Below are positions 1 to 64,000 of a stretch of 64,000 bases of DNA, piece after piece. Position 1 is the stretch's first letter. Every line of letters starts with the position of its first letter. The notes under the pieces were generated by a model. It made no database searches. It was not told the origin of the DNA and saw only the letters and a program-made list of their open reading frames with translations. This DNA comes from Antedon mediterranea (taxonomy: Eukaryota; Echinodermata; Crinoidea; Comatulida; Antedonidae): contig NC_092674.1 of assembly GCF_964355755.1 (NCBI RefSeq), positions 16,561,001-16,625,000 on the forward strand. The letters run 5' to 3'. The translations under genes and the position numbers were made by a program.

Positions 1-369
1 AACACATCAAGAACAAAAACGGAATACGATGCGCTTAGTGTTAATACCAGAGCAGACTCGCATAAATAAGTAGTAGTGCGGATGATGTGAGTGATGATTA
101 CTCCTAGATGATGATTTTGAGGATGATGATAAACATTCAATAATAACAACAATATTCAGTAATTAAAACAAATAGAGATATACAAAGTACAGGAAATAAG
201 TCTATCATTATAATTTAATCGCACATTACCGCAATTATTGTGATGAAAAAAATTGAGTATTCAGTTACAACACAGTAGACATATCTGATCCATAAATCTA
301 CTTGTTTGAGCGAGGGCGCTCTATAAAATGAGCTCCATGCACGTAAAATTCCGAGAGTGTCCCATCTTT
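1..369. other. no recognised feature
   Basis: AT-rich non-coding sequence upstream of the LINE remnant. I see no coding similarity, tandem array or terminal repeat here. It may be older, decayed LINE sequence. Confidence 0.4.
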
Positions 370-1776
370 AGTATATTTTTGATATTGATCAAGGAGTAAA
401 GCAAGGGTGCGTTTTATCACCTGTTTTATTTAGCATCTACATAAATGAGTTTACCAAAATGTTAAGATCCAAGGATATAGGTATTAGAGTAAATGATACA
501 TGGATGGGTAGCCTTTTTTGGGCTGATGATATTGTATTATTAGCTAACAATGAACTGGAAATGAAAAGAATGTTAGACCTTGCAGGAAATTTTGCTAAGG
601 AATGGAAATTATGCTTTAATTTTGAAAAGTCAAATATACTGATAACTGGTAAACGTGTTGATAAAGTAAGACAATGGAAATTAGGTAATGGCTTTATATC
701 TGAAACTGAATCATATAAATATCTCGGTGTACATATTTCTAGTAAATTAAATGATGACCATATACAAATTGAGAATGTTATAAAAAAAGGTCAAAGATTA
801 ACAGAGTATATTATGGGGATACTCTGTGGAGATCGATAGTTCTCCAATCTATCAACTATGGTTGTTCAGTATGGTGCTCTTTAAGTAGAATAGATATAGA
901 TAAACTAGAGCGTCTCCAGCTCCAAATGGCGCGTTACGGTATATCTTAAAAGCACCTCGAAATACACCTTGTGCCGCCTTATATGGAGAGCTTGGTTGGT
1001 CTCCAATTAACGATATTCATAACGCTCTTCGTATGAAATACTTCCATAGAATTATAAAGATGGAAAACTATCGATGGCCAAAAATTATGTTTATTGGAAT
1101 GCTACAACTTAATTGTGAATTTAAAGACTTAAGGTATAAGTTTCTATCTTGTATAAACGATATTCTCTTGAAGTGTAATTGTGAATCCAAAAATATTTTC
1201 ACCACTCTCTCAAATTATAAAGAAGTCTACTTTCCAATTTATGAAATCTTAAGAAAACTTAACTATATAATGATAGATGAATGGAGAATTGAATTACAAA
1301 ATAAATCAAGTCTCCACATCTATGAAACATTAAAATCAAAACCTGGACTTAAAAATTTCTTAATTGATAAAACTAATTTTGAAGGTGCTGCATTAAAATT
1401 TAAAGCTCGTTCAAATACTCTACCTTTGAATGATAGAACTGCAAATTGGAATATTGATAATAATAAAAAATGTAAATTGTGCGGTACAAATTCGGACGAA
1501 GACATCCATCATTTCATCCTTAATTGTCCAGCTTTAAATAATATACGTAATCAGGAATTATTTAATTTATATGTGGATATGTATAGAAATCGCAGCAAAG
1601 ATATGTTTGATACTTTTTATACTTCTCATGAAAATGACAAACTTAAATATATTTTGGGATACTCAGATAATTTAATTGATGAAGAGTGTGAAAATATTTT
1701 GGATAGTTTTTGTAAAAGATACCTAAAACAAGCATGGAAATTTCGAAATGATTCACTGAATTCCATGACTCAATAA
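370..1776 (+). pseudogene. decayed non-LTR retrotransposon (LINE), reverse transcriptase C-terminal half and tail domain
   Basis: Reading begins around GVKQGCVLSPVLFSIYINEF (about 390-455), the RT palm region, followed by FWADDIVLLA (about 517-545), a variant of the [YF]xDD catalytic motif, and YKYLGVHIS (about 715-740), a typical post-RT LINE motif. The frame stops at 837-839. Similarity then continues in other frames (INYGCSVWC, then APRNTPCAALYGELGW, about 850-1005), and an open stretch runs 1033-1776. That last part ends in a LINE-type zinc motif, KCKLCGTNSDEDIHHFILNCP (C-x2-C-x8-H-x5-C). Endonuclease and N-terminal RT are absent, so the copy is 5'-truncated and carries at least two frame breaks. 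Clade not assigned. It lies upstream of AMMECR1 on the same strand and is not part of that gene. Confidence 0.85.
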
Positions 1777-1999
1777 CTATGTTATCTACATTGCTACATT
1801 AAGTAAATTGAAAAAAAAAGTGGTTCGTAATAAGCTGTGTTTATCAGTTGATTTTATTTTATTTTATACACTTTTACTATATCTTGTTTTGTATTCATTG
1901 TGTAAAGTAATGATCTACTGTACGTATCGATGTAAATTGGGGGGGGGGGGGGGATAGGAGTTGATAGTTGCTTTTGCCTTTTTTTACTTTTCTGTTAGT
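1777..1999. other. LINE 3' flank with G15 homopolymer
   Basis: Untranslated 3' flank of the LINE remnant, AT-rich, including a run of 15 G at 1939-1953. No gene seen. Confidence 0.5.
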
Positions 2000-2574
2000 G
2001 TTAATTGCAGTGGTGGCGCCAGGATTTCCCCGACGGGGGGGCCGAATTCCCCGACAGGGGGGCCGAATTCCCCCACGGAATTTTTTTTTGAAAAAATAGA
2101 TGCTTACACACTGTTTAATGGGCTAGAGCAACTGTTTCCATTTACATTTAATAACAATGTCACATAATAATGTAAATTTAAATAAATCTTTCCTAAATAC
2201 TCTAATTAATACGGATCTTTTTCGACGAACTAATAATAAACTTTGATCCAAAAATGCCTCGATAGTGCATGTGTTTAGTGTACGACTGTGCTTTGGTGGT
2301 CTGTTAACCTCAGATATATACCCTATAGCCGGGTGAATAACTCAATGTAATTTAGTACCGTATACAATGATGATTGCCGTAATCGCCGTGTCTATAACAC
2401 AAATCAATAAAATGCCGTTTTTTCGGCCGTGTACATAGAACAAGACATTTCATGTTTATGTTATGCCTATAAAATAATAATAAAAAGAACGTCATGTTTA
2501 TCGTTTTTTTTATCGTTTATACTGCATACCATTATATAAAAAACCTTCTTACGCGAGAAAAAAGTTCACGATAT

Positions 2575-2930
2575 TACACTCTACTCTGTACAGGGGTGTA
2601 AATATACAGGTCCACGCTAACGCTTGCACACGCACCAGGGCGGAAAATGGTGTATTTTTGGAGAGTGATGACGTCAGCATTCACACGAGGAGCGAGCTAA
2701 GACAACGTGATGCTGGTAGTGGGAGTGCATGTGTTTTGAAAATAACTCAGTTGTGGGTATTTTCCGAAGATTTTAAATTGCGTTTTCTTTTTAAACTCTT
2801 GAATTCATAAATAGTTCTTTCACTATGTAGGCCTATTTACACAACTATAGCTCTAGCCTACTCTTCTTAATTCAAAGAGTCAAGTGCGCCGAATCCGCGT
2901 CTAGCGACGGTCACGGGTTTGTTGCATCTT
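2575..2930 (+). repeat. dispersed repeat, copy 1 of 2
   Basis: Begins near ATATTACACTCTACTCTG and GGGGTGTAAATATAC, and continues through a long stretch containing GGTGTATTTTTGGAGA and GATGACGTC-GCATTCACACGAGG. The same order of sequence recurs in direct orientation at 48588-49027, beyond the 3' end of AMMECR1. It is part of the hAT-like element's interior. Confidence 0.75.
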
Positions 2931-3159
2931 TTTTTTCCCTTTAGAAGTAAGCCACCCTATTCACCCACCTACCCTAGATCGAGATTTATGCGCGAAAAGA
3001 AACGTGACCAGACCCTGTTTTATGGTTCGGGCCAACCGCTTCCTTTTCCCAATCGAACCCCCACCCAAACCCCTTTAATCGACAGCGAACATATACGCAA
3101 GGGTTATTGGTAAATTGAAACAATTCGTAAACTCAACCGTGAGAACATAACTCGTACCT

Positions 3160-3400
3160 TTATCCCTGTATGAACGTACGTCGATGCGTAGTTGCAAATG
3201 AATTTTCGATTTTTGCCTGGAATCTGAAAAATACATATTTTGGTCCCTGGATGTAATATGATACAGCCCAGATATGTCGACGCGTATACCGCAGTGAGTG
3301 AAAGATTCGTACAAACAGACACCGCCAGACAAATGCGTACCACATACTGTTTACTTCGCTGTCAGTATACCGTACGTACGTCAAAAATGGAATGCCGCAG
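3160..3400 (-). repeat. dispersed GGTCCCTGGATG repeat, copy 1 of 3
   Basis: Contains TTTTGGTCCCTGGATG followed by ATGATA and, further on, AGACACCGCCAGACAA. The same ordered blocks occur around 29521-29760 (same orientation) and 44200-44470 (opposite orientation). This copy is the most diverged and lies inside the hAT-like element. Confidence 0.6.
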
Positions 3401-3589
3401 TTACTTAAAATATATAGTAGTACACTTAATATTGTTTTATTTTTTACCAGAAAAGAAATGATCCTATTTTTCTTCCCGACAAATATGGCCAATACTCCCC
3501 GACGGGGGGGCCAGCTTTCCCCGACGGGGGGCCCTGGCCCCCCGCCCCCCCCCCCCCCCCCCCCCGCTGGCGCCACCACTGGTTAATTG

Positions 3590-4024
<435 letters not shown>

Positions 4025-4432
4025 TGAGTGATTACTTACTGTCTAGGCCTAGACTAGAGCTAGCCTGGGCAAGGCCTATGTCCTACTGCCTAGTAGAGTA
4101 GTGTTACAGATCATTTCGGTCGCGTTTGAAATCGGTCGAGTTTCAAATCGGTCGTGTATATGGCATACCAAATGTGCCTTGTATAATTTTCTTTGTTTGC
4201 TTATTCATCTTACCTCTGTCAGACTGTATGCGCTACGTACATGATTCAAGCCCCAAACTGTACAAAAACATTTTTTTTTTGGCAAATCATAGAAGGGTAG
4301 GCTTCCATTGATGATTGAAGAAACGGAAAATGTGATATATATGTTATGTACCCAATCTATCATTAGGGTTACCAATGTTGTCTCCATTGTTATTGCCACG
4401 ATTCAACTCTGCGTACGTTATCATTGACAGCC

Positions 4433-6382
4433 GCTACGCTCGCGCTAAACGTTCGCCAATTCGCCAATGGCGACTGGAGTCTCCATTTGGCGAAAATAAG
4501 TATTGCCTCGTTCGTCAAAATGGTGAAAATACATTTTCAAGCCTAGGCCTAACCTGGTCGGAGAAGTAGCCACACTTCGGTACTTTCTGACAACACAATC
4601 ACGGTCACTGACTCGGGTACACTTTTTACCACCACAGCATTTTATGTGACATCACGATCGCCATGTTCATTTTTTTAGTTCTGTTTATACATGTGCAGAG
4701 CGTGCGATTACGTTTTAATGACACACAGTTAATGTGATTGGTTAGCCGTTGACGTGATGATTAGCTAATAAAAGGGGAAGTCCCTATTCTTTGACGCAGA
4801 AAATGAACTTCTAGAAGAAAATGTAAACAGAAACATGTAGATGAATACTTCCGTAAACGTATAATTGGTTATGTTTTGTTGTTGGTGTATTTGAATCATT
4901 AGAAATAGAGAAAGTATGCCTAGTACATATTTCAGGACCGAATAAACACAGCGAAAAGAAATGAGTTAATTGTTTTTATATATAAAAAAATATTAATTTG
5001 TGTCATTAGGTACTTCGGCCGATAGCAGCGTATTATTGATTTTATTTTGGCCGTTTATACAGTTATTCCTACTACTTGAAGTCATTATAATATGAAATAA
5101 AAATATAGATTTTACTTTGAAATTGCGTGAAAGGCTTTGCCTACTCTTGTTTTAATATTTTATTTTATTCAAAAGGCTGTTCTTTTATTTAAAAAGGGGC
5201 CAAAATATCATCGTTGAGACAGTATTAATGGGGTTATATTGTAGTTGTAAGATGTTTTACTTAAAGCTGTTGGTTTTCATTTTCTGTTACGTGTACTGGT
5301 TTGCGTCGGCTGCAGCCGGAGAAGAAGTGACAATGACGTACTGTACTAGGCCTAGCTAGAGTAAAGAACTTTTATCTATATCATACTATCACCTACTCAC
5401 TAGCAGCCTAAAATACAGTAGTCCAGAGTAGCTTGTAGTTTAGTACACTACCTGGCTCAGGCCGTCCATATTCTCCTTCATTGTATCGCGTGGCATTGTG
5501 TAGTATGTACACTAACCCAGCTTACTAGCTAACTACACTCGCCAGGCACCCTAGCTCTATCTAGCTATGTATGCACTGCCACTAGGCCTAGCCTATTTCG
5601 GCTCTCATGTCTTGCAGCATCTGAAAATTATCCTCAGTGAAAATATTTTTTAAAATTTTATTTTTTGGTTGAATATGCCGTGTAGTGATTTTAATTGTCA
5701 AAAACATGATCGTCAGTCGATGGCTCGGGAGTTTCGATAAAACGCGTGGTGTGGAAAACACTCTCCTCAGCAAGTTTGCTTTATTATAATATGCAAGACA
5801 CTGTGACGACCGCTTTAACGTGACGTCATTTTACTTTAGCTGCATTCGAAGAAGTAGTCGCGCATAGCCGCCCCGGTCGTCCGCCGGATATGTGTGTGTG
5901 TTTCCCATTTTGATTTGTATCATCAGTTTTCTAGCAATAGTTAATAGGCATAGTGCCTATAATTGATATTTATAATTAACTTCGCTAGTAGGGTTGTACA
6001 TTATTGTCATACGGTAGGAGGATGTTTTATTTTATTTACAAAGTGAATTATTATCATTTGGTTAATAATAATATTCATGTTCAAGTATAGCCAACACTGG
6101 TGGCGCCGGCGGGCACGACGCACGATCGCATCTAGGCCTAACCGGCGAGTAGTAGTACCTTATTTATTTTCTTTCTTACAAGAGTTATATTTTTGTTCCG
6201 ACTTTGAATGTAAAAGAAGTAAAATAACTAACAAATACATGCATTAATTATTTGTTTAATAAACTCTTTTGCAAATTTTTATGTTTTTAAAATTTGGCTA
6301 AAGGATTTTCAATTTGGCTAATGTTTTTCAAAACCTTTCGCCATTTTGGCAAACGAAAATTTGACCTTAGCGCGAGCGTAGA
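4433..6382. mobile_element. putative old inverted-repeat element
   Basis: CTACGCTCGCGCTAA at about 4433 is matched by its reverse complement TTAGCGCGAGCGTAG at about 6368. Both are followed inward by similar TTCGCCA/TTTGGCGAAAA-rich sequence. A related TTGGCGAAA-rich patch lies near 15830-15930 in intron 2's neighbour intron. No target duplication or coding capacity was found, so limits are approximate. Confidence 0.45.
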
Positions 6383-6479
6383 GGCGTGCATTCCCTATTT
6401 TTTTGGTTGAAAAATATTTTTATCGGTTTCACCATGGTGGTCGACGATGGACGGCCCCGTCCACCACTCAGAATTGTCG

Positions 6480-7560
6480 ACCATAGTTTTCATGACGCCG
6501 ATCACCACTATATTTACGCATGTTATGCTAAATTGTTCGTAACCTACTACTCCTACTACGATGTATTGTTATTATAATTATCAACACGTCGATCAGAGGG
6601 TAGGGTTATTAAACAACATTGTCATTGCCTTTAGAAAATGCATGGACAATGCAAATTAAAGATGAATTGTCCCTTGAAACACAAAATATTCTAAATTTAA
6701 ATTGGCCATATTCACTTTAAGTCGAAAATTCAAGCCAAAAACAACAAGTTTACGTAATTAACAGGTAAATTAATTTGATTACATTTCGTCTAAAAATCAT
6801 CGCAAGCAAAAGTAAACAAAGATTTCCAACCACGAGTATGCATTGTGCATGATGCTAATAAGGATTGTTTACAACTCGTCACGGTTGAGAAGCTGTTTTC
6901 ACATAGATCGAGAGAAAGTTTTATGATTATGCATACAGAGTAGCAAGACAAGCGCGTTGCATTATGAGATAGATATGTTTGATCGAAAACTTTGACTGGA
7001 AGGAAGTCAAAGTTATTTTTTGAACAAAAAGTTAAATGATTTTTTTTTTGGTGAAAGTTAATAACTATTATGATACTTCAAAATGATCCACTTTTTTTCG
7101 AAATCGGTTTTTTAAATATTTTTTGGGAATTGGTCAAAGGGATAATACATCTTTAACAATGTACTGTTCACTAATTAAAATCGGCGCCGCCTAAAAATCC
7201 TACCCAGACTAGGCCTAGGTGTATAGCCTAATTTAGCCGGACGAGACAATTTCATGCGCCGAATCGACATCGGAGTGGAGTCTAGTTTCTGCGGCCTAGG
7301 CTTACGCTAAATTATTTAATCCTACCTTGGCTTAGCTAATTATAAATACGCCGACGTAAATATAAAAAAATATATGCAAACCAATATATTTCATGTTAAG
7401 ATTTACAGTAACATAAGCTTACAGTAGGCCACCTATTTAATTATTACAACATGTCACTGTGTAATAGTATTCTGTAGCTATTGTGTGATGGTGGGAAACA
7501 GTTAATTTAGAGAGAGTATCGCGTTTCATGTCACGTGACACAAAATCTAGGTAAACGATC
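6480..7560 (+). repeat. dispersed repeat, inverted relative to 10690-11310
   Basis: Stretches such as ACGATGTATTGTTAT, GCATGGACAATGCAAA, AGGATT/TAATCCTACCTTGG and GAGAGTATCGCGTTTCATG recur as reverse complements, in matching order, inside the element at 10370-11506. It is therefore a second, degraded member of that family, with no clear ends. Confidence 0.6.
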
Positions 7561-8701
7561 TTCGTCGCATTTCCAGGCCTGCCATAATATGACCACAAAA
7601 AAAAATCTAGGTCTATGTGCGATCGACATTCCGATACTATATTTAGAATGTTAATGATCTTTTGTTGTCGGCATCGTTTCTGGATCGACTGGACGTTTTA
7701 TTTAGAAGTTGGCCTAAGCCTATACTACTACTAGGCCTAGTGTGCCATCATGCCTCTACCGTGGGAAATTTCTATTTATTTATATATTTGCAGTCGCAGT
7801 CGAGTAGATAAAAAACACCACGAAGAATACGGTTACGATTAATAATATTTATTATTAATAAATGCTTCTGAGTAATTTACAACTTGGTCCTCCGTCAGTC
7901 AAAATTGACTCATTAATTTTGCACACCTTGTTACCTCACAAAAAACATCATAGGGTTGTCTACGAAATGCATTTTTTCCGACCTTATTTTGAAATGCGTG
8001 GGTTTGGCGGAGTAGCCGGAACCCCTCACCCAATTTTTGGGGGATCGTCGACCACCACTCATGACATGCTGGTGACATCCCTGCCTACTAAATTTGTTTT
8101 CGCGCCGCGGCTTTAGCCAGCAATGTCCCAAGAGGACATACTCATTAAGAAGCTTTATCATCGCGGTAGCTATAGTTCTAAGGCCGACAGTTTTGGGAAT
8201 TTTTAAACTACACAATTTTCCGCGTCTTTTAATAATTTATTTTGTATATCAACATTGGAAATATCAATAAAATATGTTATTAAATGTTTTATAAGATAGA
8301 TAAAGTTGTTTCTTTAACGGAATTCGGACAAATCATTGATCTAAATACGCGAGAGAAAACATTCCGTTGATGGGTGATTCGCGTCACCAATCAAATAGTC
8401 AGAATCCAAATTCATTCAACCGTGAGCTCTGCCAATTCAATTTATTTAATTGTTTGAAATGAATATGATGACTTTTTCAAATTAAAAATAAAGTTCATAC
8501 TGTATGTCTGAGTTGGTTTATTTATTGTATACCAGTGAGATATTGCATCATTGATGCACTTTTACTTTTTTATTTTATTTTCTTTCTCCCTTATTTGTCT
8601 TTCCCTTGCCCTTTTTTATACCCAGCCTTGTACGAATTTGCCAGCTCGGTAGACAGAGTAACCCTCCACCTTCTTCCCGTCTTCTAGATAGATTTTATTA
8701 G

Positions 8702-8836
<135 letters not shown>

Positions 8837-10369
8837 TAATGTTGTATTCAGATTATAAAAAGTTTAATTAAGCCTGAATTTTTGGGTGAAAATCATTTAA
8901 CTGTTATTCAACGGTAATACAAGAAGCTAATTTTACTTAATTTGTATAGGCCTCTGGTTTATATCCGTATTTTCCCCAGACCTTTTTAGTGCCATGGTAC
9001 CGTGATGCTTGGGACCTCTACCGTGACTCGGATGAAAACAGATTAATATAACTAATTGCACCTCCCGTAAGCGGCCGCACTTTCAAAAGCCTGTTTGTTC
9101 TTCTAATTAGTGCATTTGGTACCTTGTATGGTAAATTACCTCCCAAAGCGACCTCCCAAAAAATTTGTATTGACTTTTGACAACAAAAATATAATTTTTA
9201 TGCTTACTGTGCTTTATTTAGCTTTATTTCAAAATGGTTTTAAAGAAATTTCTGTGAAGAACATTCCTTTGTGTTTTAGATTGAGATGAGAAAACTACAC
9301 ATATTTTGACCAACCATTTTCATATGATAAAAGCTTTTAAAATTTGTCTGAAAATCATAAATAATAATAATATACTAATAACCGATTTTGGGGAACTTGG
9401 GCCCTCTGTGTTTATCCAAAAGAATTTGCTATGCGATTTAACAAGAATTGTCATTGTATGTACTTGGCCTAAACTTCCGTATTTCAATTTAATGTACATC
9501 TTTACGGTTAGAATAATAAAAAGGAAAATAAAATTATAATGTTAACATGATATTCCATGGGCGAACAGAATAGTTTAGCATTAGGCCTAGCTACAGTAGG
9601 CCTCTCTGATCCTAGCTAGGCCTCTACACACGGCGATCAGAGGTGATCCAAATTGATTCCTAATAGCCGGTGTCGACATAGCGATAAGTGGCTATTGTGC
9701 CTATACTAAAAATAGGTATCCCAATGAAAAAATTCAGATTAATTTTTTTACATTTTCTTTCAGTTAACCATAAAGAACTTAATGTAATTAGCATTTTGCA
9801 ATTTAAATGATTGAAATCCAATTACCCGTTCTAAAGTTATGGTTATTTAAAGTGGTAAAAAAATATACGATTTTTTGCCTAAAAATGGTGTTTTTTGCAG
9901 TTGAAATTGGAAGCATTTTTAAAAGGTTATAACTTTTACAATAATTAGTTAAAAGTTTTGAATTTTGTTAAACCTATAGATATCACAGAGTTGTACAACT
10001 CTATTTTTTTTGGAGCCTCAACAAAACCTATTTTTTAAATTATTGGTCCGCAAAGTGGTAGGAAAGCATTTAACGCCCATTTTTGCTGGAATTCCCTAAA
10101 AAATGAAAAAACTGCAATTTTTCAATGATCTGTAACTTTTGAACTACTGTACTAATTCATTTAATTTTTTTTGTAATTGTTAGAATGTAGTGTATATTTC
10201 ATTAATAAATATATTTTAGATGTGTATATGAAAAAAAAAAAATTTTTTAATGGTGAAATTTAAAATTATAAAAAAAAAAATGAAAAAGTATGTTAAAAAC
10301 GGTGTGTACTGTTTCCTTTCGTTTACACTAATTTTCGGTAAGTATAATTATTAGAATATTTTAATATAC

Positions 10370-11506
10370 CAGACCTTGATTTAAAAGGAGCGCCATGGCG
10401 CTGACGCTCCTTGGCGCTCCTGAAAACGATCAAAGGAGCGCCTAAAATAGCGCTCCCCAACCTGTTACAGTGCGTCATAAAAATATATATAATGATAAGA
10501 ATATTAACCCCGAATACAACACACAGTCTATATATAGTAGCGCAAACGATCTTTGTTATGGCTACCCCCGATAGGCTAGGCGCGCCTACGATCTTTGATG
10601 TTGCGAGAAAAATATCGTAAACAATTCATTCTAAATATAGTATCAGAACGTTCAATCGGTAGCTCAAAAAGACTGCCGTCAGAAGACCGTAATTATACAG
10701 ACCTAGTTTTTTTGGTCACATGGCATGAAACGCGATACTCTCTGCTTTACCGCATGACATGAAACATAATACTCTCTCTGATCTTTATAATAACTGCTCA
10801 CATGTTTTCCCCTCCAAATTCTGGTCGGGCCTTTTCTTATACACATGTCGCCTTTATGTTAAATCTTATAGTAATTAATATGGAATATATATTTATTTTG
10901 CATATATTTTGTTGGTGTCCTAGCCTAGGTGTCGTTGTTTTTATAATTCGCTAACCCAAGGTAGGATTAAATAATTTATAGTGTAGGCCGCCGAAACTAG
11001 ACTAGATAGATAGCCTCGACTCTCTCTCTCAGACTCTGCGTGAGCTGAGAGGTCCACTGACCCGATGTCGTCTCGTCGGCGGATTTCCGTCCAAATTAGG
11101 ATAACCGATGCGTAGGCCTAGCTAGGGTGGCTACAAAAATTGACGTCTACTATCTTTAGATAGGATTTTAATTAGCAAACAATTGTTTGTTTGCATTGTC
11201 CATGCTTCTAAAGGCGATGACAATGGTGTTTACTAACCCTACGAACCACCCTACGATCGACGCGTTGATAATTATCATAACAATACATCGTAGACTACGT
11301 TCAGAGAACAATGACCTACGATGAATTTTACGTGCGAGAGTACCATTTCCGGCCATCTAGAGGTGTCATTTATCAAAATTCGGCTCGCCACAGGCCCAAC
11401 CATGGTGGGCCTGTGCCTCGAATACTTAATCAAAATAATGGCTCTCCTCAACATATTTAGGAGAGCCATTAGGAGCTCTCCTCTTATATTTATAAATCAA
11501 GGTCTG
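10370..11506. mobile_element. non-autonomous DNA element with CAGACCTTGATTT ends
   Basis: Starts CAGACCTTGATTT and ends with its reverse complement AAATCAAGGTCTG. It is flanked by a 6-bp direct repeat ATATAC (10364-10369 and 11507-11512). Just inside both ends are short inverted arrays of GGAGCGCC/GGCGCTCC (left) and GGAGAGCC/GGCTCTCC (right). No protein-coding capacity. The superfamily is uncertain: the length of the flanking repeat fits neither the usual 8 bp of hAT nor the TA of mariner. Confidence 0.7.
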
Positions 11507-14029
11507 ATATACTTTATATTTATAATTTCAATCATAAATACTATTATATATAACTTTTGAATACGTAAAACAAGATTTTAGGCCCATATGATTATGACAC
11601 CAAATCTAAGCCGGGCTGCTATAGTAAGATATGCTCTTTTAAGGCAAACGCACAATATGGGTCAAAATAAACTCATTTAAAATAATCAATGTTAATTAAA
11701 ACAATTACCTGAATAGTATATATAACATTATAAAAATTGTTTTCTTTTCGTATTATTACGTTATTAAATTGAAATACGGAGCTAAAGTTTAGGCCAAGTC
11801 ACGGCTTACTCGCGATCAGTAGTCGCTCCCGTTAAAGTATTTCGGTCGCAGTTAATGACTTTCGGCCGCCGTATACAGAGTCAAATGTAACGTTGGTAAA
11901 TTAGCTTAATAAATTTCCTCGGTACATTTTAACCTAACGCATTTGCATTGTATACTTGCATAATAAATCTTCCGCACATTACATCAATTTTAAGTTGTTA
12001 AATTAATGTGTAAAACCAGATATTCTACGACGGAAAAGGACATGTCAATCTCCGACATCGCTGCTGTCACACATCTCGCGTCGAGCCGGTCGAACTCGAG
12101 CGAGGAAAACTAAACAACGTGTTCAAAATATGGAACGTACCATTCGCTGATAGGGTGCATTAATGTATTTAACGGAAAACGCCACAACAAACACGCGCGT
12201 ATTTTAGAGTACAATATTTTACTCACTACAATATTCACCGGATTATAATGGTTGGATCTTTAAAATTTTGAACGGGATTTACGCCTCATGCACCATTTTA
12301 AAATGTAGTTCGCACAATTACCATGCACAATACGTTTGTAAACTATGTTTTATCGATTTCAATGTAGATTTAGCTATAATTTAATACCAAAATCCATAAT
12401 ATTTTTCCATAAACGGTGAATCAAAATTGGATTTTTGTCACAAAAATTGACTTTTCGTTACGAAAAACCTATTTATAGAAGACGATTTTCGTATCAAATT
12501 AAAGCTTATTTAAAGCCTGATAACATACAACAAAAATTAATCCGCTAGCTCCAATGGTAATCGTGCGATCGTGTTTTGAAAACTGATGGGGATTTTCCGA
12601 TGAGGTTTTCAACGCGCGGAAATCGGCTCGACGGGATTTTAGAACCGTTTTAAAATCGCATTTTCTCGGCAACTAATTCATTAATTTTAATTATAAACAC
12701 ACTTATACATAGATTAAAACAAGTACTTTCAAACAATATAAATTTTGTAAGTATTAATTAAGATTGAATACGATTTATTTAACATCAAAGTCATACTACT
12801 TTTTCGAATTTCGTCAATATTTCAAAAGTGATACCCCTCTGTGCGCTTTCATTGGGATACCTACTAAAAAGTACCCTTTTTTGACAAATTACGAATGGCA
12901 AACATTTGCTAGTTACTGCAAGTTTCAACTAGCAAATTATGAAACAACTCTGGGTACTGTAATATAGTGTTTTGGGTTGAGGTACTAATGAAGACTCTTA
13001 CTCGCTTAACTGTCGTAACACATATTGTTTATTCAGTATAATACTTCAGTACAATATACAACTATAAGTATAGATAAGGAACGGAGGATCAGTGATGCTG
13101 TCGGTGAGGTGTGAAGTGTGTAGGTCTGCTTCTGAAGAAGTGGCTGTAAGGTGTGTCTGGGCCCTTCTGAAACTTGGGGGTATATTGGCTTCGGTTCATT
13201 TGCATATGTCACTACGTAATCTGTGAGGGTAACGATTGGTCCTAAGTTGATCCAGGGGTGTTTAAGTGGGAGTGATTGATCTTATCTGGGGAGGTTACAA
13301 TGATGAATTGGCCCTGTCGAATCTCTGCTAAAAACTGTCAATATCTAATTGTTTTACGATGGGAACAGTCACAAAGTTAAGCTAAGTGTTTTCTTTAGGG
13401 ATTCTATTATAAACTAAATGGTCATTAAAACATCTGGACAAACTCTCCTCTGGACTTTCTGGGTCAAGTTTGTGAACCTATTTGAATTCTGATACAAAGG
13501 TCAATTTCTTACTTATAAAAGTATATCGTTATATTACAGTACAGTACGTTACCATGCGCGCGATGTCATTGATGAAATTATTTTGTCCATAGGTAAACAC
13601 ATTTTTATGTATTATTATTCTGAAAATAATTGAACTGTAAAATAATTCTTTTGAGTGTTTGTTTGTTTATTTACATATCATTCCATCAGATCAACTATTT
13701 TTTATTTCAATTACATCCAACCAAACATGTAAATAATGTGGTTAAAATATGATATCATCTAACGCGTAGGGCCGTACAAACGGTCCGGTGACCTTACCCT
13801 ATTCAACCTCTCATGACCTGGGATTTTTTTGTCTTCCTATGCCAAAATAATATAGTTCCACATATTTTATTATAGTTTCAATTTTCTCGATATAAGGCCT
13901 TTATTATTCAAATCTATTAGAGAAAAAGCACACATACCATAACGAATGTCCATTTATTTCATTTTTTAAACAAAATTGTGAATATTCCATGAGGTTCAAA
14001 AACAAAACTAACTGATCTTTCCCGCGATC

Positions 14030-14105
14030 GGCAGAGCTCACGGTTAAATGATTTTGGATTCTGGCTATTTGATTGGTGAACGCGAATTACCCACAGTGGA
14101 ATGTC
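14030..14105 (-). repeat. inverted copy of the 8365-8440 block
   Basis: Read on the minus strand it contains TCACCAATCAAATAG-CAGAATCCAAA and ACCGTGAGCTCTGCC, the same sequence as around 8380-8430. This is a dispersed repeat pair about 5.6 kb apart, of unknown class. Confidence 0.65.
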
Positions 14106-15179
14106 TATATAGAATTGGTTACGGCTGCTGCATAGCAAATTTTAAGCTTCTTAAATTTCTTCATTACATTTCTTCCTAACGTACTTACTTTATATTAATT
14201 ATAGAGATTGATAAATATTCCACTTGTTAAATAACTTTAAAAATCGGCAAAATTGATGGTTCAAAGCAAATGTTCCATGAGAGGCGACATTTTTCGACAT
14301 GCCTCGTGTGCGGCGAAGACTAGTTCTGAAAATGGAACAGTCCACGGCGAGGGTATCAAATTATTAATTAACATGCTAATACAGTACATGAATACCCTGC
14401 ACATTGCCTGGGCGACGTATTTTAGTAATACTGTAAAAGGAAGACTGAATCCCCCTGTAAGGAAAATGGTAAACACTGATGTTTATGGTCGGGATTATTT
14501 TTTTCAGTGGTTGGCCTCTGTGCACGAGGTCCACGCAAAGTCAAATAAAACAATGTTGTTTATCAAACAGAAATATAAATTAACTTCAATTTTACTAAAT
14601 TAACCAGATTTTGATAATGAGAAAGACTCAAATTAAAATATTTAATAAACATAGATTAAAAATATATAAAAATAATCCCTTAATCAAAATCTTTCCAGAC
14701 ATAATTTATTCACATGGGTACATAAGAAATAGTATATTTTTAACTTCTAAAGACATACCCATTTTTTAAATTTCACGAACGTGTTCAAATCGTGGTAACG
14801 AAATCTGCTTCATTGGGATACTACTATAAACCTTATTGAAAATTCTTATGAAATGTTCGTCTGTAACGCTCAGATTTTATAACCCTTGTTGAAAAATGGT
14901 AGATTCCTCAAATATAAAAATCTAATTCACACAGCACAATTTTTCTTTAGCGTCTTTTATTTTCGCAAAGTCTGAACAGTCAAAAGTAAAGTAAAGTATA
15001 AAATTCCTCATCAAGTATTGCTTTCATTTTCTAGTATTTCAAAGTGAAGGGATAGTGTATAACAAAATCAATAGCCGCCGTAAATACAGTAGCTCCGAAT
15101 TTTATTCGTGATACAATTTGTTTTTATTTTAATAATTTGTCAAAGTATTTTTATCAGAGTGCGCACTCTCAAAATTTAA

Positions 15180-16744
<1,565 letters not shown>

Positions 16745-17577
16745 CTAGATTTGAACTCGTCACTTTGATGAGTTCGGGTTATCCGCGCAAATGCAACATG
16801 CACAAACCAGGGAGTTTTCAACTCCCTGCACAAACTTAACTATATGAACCTCGACAATTCCATTGAAAAAATGTTAGTGCGCTCTCTATTTTGTGTCACG
16901 TCTAAGGGAGCGTGCCCAAATGTTTTTACTCCGTTAAACTTGTTGTAACGCAACTAGTTTAACGATTTACCGTTATATGCGAGCTAATTTAAATGGGGTT
17001 GGGCGTGTTCAGTGAGGCATATCAAGCCCTCCGTTTACTAGCTACTATGCTGTTGTGATCACTCCATTGTTTAACGCGTAATTAACGGGAGACCGGACAT
17101 GCCGTTCAGTGTTGCGTTATTAACAGTCCTTGTTATGGTATGTTGCGTGAAATCCTATGATGACTCAAAATAACGGGTTATTAGCAGTCCGGTCATTGTT
17201 GTTACAACGCGTTGTTAACACGATTGTTAATTCGTTTAATAGCTTTTTGGGCTCGTATGTTATGTTATGTTATGTTATAATTATATTTATTAAAATAATC
17301 ATGTATTATACTGTATCCTAGGCCTACCGTAAAATAAAAATATATATAGGCTGAGGCCTACACGGTAAAATAAAAATATAGGTCTAAGCATACTATTTAC
17401 GATTCGATTCATGCTATTTTTTAGCCTGGTACGTCGGGCGACACGTGTCTAAATTTCTAATTTAAAGGTCAAATTTGCGTGTCAAAAGTGCGACTTATAC
17501 ACAATAGTCACAGTTCAGTCAGTTATAGTCACAAGCAATAGGGGATATGCTGTAGACAAAAATCCGGGAAAGAAAGA
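16745..17577 (-). mobile_element. Helitron-like element 1 (non-autonomous)
   Basis: On the minus strand the 3' end reads ACTCGTCA-AAG-TGACGAGT, then TCAAATCTAG, then T: a subterminal hairpin followed by CTAG and a T, the Helitron 3' signature (hairpin + CTRR, inserted at A^T). A plausible 5' end is near 17577, where the GGGAAAGAAAGAAGA sequence seen at the other copies' 5' ends occurs. The body also has a CAGGGAGTTTTCAACTCCCTG hairpin (about 16809-16829). No Rep/helicase coding. Confidence 0.65.
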
Positions 17578-17618
17578 AGAATAACAAAGAAGATGAAAAA
17601 GATATTTACAATCACAAG

Positions 17619-17780
17619 GGTTATCCTGCAACTAAGTTGCGGATAACCAAAAAAAAAAAAAGATGATGAAACAGGACAGTTACAAGGAGTTATCCGTGAA
17701 TGCGGATAACTAATAATACAGAAAAAAAAAAATTGATCCAATACAATCACAAGGAGTTATCCGCTATTAAGCGGATAACT
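17619..17780. repeat. array of three GTTATCCGC hairpins
   Basis: Three consecutive units of about 65 bp, each made of an A-rich linker, (CA)ATCACAAGG or GTTACAAGG, and a hairpin: 17619-17648, 17688-17711 and 17755-17780. The stems are GGTTATCC/GGATAACC and AGTTATCCG-/-CGGATAACT with different loops. GTTATCCGC is also the sequence just inside the terminal hairpin of the neighbouring Helitrons, so the array probably derives from Helitron ends. Confidence 0.75.
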
Positions 17781-17782
17781 AA

Positions 17783-19312
17783 CTAGACATGTAACTCGTC
17801 ACTTTGACGAGTTTGGTTATCCGCCGCGCAAGTGGTGCAACATTAACATTAAGGCGATGGGTTGAGGACAAAAGGAAGTGTTCACGTTGGCATTATGACC
17901 TGAACTGAAGAATATGATATGTTGTTATTGCTGAATTTTATTATTTAAATTCTTATATAGTATACACAGTATAATCTGTATCCATATCACATACAGTGTA
18001 GAATAGGTGAAATTACGGGACCCGCTATTTATTGCAATTTTTAACATGTTGACGGTTTTAAAATGAAACGCGAAGGTAGCAATTCCGAAAGGAAATTATC
18101 TCAGCAACAACGTATTAGCGTGTAGAAGAAATTTGAATACGTGAAATATTGATGCGCGCTCTTTTAAATGTAATGAATTATGACGCAAAAGATGAAAATA
18201 CGACCTTTTTTATTTAACTGGCCATATGATGACGTCACAACATCCGATTGGCAACATTTTTACATAATTTCGTATCTACAATTCAATAGCTTCTAGAAAA
18301 AGTTTTAATCGTGATTATCACATTTTATTCTTACGAGCTATACAGGTAACAGATTAAAATTTACTGTAAAGATGAAATTAATGCCACACGTGATTTAAAT
18401 TTTTAGGCATGATGACGTAAAAAAAATTAAAATATTTTTAACACGGGCGAAAGATACTTGATCGACCTAGACAATATCAAAATCGGGGTGAAAATGGAAA
18501 ACGGATAAGTGGAGATGCGCTCTATTCAATATGATGAGCGATGACGAAAGATACAAAAATCCTAAAATTTATATTCGCGTGGCCATACGATGACGTCACA
18601 ATGTCCGGTTAGCCATATTAATACCTGATCCGATATCTACAACTCATCTACTTCCAGAATATGCCATCCACAAAAAGTTGACCGTCTAGTTTTGAAATTA
18701 CGACTGTTTAAAAAAAGGCATATTTTAAACGAATTTTTTAACCTTTTCATAAAAAACGCGCGCAAATTGTCCAATTCGCATTAGTGCTCGTATGACGTAT
18801 CTTTAAGTCGAAATTGTTTAAAATTTGATAAAATTACTAGAAAAGGCTGGAAAAATATAAATCACGCGAAAAAAATATGTTTTCAATGCTACGTGCGCAC
18901 CGCACACGTAAAAATGTGCGCACGCGTGGGAATTTTTGGCATGCTTAAAACGACATGAAACGCGTAGAAAGTTGATTATAAATTAATTTTGCGCATTTTG
19001 AAATTTTAAATGCGCTTGCGCGCGTAACTTTGTGTAAAACACGCAATTTTTTTTCAACAGAAAGTTAGCGCATGATATAAATTAAACTTTTGCAAAGTTT
19101 CAAGTTGAAATGTTATTTGGTTGTCGAGCTATGTTAAATAGGACAAAATCGTTAAATCGCGCGTAACTCACGTTGCGAAATTGTAAACGTCATGAAAAGC
19201 TTCGCTTGACGACGTTACGTAAATGTCAATATGTTAAGATAGTTACCGAAATGTTATGTTTGCGAGTTTTAGAGAAAAGCGTTACACAAAAATCATACAG
19301 AAAGAAAGAAGA
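17783..19312 (-). mobile_element. Helitron-like element 2, complete non-autonomous copy
   Basis: On the minus strand it runs from A^TCTTCTTTCTTTCTGT (5' end at 19312) to a hairpin ACTCGTCA-AAG-TGACGAGT followed by TACATGTCTAG^T (3' end at 17783). Both ends therefore show the Helitron A^TC...CTRR^T arrangement without target duplication. Inside is the family block TAGAATAGGTGAAATTACGG (about 17999-18018). Two exact TGACGTCA palindromes lie at 18230-18237 and 18591-18598. It is nearly identical to element 4. No open frame longer than about 80 codons, so mobilisation would need a helper. Confidence 0.8.
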
Positions 19313-19316
19313 TGAA

Positions 19317-20834
19317 CTAGAATTTAATTCGTCACTTTGACGAATTATAGGTGATCATTTTTATCATTTTACTGAAATTAATTTTTTTTTACATGCACGT
19401 ACTGTACGTTATCATACGATCAGAAAATGTTGATGTATGACGTCCCATTATACGCTTATAGTGCTGAGTTGTGCCTATTATATGCCATATACAATATGTA
19501 CATATATTTAATGTATATCTATATACAGTGTAGCATAGGTGAAATTACGGGACACACATCATGTTCTAATTTTTTGTTATGATAGAATTATCAAAATAAA
19601 CTCGATGATGACAATTTCGAAAGATAATGAATTGAGCAAATAAATATAAGAATTGGAAGAGAATTTGGCACGTAGAAGCGCTGTGAAATTGAAATTTGTA
19701 TAACTTTGACGAAAAAGATGAAAAAACTACTTTTTAACTTCAACTGGCCATATGTTAACGTCACAACATCCGATAGGCTTGATTTTTATATGAATTCATA
19801 TCTACATTTCATCAGCTTTCATAATAAATTATAATCATCAAGGTAACCTTAAATTCTGAAGAGCTGTAAGATATTCAAATTTACGGCAAAGGTGAAATTA
19901 CACGACCTACGTTATTCAACTTTTTACGCGTGATGATGTCGTCAAAATAAAAATAGTGGCAAGTCCTGAGAAAGTCAATTAATTGAGCAATCACATACTA
20001 AAATTTGAGCGAAAATCGGCACAAAATAACAGAGATGCGTTCTATTGAATGTGATAAAATATGACTAAAAAGAAAAAAAACTTTATTTTAAATTTAAGTG
20101 GCCATTTGATGACGTAATAACATTTTGTACGTAAAATATGTACATGAATTCATATATACAACTCAATGGCTTCCAGAATAAGTTAAAAAATTTGGGGGTC
20201 ATCGTGCATTCTTAAGAAATATTTTCATTTAAAAAATGCCTAATTTTTCACCATTTTCAGCACTTTGATGCAATTAATTTGCGCATTTTGTCATTTTTAA
20301 CCTGCTCGTATAGCGTTATTTTAAATCGGAACTGACTCAAATTTGGTAAATGTACTAAGGATGGTGAGTAGAATGCGATTTGTACAAAAAAAATCGTATT
20401 TTTATGCTTTTTAAGTATCGCGCGCGCAAAAACGTGTTTTTGCGCAGTAATTTTTTGAAACACGCAAAATGGCCCAATTCATGCTCTAAATTGATCAAAA
20501 CTTAATTTTGAGCTTTTTAAATTTTTAACGCGCGATTTCACGCGCATGACCCTACGTGCGCGTGCGTTTTTATTTGCTAATATTTTTACCCTTGACCTGA
20601 AGTTTACGTGTTGTGAATGTCGTTAATATGTGATAATGAATTATGGAGATATGATTGATAATGTGATTTCACAAAATGGCGTATAAATGACGTACGGATG
20701 AGTGATCACGCTGAAAAGCTTATTAGGACTAAGTTAAAGTATTTGAAAGACATTGTGAGATTTTGGTAATCATTAACATTAAACTTTTTGAGATATTTGT
20801 TACACAAAATCTGTACAGAGAGAAATAAAGAAGA
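19317..20834 (-). mobile_element. Helitron-like element 3 (second subfamily)
   Basis: Its 3' end (left side) is CTAG at 19317-19320, preceded on the minus strand by the hairpin AATTCGTCA-AAG-TGACGAATT. The 5' end is approximately AGAAATAAAGAAGA at 20834. The body is related to, but clearly diverged from, elements 2 and 4. It starts only four bases after element 2 ends. Elements 8, 9 and 10 belong to the same subfamily. Confidence 0.75.
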
Positions 20835-21072
20835 ATCATAAGAACTAGACATGTAACTCGTCACTTTGACGAGTTTGGTTATCCGCCGCGCAAGTGGTGC
20901 AACATTAACATTAAGGGCATAGGTTGAGGACAAAAGGAAGTGTTCACGTTGGCATTATGACCTGAACTGAAGAATATAATATGTTGTTATTGCTGAATTT
21001 TATTATTTAAATTCATATATAGTATACACAGTATATTAATCTGTATCCATATCACATACAGTGACATACATA

Positions 21073-24035
21073 CAGTACCGGACAGAATTATTGCAGATTT
21101 TGAACGCATTCAACGCATTGTTAAAGTGTTGACAACGCGTTGAAACTGCGTTGTCCGTTGGCGTTGAAAGTGTTGAGTTCGTTGAACTGTTTATTCAACC
21201 AACACAATGTGTTGCGTTGAGTTTGCGTTGAAATAACGAACAATCGGATTCGTATGGTATTTACAGATTGCCAGTGTGTATTAGTAGTACCGTATTTTCC
21301 GGAGTATAGGTCGACCCGAAGTATAAGTCGACCCCCAACTTTGGCCTAGAATATCGTTGATTTTGGTATGACCTGAATATAAGTCGACCCCCAAAATCAG
21401 CTAATAACACAACTTACTTTAAAGTTCAAAGAGGGCTAGAAATGTATGAAATGTGGTTATTTGTTTATACTGTATTATTAAAGTGTAGGCCTAATCAATA
21501 TCGGACGGACGGACGTAATGATGACAACTTCGCCGCCGTCTTCACCAGCCTATAATAAATGACAGCGATGTAGCGTTACTTGCCATCAGCGATGTTTTTC
21601 GCGTCACTCGAATAAATTAAAACGAGTTTTCCGTTAGGAGGCTTATTAATGTACAGGCGAGTAGTTGTAAATCGCGTTATCTGTAAATGTACACGCGCCC
21701 GACTAAGGAGAATTTATTTTATGAATAGACATGCGCAGTAATTGTAATTACGAACAAACAAACAAACTGCGCATGTGTATAGATGAAAATATCGCTCAAT
21801 AACAAACATGCTGCATGGACATTCCGACGTCTGTGGTGTGTGTTACGATGTTTTCGCGAGAGTGAATAAGAAGCATAAAGAAAACTATTTATTCTTAATT
21901 ATCTTAAAATAAAAGCGTAATATTTACATCAAAATGAGTCATTGTGATATATTAATATTTTATTGACCAGTACTTGTTGCAGTTGTATTATTTTGTACAA
22001 TGTAGGTATTAAATTGAAAACTTCTGTGAGTGATTGATGATAGGCCACTGACCTTGCTGGGTCTTGACAGCTGACGGCTTTTGAACATATTTTTTCGGCT
22101 TGATTTTTTTCAAAAATCGCATGGTCGGAGTATAAGTCGACCCCCCGATTTTGCAATTAAAATTTTCCCACAAAGTCTCGACCTATACTCCGGAAAATAC
22201 GGTAGTAGTAATAGTATAAAATACAGTATTACAAATATTTACGAAAACAAACATAATGTGTATTTTTCCGCGGAAACCTAGCTTAATATATTACACTAGG
22301 CTAGGCCTACTACTAACGAGTAGGCCCCGTGTGTATATGAGCCGCGTCTGCCATCGCAGTTAAAAGTACGTGGTCATGTCCTCAATTACTGTGTGCCTAT
22401 ATTAACTGGAGTATTAAATACCAAAGTTAAGGCGGCGGTGAATCTTGGAGGCTAGGTCACATCGTAATTAATTATTTCCAAACTAAAAACTTCGCAGTAC
22501 TGTACTACATTTTTCTCGATTATTTATAAAAACAACATAGCCTACACCCGCCGCCATGGAAGGCAACAATACACCACCAACATAACGATCCAGCATGGTC
22601 GTCGTCTTTTTCACGCATGCTTTTCGTGACGTGAGGGACTGATCGAAAGGTGAAGAGTTCATTCATTATGAAATAACGCGTAATTAAAAGGGAAAAAATC
22701 GTTTAGTTTTATTATTATCCATAAATATATCATTATCATGTATTATATTATAAATTAATTATTGTGATGCCTAACGTAACCCATGCAGAGAAAAGCGTTA
22801 AATATAATAACCAAGAAATAGGAATGACCAATTTGATGACAATAGGCAATGTTAGGCGTTTTCTTTAAAATCAAAACCTGTGCCATACCATATTATTCAC
22901 GCCAAGGTGTAACCCACAAATATTTGAATAACCAAACAATTCAGAATAAAGAACCACTTTATTCTGATGCAAGACAATATATTATTACAGGCGAGGTTTA
23001 GGCGTTTTCTCTTTAACATACTATTGTTTTGTTTCTTAATATAATTATATTGGCCTCCTCCTGAAACTGTATGAATGGGATGGGAGTTGCGAGAATATGC
23101 GAGCGAACAGCCAACATTTTAATCAGTTTACAGTGTGATGCTTTTCAAAACGCGCAACGTTTTCAACGCGTTCAACGCTATGGGATTCAATTGTTTAACG
23201 TCGTCAATGAACGGTCAACGGGTTCAACACATTCAACACGCTCTATTGTTAACGTATTCAAAACGCTTTTTGTACTTAAAAATGTAATGTTGTTCGATTT
23301 ATAAAGATTTAAATTGGTTCATGGGTGTCGGACACGTCAAATTTTTTAGTTCTTTCAAATTACATTACAACAAACAATGGGACAATTATAAAATAAAAAC
23401 CAAAATAGAGAAACAATATTTTAACTTTATCTCTTGAATCTCGAACAGCTAAAAAATGTAGGCCTAAATAAAATTAATTACTTCGTCGTCATTAACGATC
23501 GTTAAATACGTCATAACACACGTGGTGTTTTTCTTGAGGAAACCAGGGTGGCGGCCTCGTGTGTTGATGTCAGTAATTTCCACGTTGTTTGATTTTACGA
23601 CGCGAGATCGTGTTTTCCCCCGGAAGGCCTACAGTACAGTGTTAACTGTTAGACTTGGCATCGACCTTATTATTCGATGTTTTCCTTCACTAAACACTGG
23701 GAAATATCACTGTGTGTTTTATTTGGTAACTGTCCGCTCAATACTTAAAAATATATCTAAGCTTCATATATATTTTATTTATATTAAAATATCTGGTAGT
23801 GACTGCCGATAGGTATTTTGCCTGTTGTTGTTACTGATCGTTCAGGCGTGCAATCGGCCAGTCTAGTGCTGCAGCAGCTAGCGTTGAAATAACTAATTGT
23901 TTACTTGACATGCTGATAATGACTTTCGTTGAATAAACAACTAAACGTTGAAAGCCGTTCAACGCAACGCAAACACAACGCAACGACAACGTGTTGAATG
24001 CGTTGGGATTTTTGCAATAATTCTGTCCTGTACTG
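21073..24035. mobile_element. Tc1/mariner-like non-autonomous element nested in Helitron 4
   Basis: Left end CAGTACCGGACAGAATTATT, right end (reverse complement) CAGTACAGGACAGAATTATT, each flanked by TA (21071-21072 and 24036-24037). CAGT termini with a TA target duplication are typical of Tc1/mariner. The subterminal regions (21090-21240, 23100-23240 and 23880-24010) are packed with CAACGCGTT/TTCAACGC-type repeats. No transposase seen; 2.96 kb. Confidence 0.8.
21290..22202. mobile_element. element with CCGTATTTTCCGG ends nested in the Tc1/mariner-like element
   Basis: Begins CCGTATTTTCCGGAGTATAG, ends with its reverse complement CTATACTCCGGAAAATACGG, and continues inward with TCGACC repeats on both sides. 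Flanked by TAGTAGTA on both sides (21282-21289 and 22203-22210). An 8-bp duplication would point to hAT, but because the flank is a TAG microsatellite a shorter TA duplication cannot be excluded. About 0.9 kb, non-coding. Confidence 0.75.
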
Positions 24036-25341
24036 TAGAATAGGTGAAATTACGGGACCCGCTATTTATTGCAATTTTTAACATGTTGACGGTTTTAAAA
24101 TGAAACGCGAAGGTAGCAATTTCGAAAGGAAATTATCTCAGCAACAACGTATTAGCGTGTAGAAGAAATTTGAATACGTGAAATATTGATGCGCGCTCTT
24201 TTAAATGTAATGAATTATGACGCAAAAGATGAAAATACGACCTTTTTTATTTAACTGGCCATATGATGACGTCACAACATCCGATTGGCAACATTTTTAC
24301 ATAATTTCGTATCTACAATCCAATACCTTCCAGAAAAAGTTTTAATCGTGATTATCACATTTTATTCTTACGAGCTATAACAGATTAAAATTTACTGTAA
24401 AGATGAAATTGATGCCACACGTGATTTAAATTTTTAGGCATGATGACGTTAAAAAAATTAAAATATTTTTAACTCATGCGAAAGATAGTTGATTGACCTA
24501 GACAATATCAAAATCGGGGTGAAAATGGAAAACGAATAAGTGGAGATGCGCTCTATTCAATGTGATGAGCTATGACGAAAGATACAAAAATCCTAAATTT
24601 TATATTCGCGTGGCCATACAATGACGTCACAATGTCCGGTTAGCCATATTAATACCTGATCCGATATCTACAACTCATCTACTTCCAGAATATGTCATCC
24701 ACAAAAAGTTGACCGTCTAGTTTAGAAATTACGACTGTTTAAAAAAAGGCATATTTTAAACGAATTTTTTAACCTTTTCATAAAAAACGCGCGCAAACTG
24801 TCCAATTCGACGTGCTCGTATGACGTATCTTTAAGTCGAAATTGTTTAAAATTTGGTAAAATTACTAGAAAAGGCTGGAAAAACATAAATCACTCGAAAA
24901 AAAAACGTTTTCAATGCTACGTGCGCACCGCACACTTAAAAATGTGCGCACGCGTGGGAATTTTTGACATGCTTAAAACGACATGAAACGCGTAGAAAGT
25001 TGATTATAAATTAATTTTGCGCATTTTGAAATTTTAAATGCGCGTGCGCGCGTAACTTAGTGTAAAACACGTAATTTTTTTTCAACAGAAAGTTAGCGCA
25101 TGATATAAATTAAACTTTTGCAAAGTTTCACTTTAAAATGTTATTTGGTTTTCGACATATGTTAAATACGACAAAATCGTTAAATCGCGCGTACGTCACG
25201 TTGCGCAATTGTAAACATCATGAAAAGCTTCGCTTGCTGACGTTACGTAAATGTCAATATGTTAAGATAGTTACCGAAATGTTATGTTTGCGAGTTTTGG
25301 AGAAAAGCGTTACACAAAAATCATACAGAAAGAAAGAAGAA

Positions 25342-26781
25342 CTAGAGTTAGTTATCCGCACGACAAACGCCACGTGCACGTGATACGTTAGAATATTGCA
25401 CACAGAAAAAGATTATGGCATTATGACCTGAACTGAAGAATATGATATGTTGTTATTGCTGAATTCTGTTATTTTGTGTCATATAGACAATATAATCTGT
25501 ATACATATTACATACAGTGTAGAATAGGTGAAATTACGGGACCCCCCGTTTATTCCTATTTTTAACATGGCGACGGTATCAAAATGAAAAACTAAGACAG
25601 CAATTTGGGAAGGAAATTATCTCAGTAACAACATATTAACGTGCAGAAGAAATTTGAATACGTGAAATATTGATGCACGCTCTTTTAAATGTAATGAATT
25701 ATGACACTAAAGATGAAAATACGACTTTTCTTATTTAACTGGCCATATGATGACGTCACAACATCCGAATGGCAAAATATTTATATGATTTTGTATCTAC
25801 AATCCAATAGCTTCCAGAAAACGTTTTAATCGTGATTATCACATTTTATTCGTACGAGCTATAACAGATTAAAATTTACTGTAAAGATGAAATTAAAGGC
25901 ACAAGTAATTTAAATTTGTAGGCATGATGACGTCATAACAATTAAAATATTTTTAACTCATGCAAAGGATAGTTGATTGACCTAGACAATATCAAAATCG
26001 GGGTGAAAATGGAAAACGGATAAGTGGAGATGCGCTCTATTAAATGTGATGCGCTATGACAAAAGAGAAAAAATCCCTATATTTTATATTCGAGTGGCCA
26101 TACGATGACGTCATAATGTCCGGTTTGCCATATTGATGCATGATACGATATCTACAACTCATCATCTTCCAGAATACGTAATAAAAACAACTTTTACCGT
26201 TTAGTTTAGAAACTACAACTGTTTAAAAAAAGGTATAATTTTGACAAATTTTGATGAATTTTTGAACTTTTTCATAAAAAACGTACATAAATTATCCAAT
26301 TCTACGGGCTCGTATGACGTGATTTTAAGTCGAAATCGTTTAAAAGTTGGTAAAATTACTAGAAAAGGCTGGAAAAACCTAAATCACGCGAAAAAAATTG
26401 TTTTCAACGCTACGTGCGCACCGCGCGCGTGGGAATTTTTTACATGCTCAAAATGACATGAAACGCGTAGAAAGTTTTTAAATGCGCGTGCGCGCGTAAC
26501 TTCGTGTGAAACATGCCATTTTTTTTCCACAGTCAGTTAGCGCAGAATATAAATTAAACTTTTGCTAAGTTTCAATTTAAATTGTTATATGGTTTTTGAT
26601 TTATGTTAAATACGCGAAATTCGTTAAAATGCGCGTAAGTCATGTTGCGCAATTCTGACGTCATTCAAAAATAAAAAAGCACAACTTCACGTGAATGCCC
26701 ATATGTTGACAAAGTTATGAAATGTTAACTTTACACGTTTTTGAGATATGCTCTGCACAAAAATGACAGAAAGAAAGAAGA
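25342..26781 (-). mobile_element. Helitron-like element 5, terminal hairpin deleted
   Basis: Starts with CTAGAG and then GTTATCCGCACGACAAACGC, whereas element 7 has the full CTAGACATGAAACTCGTCAC... hairpin before GTTATCCGCTCGACAAACGC. About 25 bp comprising the stem-loop are missing. The 5' end is near 26781. It has an exact TGACGTCA at 25751-25758 and a near match at about 26105. Confidence 0.75.
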
Positions 26782-26792
26782 ATACAGAAAAA

Positions 26793-28307
26793 CTAGATTT
26801 GAACTCGTCACTTTGACGAGTTCGGGTTATCCGCGCATACGCAACATGCACATACTTTAAACTATATGAACCTCGACAATTATTATGCCATCCTATGACA
26901 TGAAATAAATATCTTTACAGTGCTGAATTGTACCGATGTTGTAGCATACATCATGTTACAGTATTTACAGAATACACTGTATATTATGTTATATACAGTG
27001 TAGCATAGACGGAATTACGAGACCCATCTTTTAAATCCAATTATTAACACGATGACATCATCAAATTGACATAAAAATAATAATTTTAGAAGATAATTAT
27101 CTAATTAATTACATTAATACAAATTTGGAGAATTTTGGTCACGTAAAAGTGAGATGCGCTCTCGTTTAAACGCAATGAACTTTTACGCAAGAGGTGAAAA
27201 TATGACTTTTTGAATTCAACTGGCCATATGATGACGTCACAACATCTGATTGACAAAATATTCACATGAATTCGTATCTACAATCCAATAGCTTCAAGAA
27301 AACGTTTAATAATGATTATCACTTATAACTCTGACGAGCTATAACCGATTGAAATTTACTGTAAAGATAAAAATAAGTGACCCACGTTATTTACATTTTT
27401 AGACATGATGACGTCATAAAAATTAAAATATTTTAAACTCATGCGAAAGATAGTTGATTGACCTAGACAGTATTAAAATATATGAGGAAATGGAATACGT
27501 ATAAGCGATATGCGCTCTATTTAATGTAATGAGCAATAACGAAACAGTCAAAAATCCAATATTTTACATTTGTGTGGCCATACGATGACGTCATAACATC
27601 CGAGGGGTAAAGATTCTGCATGAATTCATATCTACAACATATCTGCTTACATATTAAATTTTTAAAAATGGGGGTAACGGTTGATCCTGAGGAGCTATAA
27701 TAGATTCAAAGTAGGCATAATTTTGACAATATTTTGTCTTTTTTTAAACTAAAACGCACGCAAATTGTCTAAATCAACGTGTTCGTATGACGTCATTTTA
27801 ATTTGAAATGATGTCAATCTTTTTTTAAATGACTAGGAAAGGCTGGAAAATCATAATTCAAGAGAAAAAAACATGATTTTCATGCACCGTGCGCACCATA
27901 CGCGTAAATTTGTTTGCGCGCGCGGGAATTTTTGACATGCTTAAAATGTCATGATCAGCGTAGAAAGTTGATTAGAAATTAATTTTGCGCATTTTGAAAT
28001 TTTAAATGCGCGGGCGCGGGTAACTTCTTGTGAAACATGCCATTTTTAATCCATAGAAAGTTCGCCCTTGATATGACTTAAATTTTCACCAAGTATCAAT
28101 AAAAAATGACTTTTGGTTTATAATCTATGATCAATCATTTAAATTCATAAAATCGCGCGTAACTCACGCTGCGCGACTCTAACGTCATATAACAAAGTTT
28201 CTTGCACATCTACAGCTACAGGTCAATCTTTTGACAAAGTTATACAAAGTTACGTTTACAAGCAATAGGGGATATGCGACGCACAAAAATCCGGGAAAGA
28301 AAGAAGA
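26793..28307 (-). mobile_element. Helitron-like element 6
   Basis: 3' end CTAG at 26793-26796 with hairpin ACTCGTCA-CTT-TGACGAGT and GGGTTATCCGCGCA, the same end as element 1. 5' end at about 28307 (CCGGGAAAGAAAGAAGA). TGACGTCA at 27232-27239. Element 7 begins two bases later. Confidence 0.75.
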
Positions 28308-28308
28308 A

Positions 28309-28650
28309 CTAGACATGAAACTCGTCACTTTGACGAGTTAGTTATCCGCTCGACAAACGCCACGTGCACGTCATACGTTAGAATATTGCACACAGAAAAA
28401 TATTAAGGCATTATGACCTGAACTGAAGAATATGATATGTTGTTATTTCTGAATTCTGTTATTTTGTGTTATATAGTATACACAGTACAATCTGTATACA
28501 TATCACAAACAGTGTAAAATAGGTGAAATTACGGGACCGGTATTTTATTGTAATTTTTAACATCTTGACGGTTTCAAAATGAAATGCAAAAGTAGAAATT
28601 TCAGAATGAAATTATCTCAGCAACAACATATTAACGTGTAGAAGAAATTT
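28309..28650 (-). mobile_element. Helitron-like element 7, truncated
   Basis: CTAG at 28309-28312, then the full hairpin ACTCGTCA-CTT-TGACGAGT and the family body, until similarity to element 5 ends near AGAAGAAATTT at about 28650. The 5' half is missing. Confidence 0.7.
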
Positions 28651-30483
28651 CATCAAAACAATGTTTTTTTAAATTGTAATCAATATTATTGTAATAATAT
28701 TTTTTGTTATATCTACAACGAAGTCTTTATTTAGGTTTTTTCTTACCTAGGCTCGGTCGCGCCCAGCCTCAACAAGTTCTTTCTAACTTGTTATTAATGA
28801 GTTTCGCACCCGCAACATCGAGTGCATGATCGTGTGTGGGCTAGCCTCGCTCGATCATTTCGAGAGGGCGCACGTTTTCACGGACAATCGTATTCGATTA
28901 GTATCTATGTATCCGAGAAGTGTATACGCTAGGTCCATGCTATAATCAACTGGAGAATATACTAGTCGAATACCGTACACCATGTGGCCGCCCAGAAGGG
29001 CTTGCGCTAGGGGTACAGAGGTCGGCAATCGTGCGTATAACTATAAATAAATACATTCCAATCGTAAACGTTTACAAATGAAATTTTATCGGAGCGCCTA
29101 AAACAGCTCTATAATGAACAAATCTTTTCATCATATTTAGTATAACATCACGCTAAAATGCCTTGAAAACTAGGCAGAAGCAGGTTGCCGTTACATTAAT
29201 ACACTGTAGCTAGCCTAGGCGCGCCAACCAACGAGGTGACGATTATGTACAATCTGTGTGGTGAGGCATTTATGTTCGGTGTATAAGACGCACCCTTAAT
29301 TTAGAGGTCAAATTTGCGTGTCAAAAGTGCGACTTATACACCGAAATATACGGTATAATAAGATGTTGGCTTAAAAAAAAGAAGTGAAAATGGCATGTTT
29401 TTTGTTTAGTAATGTATGAAATATTTATTTTAGGTGCCCCACGGTACAGAGGGTTACTTGTAAATAAAAAAATTGGTGAACATTTGAACAATTAACATTT
29501 TTTTAACGTTTTTGCTGTAGCGTACGTAGACACACAGTACACGACGTAACCGTCGGTAAACCTCGCCTGAAAAGTAACCACAGTACACATTTTGGTCCCT
29601 GGATGGAACATGATATGACGCGTCTGGACTCAACGTACGTAGCGTACCTACAGTAGCTATTATTTAGTAGTTAGGTCGCTGGCAATAATGAATGGAATGG
29701 AATGGAGCTAATACTGTACTGTGGTTGAGAGCAAAATGCATGTGGTATTTTTACCATGGAGTAATTACACACAGTAGTACTTCTTAAAGCTCAAGTGGGA
29801 ATCAAGGATATTTCTATTTTCGTAAACAATGTTATGAAAACGGCACAGATTGAAGTCTATTTTCAAGTACTGTAGCTTGAGCAGTATTTCTATTTTGTAG
29901 ACTATTTTTTTCACACACGGCGTACGTCTTCTTGCAGCTCGAGCGAAAGTCTAGTGTTATTTTTTTAAAACAAGACGATCAACTGAACTTAAAACGAATT
30001 ACGGATTAACGATTTGCCTCAAAAGATGTCGATGTTGTGATAAATTTCTGCACAGAATAATATGCGGATGGCTTGGCGATTGGAACATTCCAATCTCTCT
30101 TCCAAGTTTTAATTTCCTCAGGCATAATAAATCAGTGGCCAACAAAAACCAGTACACTCATGAGCATGCCCAGTTCGAGTTTTAACCATAATTCAATGAT
30201 TATCTGATGGCGAATTATTATAATATTGGCCCAGATTGACAGCCAAAAATCAGTCAGTTTAAATACAGGCCATAAATAAAGTTTTTACTGTTATTCATTA
30301 TTTGACATAGTCAGGTCGCTTACCACTTTTTTGTGCACTTCGTGACAAAAGCACCAAACTTGGCAGAAACCTTCTTTAGTACCTAACAATTCTAAAAGGG
30401 TGTACAAATAAAGTGCAAGTACATTTATAGCATGGATCTACGTTTTTGTTATGCGTCTAGAATCATGACATATTTGTATTGAC
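28651..30483. other. intron 3, unassigned stretch
   Basis: Non-coding. Contains copy 2 of the GGTCCCTGGATG repeat (29521-29760). A fragment at about 29298-29350 (AGGTCAAATTTGCGTGTCAA followed by AAGTGCGACTTATACAC) also occurs at 17466-17506 and resembles ends of the CCGTATTTTCCGG family. A stretch near 29085 (GGAGCGCCTAAAA) recalls the left end of the 10370 element. No gene recognised. Confidence 0.5.
29521..29760 (+). repeat. dispersed GGTCCCTGGATG repeat, copy 2 of 3
   Basis: Contains GTAACCACAGTACACATTTT then GGTCCCTGGATGGAACATGA and, further on, TTTAGTAGTTAGGTCGCTGG then CAATAATGAATG. The reverse complement of 44200-44470 carries the same blocks with few changes. Confidence 0.75.
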
Positions 30484-31068
30484 ACTAATACCCCTTTCAC
30501 ACCAAAACTCCGGAGTGTCTCCGGAGACACCCCGGGGTTTATGACCATTCAAAACGTCGAGAAACTCCGGAGATACCCCTTTCACACCAACCTAGCAACT
30601 CCGGGGTTTATAAAATAAAATTGTAAATGTCGCCCTCTATTTTGTTTGTTTACATAGCGACGATCATTAGAATCATTTTAATTAATAATATGTTTAATTT
30701 AATAATTACTTTCAAAAGTCTCAGAAGTAATATAATGTTTTATTGATACTACTTATTATTTTTGAACCTGCTATATATGTTGTACAAATATTTAAAGTAT
30801 TTTGAAATAAAACTAAAGCAATGAGTGATCGTGTGAGGATGACCTTTTGACCCGAAACACTCCGGAGTTTGATGTTGGTACCTTTCACACCAAAACACCG
30901 GGGTGTCCCCGCAGTTCGCTCTCCGGAGAATGTTCAGCTGTTCAACCCCGCAGTTTTAAACTCCGGAGTTGCTTGATTTTACCTTTCACACCAAACAGCG
31001 GGACGTCAACTCCGGGGTGTCTCCGGAGTGTCTCCGGAGTTTTGCTTTTGGTGTGAAAGGGGTATTAG
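30484..31068. mobile_element. inverted-repeat element rich in CTCCGGAG
   Basis: Ends are CTAATACCCCTTTCACACCA followed by AAACTCCGGAG, and the matching inverted sequence ending GGTGTGAAAGGGGTATTAG. CTCCGGAG palindromes and CCGGGG variants recur many times inside. Internal partial copies of the end (ACCTTTCACACCAA at about 30880 and 30980) suggest nested or slipped ends. No coding. Target duplication not clear because the flanking CTAATA is itself symmetrical with the right side. Confidence 0.75.
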
Positions 31069-31762
31069 ACTATACTACTTGTGTAGCTTATATGTCATAC
31101 AAGTACCGCGGCATGGATAACAAAGACCTGTGCAAGAAAATCCTGCTGATCGGAACTTGCAGTTGTTTACTGAGCAGACGGGCAGCTTTTTACGTTCACA
31201 CTTTAGTATTAATTCTCTACTTACTTTGGATGCTTCAGGTATTATCCAGACTGGCTGCACATAAGACTACTATAAATAACAGTACAACCAAAACCTCCGG
31301 GTGAAGGTACATATACTGCATTAATAATGAAATAATATCGAACATCATTGGTGTTAAACTGGTAGTCCAATGCTTGCTTGATATGTGGCAGGGACAAGCC
31401 AGATCAGTCGCATGTCGCAAAATTTAATTTTGAGATAATATCATATTATTATGCAGGTAATTATCTGTTTTATAATGGTAAAAAAATTATTGCAATCCAA
31501 CTTTTTACTTACAAAGTTATGTGAAATTTAAAACATGTATGTGTTGGAACTCTCTGGATTATGTTTCGGAGAAATTTGTTTTAGTTATCAGTATGTTTAA
31601 ATAAAATTCCTGAATTATTTTGTTTTTATATTACTCTTGTACAGTAACATGCAAAATCTCAATATGATTCTAGAACATAAATGTAAGATTTAAAATATTA
31701 AAAAAACCAGAAATATTTCTTACAAAAAACGCTGCTCGACTTTTTTGACCAGTTTGAATTAT
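31069..31762. other. intron 3, no recognised feature
   Basis: AT-rich non-coding sequence. I see no coding similarity or clear repeat structure. Confidence 0.4.
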
Positions 31763-31886
31763 TAACTGGAAAATTATTACTTTATGTTGAACCAAAAAAA
31801 TACATACACAATTGGTATAAATACGGTAACATTAGTTTGTGTATGTATTTTTTTTGGTTAACATAAAAGTAATAAATTTCCAGTTA
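31763..31886. repeat. long hairpin (palindromic miniature element)
   Basis: AACTGGAAAATTATTACTTT onwards to ...ACATACACAA pairs with TTGTGTATGTATTTTTTTTGG onwards to ...AATAAATTTCCAGTT. The stem is about 50 bp with a few mismatches and a loop of about 20 bp. It could be a very small fold-back element. Confidence 0.75.
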
Positions 31887-32500
31887 ATTATATTCAGAGA
31901 ACCAGATGAATTTATTTAATAGTTTTAATTATTGTTCTTTTGTCATTAAATGATGTTTTTTAATTTTTTTTTTTATTTTTAATTTTTTTTTTTATTCATT
32001 TCAAAAAAATACAACCATAACACAAAATCACTTATATAAAGTAATAGGTATCAAAATGATATGAACGTTTAAATAAAATAGTGATCAAACAATATTAAAA
32101 ACTATAAATTATTAATTCCATTTTTTTTTAAAGTAAATAATTAATTAATTTTGTAAATGCTGTGTTTTCCACAATTATGTAACTAATCTAACTAAATATA
32201 ATTGTATTAATCAAATTAGCCAGAGATATACTAACATATTAATTTTTTTTTTGTCTTTACATAGCAATAATAAATAATACTCATATACATACACATGCAT
32301 ACACACAAATATATCTTAATTTGTATTATAACCAAGGAACTATAATATAATTGTATTAATTAAAATCTGATAACTACATTTAACAACATAACCATTTTTG
32401 TTTCTTTAAAAAAATACATAATATATTTTTAATTATCTGTATTGTAACCAAGGAACTAATAGTATGCCAATAAAAAATATAATAATAATAATAATAATAA
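31887..32500. other. intron 3, low-complexity AT-rich stretch
   Basis: Long A and T runs. A short direct repeat, ACCAAGGAACTA, occurs at about 32332 and 32449. An (AAT)n tract sits immediately before Helitron 8. No gene recognised. Confidence 0.5.
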
Positions 32501-33876
32501 CTAGAATTTAATTCGTCACTTTGACGAATTATAGGTGATCATTTTTATCATTTTATTGACATTCATATTTTTTAAACATGCACGTATGTTAACATACGAT
32601 CGGAAAATGTTGATGTATGCCATCCTATTATACGCTTATAGTGCTGAGTTGTGCCTATTATATGCCATATACAATATGTACTGTATATACTGTACTGTGT
32701 ATATCTATATACAGTGTAGCATAGGTGAATTTACGGGACCCACATCATGTTCTAATTTTTTTGTATGATGACGTTGTCAAAATAAACTTGAAGAGAACAA
32801 TATCGAAAGATAATGAATTGAGCAATAAATATAACAATTGGAAGAAAATTTGGCACGTAGAAGCGCGGTGCGCGCTCTTTAAAATTTGTATAACGACGAA
32901 AGAGATGAAAAAATGACTTTTTAACTTCAACTGGCCATATGATAACGTCACAACATCCGATAGGCTTCATTTTTATATGAATACATATCTACATTTCACT
33001 AGATCTCATAATAAGTTATAAACATCAAGGTCAACTTTAATTCAGAAGAGCTGTAAGGTATTCAAATTTACCTTGTAGTTGAAATTACGTAACCACCGTT
33101 ATTTAAATTTTAAGACGTGATGACGTTATCCAAATGAAAATCTTGGCAATTCATAAGTAACATAATTGGTTGAGGCACAATGTATTAAAAATTAAAAGAA
33201 AATCGATCACAGATAAGCGAGTTGCGCTCTGTTGAATATGGTGGTCTATGACAAAAGGGGAAAAAATCCTATTTTAAAAATTCATGTGGCCAAATGATGA
33301 CGTCATACAATTTTGTACGTCTGATGTGTATATACATTTATATCTACAACTCATTGGCTTCCATAATAAGTTAAAAAAATTGGGGGTCACCGTGCATTCT
33401 GAAGAATTATTTTCATTTCAGAAATGCCTTATTTTTTACCATTTTTAGCACTTTTGTACAATTAATGTGCGCATTTTGTCATTTTTAACGTGCTCGTATA
33501 GCACTATTTTAAGTCGAAATGGACTCAAATTTGGTGGATGTACCAAGTAAGATGAGTAGAATGCAATTTGTACAAAAAAATTGTATTTTTTACGCTTTCT
33601 GTGTACGCACGCGCAAAAACGTGTTTTTGCGCAGTAATTTTTTAAAACATGCAAATGGCCTAATTCATGCTCTAAATTGATCAAAACATAATTTTGAGCT
33701 TTTTAAATTTTTAACGCGCGATTTCACGCGCATGACCCTACGTGCGCGTGCGTTTTTATTTGCTAATATTTTTACCCTTGACCTGAAGTTTACGTGTTGT
33801 GAATTTTATTAATATGTGATAATGAGTTATGGAGATATGATTGATAATGTGATTTCACAAAATGGCGTATAAATAA
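32501..33876 (-). mobile_element. Helitron-like element 8
   Basis: CTAG at 32501-32504, then hairpin AATTCGTCA-CTT-TGACGAATT and ATAGGTGATCATTTTTATCA. The body follows element 3 up to AAAATGGCGTATAAAT (about 33876), after which the subfamily sequence stops and is replaced by an A-rich linker and the 62-bp module at 33889-33950. Confidence 0.7.
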
Positions 33877-33888
33877 CAATAAAAACAA

Positions 33889-33950
33889 CAATAAAGATTT
33901 CATACAATAACAATAGGTGATCATTTTATTCTAAATGATCACCTAATAAT
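33889..33950. repeat. 62-bp hairpin module, copy 1
   Basis: AATAAAGATTTCATACAATA, then ACAATAGGTGATCATTTTAT, then TCTAAATGATCACCTAATAA. The AGGTGATCATTT/AAATGATCACCT stem is perfect. An identical block follows Helitron 10 at about 46528-46590. Confidence 0.8.
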
Positions 33951-34484
33951 TTCTGGTTTACGTTTTAATTCAATACAGTAATAAAGAGCAAGCGTAATAA
34001 TAATAATACACAAAAGTAAGTCATTTTCTCGAGAAACAGTATCATTAAGTTATTAAATATAATCTTCTATTAATCTCCACTTTTGTCTGAAATTATACAA
34101 TGTACTTCTTTTAGAAGCAATGTTTTTTTCTACGTTATAATTAAATTTTAACCGATTAAAGAAAACCTGGAAGACTGGCTTTTTGTGAGTTAATTTGTAA
34201 CTAAATATAATTTTCTTAATCAACAAAATACATAGATTTAATAATTGATATTCTGTTTGATAATTTAAGAAATAATGAAAACCAATCAATTAATTGAATC
34301 AAACAATCTATTTTTATTTCAGAACAAAATCCATGGCTGTATTGTATAGAACAAAAGTATAATTTTAGACTAAACTATAGTACATATTCCGGTGTAGAGG
34401 CGTTATTCCTTAATGTCGTAGTGACCCACAAACCCCAACATTCTTGTAATCAAAATGTCTAATTTCCCAGAACTTTCGTTATGA
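33951..34484. other. intron 3, no recognised feature
   Basis: AT-rich non-coding sequence. Nothing recognised. Confidence 0.4.
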
Positions 34485-34870
34485 CACTATATAACCCTGA
34501 CCTTGTACTATCATGTTCACGCTCAGAAATCATTGAAGATCTACTTGGGACTAGATGTACGTAACAGTAAGCCAACAAGTTAACAACCACACACTACAAG
34601 TAGCAATGGTATACATGACCTTGCTTGTAGTGTCATGTACGCGCACAACATACAAACATCGAATCAAACATCAATTTGGAACTATACGTATAACAGTAAG
34701 CAAATGATGTTAACAACCAAACACAAGTAGCAATGGTATACATGGCCTTGACCTTGTAGTATCGTGCGCAAAAAACATCGACTTGGAACTATACATACAT
34801 AACAGTTAGCCAATGATAAATATCAACAACACACTACAAGTAGCAATAGTATATATGACCTTGACATTGA
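34485..34870. repeat. minisatellite, about three units of 110-130 bp
   Basis: AACAGTAAGC-type blocks start at 34563, 34692 and 34801, and GTAGCAATGGTATACATG-CCTTG-type blocks start near 34603, 34729 and 34842. Units are imperfect (periods about 113-129 bp), with a partial unit at the left. It lies about 420 bp upstream of AMMECR1 exon 4. Confidence 0.75.
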
Positions 34871-35426
<556 letters not shown>

Positions 35427-35483
35427 TAATATGTTTTATCCTTAATTGTACAAATAATAATTAGTTAAAAGAAAAAGATAAAA

Positions 35484-36060
35484 CTAGAATTTAATTCCTC
35501 ACTTTGACGAATTATAGGTGATCATTGATTTTGATTTTTTAATACTCTGCGCAAAAGCAACATCCACGTATGTTAATAATACTATAAGAAATTCAAAATA
35601 TTCAAAATAGATATCTTTTTACACAAATTTGCATTAAATTTCCCTTTGGAGAGCGCATTATTACCTACACGTGTGTCGTTATTTGACATTTAGAGGACAT
35701 GGAATGAAAGCAATATATCACATAGGGTATATATAAAGAACAAATAATTACTGTAAAAATGAACTTTTTACATTATTTACATGCTATGCGCACAGAAATA
35801 TAGGTGCATGCCGTTAACAAAATTGGAAAAATTGTCTGAATGATGCTCTTAGGTGTTAGAAATTGATTTTCAGAAATTTTCTAATATTTTGAAGCGCGAT
35901 TGTGCGCAAAGTTTCCTGCGTACGCATCCTTTTTTTTGTGCTTATAATTATATGATGACCCTTGACATGAAGCTTATGTGTAGTGAATTTAATTGAATGA
36001 TATCTTATGATAGTTACAAAAATAGGATGGATAATGTGAATTCACAAAATGGCGTCTCTA
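35484..36060 (-). mobile_element. Helitron-like element 9, truncated
   Basis: CTAG at 35484-35487 followed by a hairpin with one stem mismatch (AATTCCTCA-CTT-TGACGAATT) and ATAGGTGATCATTGA. The body loses similarity in the middle and regains it near CACAAAATGGCG (about 36043), so it is an internally deleted relative of element 3. Confidence 0.65.
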
Positions 36061-36256
36061 TGTAGCCGTGTGCAGTCGTTCTAAGCCGCCTATAGCAACG
36101 ACATTTTGCCGATCAATAAGATCCATATCTGGCCTAGCTTATGCATCAAAACTATTAAAATTCAACATTTTACCTACCACATTAAAAACTCAAACTTTAA
36201 TAAACAATACATTATAAATAAATAAATAGTAAACTGAAAGTTAGAAATACTGCTAG

Positions 36257-36284
36257 TATTTATTTATTTATTTATTTATTTATT
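36257..36284 (-). repeat. (TTTA)n tract, probable 3' tail of a minus-strand LINE
   Basis: Perfect TTTA tetranucleotide run on the plus strand, i.e. (TAAA)n on the minus strand. It sits downstream of the LINE fragment at 36503-37060 in that fragment's orientation, as expected for a microsatellite-type LINE tail. Confidence 0.6.
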
Positions 36285-36502
36285 CTTTCTTTATTCTGCA
36301 GGCACTTTCAGTACTAGTGCATTGATTTCCAAAGTGGTACAGTAATTGAAAATATAACAAACATAATAAAAAAAAAAAAAGAGTAATTGAAATATACATT
36401 AAAAATAGTAATCAATTTTAGAAAACAAAAAATTCAGTTAAAAATATTGAGTACTAATTGTATTTTGGAATGAAGTTATTGAAAAATCTTTAAAGTTAAT
36501 TT

Positions 36503-37060
36503 TTAATTCATTTGGAAGTTCATCCAGCTTTTAGATGAACGATAAGTAAAGGTTTTTTTGCCTTGACAAATGTTCCAGGTGGGGACAACTAAATTGTTAT
36601 GGCTTTGGCTTCGTGTGCCTTTAGAATGGGTAGTGTTATTAAAAGGCCTTTTTGAGGTCAAATATGGAGGAGCACACCCTTTTAAACACTTGAAAGTCAT
36701 TAATAATAATTTTTCATTGCAGAGTACATTTAGTCTGTTCCAGCCAAGGTTATTTAAAATAAAATCAATTGAGGTCTTAATATCAACAGAAAGCAAAATT
36801 CTACCTAATCTATTCATGAGTACTTGTAAACAATTAGTATTTTGAACAATACAATTAGACCATACACAACAACAATAATAAAAAAGGGGAAAAACAAGAG
36901 CGTTGACTAACATTTTAAGCGTATATGACGGAAGAAAACATTTTACACGCCGGATGACACAAATACGTTTTGAAACATTTGAGGATACCTTGCTTATGTG
37001 ATCATTCCAATTTAATTGCGGATCAAATGTGACCCCAAGATATTTAAAAGAGTCAACTCG
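36503..37060 (-). pseudogene. LINE fragment, post-RT C-terminal region
   Basis: One open frame on the minus strand. It includes FKYLGVTFDPQLNWNDHI near its 5' end (about 37000-37050), the conserved segment after the RT domain in CR1/Jockey-like LINEs. It continues through PSYTLKMLVNALVFPLFYYC and KLLLMTFKCLKGCAPPYLTS, as in such elements' C-termini, and stops at 36503. RT motifs and endonuclease are missing, so it is a 5'-truncated insertion in intron 4 of AMMECR1. Clade assignment by eye only. Confidence 0.8.
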
Positions 37061-37571
37061 TCGCCAAAGAAAGAGGCCTAAAAAGTGCTTGTAACACGAA
37101 ATTTTAAATGCTATTTTTTGAACATCGCGATTATAAACTGAAAGTGAACTTGCAAAATATTCAACAGTAGTAACGTATTAAAATAAAGCAAGATGAACAA
37201 CTCTAAATTATGTAAAAACGTAATTTATTGGGATTTACGACAAAGCAATGTTAAATCAATGCGTTTCGGCCCAAGAAGGAAGACTTTTTAGACGGCTTGC
37301 AACATGCGCAGACGTATTCGAGATAGCCCACAGTTATTCCTTCTAGCTTACTCAATAAAACTCGGCTAAAAACTCCATTTTAAACAAAGGGTCTTATCAG
37401 ATCTCCCTATGTAATTTTATAAATACTATTCCCCACAATATACTGCAATGCTTTATGGCGTATATTTAATTTTATCTTTATTAATTTGCAGTATATTTTT
37501 TATTTTTTAACTACTGTACCTTCACGCGCGCGGTCCGAAAACAAACAAAAAACTAAAATGGCTATAGCCAC

Positions 37572-37574
37572 TAA
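37572..37574. repeat. TAA target-site duplication, left
   Basis: TAA immediately before the left inverted repeat; the same TAA follows the right inverted repeat at 44980-44982. This is a 3-bp TWA duplication, as made by PIF/Harbinger-type elements. Confidence 0.75.
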
Positions 37575-37604
37575 GGCGTGATCTACAAATTATTTCAGAC
37601 CACA
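37575..37604 (+). repeat. left terminal inverted repeat (30 bp)
   Basis: Matches the right end in 29 of 30 positions; begins GGCGTGATC. Followed inward by CAGACGCGTTTTCTATTGTT, ACGCGTCT, CCCGTCTG and GCGTCTAGACGC motifs (37614-37684). Confidence 0.85.
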
Positions 37605-38987
37605 AATCAGCGTCCAGACGCGTTTTCTATTGTTTACCCAAAAACGCGTCTCAAAACCCGTCTGATTTGGCTGCGTCTAGACGCCAATATGCATGTTCGA
37701 CTTTGGCCCCGCCCCTATTATACGGCTGACTGCACATTCTTGGTTCTGTGTACTGGTGGTGTGGTATTAAGCCCGTTTTCCTGTCGACGTTATTCGACAC
37801 TATATTGTCGGACGATCGTTTGAAAACGATCAAGTTGAAAATAACTTTATATTAGCATTTGACTCCATGCTTTGACATATTTTAATTAGTTTGTGATATT
37901 ATTTAGTGTTGCGGATGTTCTTTTTGTAAAAAACCAATAAGAAAATATCCACAATATCCGATTTTAATTTTAAGCACATAATTGTAGATTTTTTTGTTTG
38001 TAATGTGGTATCCACTGTATCGGTCGTGCAGCGCACAACACATAACAAGCGGTAAAGACAACGAATCAGTATTCGTCGCCTTTGACATAGTTTGACGTGT
38101 ACTGGTTTGACCTTGTTTCAGGCCTTTGAATTGCGTATGCAGTATCGCCCGCCGCCCGCACAACCGGCGGTAAGACAAACAAATCAGTACTGGTATACCC
38201 TTTTACAGAGTATACTATAAAGCGCAAATTTTAGTTTTTATTCGCAACCTTTCATTTTTGCGATTTTATTTTTCTTGTGCTAAAGAGTGAATTTACCACA
38301 TGCAAAAAAACGTAAAAAAACATGGAATCACTCAAACTATTGACCTAGGCCTAGCTAGTCTGCTGCGTGCTAGTCTATCTTAACATCCATCGTGGACAGA
38401 CCTTGGTTGGTCTTGTCTAGGCCTAGCAAGATAGCTAGGCTAATTTAGGCGAACCCAGTTAATTAGGCACGTACGATCGATCTTCTAGCTAGGTTAGGGC
38501 AGGTCTCTAGGCCTAGCCAGGGTATCAGGAATAACCGCTAGTTATGATAGGCCTATGCTATGTGTTCATTTTGTTGTTGTATGGTTTAGACGATTCCATT
38601 TTCATAAGGGATGGTCATAACATCATGGAAATTACAATACAGTAATGTAGGCCTGCTGTTCATTTATTAATTACCTATATAAATGGTACTTCCGTGCGAT
38701 TGTCTATATTCCCACGGTGTTGCTGGTAGGCCTACATGTACGTTGAATTGTAACCATGGAAATGGTGTCAGTAAGATGATTTTTATGATTCGTAAGACAG
38801 TTTAATACAGAAATGAATATTGGAAATTAAAAGTGGGAACAATTTATTATTTTATTAATATTTTACTCATATTATAACGATGATTTTGAAAGACAAAATT
38901 TACAATTTTATCTTATCTTATAATCTTTTTTTTTTCAAACAATTTAAACAGCAATCGAATCGTAAAGAAAATATGAATAACAGTGTA
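37605..38987. other. left non-coding arm of the BEN/DDE transposon
   Basis: Subterminal repeat motifs (37614-37684), then unremarkable AT-rich sequence with many TAGGCCTAG motifs (about 38345-38525). No coding similarity. Confidence 0.5.
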
Positions 38988-38993
38988 TTTATT
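38988..38993 (-). terminator. AATAAA polyadenylation signal of the BEN gene
   Basis: TTTATT on the plus strand, AATAAA on the minus strand, 50 bp downstream of the BEN stop codon. Plausible by position only. Confidence 0.5.
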
Positions 38994-39042
38994 TACATTG
39001 ATTTAAAAAAAACAACTTAAATACTACAGTATATACAAACAA

Positions 39043-39674
39043 TTAAATCTGGCGACACGAACGGCATTTGCCATTGACGGCTTCTTTCAGGGCTCTTTCT
39101 TGTGTTGTAGTCGAACCGGGAAATACAGTTTCCACTTCTATGAAAATACCTTTCATTCTTGTTGGAGATAGTGGTGCCCACTCTACTCGATTACCATTTA
39201 ATTTCGTAGCTTTTCCATGTAGATTTGATTTAGCTAATTCTTCGACTGTAAATAGTTTTCTAAGAAGCAGTCTCGTCAGGGCTGTTGCTGTATGGCCAGA
39301 TGCAATGCACGTTCTGTAAACATCTTTGTTTAATGGTACTTTGCCACCAACCATTACTAGACCGTCTGGCCCAGCGGTTCGGGTCACGGGATGGTTGTTG
39401 AATAGCCGTCTGTTGACTTTAGCTGGTTGATGTAGTTGAGCTGGTTGATGATGTATTTGAGTTGGTAGAGGTATATGAGCTGGTGGATGAGTATCAGCTG
39501 GTGAATGTAGATGAGTATCAGTTGGTGAATGTGGACTAATATGAGCTGGTGAACTATGTTGTTGTTGCATGTTTAATAACTCCTTCTGATTTTGAAGTAT
39601 TTGTAAAAGCATCTCTTCAACTCGAGCTTGTCGTGACGCCAACTGCTCTAACAACTCTCCGTGATTGCAAACAT
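39043..39674 (-). CDS. BEN-domain protein of the transposon, coding exon 3
   Basis: Last exon, entered at acceptor TATTAACAG; 632 bp to a TAA stop. Residues 135-344 of the protein. Residues about 142-173 (LEQLASRQARVEEMLLQILQ...) are likely a coiled coil. Residues about 174-225 are a proline/histidine-rich linker with repeated H-S-P-A-D-T-H-like units. Residues about 244-321 (GGKVPLNKDVYRTCIASG, then LTRLLLRKLFTVEELAKSN, then WAPLSPTRMKGI) form a BEN domain, an all-helical module known in animals and some viruses that binds DNA and mediates protein contacts. The C-terminal tail has a CRSC motif. BEN assignment is from the K/D-x-Y, LL-RKLFT-EEL and SN pattern. Confidence 0.9.
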
Positions 39675-40218
39675 CTGTTAATAATTATAAAAGATTAATG
39701 TACATGTACATATTTCTTATTTTTTTAAAAATAAATTTAAACAAAAATTGTAATTTAGGCCTAAAGCAAAAAATAGCCAAATTATTTGTCAAGGCAGTTG
39801 GTTACTAATTAGCTAAAGGCTTCTAAGTGAAATCAATAAAAAAAAAAAACCTGCAAAATGGCATATAAAGTCTGATTTTTAGTAATCAATGTGTTAAGTT
39901 TTTAAGGGGCAGATTTAGTTAGTTAATTTTCACTGGCGACACAATCTTAAAATACTATTACTATGGGGTATACCATTTTGTAAAATAATTAGAATTAAAT
40001 AATTATAGTCAGTGTTACAAAAATTCAAATGTAATTTATATATCGAAAGTATGTCAGAATATGAATGAAAATATGCAATAATGTAAACAAGACATTTGTA
40101 TATTATTAAACAAAATTAATATTGTTCGTTAGTAGTCATCGGGTCGATTTGTACAATACACGAAGAGATAAAATTGGATGCGTGTGTTGGAAGAACAAAA
40201 TAAAAACAATTTACTTAC

Positions 40219-40374
40219 GACGAATTCCCATCGCTTCGTTTAAGAAATCGTGGATGATACTGTCATCATTGCTAAGAGTAGCGTCTGGTGCAGAATCTGG
40301 TTCAGCGTCTGGTGCAGAATCTGGTGCAGTTTCAACAACACATCGACGTTTTTTTAGTGGTGCTGCATTGTCAT
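40219..40374 (-). CDS. BEN-domain protein of the transposon, coding exon 2
   Basis: 156 bp between acceptor TTTTTTAG and donor GTAAGT, phase 1 to phase 1. It encodes residues 83-135: DNAAPLKKRRCVVETAPDSA, then an acidic repeat (PDSAPDAEPDSAPDA), then TLSNDDSIIHDFLNEAMGIR. KKRR is a plausible nuclear localisation signal. The PDSAPDAE repeat comes from a short tandem duplication in the DNA (about 40283-40325). Confidence 0.85.
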
Positions 40375-40761
40375 CTAAAAAAAGTCAATGTTAAATAAAA
40401 TGTAACAACATATATTACATAGGGCAATACCGTACATAAACATCTACATTATTATGGAACATATTTTATTTTTTGAATATGTACACAACTGCAGTACGAT
40501 AGAAAAACATACTGTACACGTGTGTGCATCTATTATTAAAGGGATTTTATATTTCATCATATTTTGTGTGTACGGGCTTAAAATTGTGTCAAATGGTCAT
40601 TGCGAATGATGATATGTAAACACACTTTTAAAACGCAAAATCGTCCTAATGAATGGTGATAAAATGATGAGTAAAATCCACAAATGGAAACATTCGTCTT
40701 AAAAGACATAATAATTGCACAAGGCATACATATTCACTACAATTTAATATAATTAACTTAC

Positions 40762-41008
40762 CATTGTTGTCAGCGTTGTTATTTTTGGTTTTCCAAAATT
40801 CGGCGTCTACTTTAATGAGAACATCGCTGTCATCGGACAGTTCCAAGATTTGGCATTTCAGGTTCTTTCCACTGAAAGTAATTTCCGCCACACTTTTAAT
40901 GTTTACGTCTCCACGAAGTTTTTTGGATGGCACAATGCTCGTGCTTTCATCGAACTCGAAATAAACTAAGGCAAACTCTGGATTCCTTGATAAGCGACGG
41001 CGACTCAT
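40762..41008 (-). CDS. BEN-domain protein of the transposon, coding exon 1
   Basis: Starts at ATG 41008 (MSRRRLSRNPEF) and ends at donor GTAAGT (40761 downward): 82 codons plus one base. The module FALVYFEFDESTSIVPSKKL...FWKTK resembles the N-terminal small beta-rich module seen in other invertebrate BEN-domain proteins (pattern FALV-F-D-ST-VVPS). That comparison is from memory and weaker than the BEN call. With exons 2 and 3 this gives a 344-residue nuclear protein: N-terminal module, acidic/NLS segment, coiled coil, BEN domain. It is transcribed away from the transposase gene and shares a 322-bp upstream region with it. Likely role: sequence-specific binding to the transposon ends or help for the transposase (inference). 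It is unlikely to be a host gene because it lies within the element's inverted repeats. Confidence 0.85.
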
Positions 41009-41330
41009 GATTTACTATGATATTTGACGAATTTAATATTTGATGTATCTAAGGCAATTGCAGAAAGAGAAGTGAATTTAATAGCTGCTTAGAGCCTTTT
41101 TATTTAGGTATACAGGGAGTTGTAGGAACTCCCTTGTTTGTGCATTGAAAGCCGTTTCAATTAATTTGCTTATATACAATTAAAAGCTAGCACCTATTTT
41201 TTTTTATAGAACAGCAACACCCAATTCAATTAAGAGTGAACAAAAGCGTTGATTTATGGTTTTAGCAACGCCTTGGCCTATGCAAAAACAAATTCAGTAT
41301 ACTATTATTATACTATTGTTACTATTCAAG
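41009..41330. promoter_or_regulatory. putative bidirectional promoter between the two transposon genes
   Basis: Only 322 bp lie between the divergent start codons. A hairpin GGGAGTT-GTAGG-AACTCCC (41115-41133), followed by TTGTTTGTGCATTG, sits in the middle. The same hairpin and flank occur inverted at about 16795-16830 beside Helitron 1. TTATATACA at about 41169 could be a TATA element. No direct evidence for a transcription start. Confidence 0.45.
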
Positions 41331-41622
41331 ATGTTATCAAGTCCACGTTCTCCGAATTTTTCTTCAAAACTAGCCTCGGGCAATTACTTTAGAACCAAGA
41401 AAACAAAATGCATATCAAATATTAAACCAGTTGGTCGTCCGTCCATTACGTCAAAATTTCCATATATGATCACTGTTGCAAGGCAATTTGTAGAAAACAA
41501 CGGGTTTGAAGCCCATAGGAGACGGCAGTCTACCACAGGCCTTTGTGGTACTGGGTTGAAGGAGCTACGAAGGCACCTGCTACAAGAAATCGAAGGACTT
41601 CGCGATCAACATCCACAATTTA
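41331..41622 (+). CDS. DDE-type transposase-like protein, coding exon 1
   Basis: Start chosen at ATG 41331 (MLSSPRSPNFSSK; A at -3). An in-frame ATG at 41256 would add 25 mostly hydrophobic residues and looks less likely. Ends at donor GTAAGT, phase 1. Residues 1-97 include a basic segment, then PVGRPSITSKFPYMITVARQ and an R-rich stretch (EAHRRRQSTTG), which suits an N-terminal DNA-binding helical region. The full product is 552 residues over three exons. Catalytic candidates are D168 (exon 2), D287 and E331 (exon 3). I recall similar uncharacterised proteins, with SDGGPD and N-IEH-W motifs, in other invertebrate genomes, but not a family name. Likely role: cutting and joining the element's ends in the nucleus (inference). 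Confidence 0.8.
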
Positions 41623-41930
41623 GTAAGTACAGTATAAATGTTTTGAGAACGAAAGTTGACAATATTTACTGCTTTTTATTATACATTTTATTGTTTAAAT
41701 TTGTTTAGTTAGTTTTTAGTTTTAAAATATAAATTGAAAAAAATTAAGTTTGACAGCAACAAAATTTATTTTTTCATACAATTTAAATTACAGTATATAT
41801 ATAGATATTCTTCAGATGATTAGCAGATTACTTTTATTGTAATTGTTTTACAATTTGTTTTTTTATATTATCATTGCCCACATCGTTTTTATATTATTTC
41901 CTGCTTCAAGTTATTCAATTGTTTTTGTAG

Positions 41931-42164
41931 GTGTTGATACTGTTCATAAAATGTTCAAAAGTCCACATGAAGGGAGAAAAACCTCTGCGCGTTACAAAGG
42001 AAACATTAATGCAAAAGTCCCACCTAAAGACAACTCAAAGATGAAGGAGAATCCAAATGGACACTTCTACAGCGCCCGTGTAAAGTATTGCCTTCAACTG
42101 TCTGCTAGCTACCCAGCTAATTGTTGCGTGTTTTCAGTGGACAACAAGAACAAAATTAAAATTG
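41931..42164 (+). CDS. DDE-type transposase-like protein, coding exon 2
   Basis: 234 bp between acceptor GTTTTTGTAG and donor GTATGT. Residues 98-176: SVDTVHKMFKSPHEGRKTSA onwards to CCVFSVDNKNKIKIG. The VFSVDNKNKIKIG segment resembles the first catalytic strand of RNase H-fold transposases (hydrophobic strand, D168, then K-I-IG), as in Tc1/mariner relatives. The SPHEGRKTSARYKGNI segment is basic. Frame joins to exons 1 and 3 without loss. Confidence 0.8.
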
Positions 42165-42317
42165 GTATGTAAATTAAGTGCTTTTTAATCTAAATCACGG
42201 TATTCACAATTTAAACACAGTCTAATTTTTGAAACACGCCATTTTTACAAAAAGTTTGCCCTTGATATAAATTAAACTTTTACCAAGTGTATATTACCAA
42301 ATATATTTATTATTTAG

Positions 42318-43450
42318 GATCGGATGTTCTTGCAGTGGATAGACACATAAGCATACGCCGTTTTTTCCCGTGCAACGACAAACCTATATACAGTGATCAT
42401 GACTTCCCTTCACGTGCTGGCAACTTGGTTACTCCATGCGGGTATATGAAGCTTACTCTACCGAACCCTCCTGAAAATACATCAGATAAGCATGGTCGTA
42501 AGGAACTTAAAGTTCATCGAAGTGGACCAGTGACGATAGTTAATAGAGGACCGATGACAAAATGTACCATTGCCTCGCATATAAACGACTTGTTACCTTT
42601 AGTGATAAATGAAGTTCATAACGGCAAAACGATAGTTTCTATTATTGCAGATGGCGGTGGGGATTTCAACACTGGACACCATACGAATCTTCTGTATTAT
42701 GCAAGGCTTTTCCGAAAAACTGCACTGGATGCCCTAATAGTTACCGCTTACGCTCCTGGTCAATCGGCATTCAACATGATCGAACATGTATGGGGAGCAT
42801 GTACGGCAGCCCTGACATCTGTTTCCATACCAGATAAACTTCCCGGAGAAACACTCTGTCCATGGCAACAAGGTCTATCAGAAGACGAGCAACAACAGAA
42901 GGAGTGCAGAATGTACGACATTGCGATGCAGACTCTTGGCAACTATTTAAGTAATGTGGAGTTTGGGGGGCTTCCGATTAATGTTCAGTATATTCCCTCG
43001 TCGGGCCAGGAACTACCATATGCTGATTATAATGAGGTTTATGCCGTAATGTCGAGTAACAGTGGTAAAGTCTACAGAGAAAGTCAACTACAGGATGAGG
43101 TTAACTTTATGCTTAAACATATAGATAAACGCATAGGATTTATTTCATTTATCAAATGTTTAGACAATACTTGTTCTCACTGCACAGCTAATCCAATTAT
43201 TGCCAACGATATATTACGACCGATAATTCAGGCTGGGGGGTTTCCATCTCCAATGTGCAATGAGAAAGGGGACCATTACTTGACTTTCAATGAAGTTATT
43301 GGTCTACCATCATGGGACACAACCGACATGGCAATGCGTGCGCCTGTCGGTCGGTGTCGCTTTTGCCCATCATACACTTTTAGCAGCAATGCAGAGGTAA
43401 CATCACACAGAAGAAAATATCACCCAAGACAAGATGTTTTAAAAGAATAG
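42318..43450 (+). CDS. DDE-type transposase-like protein, coding exon 3
   Basis: 1133 bp from acceptor TTATTATTTAG to stop TAG. Residues 177-552. IVSIIADGGGDFNTGHH supplies D287, and APGQSAFNMIEHVWG supplies E331 (43 residues between). With D168 these form a plausible D-D-E triad. A CLDNTCSHC segment and a C-terminal finger CRFCPSYTFSSNAEVTSHRRKYH (C522, C525, H539, H544; C2H2 type) follow. It lacks the SxVVE-FG type motifs I associate with Harbinger DDE_Tnp_4 enzymes. No stop or frameshift. Alternative: a domesticated protein, but its place inside near-identical inverted repeats argues for an active or recently active transposase. Confidence 0.8.
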
Positions 43451-43461
43451 GCAATGTTTTG

Positions 43462-43751
43462 AAATGAAAAGGTTATATGTAAATATGTGTATTATAAAGA
43501 TATGTTTTGAAATTGTCATTTTTAGTATACAGAGTAATAGACCTATAAATAATTATATATGCTTCTAAATTAAATATTGCATTTTTTTTGTGTTAATATG
43601 TTTTTTAAATGAAAAGGTTATATGTAAATATGTGTATATAAAGATATGTTTTGAAATTGTCATTTTTAGTATACAGAGTAGGCCTAATATACCTATAAAT
43701 AATGATATATGCTTCTAAATTAAATATGTATTTGCATTTTTGTTTGTGTTA
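43462..43751 (+). repeat. tandem duplication of about 145 bp in the transposase 3' UTR
   Basis: AAATGAAAAGGTTATATGTA followed by AATATGTGTAT...AAAGATATG starts at 43462 and again at 43607. The second copy has small indels. It lies between the stop codon and the AATAAA signal. Confidence 0.85.
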
Positions 43752-43757
43752 ATCATA

Positions 43758-43763
43758 AATAAA
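43758..43763 (+). terminator. AATAAA polyadenylation signal of the transposase gene
   Basis: AATAAATAAATAA about 310 bp downstream of the stop codon; the first clear canonical signal after the 145-bp duplication. Confidence 0.45.
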
Positions 43764-44199
43764 TAAATAAGTCTTCTTGAAATTGTAATTATTTCTACTT
43801 ATTTGTCTATATACGAAAATAACGTTTAAATCCCGTTTAAAAAAATTGTTTTCATTCAGTTTGCCGACGACATTTTTTTTGGGCTTTGATATGAAATATG
43901 AATCAATACCTCTTACGATTGACGATTTAGTGACGCTTATCAGCATGTTAACGCGGGTTTCAATCATGACTTGATTCGTGTTAACGCGAATTGGCGCGAA
44001 GTAGCAAGATAGTACAGTAGGTAATGCAACGCAACGATTTACTGTCACTCTCGCTCGCGATCAATTAGGCCTAGCATCAGGTAAATTTCGGTTATTTTTA
44101 CATTTTGCCAGAGACATGGATGATTATGCGTTTGTCGGGGAATATAATATACAGTAAAAATCGTTCGCGTTCACTTCGTAGCTTCAGCGCCTAGAAAAC

Positions 44200-44470
44200 C
44201 ATTACATTCCTTTGACCGTAAGTAGACCTACGTCAGAGGGATATTATGCACTTTATATGCATTCATTATTGCCAGCGATCTAACTACTAAACAAAATAGC
44301 TAGGTAGTACGCACTTGTCTGGCGGTGTCCCTTTGTACGAATCGTTCAGCGTTGGGTCCACACGCGCGATATCATGTTCCATCCAGGGACCAAAATGTGT
44401 ACTGTAGTTACTTTCCAGGCGAAGTTTACAGACGGTTAATTACTTCGTGTACGATCCAATGGGAAAAAAC
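44200..44470 (-). repeat. dispersed GGTCCCTGGATG repeat, copy 3 of 3
   Basis: Reverse-complement copy of 29521-29760 (TTCCATCCAGGGACCAAAAT and, further left, CCAGCGATCTAACTACTAAA). It lies in the right arm of the BEN/DDE transposon. It is either a nested insertion or part of the element's own arm that has spread with it. Confidence 0.7.
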
Positions 44471-44719
44471 CTCGTTTGTGGGTTTTACGTTTCCGGCCGT
44501 TGTGTGCATAAACTTGTATACGCAGATATATTTTCTTTGCTAGTGTGCCACTGTTTTAAAAGTGTAGATTTCCAAACAAATTATTAATAATAATTCATTT
44601 TTTGTACTGTAGTATGTATTACATTTTTTTGTAATTCGCAGATTTAAGTGATGTTAACTAATAATTAACGTTTTGACCTAAACAATGATAAGCTTGTTGG
44701 TTAATTAACAACATAGGTG

Positions 44720-44948
44720 GTAATACGCGTCTTCTATCTATTGTTTCACCATACAAGCAATACAGACGGGTTTTAATCACTCAGACGCGTTTTCTATTGT
44801 TTTACCTACTAACAGCGAAGACGGGTTTCAATCACACAGACGCGTCTTCACCGCGATTGGGTAGCTCATGAATATTCATAATAGATCGTTAATGAGGTTC
44901 AGCATTGGACAGACGCGTCTGATGAGTGGCAAGTTTCCAGACGCGTCT
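44720..44948. repeat. subterminal palindrome array, right arm
   Basis: Perfect AGACGCGTCT palindromes at 44838-44847, 44911-44920 and 44939-44948, with diverged relatives (ACGCGTCTTC, CAGACGGGTTTTAATCAC, CAGACGCGTTTTCTATTG) at about 44724-44830. The longer motif CGCGTTTTCTATTGTTT at about 44787 recurs at 37619 in the left arm, in the same orientation. Likely binding sites for an element-encoded protein. Confidence 0.8.
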
Positions 44949-44949
44949 C

Positions 44950-44979
44950 TGTGGTCTGAAATAATTTGTAGATGACGCC
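44950..44979 (-). repeat. right terminal inverted repeat (30 bp)
   Basis: TGTGGTCTGAAATAATTTGT then AGATGACGCC; its reverse complement equals the left end except for one base. Followed by TAA (44980-44982), the target duplication. Confidence 0.85.
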
Positions 44980-45186
44980 TAACGGCCAACAATAGTTGAA
45001 ACCAAGAAGTTTCAAGGTGAACCTGTGAACTCATCGTGAGCCCGGAAATTACTTTGACCCGCGTACAATTGAAATTTAATTGAAAATCTACTGATGAAAT
45101 CAGAAATTTTGTTATAAAACCCTTTATAATTCAATTCACTTTTATTTCAGACCAAAGTCCATATCATAACAAATAACAATATTCAA

Positions 45187-46524
45187 CTAGAATTTAATTC
45201 GTCACTTTGACGAATTATAGGTGATCATTTTTATCATTTTAATGAAATTAATATTTTTTAAACATGCACGTACGTTAACATACGACCGTAAAAAGCTGAT
45301 GTACGCCATCCTATGACATGATGCATATACACTTATAGTGCTGAGTTGTACCTATTATGTACAGTATATACTTTATATCTATATACAGTGTAGCATAGGT
45401 GAAATTACTGGACCCACATCATGTTCAAATTTTTCGGTATGATGGAATTATCAAAATAAACTCGAAGATGACAATTTCGAAAGATAATGAATTGAGCAAA
45501 TAAATATAAGGATTGGAAGAAAATTTGACACGTAGAAGCGCAATGCGCGCTCTTTGAAATTTGTATAACTTCGACTAAAGAAATTTAAAAACAACGTTTT
45601 AACTTCAACTGGCCATATGATAACATCAAAATAAAAATGTTGACAACTCCTGAGAAAGATAATTAATTGAGCAAGCACATACTAAAACTTCTGCGAAAAT
45701 CGACCTAAAATAACGGAGATGCGCTCTATTGAATGTGATAACCCATACAAAAAGATAAAAATTACTAATTTTTAAATTGAAGTGGCCATTTGATGACGTC
45801 ATACCATTTTGTACGTCTAATGTGTACATGAATATGTATCTACAACCCAATGGCTTCCCGAATAACTTAAAAAAATTGGGGGTCACCTGCCATTCTGAAG
45901 AGTTATATTCATTTTAAAAAGGCCTTATTTTTCACCTTTTTCATCACTTTGATGCAATTAATTTGCGCATTTTGACATTTTTAACCTGCTCGTATACCGT
46001 TATTTTAAGTCGGAACTGACTCAAATTTGGTGAATGTACTAAGGATGCTGAGTAGAATGCGATTTGTATAAAAAAATTGCATTTTTTACACTTTGTAAGT
46101 ATCGCGCGCGCAAAATAATTTTTTTGCGCAGTAATTTTTTGAAACACGCAAATGGCCTAATTCATGCTCTAAATTGATTAAAACGTAATTTTGAGCTTTT
46201 TAAATTTTTAATGCGCGATTTCACGCGCATGACCCTACGTGCGCGCGCGTTTTTATTTGCTAATATTTTTACCCTTGACCTGAAGTTTACGTGTAGTAAA
46301 TTTCATAAATACTGTATGTGATAATGAATTATGGATATATGATTGATAATGTGATTTCACAAAATGGCGTATACGTGACGTCACGGGTCAGTGATCACGC
46401 TGAAAAGCTTATTATGGCTAAGTTAAAGTATTTGAAAGACATTGTGATTTTTTTGTGATCATTGCCATTCAACTTTTTGAGATAATTGTTACACAAAAAG
46501 TGTACAGAAAGAATAAAAAAAAAA
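45187..46524 (-). mobile_element. Helitron-like element 10
   Basis: CTAG at 45187-45190 with hairpin AATTCGTCA-CTT-TGACGAATT and ATAGGTGATCATTTTTATCA. The body follows elements 3 and 8, with an internal deletion near 45615. It runs to an AAAAAGTGTACAGAAAGAATA 5' region, then an A-rich linker. TGACGTCA lies at 46376-46383. Confidence 0.75.
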
Positions 46525-46527
46525 AAA

Positions 46528-46590
46528 ATAATAAAGATTTCATACAATAACAATAGGTGATCATTTTATTCTAAATGATCACCTAATAAA
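46528..46590. repeat. 62-bp hairpin module, copy 2
   Basis: Same sequence as 33889-33950, with the AGGTGATCATTT/AAATGATCACCT stem, placed right after the A-rich end of Helitron 10. Confidence 0.8.
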
Positions 46591-46934
46591 TAGATGCAAG
46601 TAAAGTAGTATACCACATGTCGCACATAATAATGCCGTCGGAAAACCGTCGGTTTTCAACTAGGAGTGAAAAAAAACCACATTATTATGGCTATACTGAC
46701 ACAAGTTAACATACGTAAAAGTATGAATGAAATTATGTATACAGAAGTTCAATCCATTTTCTGTGCAACTTTGAATCTTTTAGAATTCGAGAAAAAACAC
46801 TTTTTTCAATTTTTGTTTTGAAACAAAAAATTTATTTCCGAATGTACTCATAGAAGGAGGGAACATGGTTATCAACAAACATTGCACTAGCACTACAGCT
46901 CCTTGAGCATCTTAAAATCTTTCTAAATGTGTTG

Positions 46935-47528
46935 TTATAACATACCTGTAAATGACTTCATAGTTTTTACATTAAAATCGCACCATAAGGCCGCACAATA
47001 CATACTAATACAGTATGACTTAAACAAAGTAATCTTAACATTCGTTGAGTATTTACTAAATTTTCTACAAAGAGAGTTTACCTCTAATACATAATGATCG
47101 ATATTGCCTTTTAATATCCAGTTCGTCCCTAGTATCATTACTATTATAACACAACCAAGGTAGGTAGTGGATTGAACGTAATTTAGTTCTTTACCACATA
47201 CAGTAGAACAGTATAATTACCATTCAGTTTTCTTTTCTTAGGGCAAAAGCACATGCAAATTGATTTTTTTAAAATTATATAATACATCAAAGTCATTAGC
47301 AAAATCCTCACATATGTTGACCTTCTTTTGGAGGGCATCTAAAGAGGGCGCAAGTAACACCATGTCGTCTGCATAACTTAAGTTGTTGAACTTTGTATTA
47401 TTGAGCTCACAACCAAAATTACAATCACTAAGCATACTGTTTAAATTGTCAATGTAAACATTATATATCAGAGGAGACATAACATCACCCTGTCTAATGC
47501 CATTGGTAACTTTAAAACCTGAAGACAT
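46935..47528 (-). pseudogene. LINE fragment with reverse transcriptase motif
   Basis: Minus strand 47528-47238 reads SSGFKVTNGIRQGDVMSPLI, then NLSYADDMVLLAPSLDALQK. These are RT palm motifs including the catalytic YADD. After a frame break, 47138-46935 reads KYSTNVKITLFKSYCISMYC, the region after the thumb in these elements. It is 5'- and 3'-truncated and frameshifted. It belongs to a different lineage from the LINE at 370-1776, and lies in intron 4 of AMMECR1. Confidence 0.85.
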
Positions 47529-48273
47529 AGAGTTACCCCATCTAACAAAAATAATATCTTCCTAAGATAGAAGGCAGAGATTTGTCCCGAAGTTTTTCCA
47601 TTGTGCTCGCCTATGTCAGAACTAATCATAATTTATATATAGATGGACCTATAGTTGACCAGAAATTAAGTTAGGTAAAAATTGTATCAAAGTTCCACCT
47701 TGGAGTCAATTGTATAAAACTTTAAAATGATATTTGAATCTGAAATATACACATTGGTCGCGCTAATTTCAATGGTAGAGGCGGTTAAGTGAAGGGGTCT
47801 TCTGCACCACCTCAGTCCCATCATGGTTGGGGCTGAGGTAAAAAAAGGGAAACATAGACCTTTTAGTTGGTACAATCGTATCAAACTTCTCAATTCTTTA
47901 ACACTAATGTTGTTTGTACTGTCTACTTTTAATTTATGGATAGGGAAAGTCTCCACACACATAGACTGCCCAAATCATTATGCTTTAATACCAAATTTTA
48001 ACTCTTGCAATAGTTTTAAATTTAACCTAATATTAGTTATTTTGTCAGGTTGATAAACTTAATCATAATTCAATTGCAACATCGGACACTAGTGTGGGTA
48101 TGGTAGATGTTTTCTGGAATGTACTGTAGGTTTTATAAAACAAATTACAGTGGAAAATATATTCCTGAGTGTAGTAGTAAAATAATTTTTCAACATTTCG
48201 TCATCCGTAAGAGAGAGTACCTTATTTTGTTTACTTTACTCCTTTTTTTTAAATAACTTTGTTTTTTTTGCAG
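47529..48273. other. AMMECR1 intron 4, 3' end
   Basis: Non-coding sequence with no clear repeat. A short inverted pair (CACCTCAGTCCCATCATGG / TTGGGGCTGAGGT, about 47810-47840) may be a small hairpin. No gene recognised. Confidence 0.4.
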
Positions 48274-48443
48274 GATGGAACCGTCGCCAAACACTTGAAG
48301 CTCTTCTACGCAAAGGTGGTTTTAGAGGCAAAGTTACATTAGAATTTTTGAAAACAATTCGTGTTGTACGTTACCAAAGTGAAAAGTATAATCTTAGCTA
48401 TGATGAATTTGTATCAATGCGGCCTAAAAATGGGCGTGTTTAA
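48274..48443 (+). CDS. AMMECR1: AMMECR1, coding exon 5 and stop
   Basis: 170 bp from acceptor TTTTTTTTGCAG to stop TAA. It encodes GWNRRQTLEALLRKGGFRGK, then VTLEFLKTIRVVRYQSEKYN and LSYDEFVSMRPKNGRV. It matches the vertebrate C-terminal part (GWDH-QTIDSLLRKGGYK... RYRSEKM-LSY-EY) but ends earlier, without the histidine/proline-rich tail of human AMMECR1. No canonical AATAAA follows closely; ATAAAATAGAATAAT at about 48544 might serve. Confidence 0.95.
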
Positions 48444-48587
48444 TGATACTCAGTCACATGAGACCCTTGCTCAGTATCCTTGCCTTGATTATTTATGATG
48501 ATGTTGTTTAGAAAAACCAGCTTTGGCAATCTCACCGTAATTATAAAATAGAATAATCTCTGTGTAAACTATTGTTTTATTCATTTA

Positions 48588-49027
48588 ACGATATTACACT
48601 CCAATCAGGGGTGTAAATATACCACGCTAAAACTTGCACACACGGAGGACCAAGGCGGTAATTAACTGAAATGGAAAATAATGGTGTATTTTTGGAGAAT
48701 GATGACGTCGGCATTCACACGAGGCGCGATGAGCTAGACAACGTAGGTAGGAGGAGTGCCTGTGTCTTGAAAATAACTCAGTTGGGGGTATTTTCTGAAG
48801 ATTTTAAATCGCCTTTTTTTTTTTAAACTCTTGAATTCATAAATAGTAAATAAACTCTTAGCTTTTTAACTATGTAGGCCTATTTACACAACTAATGCCA
48901 ACCCTAGCTCTAGGCCTACTCTTCTTAATTAAAAAAAGAGTCAAATTGAAAGAATACGTTGCATCTTTTTTTTTAGAATTAAGGGGAGTGGCTAGCAACC
49001 CTATTCAACCTCCACGATCCGCCACTG
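48588..49027 (+). repeat. dispersed repeat, copy 2 of 2, ending in a hAT-like terminus
   Basis: Direct repeat of the 2575-2930 block (GATATTACACTC, GGGGTGTAAATATAC, GGTGTATTTTTGGAGAATGA and onwards). It ends with GATCCGCCACTG, whose reverse complement CAGTGGCGGATC is a familiar hAT-type end. The left terminus was not found, so this copy is probably truncated. Confidence 0.7.
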
Positions 49028-49078
49028 GTCTCCACATCGTCTTAACATAACATACCGGTAGTGCATGCGCATTACTTA

Positions 49079-49937
49079 GGCCCTGTTTCTGCTGCCAATC
49101 CCAAATATACCGTATAAATATACCGTATATATACCGTATATGAAATTCATGCACCGTTTCCGCTGCACATACTTCGTGGGTGGGCTGTAAAAAAAGTTGG
49201 CTTTCATATACCCAAAATGCATTTTGTGAGACGGAAGTATGGATTGACCTAGAGTCTCGTGTAGTGAGGTTACATGACAAAAACAAAACAATGATGGTTT
49301 CTCAAAACGTCTTAGCATTGCTTTCTATTTTAAATCTAATGATCAGAAGTGGCAACGAATTTACATCGCACAAACAATCTAGAAATGTAGAATGGGCATT
49401 GACTACATTTATGCAAAGAAGACGACGGCGTTTGCCGATAACTTTGGCGTTATTAAGTCTACCACAAATTCTGCTTTTATTTTGTTTGAGATACTTTTGT
49501 AAATCTCGGTATCTCTTCTGTTGCCATGTAGTCTCCCCCCAACTTTCGCTTCTCTCCACAATTGAATTGCAAAAATAGTTATTTCTTCAGTCCACAGTGA
49601 TATTTTGATCTGTTGCTTGCTTATTATACACGTGTGTGTCAATGCAGCAGAAAAACCAAACAAACGCGTCACGCTCTGTTAGTTTTTGACCTCGTGTCAT
49701 GGGCCGGGTCACATATACGGTATATTTTGAGTGCAGCAGAAACGGGGTACGAAATATACGGTATATTTTGGAATATACCGTATAATATCCACAAACGATG
49801 GGGATATTTATGCGGTATATATACCGCATATATATACGGTATATTTTTTATGAGACCCATTTCTGCTGCCAAAAAATATACCGTATATAAAATATACCGT
49901 ATATATACGGTATATTTTTGGCAGCAGAAACGGGGCC
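49079..49937. mobile_element. MITE with TTA target duplication and TATACCGTATA-rich ends
   Basis: Left end GGCCCTGTTTCTGCTGCCAA, right end (reverse complement) GGCCCCGTTTCTGCTGCCAA. Flanked by TTA at 49076-49078 and 49938-49940. GG-starting ends and a TWA duplication are typical of PIF/Harbinger MITEs. Next to both ends are many overlapping TATACCGTATA/TATACGGTATA units (about 49107-49143 and 49717-49917). A 132-codon open stretch at 49180-49578 inside resembles nothing I can name. Confidence 0.8.
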
Positions 49938-49940
49938 TTA

Positions 49941-51163
49941 GTTGATGAATCTTTGAAATTTCCAAAAATGCATAGGATTACATAATCGGTTTTCTGTGCT
50001 CATTATTTTGAACATATATGTGTATGTGTTAGCTCAGATAACCTAAATTGGCATAAGTGATGAGTTAACACCAAAGTTTTAGTTTTAGTTTGATTTTTCA
50101 TAGTACTTTCATAATACTTTCATGGTCTCGCATTGGGTCCAAGTGTGTGCTGATTTTTTATGTATTATTTATAGAAAGCACTGAAAACATACATGTATGA
50201 AATTCTCTAATACCTAATTTGCAAGTTATTTTTATCTACAGTATTAATCATTTGAAGTCCAATCAATGCAAATGATAAGCAATTTGTTTTCAATTGCAGT
50301 TGACTTTTCAAATGAAACAATTTTTTTTATGTAGATGCTGACACTTTCCTATTTTATTACTTTTATAATTGAGCAAGGATTCATGTGACTGATTTTGAAT
50401 CGAAAACATTTATATGCTTTAGAATTCACATAGTAAGGGATGTAGTTAGACGTTAAGAGTTTTTTCTCGTACTACTTTGTTTTCTGTCAAAAGTCATTTC
50501 TTATAAAATCATCCAAAGCGTTTTATACATGATTTGATTTTGATGAAAATTGATGTACATATTGAGTGGGGTTTTTTATGCCAAAAATCAAAAGTTTGAG
50601 CAACCCAGAACAATGTTTTTTTTAACATGGTATGGCTAGAATTTGCAACTCCTTGTACCCACATTCCCAAAAGCTTACTACCCTAGTGAACCTATAAAAT
50701 AAAATAATGACCAGATTTTGCTTACAATTTAAGATTTGGCCATTATAGACCAAACCCAATATATACCAGTTTTCATCAAAATGTTGGCAAACATGTGAAC
50801 GGTACATTTATGTAAATGTTAATTGCCAATAGTTTACAGTTGTTTGAATGTGAAAGGGTGCTAATAGGAGATTTACTTTATCCCAATAGTTACACAACAA
50901 AGTTCAATAGTAATTCTATAACAAACTGAGGAGGTGGAAGTATTTTGCTGTCATAGGTACAGCTTCCACCACTGAACCAGAATGCTATCTGGTAGTTGTA
51001 GCCTATTTTATGAGGTCACTGTTTATGTTCATGTAATTAGGAATGCTTTTATCCATTTTTTACCAGTTTATATTTGAAAATGTTTTAGTTCGTTGTTTAT
51101 TATTAGTGTCAAGGTCATCCCATTTAAGTTTTAGCCTTGTTTTGATAAGTAACTGTCATAATA
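49941..51163. other. intergenic, no recognised feature
   Basis: AT-rich sequence between the TTA-flanked MITE and the next inverted-repeat element. No coding similarity, no tandem array. Confidence 0.45.
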
Positions 51164-52521
51164 GCCATGTTCACATAAGATTTTATCGTACTTTCTTATC
51201 GTGATATTGAATATCACGTCAGCAGGAAGAGTGTTCACAATAGAATTAACATTGTGATATAAGTATGCTATTATAAAGGGGCACTGAACTGATGTGTTTA
51301 GAGAACACGTGACGTGGGAAGGGATTGTTGATTTGTTTTTGTAGTGTGGGCCTCTATCTAGTAGCAGTAGCTAGCCAGCAGGCCTAAAATAATAAAGAAT
51401 AGTAACTAATAGGCTTTGTCCACGATTCTTTTGCGGATGAACCATGGCATCTTGCCTCAAATTTGTTCGTGTCAAAAAATAGGCCTAAGTAAGTAGCGAG
51501 CGTGAATTAATTTGAAAACAAACTCTATTACTTATTTCACCTCAATTTCGGCAGTAATCAAGAACATTCAAAATCGATAATTTTGCAGAACTTTAAGTTT
51601 CAAAACACACATGATTTTAACTATAAAAATCTCACCTTGTTTGGAAATGAAGTTGGTGATTTATTAACATTCCATCGTACACTCTCTATTTGCACGAAAG
51701 ATTGAACGTGGACGAATTTATTCACCAGACTAGTACGTATTTGTCCCGTCTGATGATAATGTATTCAATCACGCCACAACTGTACTACATCAAATATTTT
51801 ATTATTGGTATTACATTACTGTAATTTCAATGTATTTACTGAAATTCATGACAACAATATTTAATATGCATATAGGTCTAGGATAGTTAGTAAGTAGGCC
51901 CTACCCCCACCGTTTACGTACAACAATACATGTTTTACTTTGTGAAAAAAAAAAAATGGTGAAATCATCTACATGCACCACAACGATATTTTATTATCCA
52001 TTTCGTGGTTAAAATCAATAGTTTACAAAATAAAGGCAAGTTGCGGTGTGCGTGCAAATAGTGTGTCAGCCTTTTCGTAAGGTCATATATGCTTTTGTGG
52101 TGGATCGAGTGGGTTGGACGGTCTAGCTTTCTAAATAGTCCTGGCTGTTTCACATTAATTTCTGATTCGTTCACCAGATTTCAATCAGGTATTCTAACTT
52201 GATGTATGATGTCCGAAACGATATAGTGATATAAGCAATTTGACTATCAAAAAATCAAAACAACAATGGTGACTTCTTCTTCCGTTGGGTGGCCGATGAT
52301 GCAGTAAATAACCAAGCGCTGATTGTTTGAATTTCGTGTCTGCATTTAACGGTGTCTAATATATCATGATTACTTCGTAAGATCATGATAAATTAACAGG
52401 CTCTCCAAGAGCATGTTAGCCAGAATTAACGTGATAAACAAGATCACGTTAACGACTTCCTGCCGGTTCATAGAACATCATGATAAAGAAACTTACGATA
52501 ATTTGTGAATGTGAACCCAGC
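51164..52521. mobile_element. inverted-repeat element, ends GTTCACAT
   Basis: Left AATAGCCATGTTCACATAAG and right (reverse complement) AATAGCTGGGTTCACATTCA. On both sides these continue inward with ATTATCGTA/TTTTATCGTA, TTTCTTATCGTGAT/TTTCTTTATCATGAT and, further in, CAGGAAG near GTTAACGTGAT-like motifs. The arms are about 100 bp and diverged. A TA duplication is possible. No coding; about 1.36 kb. Confidence 0.65.
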
Positions 52522-54195
52522 TATTGTGGTCTATAGCATGTATACAGTAGATTGTCAATTTGGCTTTTTATAAAGATTAGATTCTTTTATTTTTATTCAG
52601 TTTGAATCATTGAGATATTATAAGTCACTATCTCTATGATTCAATCTGTGTGTACTGTGTAGTCATTTAAACTGAAACAGACACTAAAATCAAACTACAC
52701 GCTATAGTAATTAGTATACTAAATCATTAGTTTAAATAATTTGAATGTAATGTATCTGTGAATATAATAAAAGTAATGGTGTTTATTCAGTATAGTTAGT
52801 ATGGTATTTGTATTTTATTGATTTGTTTCTAATCTATATAAATTACGTAAGGGAAAAACTCATTCAAACTCAAAAACTCATTTGTACTTGGCAGCAGAAA
52901 CGGCGCAAAATGAAATAACCGAATAAAAATTCAACCATATCCATTGCGTGTTTTAACCGATTATTTCTTGTTATAACCAATTATTGCGGAGCAGTTTTGA
53001 GCTGCAACACAAATAGCGATTATTGACCACACTTTAACCTCTAGAGTATGGCAACACAAAGCATGCTATTTATTTGCGCGATCGACGACTATCAACAAAT
53101 TTTGTGGGGGGAATTATACCGAGAGACTCCAGGATTCTGCGTTACAAGTATACAGTTACATCTCACCAGTCCAGGCTGATGTTTTGCATGTCCTTTTTTA
53201 GGCCTGTTGTTTCGGTAGAAATATATAGCCTAGCTAGGCCCTAGAGTAGAACCAACAACGGCGAAATGAACTTTTCTCGGCGACGTGCCCGCAGCCCTTA
53301 TTAATATAACATTCTGTTGTATGTGGTTCGGTAGAAGTAGGCCTAGATATTTATTTTACAAATAATATACAGTAGCTTTATGTAAGAGTTTAAAGCTCAG
53401 GTAAAGGCATGAATTTTAAGTATAATATCTGGTTAATTGTACATAAATCAAATATTTGTAACAGAAATCAAGACGAAAAACCATGAATAATAATATGGTC
53501 AAATACAAAATTTGGCAAAATTCTGCCAAAAAAAACAGGAAGACTTTTTTTCAGTAGTTAGGTAGTTAACATAATGCAATAACATGTCTGGTGACTCCCT
53601 AAAAGGTGAAAAAAGATGGTGGATATACGGTGGATTTTGCTATAGCATGAAAATAAAATTCTGAAGTTGAATAAAAATACCAGAAATGTAAAATTCAAGT
53701 TATATTACCTATATTTAGTCATCTGATAACATTTTTTACCACACTGTTTATTTTTCATAGCTTTTTAAAATGCCTCTCTATTTTTAAAATTTGTGTACAA
53801 AAGAATAGAGATTTTACTGTGTAATTTGAACTATCCCCCCACTGATATGAAAGTACTAATTTTCAACAAGCTCCTGTAACACAAATAAAATCCCAAAAAT
53901 TATGAAACATAGGGGAAACTATAGATCGATAATTATTGGAATGTATGATCAATAGAAATTTTTTGCCCGCACCTGGCCTTTAATTTTTAATCCTACATGT
54001 GAGAGTTTTAGGCAGCAATAGGATGTAAACAAACCAACTCTCATTGGCCTTCCATAACTTGAACTGCGCTGTGGATGACATGATTTTTAAAAAGCAATTA
54101 CCAGATAACCGATTAACATTTTCAGTTGCAACGTGGTCAATTCTGTGGTTTGTGGTACTTAGGAAAAATCTATTATTTTTATTTTTTCAGCAGAA
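52522..54195. other. intergenic, no recognised gene
   Basis: AT-rich. A stretch at 52891-53020 (GGCAGCAGAAACGGCGC at the left, GGAGCAGTTTTGAGCTGCAACAC at the right) may be a decayed relative of the GCAGCAGAAACGG-ended MITE at 49079. A block near 53300-53400 resembles 55010-55110 in direct orientation. Confidence 0.4.
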
Positions 54196-54440
54196 AAAGC
54201 CCCTTAGGTATATAAAGTTGGTTCATACTTTTGGTACTGAATTTAATATTAGATCCCGTCAATTAAAGTTCCTGGGCCACTCGCTTCGAATGCCTGATGA
54301 CGAACCATGCAAAGAGTACGTGGGAAGAGAAGGCAGAGAACCATCCAACAGCTTTTAGGGGATGAAGGAGGCATGATTACCTCTGATAAGCTGTCAGAGT
54401 TAGCCAAGGACCGTTGTGGCTGGAGAAAGCTTGTAGTAAG
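54196..54440 (+). pseudogene. LINE scrap, RTE-like C-terminal segment
   Basis: IRSRQLKFLGHSLRMPDDEP (about 54251-54310), then in another frame QQLLGDEGGMITSDKLSELA and KDRCGWRKLVVS (about 54341-54436). This is the familiar C-terminal sequence of RTE-type and similar LINEs (R-RQL-FLGH-LRMP-DEP ... A-DR-WRKLV). One frame break near 54335. Too short to be functional. Confidence 0.85.
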
Positions 54441-55117
54441 TAACCCTAATTAAGTTGAGTTAGATATTTGGTTATTGACAATTAAAATTAATTTAATAGC
54501 TTCAATGATTTGCTTCGACCGTGGTATACACTGTCTAATACCCGTACACAATAATACAAGGATTTACCAATCTCCTTCTACGATAATTGTTTTTTATAGC
54601 TGAAAACCGGTTAAACAGCTCGAGTACAGCATCATAATGTACAAACCAAATTTGTTTAAAAAATACTATTTTGATAGGTTTAATATACGTTTATACAAAC
54701 GTATTAATTGGTGATGAATGTAACATTCCAACCTCTCACACAAGTAAGTAAATTCCCTTGGGAGATAAACTTGTATTGAAATACAGTAAAATAAAAATTG
54801 ATAGTTGTTTTAGTATGTTATGTTTTCATTTGATTTATCTTCTTTCTTTTGTCTTTACACTTCTCTGTATGTAATTTGTTTTGTTTATTTGTATTCATTA
54901 TTCATTTATTCATGGTCAAGCACAGTAAAAATATGTACTGTACATGGTTTCAAATTGTTTTTGTTCAAAATTAAAATTTTACATAAAAATGCTAGCTAGC
55001 TAGAGAGTAGGGCTAGTACCAACAGCGAAATGTATGTGGTAGTAGGCCTAAATGTTAATTGGGTTATAGTTTTGACTATGATTGGGTTTACAAATAATAT
55101 AGCTTTTACGGAAGAGA
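54441..55117. other. intergenic, no recognised feature
   Basis: AT-rich non-coding sequence; nothing recognised apart from the direct-repeat relationship of 55010-55110 with 53300-53400. Confidence 0.35.
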
Positions 55118-55405
55118 AATTGTTCAAAAGTTGGTAAAATTACTAGAAAAGGCGGGAAAAACATAAATCACATGAAAAAAATATGGTTTTAACATGCCAT
55201 TTTTTCCAACAGAAAATATAAATATAAATTACACAATTTAAAATGTTATTTCTTTTTCGAACTATGCTAAAAACGCGAAATTCATAAAATCGTGTGTCGA
55301 GTCACATTGCGCAATTGTAAGCGTCAAGATAATGTTAGCTGCACAACTTCACGTGAATGACGATATGTTGATAAAGTTATGAAATGTTATGTTGATGAAA
55401 TGTAA
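55118..55405 (-). mobile_element. Helitron-like fragment 11
   Basis: AGTTGGTAAAATTACTAGAA then AAGGCGGGAAAAACATAAAT and what follows matches the interior of Helitron 5 (about 26345-26740), including AATGTTA and CACGTGAATG blocks. Both termini are missing. Confidence 0.75.
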
Positions 55406-55998
55406 GATGAACTTTTTTGTCAAGAAGACAGCACCAAAAGGCATGGTTTATTATTTCTGATTTTAATCTGAAATTGCCACGACCATACTGGAGTGACATC
55501 TGAAAAGTGATAATATAACAAATAATCAATAATAAGATGTAACAAAATAAATTGAAAATTAATAAATTTTGCTACAAGTAGTAATTTACTGAAATTAATA
55601 GATTGTAGAAAAATTACAGAACTTGTTTCTTTGCCTTCCATAATCATAGCCTACTTTCTCTTCCACTACATTACTCTTAAAATGTAAAATAACGGTACTT
55701 CACATAAATTGAAGAAATATAATGATTAAAATGTCAACTGGTTAGTTAAATTTTAATTTATTCAAGAAATAGTTTTGATAGTTATCTATACAAGGTAGAC
55801 CTATCTATAATCTACAGTACCTGTTTCTACCAGCTAGCCCATGTGTACAATTATTTGTTTTATTTAGTGACTTACATGCTAGACCCAGACCTAAAACAAG
55901 TTAAAAGGTAGCCTCTAACTAGGCCTAGTAGACACACTTTACAAAAAACCCCTAACTTTCTGTATTCTCATTCTTGAGGACGATTAATGTATATTGAA
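55406..55998. other. intergenic, no recognised feature
   Basis: AT-rich non-coding sequence between a Helitron fragment and the SINE. Nothing recognised. Confidence 0.4.
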
Positions 55999-56275
55999 GG
56001 AGTGGAGTTGTGGCTTGGTGGTTATGATGCTTGGCGTCCTGGGTTCAAGTCCTGTCATATGTCAGGATTTTTTCTCATGACAATTTGCAACTCCACTCCC
56101 AAAGACTTGTAATTAAGTCTTTGTTTATGTAGAGCATCTTGTGTATGTTTGTGTTGTGTATATGTTTGTGTTGTGAACAGGATTGCCACCTTTGAGAGAA
56201 GGACAGTGATTGAGTTCACTTGTGGTCTTCCTTGGCTATAAATGCCTAAAAAGAATAAATAAATAAAAATAAATT
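55999..56275 (+). mobile_element. tRNA-derived SINE
   Basis: A-box-like TGGCTTGGTGG at 56011-56021 and a perfect B box GGTTCAAGTCC at 56042-56052, spaced as in a tRNA gene. A 12-bp inverted pair GGAGTGGAGTTG (55999-56010) / CAACTCCACTCC (56087-56098) encloses both. A non-tRNA body and a tail AATAAATAAATAAAAATAAA (to about 56275) follow. RNA polymerase III would transcribe it from the internal boxes. It is not a functional tRNA gene because no cloverleaf with an anticodon arm can be drawn. Confidence 0.8.
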
Positions 56276-56488
56276 GATCGAAATGTCAAGGTGTACCGCA
56301 AACTTTATATCAACGACTTAAATAATACATATATAAACACATTTGTTTTTGAATAATCAAATTAAAATGTACAAATTATTTATTACCAGACTAGATTACT
56401 AAGAAATTGTCGAATCTTGCTAAATTTATTCATAAAATATTTTGTTTGTTTAGCTGACTGATATATGCTAATTATTAATAAGATAAAA

Positions 56489-56970
56489 GGGAGTTTTCGC
56501 AACCTTACGAATACGATAACGAAAACGGATACGTCACACATTTGTGAAACTTTTGAGCTGATCCCCATTTCATATTCGTAAAGCGTATTCGTGTTGACGA
56601 ATATCACTAGTCATATAAACGAGTATAGTTTTTGATGTATTTTGCACATTTTGCACTTGAATCAGGAATGATTCATGATTATAATATAATTATACTTTTA
56701 TTGAAAGTAATTTACTAAAATGCCAGGTCAATTTTGATAATAGCAGTTTTAAAGTCCTCACTCGCTTTGATGTTACGCTAGGCCTAGGCAGCCAAGCATC
56801 AAGCAACACGTACCTGCGCTTTGCTCAAATTTACCGCAGTTATATTTTGGACGGCGCCCTCAATATTTTGTTGCCATGCAAAACAGATTTTTACTGGCTT
56901 ACGAAAAACGAATACGTGTGCGTGACGTATCCGTTTTCGTTATCGTATTCGTAAGGTTGTGAAAACTCCC
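56489..56970. mobile_element. MITE with long inverted repeats (GGGAGTTTTCGCAACCTTACG)
   Basis: Left end GGGAGTTTTCGCAACCTTAC continues for about 50 bp (GAATACGATAACGAAAACGG then ATACGTCACAC) and is matched inverted at the right end up to 56970 with three or four differences. 482 bp, non-coding, with internal TATTCGTAAAGCGTATTCG. Target duplication unclear. A recent-looking non-autonomous element. Confidence 0.8.
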
Positions 56971-58027
56971 TATTGTCTTAATTATGTTACTCATAGTAAT
57001 ACCAAATAGATGATCCATGGTTAGCTTTGTAAATTATACTGGAGACAGAATTTTATTTAAGATACAAAGTATATTGTCACCTGCATGTCAGCAATAGTGA
57101 CCCTCTACTTTTTTTTAAAGAATTATAAAAGCTCTTTTCATAGTTCATCACATTTAATAGATCACATCTCGTTTATCAATTAAGACATTGCTGAAAAAAA
57201 TTATTTCAAATAATTGAATAAATGCGAGTTGTGTAGAATGCTAATAGTGTCAATTTGTTATGCATGTTGAATGGTAGAAATTGTTTCAAATTTCAACTGA
57301 AATACCTACAGCTATGCTGTTTGTACACTTTTTGTGCAGCATAGGCAGTGACAAGTTCAAATCCAGTTTTTTTGTTGGCTTTTCACATAGTCGATCATTT
57401 TATGAAGTTTCATCAAAATAAAAAATATTCAAATAGGGACCTATGGTTGATTTGACATGGAATTTGAATATAGTCAAAACATTGTATACTCTCTAACAAA
57501 CCATTTCAATCTTCTATCAAATAAGGTCGAAGTATTATAGTCATTGTCTTAGAACCATTCTATAGGTTTGCTTCAATGAATGGATGACTAGGAGCAAGAA
57601 CGCTTGTAGACCCTATAGAAAACTGCATGATCCATTCTAGCGGGCATATAGACCTGAAAAGGTTATCCAAGTTTACATTCATGGGGTTGAAAAAAATTGT
57701 TTTAAACTAATTAAAACAGTAATATAATAAATATATAAAGAACTAAAATAGTACCTGTAGTTAAAAACATTTTTATACAGAAAATAGAAAATACAAGTAT
57801 ATCATTGAAATAAACTATTTTTTATGGACTTTCTTGTTTTTAGGGCTGAGAAAGGTTGAAATGCTAGTTCTTTGTGTACCAATAGGTCACTATATAACTA
57901 CAGACTACTGCTAATTATTTTATTACAAAATTATAAAGTTATGATTTTTGTTTACAGCAGTATGATTAATATAATTACTTTTTCAAATCTATTTATACTT
58001 TGCAAGCTGCAAACAAAAACAAATATG
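56971..58027. other. intergenic 3' of PDCD10, no recognised feature
   Basis: AT-rich non-coding sequence. The rightmost part is likely PDCD10 3' UTR; AATAAA on the minus strand at 57919-57924 is a candidate polyadenylation signal. Confidence 0.4.
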
Positions 58028-58098
58028 TAGATGATTAGTATCTTTTCATAACTCGATTACTATCTTTTCATAACTCGATTAGTATCTTTCCATAACTC
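58028..58098. repeat. 24-bp tandem repeat, three units
   Basis: Units of ATCTTTTCATAACTCGATTA with TAGT/CT variations run up to the PDCD10 stop codon, in the 3' UTR sense of that gene. Confidence 0.8.
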
Positions 58099-58292
58099 TA
58101 TGAACTTGCTTGTTGATCAGGAACTTTTCGACTCACAGTTTTCAACATTTTTAGGATTGTGTTAGTCTCATTAACAAGAACATTTGCACTGTCATAGACG
58201 TTATCAATTTTACTATCACGAAAATAACCTTTTAAGGTGTAGCTGAACTTTTTGGAGGACTTGATAAATTCCTTTTTATGAAGCTCCAGTTC
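58098..58292 (-). CDS. PDCD10: PDCD10 (CCM3), last coding exon
   Basis: 195 bp on the minus strand from acceptor TTTTTTTAG to stop TAG (58100-58098). It encodes ELELHKKEFIKSSKKFSYTL, then KGYFRDSKIDNVYDSANVLV and NETNTILKMLKTVSRKVPDQQASS. This aligns with the C-terminal focal-adhesion-targeting-like helical bundle of human PDCD10 (H-KKEFVKYSKSFSDTLK-YF, then SAN-L--TN-IL--FKTV). PDCD10 is a cytoplasmic scaffold that binds GCKIII kinases and CCM2 and joins the STRIPAK complex. Human PDCD10 ends at FKTVA, whereas this protein has about ten further residues (SRKVPDQQASS). Several otherwise conserved positions differ, for example KIDNVYD for KAINVFV. Confidence 0.9.
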   Translation of the reverse strand, partial: ELELHKKEFIKSSKKFSYTLKGYFRDSKIDNVYDSANVLVNETNTILKMLKTVSRKVPDQQASS

Positions 58293-61127
58293 CTAAAAAA
58301 ATGTAACAATTAGTAATTATTAGGTTTAAAACTGGAATCAAGCAGCTGGCTCCCACAAAGGTGAACCATGATGATGTCACTGAAAATTGCCAAATAAAGT
58401 ATTGGATGTGTTATCTATTAAAGTGTAGAAACATTTTTATAATTTCTATAAACTAGCAAAAAATACTAGCTGAACGGCTGTGATGAAACTTATAAAAAAA
58501 TCCCTAGGGCTTTGCAGCAGAACAGTGATTGGGCTTCTAAGGTAATGATTGATATGGCCGGAAAAGGTTTTAAAAATGTTTAAATGCTGAAATATCTTAA
58601 ATCAAGGCAATCTAACAGGATGCTGAGCTCCGGAGATCAAAGGGTTTGTCTATGGCTGCGACACGATCATTTCCTGGCTCGTTAACAGACACTGTGTGCT
58701 GCGGAGAATATGTACATAGTACAGTACTGTTGGCATTTGCCGTAGCCGGACATAAGAGCAAAGGACCGTTACAAGTTCCTATCTTGACAAGGCGAGTTTA
58801 TAGTGCCCTGTTGTTAGAATGCCTTGCTTTAATTCATTTGGTTGTTGTAACCCAAAACTACCATAGTATACAGTAGAACCTTTGTTTTACGTTCCCTGAT
58901 TTTACGTACGCATAAAATGACCGATGACATCATCATTTTTTAGTATTTTATTACAGTGTTATTTTCTATTTAACAACAAAAAATTCATAACTTGTGAGAC
59001 AAGCTGTGTGGCATTTCCCCTACAGCAGCGACTGCTTTTATTTATTGATAGAAAATACAAAAACATTGATTTTTTTACTTTATTTAAACATCGCACAGCC
59101 TGCATATACTTTTCTAGTTAGGCCTCACAAATAGCTAGGCCTAGCCTGGGCCACTGCTGTAGATTAGTCTAGCCTAGCTAGTGACCACTGGGTGTCACGA
59201 AACCCAAGACCACGAAAGCTAAGACCCCCTAAGACTAGCTAGTGACCACTGGGTGTCACGAAACCTAAGACCACGAAAGCTAAGACCCCCTAAGACCTAA
59301 GATCACGAAAATTAAGACCCAAGACCTAAGATTACAAATATTTATCTTTCGCACCTGCCTTGTACTTTAACTCCCAACATTTATTCTGAATACCACACAT
59401 TTGAATTAGCACTTTTATGAAAAAGAATCACATAAAAAGTAACAATACATTTTTAAATTGATAAAAAAATTAAATTTTACAGACGTTTTTCTCGCACACA
59501 TACTGTTTGCAAATTTCGCATGACCTATAGGCCTACCCCATGTTCAATATTTTTGTTTTTATGGAACGTCAAAAGAGCAAAAATTATATAGAGGGCTGAA
59601 AACTCTGTGGAGTCCATCTATTTTAACGCATTTTTTAGTGAAAATCAGTATGAAGGAATAAATACTCGAAAATAAATTTTAATTTAAAAATCATGATAAT
59701 AAGTTTTTTGTTTCCTTTCCTTTCTGTTTTTATACTTGTACTATTATTGTTGCTCTTTTGGCGCTCCATAGAAACAAAAATATTGAGCATGGGAGAAGTT
59801 ACAGTATACCATGGAGTAAGAGTATACAAAGAAACACGTCTGTAAAATCATCAATTTCAAGGATTTATTATTTGTTTTTATGTGTTTCTCCTTCTTAATG
59901 TACTTATATAAGTCCTAATTTTAAAGTGTGGTATTCAGGATAAAATTAGTTGACAAATTTGGAGTCAAAATACAAGGCAGGTGCGAAAGAAAAACATCCT
60001 CCGAACCAACACAACGGAGTAAATATATACCAACAAACAACCCGTCAAGTTTGTTTGTTGTAAAGAAAAAATATACATTTACTCAACGGGCGAAAATAAT
60101 ATGAGTTTATCTATGTTTTGCGGTAGTATTTAATTATATTTATGGTAATAAATGAAACCTACTATGTTTAAAGTTATGTATGGATAAACAAGTATTGTTT
60201 TGAAGCTGTAGTATATCTTAGAATTTGTAATCTTAGGTCTTGGGTCTTAGCTTTCGTGATCTTGGGTCTTAGCTTTCGTGGTCTTAGGTTTCGTGACACC
60301 CAGTGACCACTGCATGTTGTAAGTAAAGTAGGCAAACATGGCAGCCTTCGATCTACGTATTTGGGGGTCGATTGAAGATCAACCTGGATTTTATGGGTCC
60401 CGTGCCGTACGTAATATGAAGGTTCATCGCTCCATCCAAACAAAGCAGCATTAAAGACACCTTCCCTACAATTTGTGACGTTTTGTAAAAATAATACATA
60501 TATATTACTTTAAAAACATTAAACCGGGTCATTCTTTGTCTTAAATGTACGTTTTATGGTAAATTATGATAAAAAAAAAAAAATAATCAAAAAATATCAA
60601 TCTGCGTGCAATAGCGGGCTGCTAATACTATAATTATTAAAATCAACTTATTTTTCACATTTTTAACCATTTAAAGAACAAAAAATCGCAATAGGACCAT
60701 ATAGTATTATTTTTAAATTAAATATAGTTTGTGATCTTAAATTAGATCTAAAAAATGTAGGGAAGGTGTCTTTAATTTTCATCATATTTCAAATTAAATT
60801 CATTTCATAACAGCTTTACTGCCCGTAATATTGAAAGGACCCTCATTCAAGTGTTTTTTTTTATTAGTTTGTGAAACCACTTTATAGTGTGATTGTACCT
60901 CGGAAGCCCCATTAGCGTAATAATATTATTTTAGATTAGCTTTTTGGGTGCCGATTGGGTTCTTTTTTTCTTCAAAACATGTTCTTATTTTCAGGGGACA
61001 TACAGAACGTCTTGAATGAAGTATAAAATATAATAACAATCAATCAAATTTTACATGTAATAAATAAATTAAAACAAAATAAATCAATGTCTACAGTATA
61101 TGAATAATATCAAAAGGGACTACTTAC
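58293..61127. other. PDCD10 last intron
   Basis: 2.8 kb, phase 0. It contains the fold-back element at about 59172-60311 and otherwise AT-rich sequence. Open stretches at 58646-58876 and 58924-59121 show no recognisable similarity. Confidence 0.7.
59172..60311. mobile_element. fold-back element with long inverted arms
   Basis: Ends: AGTGACCACTGGGTGTCACG then AAACC-AAGACCACGAAAGC at the left, matched inverted at the right (about 60236-60311). Matching continues inward in order: TTTCGCACCTGCCTTGTA (59346) with TACAAGGCAGGTGCGAAAG (about 59971), TTTTACAGACG (59474) with CGTCTGTAAAA, and ATTTTTGTTTTTATGGAACG (about 59548) with its partner near 59760-59782. The arms thus span nearly the whole 1.14 kb. 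The left end is duplicated in tandem (period 61 bp, 59181 and 59242). No coding. Confidence 0.8.
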
Positions 61128-61218
61128 TCGTATATGTTCATTGAGACGAAAAGCTTCATATTGTTTAAATATGACATTTACTGCTTGCAGGAGCTCTTTA
61201 ATACCACTGGCAATATCT
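61128..61218 (-). CDS. PDCD10: PDCD10 (CCM3), penultimate coding exon
   Basis: 91 bp on the minus strand between acceptor TTTATACTGCAG and donor GTAAGT. It encodes DIASGIKELLQAVNVIFKQY and then EAFRLNEHIR. Human PDCD10 has [29 protein letters not shown] here. The first base completes a codon from an upstream exon; the end is phase 0, joining R|ELELHKKEF in the last exon. Upstream coding exons (dimerisation domain and N-terminus) were not found between 61219 and 64000 and must lie to the right of this window. A short upstream exon could still be hidden in that interval. Confidence 0.9.
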
Positions 61219-62097
61219 CTGCAGTATAAAAATAATTTCTGAGTCAATTTCACTGTTTTTTACTCAAAAATTAAGGTTAAAATCCACATGATTAATATTT
61301 CCACATAATTGTTATGATGCAAGAGATTGTATGTTAAGGCAAACAATTATTATGATATTTAGATACACAAAAAAAGCAGTCCAATTTTTAAAATACTAAT
61401 ATGCTGTACTGGTCTTTTTCTGATTTTTCACGCTGCGTCACTAGAGATGACTCATTTAGAAGCTGAAAGCTTCTAGAGACTGACGTTTTTGCTAAAATGG
61501 AAACTTGACTATAATTTATAGGTCCCAGCTGCTGGACCCAAAAAAGAGAGTCTATTAGGACACGTCATGCTAAAATTACAAATCCCAAAGCATTTCTGGT
61601 ATCCATCCCATTTGACCGATAAATAAAATACAGTAATTCGCTTTCAGATAATCATTGAATTATTAACAAAACAGTCCATTAAAGTTTTTGTTTGTACAGT
61701 AATAGGATACTTCACACTTGAAGTATCTAGGCATGATGAAGTGACCCCCAGACTTGACCTTAGCAATAAAATAAACTAAAGTGACAAAAAATCTGTGTTT
61801 CATATCAAAGTTAATCACTTCTGTAACAAAAAAATAATATTTATTCATGTATAAAAAGTGAAAAGAAACGTTTAATTATAACCCAAAAACCTTTAAGTAT
61901 TTTTTGCTTTAAATTACATTTTTTCAGGTGAAATAACTATTATGTGACAATAAAATGACACATTCAACAACAAATTTGAAATAAAAAATATATCTTTAAA
62001 ACTGTTACATCAATAAGCGAGCAGCAGTTTTTGTAAGAAATATTTCTTGTTTATGTTGCTATGTAGTCAACTTGGTTCGAATGACGACATTATTTTA
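61219..62097. other. PDCD10 intron sequence, no further feature recognised
   Basis: AT-rich sequence that should be intronic for PDCD10. A small hairpin GGTCCCAGC-TGCT-GGACC lies near 61522. No exon similarity to PDCD10 N-terminal sequence seen on the minus strand. Confidence 0.4.
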
Positions 62098-62897
62098 AGC
62101 CCCTTTCACACAGAGCTGTAAGACGGTAATATTGCAGTAATTTGCAACACTGGCTTATGTGTGAAAGGGTAAAACCCCCTTAATACCGGCTTCCGTTAGA
62201 CCGCCTCTGGACCTAGTAAAATTGCGGTAATATTACCGTCATGGTTGTAAGCCTGATCTGTGTGTAAGAGTCTACGATATAACGCCTGCTTACGCAGTGA
62301 AGCAAGGATAAATTTGGGACATTTTCCTTGATTGAGAAAGACTGTGGCAATTATTTTAGGCCAAATTATTAGATATATCCATATATATATTTTTTTTTAG
62401 GTTAGTTTGTGAATAAGGCCAATAATAATAAAAATATAACAGATGTTGGTTCAAAGATTATTTAACTTGCTGTAACGTACGAAAGCCTAGGCCCTAGTGC
62501 TAGCTCATAACAGCTTCTGATAATTAAATTCGCGTCTCTTTGTAGGCCTAATTAATATATTTTGTTTCTGTAGAATGACCATCACGATCGGGCAGTTATT
62601 AGCATGGAGTGGTGTTGGGCAAAAATATAGATTTTATGCATCGCAAATAAAAACCAATAAAACTAAACGACGGACACACTAAACAACATCAGCAAACATG
62701 TGCGCACATGGCATGTTTTGTCGGCGGCGGTGCCCGCCATTTTTTTGAAAAATGTGACCTCTATTTTATGAAGACAGTAATTTTTATATATTGCGCCTTT
62801 TCACTGTAGCATTTCACACAGAAAACGGTAAAATTACCGTAAAATTATCTTCTGCGTGAATGGATCTTGACCGGCAATAATGCGTGTGAAAAGGCCT
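62098..62897. mobile_element. TTA-flanked element with CTTTCACAC ends
   Basis: Left AGCCCCTTTCACACAGAG, right (reverse complement) AGGCCTTTTCACACGCAT, flanked by TTA at 62095-62097 and 62898-62900. Inside both ends are ACGGTAATATT/GGTAATATTACCG and ACGGTAAAATTACCGT palindromes. 800 bp, non-coding. A TWA duplication again suggests a PIF/Harbinger-type MITE. Its CTTTCACAC terminus resembles that of the 30484 element. Confidence 0.7.
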
Positions 62898-62984
62898 TTA
62901 GCTTACTTGCAGCATGATTCCACTCAACAAAAAGTGTCACATGGGCAATTTATTAGCTGTGAGCTAGTTTTACCAATACATTCA

Positions 62985-63347
62985 ATTTTTGTAGATAATT
63001 TGAAAAGAAATAGGTTTTTTAAACTACTCGCATCAAAAAACGTGCACATTAAATCAAATTATGTTTTAAAATTACAAATCACAAATTATAACTCTTGCCT
63101 CTTGTACAAAAATGAAGTTTTTTGGACAAGTAGTTCTCGAGAAAATGCAATTTCAGTTTACTTGGTACTTTAAGACTGCTCGCCGGCTTTTGAAAAATTC
63201 TGTCCTATCTTTTAACACTAGCAGGTCTGAAAAGTATACTCAAAAAGTGGTCCAGAATTAGGACCATGGTCCCAAAATTTTATGGAATGGTCCTTGACCA
63301 CATATCTATCTGTATATTCATTTTGAGCAATCCTGCTAACAAACAAA
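62985..63347. repeat. direct repeat, copy 1 (pairs with 63572-63969)
   Basis: GAAAAGAAATAGGTTTTTTA then AACTACTCGCATCAAAAAAC, and later GACTGCTCGCCGGCTTTTGA and CACTAGCAGGTCTGAAAA, recur at 63572-63969 with few changes. Each copy is followed by the same Helitron end, so they appear to be interior parts of a tandem Helitron. Confidence 0.8.
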
Positions 63348-63969
63348 CTAGCCTTCGCGCATAGCGCGATACTTGGCCAAATCAAAATTGGCCTAATGAC
63401 CTTGACCCGATTTTTACCAAAAGTGTGTGTCTTATGCTGTGTGATTTAGGCTAAATCCACTACAATCATGTGTATACGAGTTTGGTGTAAAGGTTATGTA
63501 ACAAGCCTTTCAATTAACAATAGCTTCAGTCGACTAACAATAAAACAGCAACGCGAAAAACACACGGGTGAATTTGAAAAGAAATAGGTTTTTTAAACTA
63601 TTCGCATCAAAAAACCTGTATATTAAATCAACTTATGTTTTAAAATTACAAATCGCAAATTATAACTCTTGCCTCTTGTACAAAAATGAAGTTTTTTGGA
63701 GAAGTAGTTCTCGAGAAAATGCAATTTTAGTTTACTTGTTAATTTAAGACTGCTCACCGGCTTTTGATAATTCTGTCCTATCTTTTAACACTAGCAGGTC
63801 TGAAAATAATTTTTAAAAGTGGTCCCGAATTGGGACCGTGGTCCGGATTTTAACCAAAATTGGGCAGTGTCGTCCTTGCACCAGGTGACATGTATGGTGT
63901 AATTTGGAGTCATTCGAATCTAAACTGTGAGCGCTAGAGTGATGACAAACAAACAAACAAACAAACAAA
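63348..63969 (-). mobile_element. second-family Helitron, one tandem unit of about 622 bp
   Basis: On the minus strand the 3' end is TATCGCGC-TAT-GCGCGA then AGGCTAG^T: a GC-rich hairpin followed by CTAG and T. The next unit starts at 63970, after a CAAA microsatellite. The likely 5' end (minus strand) is near GTGATGA at about 63945. No coding. Different hairpin from the intron-3 Helitrons, so a separate family. Confidence 0.65.
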
Positions 63970-64000
63970 CTAGCCTTCGCGCATAGCGCAATACTTGGCC
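63970..64000 (-). mobile_element. second-family Helitron, next unit (cut by window end)
   Basis: CTAGCCTTCGCGCATAGCGC at 63970-63989 repeats the end at 63348, with one stem change (GCGCAAT for GCGCGAT). Most of the unit lies outside the window. Confidence 0.6.

Follow-up and report, generated by a model that had tools for sequence, protein, structure and literature searches.

We found that positions 37575 to 44979 of the window, a 64,000-nucleotide stretch of Antedon mediterranea contig NC_092674.1, are occupied by a complete two-gene DNA transposon of 7,405 bp. This element is probably a cut-and-paste transposon of the ISAzo13/Zator group, and its sequence makes it, to all appearance, autonomous. 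Beside the transposase it carries a BEN-domain partner gene, a part that is new as far as we have searched.

Structure of the element and its two genes

The element is bounded by 30-bp terminal inverted repeats. The left one (37575-37604, + strand) opens with 5'-GG and has GGCGTGATCTACAAATTATTTCAGACCACA at 37575, and the right one (44950-44979, − strand) is its inverted copy at 29 of 30 positions, after which the likeness of the two ends stops. The same trimer, TAA, flanks the element on the left (37572-37574) and on the right (44980-44982), forming a target-site duplication.

Between the ends lie two genes in divergent orientation, separated by positions 41009-41330. Only open frames and consensus splice sites underlie their exon models, and all four predicted introns have GT-AG borders. 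The transposase gene, on the + strand, has three predicted exons (41331-41622, 41931-42164 and 42318-43450) that encode 552 aa with no internal stop. The first catalytic Asp, D168, lies in exon 2, while exon 3 contains D287, E331, two C-terminal Cys clusters and the stop codon. The sequence strongly indicates a DDE-type enzyme (D168, D287, E331) of the ISAzo13 type, which would act on 5'-GG...CC-3' ends and insert into TWA. A fold prediction of exon 3 alone, run without an alignment, had a mean pLDDT of 33.5, too low to be of use. PDB sequence searches returned no meaningful match, and searches with the window protein turned up no transposase relative among viral contigs, plasmids or phages.

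The partner gene, on the − strand, is likewise predicted to have three exons, giving a protein of 344 aa with no internal stop: exon 1 (40762-41008) for an N-terminal module, exon 2 (40219-40374), and exon 3 (39043-39674) for the BEN domain, stop codon included. The BEN domain matches Pfam PF10523 with an E value of 4.8e-6 and 27.1 bits, above the cut-off of 23.2 bits, and the partner of a second family, family 2, also exceeds this cut-off with 26.0 bits. BEN is the Pfam match of the window partner, with no Myb match. The N-terminal module is kept in family 2, where two copies match it at 47-48% along 73 aa. An earlier note on this DNA had described the inverted ends with their TAA duplication, the two divergent, spliced and unbroken genes and the BEN-domain companion, and each of these descriptions holds, the splicing as predicted exons.

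The ends belong to a mobile family

In the 354-Mb host genome, the left-end 60-mer of the element had 38 matches, 35 of them full length, and the right-end 80-mer had 41. Pairing used 40 of the 41 right-end matches, leaving out one 38-base inner piece, and a right end could be paired with 32 of the 38 left-end matches. Identical TAA or TTA trimers lay on both flanks in 30 of the 32 paired copies, the window element included, against a chance expectation of about 2.2%. Besides the window element there are thus 31 paired copies with the same ends. The family defined by these ends (family 1) is mobile, and the reading of the element as a two-gene transposon in the earlier note is borne out. Most of the paired copies are near 1.7 kb in size, and transposase matches occur in only one copy of the family.

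Relationship of the transposase to ISAzo13 and Zator

Single-sequence comparison of the transposase gave weak matches. NCBIfam model NF033519 (ISAzo13), the only NCBIfam family matched, gave an E value of 1.5e-4 and 20.9 bits, far below its cut-off of 200, so that the transposase is to be regarded as kin, not as a member, of the bacterial ISAzo13 family. Pfam PF07592 (ISAzo13/TP36) was matched below its cut-off, with an E value of 0.015. Profile-profile comparison (hhalign) with bacterial ISAzo13 gave an E value of 1.8e-7, with the three catalytic motifs in register; in the controls, eight column-shuffled profiles gave E values from 0.015 to 0.74, a reversed profile 0.26, and an IS630 DDE reading frame 0.0033. 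Taken singly, the bacterial sub-profiles score weakly (L056-L058 with a probability of 36.5 and E 3.7e-4; L061-L062 with 3.9 and E 0.011). Among the kin of the transposase, L047 reached a probability of 53.4 against the bacterial profile and L049 only 5.1, and no ISAzo13 model was matched by L043 or L049. A long branch separates the transposase from its bacterial relatives.

The ends of bacterial elements were compared as well. GG...CC ends with identical TWA flanks are present in three of the five bacterial ISAzo13 elements examined (L058, L059 and L061). The inverted repeat of L056 lacks TWA flanks, and L057 yielded none. On these sequence grounds, the transposase belongs with the bacterial ISAzo13 group and its rare animal kin.

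The earlier note had proposed the element as a candidate undescribed transposon, knowing of no named superfamily with this pairing, and the weak single-sequence matches to curated models, together with the long branch to bacteria, would agree with a superfamily of its own, undescribed and standing beside Zator and PIF/Harbinger. So would the papers searched, in which titles and the starts of abstracts revealed no BEN-bearing transposon. However, the profile-profile match covers all catalytic motifs, and similar ends and TWA duplications recur in the bacteria. Moreover, Zator has already been named as the eukaryotic counterpart of ISAzo13, with 3-bp duplications (PMC5718144, PMC10045372). Since the transposase joins the ISAzo13 group and a eukaryotic relative already has a name, the claim of an undescribed superfamily is unsupported, and we consider it unlikely. 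It is far less probable still that the element is a PIF/Harbinger transposon with an exchanged partner. The TWA duplications and the two-gene design would suit that origin. Yet no Harbinger/IS5-type model appeared among the Pfam matches of the transposase (E limit 5, with HMMER filters dropping most matches above about 0.1), the profile matches in Pfam and NCBIfam are to ISAzo13, and TWA with 5'-GG ends also occurs in bacterial ISAzo13. Pfam, NCBIfam and profile-profile comparison all point to ISAzo13, and membership in PIF/Harbinger is unsupported; the link drawn in the earlier note is one of analogy.

The two genes are kept together in a related family

Relative to family 1, the transposase of family 2 is 56-65% identical and its partner 42-48% identical. 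One family-2 copy, at C5:14990918-15004721, is flanked by TAA and holds both genes between its matching ends. In the host genome, a transposase-like locus lies within 5 kb of nine of the 15 partner-like loci. No transposase match was found within 10 kb at the other six, and no partner match within 10 kb at 14 of the 23 transposase-like loci; many of these unpaired loci are fragments. Relatives that have clean ends and no BEN gene also exist (L047 and L048), and L047, L048 and L049 look like transposase lineages without it.

The transposase and the BEN gene are a true pair, kept together in a related family, which bears out the gene pairing described in the earlier note. That note had also considered that the ends might lack the genes while the genes occur elsewhere as single-copy genes. 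This is seen in part, in that most copies are about 1.7 kb and one has genes; but both genes lie inside ends in two families, and the pairing is not refuted.

CG-rich arrays inside the ends

Directly inside the left repeat lies a subterminal array of GACGCG/AGACG words (37605-37690, + strand), and inside the right one an array with three perfect palindromes centred on CGCG (44720-44949, − strand), namely AGACGCGTCT at 44838, CAGACGCGTCTG at 44910 and AGACGCGTCT at 44939. AGACGC occurs 12 times in the two family-1 ends together, a count reached in none of 300 shuffles; from the interior, 0.34 would be expected. Other families have other words at their ends: CAAACG eight times in family 3 (0/300 shuffles) and GCGACC five times in family 2 (4/300). 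The BEN-less L047 has no such repeated end word (298/300 shuffles reach its level).

Families 1, 2 and 3 also have an end design in common. One end carries TTCATGAG at position 108, in the window element at 44865-44872 (− strand), 108 bases from the right end. The other carries CCGCCC and TGACTG, in the window element a block at 37709-37732 (+ strand), where the two words lie at distances of 135 and 153 bases from the left end. CCGCCC by itself is present at both ends of family 2. Perfect CGCG palindromes of at least 8 bases number 22 in the window, with three at the element ends and others also outside the element, and family 2 has none within 300 bases of either end. CGCG occurs six times at one end of L047 and seven times at one end of L048, both without a BEN gene.

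Proposed role of the BEN partner

We infer that the subterminal CG-rich arrays are bound by the BEN partner, which would stand where PIF/Harbinger has its Myb protein. The transposase would cut and paste by DDE chemistry at the 5'-GG...CC-3' ends, into TWA. At each end the BEN protein would recognise the CG-rich array particular to its family and bring the transposase there, the role of the Myb-like protein in PIF/Harbinger, and the non-autonomous copies of about 1.7 kb may have been mobilised by the gene pair of the window copy or of a relative. A further-reaching proposal, which we put forward tentatively and which may well be wrong, is that in a distinct BEN-bearing ISAzo13/Zator lineage transposition always requires the BEN protein as a methylation-sensitive targeting subunit that reads unmethylated CG-rich arrays, so that only unmethylated copies move. 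The two-protein design of PIF/Harbinger would then have been invented independently a second time in this lineage, a possible seed of animal BEN genes.

Alternatively, the BEN gene may be a passenger or regulator, for example one that represses or that protects the element from silencing, which is no cofactor of transposition and travels along because it aids persistence of the element. BEN proteins are mainly known as chromatin and transcription factors, relatives with clean ends do without the gene, and the stretch between the divergent genes would suit self-regulation. Against this, the CG-rich words of family 1 are concentrated at the ends, with few in the interior. We think a passenger or regulator rather unlikely, though a serious alternative. 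Capture of a host gene by chance in one transposon copy would agree with the presence of the genes in only one family-1 copy, but the diverged family 2 has the same pair, and transposase-partner pairs recur at nine loci. The C5 copy, with both genes inside its ends, makes such a capture very improbable.

If the partner of the ISAzo13/Zator-type transposase is indeed needed, two transposase families would separately depend on a DNA-binding helper, one Myb-like and one BEN, and the reason why transposons split cutting from recognition would become open to comparison. The element is also a possible mobile source of BEN-domain genes, and it provides a natural setting in which to ask whether transposition is gated by CpG methylation at the ends.

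Comparison with known systems

The BEN domain (PF10523) is common to the window partner and to BANP, BEND3 and other BEN-domain DNA-binding proteins. BANP reportedly binds CGCG through its BEN domain, and BANP and BEND3 reportedly prefer unmethylated CpG (PMC10206803, PMC11472053), preferences that fit the subterminal arrays. Unlike these proteins, the window partner is transposon-borne, with an N-terminal module kept between families 1 and 2.

By its published descriptions (PMC10045372, PMC5718144, PMC7386202, PMC8533490), Zator has in common with the element a eukaryotic host, ISAzo13/TP36 kinship of the transposase (here by NCBIfam and hhalign, with PF07592 below cut-off) and 3-bp duplications, as in the 30 copies with identical TWA. 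Those descriptions mention no BEN partner, whereas the element has one, and none of the papers searched names both Zator and the BEN domain.

With ISAzo13/TP36, the window transposase has in common the DDE motifs of the family, including the second Asp and, in the third motif, S..N..E, all invariant across an alignment of eight rows, and the element has the GG...CC ends and TWA duplications of the three bacterial loci. The spacing is DD43E in the window transposase and DD42E in L058 and L061, as counted by eye. ISAzo13/TP36 is without introns, whereas the genes of the element are predicted to be spliced, and no BEN gene is among the annotated features of eight bacterial 2.4-kb loci.

PIF/Harbinger makes TWA duplications, in common with the element; judged by the Pfam and NCBIfam matches, its transposase belongs to a different family, and its partner is a Myb-like protein, where the element has a BEN protein. 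Like the element, PIF/Harbinger combines two element-encoded proteins with mobilised non-autonomous copies (PMC2836001).

Ends and genes of the element

The element occupies 37575-44979, with ends identical at 29 of 30 positions and divergent beyond, and TAA at either side. The transposase gene (exons 41331-41622, 41931-42164 and 42318-43450, + strand) is predicted to encode 552 aa in a reading frame without a stop. The partner gene (exons 41008-40762, 40374-40219 and 39674-39043, − strand) is also stop-free, with a predicted product of 344 aa, of which residues 267-339 form a BEN domain (PF10523, E 4.8e-6, exceeding the cut-off). All four predicted introns have GT-AG borders. The ends, TAA duplication, BEN domain and two spliced, unbroken genes reported in the earlier note are all present, the genes as predicted from the sequence.

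Directly left of the element, a 224-aa frame (36503-37177, − strand) had no Pfam match and by eye resembles the C-terminal part of a retrotransposon reverse transcriptase. Non-LTR retrotransposon frames lie at 372-1776 (RVT_1, E 1e-16; zf-RVT, E 8e-8), and frames resembling this RVT_1/zf-RVT type were seen by eye in another locus, L044. An exon at 15180-15545 matches AMMECR1 (PF01871, E 1.3e-10) and likely belongs to a host gene.

Copies of the ends in the genome

We searched the A. mediterranea genome (354 Mb, 18 contigs) with both ends of the element. The left 60-mer gave 38 matches, 35 of them full length, and the right 80-mer gave 41. Pairing was done in proper orientation within 9 kb, with 40 of the 41 right matches entered and one 38-base inner piece omitted. 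From the results, 32 of 38 left ends had a right-end partner, while 6 left and 8 right ends stayed unpaired. The paired copies measure 1,114-7,405 bp, mostly about 1.7 kb. When the flanks of all 32 were read, 30 showed identical trimers, TAA or TTA (TWA), against a chance match of about 2.2%; of the exceptions, one is flanked by TTA/TAA and the other is broken at one end. The copies at 10.10 and 10.59 Mb on contig C1, both counted among the 30, have flanks in common and represent a single insertion that was duplicated along with its surroundings. The window element is thus a member of a mobile family (family 1). The main aligned pieces (0.2-1.6 kb) of six compared copy pairs were 94-99% identical, which suggests a recent spread.

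Transposase and BEN partner recur as a pair

The family-1 genes occur only once in the genome. The transposase query gave 47 exon-level matches at 23 loci, and the partner query 25 matches at 15 loci. A transposase-like locus lies within 5 kb of 9 of the 15 partner-like loci, and a partner within 10 kb of 9 of the 23 transposase-like loci; the remaining 14 include fragments and distant lineages. In a related family (family 2), with copies on C3, C4, C5 and C11, both genes were matched in each copy; its transposase is 56-65% identical to that of the window by exon, and its partner 42-48%. In the C5 copy (14990918-15004721), TAA and then GGCGTCATCTCC precede the matches to the two genes, and GGAGATGACGCC and then TAA follow them; this copy was called complete from its ends and gene matches, the middle (14996781-15003299) lying outside the sequence read; its transposase exon 3 has one stop. 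The pairing proposed in the earlier note hence recurs, complete between separate ends, and transposase and BEN partner are a real gene pair. Family 3 (L043; 4,646 bp, flanked on each side by TAA, with ends similar over 40 bp) holds a transposase remnant (61%), and no partner gene was found in it.

Five partner-like matches (C5:17814868-17815455, C2:25287446, C9:11424743, C4:13600779 and C4:12819794), for which no transposase match lies closer than 10 kb, are remnants or host BEN genes. At C5:13041715-13041966, far from any transposase match, the partner's N-terminal module (residues 1-81, E 7.2e-4) was matched inside a 396-aa frame, possibly a host gene.

The transposase is related to ISAzo13

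In single-sequence scans of the transposase, ISAzo13 models were the only matches: NCBIfam NF033519 at residues 274-333 (E 1.5e-4, 20.9 bits vs a cut-off of 200) and Pfam PF07592 (E 0.015, under cut-off). These models did not match L043 or L049, a further locus with transposase kin. We compared a profile of three families from the A. mediterranea genome with six bacterial ISAzo13 proteins, drawn from plasmids, and obtained a probability of 93.8 (E 1.8e-7); each of the three catalytic motifs aligned with its counterpart. Controls gave E 0.015 to 0.74 (eight column-shuffled profiles), 0.26 (reversed profile) and 0.0033 (an IS630 DDE reading frame). The match dropped to E 3.7e-4 with three typical bacterial members alone and to 0.011 with two cyanobacterial members alone, so the link depends on the joint profile. 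Singly, L047 and L049 reached probabilities of 53.4 and 5.1 against the bacterial profile. Eight sequences were aligned, and in all of them, from the bacterial ones to that of the window, the second Asp and the third-motif S..N..E are unchanged; in the window transposase the putative catalytic residues are D168, D287 and E331. An unrooted tree (11 sequences, 237 columns, the start of the L043 row badly aligned) groups the window with families 2 and 3, next L049, next L047 and next the bacteria.

Eight bacterial loci were fetched and five inspected for ends. GG...CC ends between identical TWA trimers were seen in three: Thiothrix and Oscillatoria acuminata (both TTA) and Mesorhizobium (TAA, 3 mismatches in 16 between ends). 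The Streptomyces locus has an inverted repeat but lacks TWA beside it, and no ends were found in Rhodococcus. In the distant L047/L048 family, the borders of homology between the two copies coincide with 5'-GGC ends and TTA and TAA flanks; GG...CC ends and TWA are therefore recurrent through the group. This separate 4.7-kb family (L047 2851-7560, L048 3132-7820) has a transposase frame of 833 aa, matched by PF07592 at E 0.0067, and no BEN match; it is perhaps a plainer Zator-like element of this genome.

Passages of PMC10045372 and PMC5718144 describe Zator as a eukaryotic superfamily paired with ISAzo13 and making 3-bp duplications, so we read the window element as Zator-like, matched through published descriptions rather than Zator sequences. 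Zator is placed beside TP36 and IS630 in parts of PMC7386202 and PMC8533490. Literature searches found no paper combining "Zator" and "BEN domain", and no title or abstract opening that pointed to a transposon with a BEN gene; within the literature searched, the BEN partner is therefore new.

Design of the ends and a possible role of the partner

In families 1, 2 and 3, one end carries TTCATGAG at a distance of exactly 108 bases, and the opposite end has CCGCCC and then TGACTG at 135-174 bases; in family 2, CCGCCC by itself is present at the TTCATGAG end as well. With these words as reference points, the partner gene has the same location and orientation in families 1 and 2, whereas the transposase gene is inverted in family 2. 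CG-rich words are repeated within both ends, the word differing by family: family 1 has 12 copies of AGACGC and family 3 has 8 of CAAACG (0/300 shuffles each), and family 2 has 5 of GCGACC (4/300). No such array was found at the ends of the distant L047 (298/300), where a BEN gene was likewise looked for and not found.

Reports in PMC10206803 and PMC11472053 describe CGCG binding by the BANP BEN domain and a preference of BANP and BEND3 for unmethylated CpG, so the arrays are what the BEN partner could read. However, only 3 of 22 perfect CGCG palindromes in the window lie at the element ends, none lies within 300 bases of either end of family 2, and one L047 end has six CGCG and one L048 end seven.

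PIF/Harbinger is described as needing two proteins (a passage in PMC2836001). Beyond the directly observed ends, duplications, reading frames, gene pairing and copies, we propose, from the transposase family, that DDE cleavage would occur at 5'-GG with insertion into TWA and, from the arrays and BEN biology, that the partner may bind the ends and recruit the transposase. The main rival explanation gives the same recurrent partner the role of a regulator, without part in transposition itself. In PIF/Harbinger, the second protein is thought to recruit the transposase, and recruitment is likewise the role that we propose for the BEN partner of the window element.
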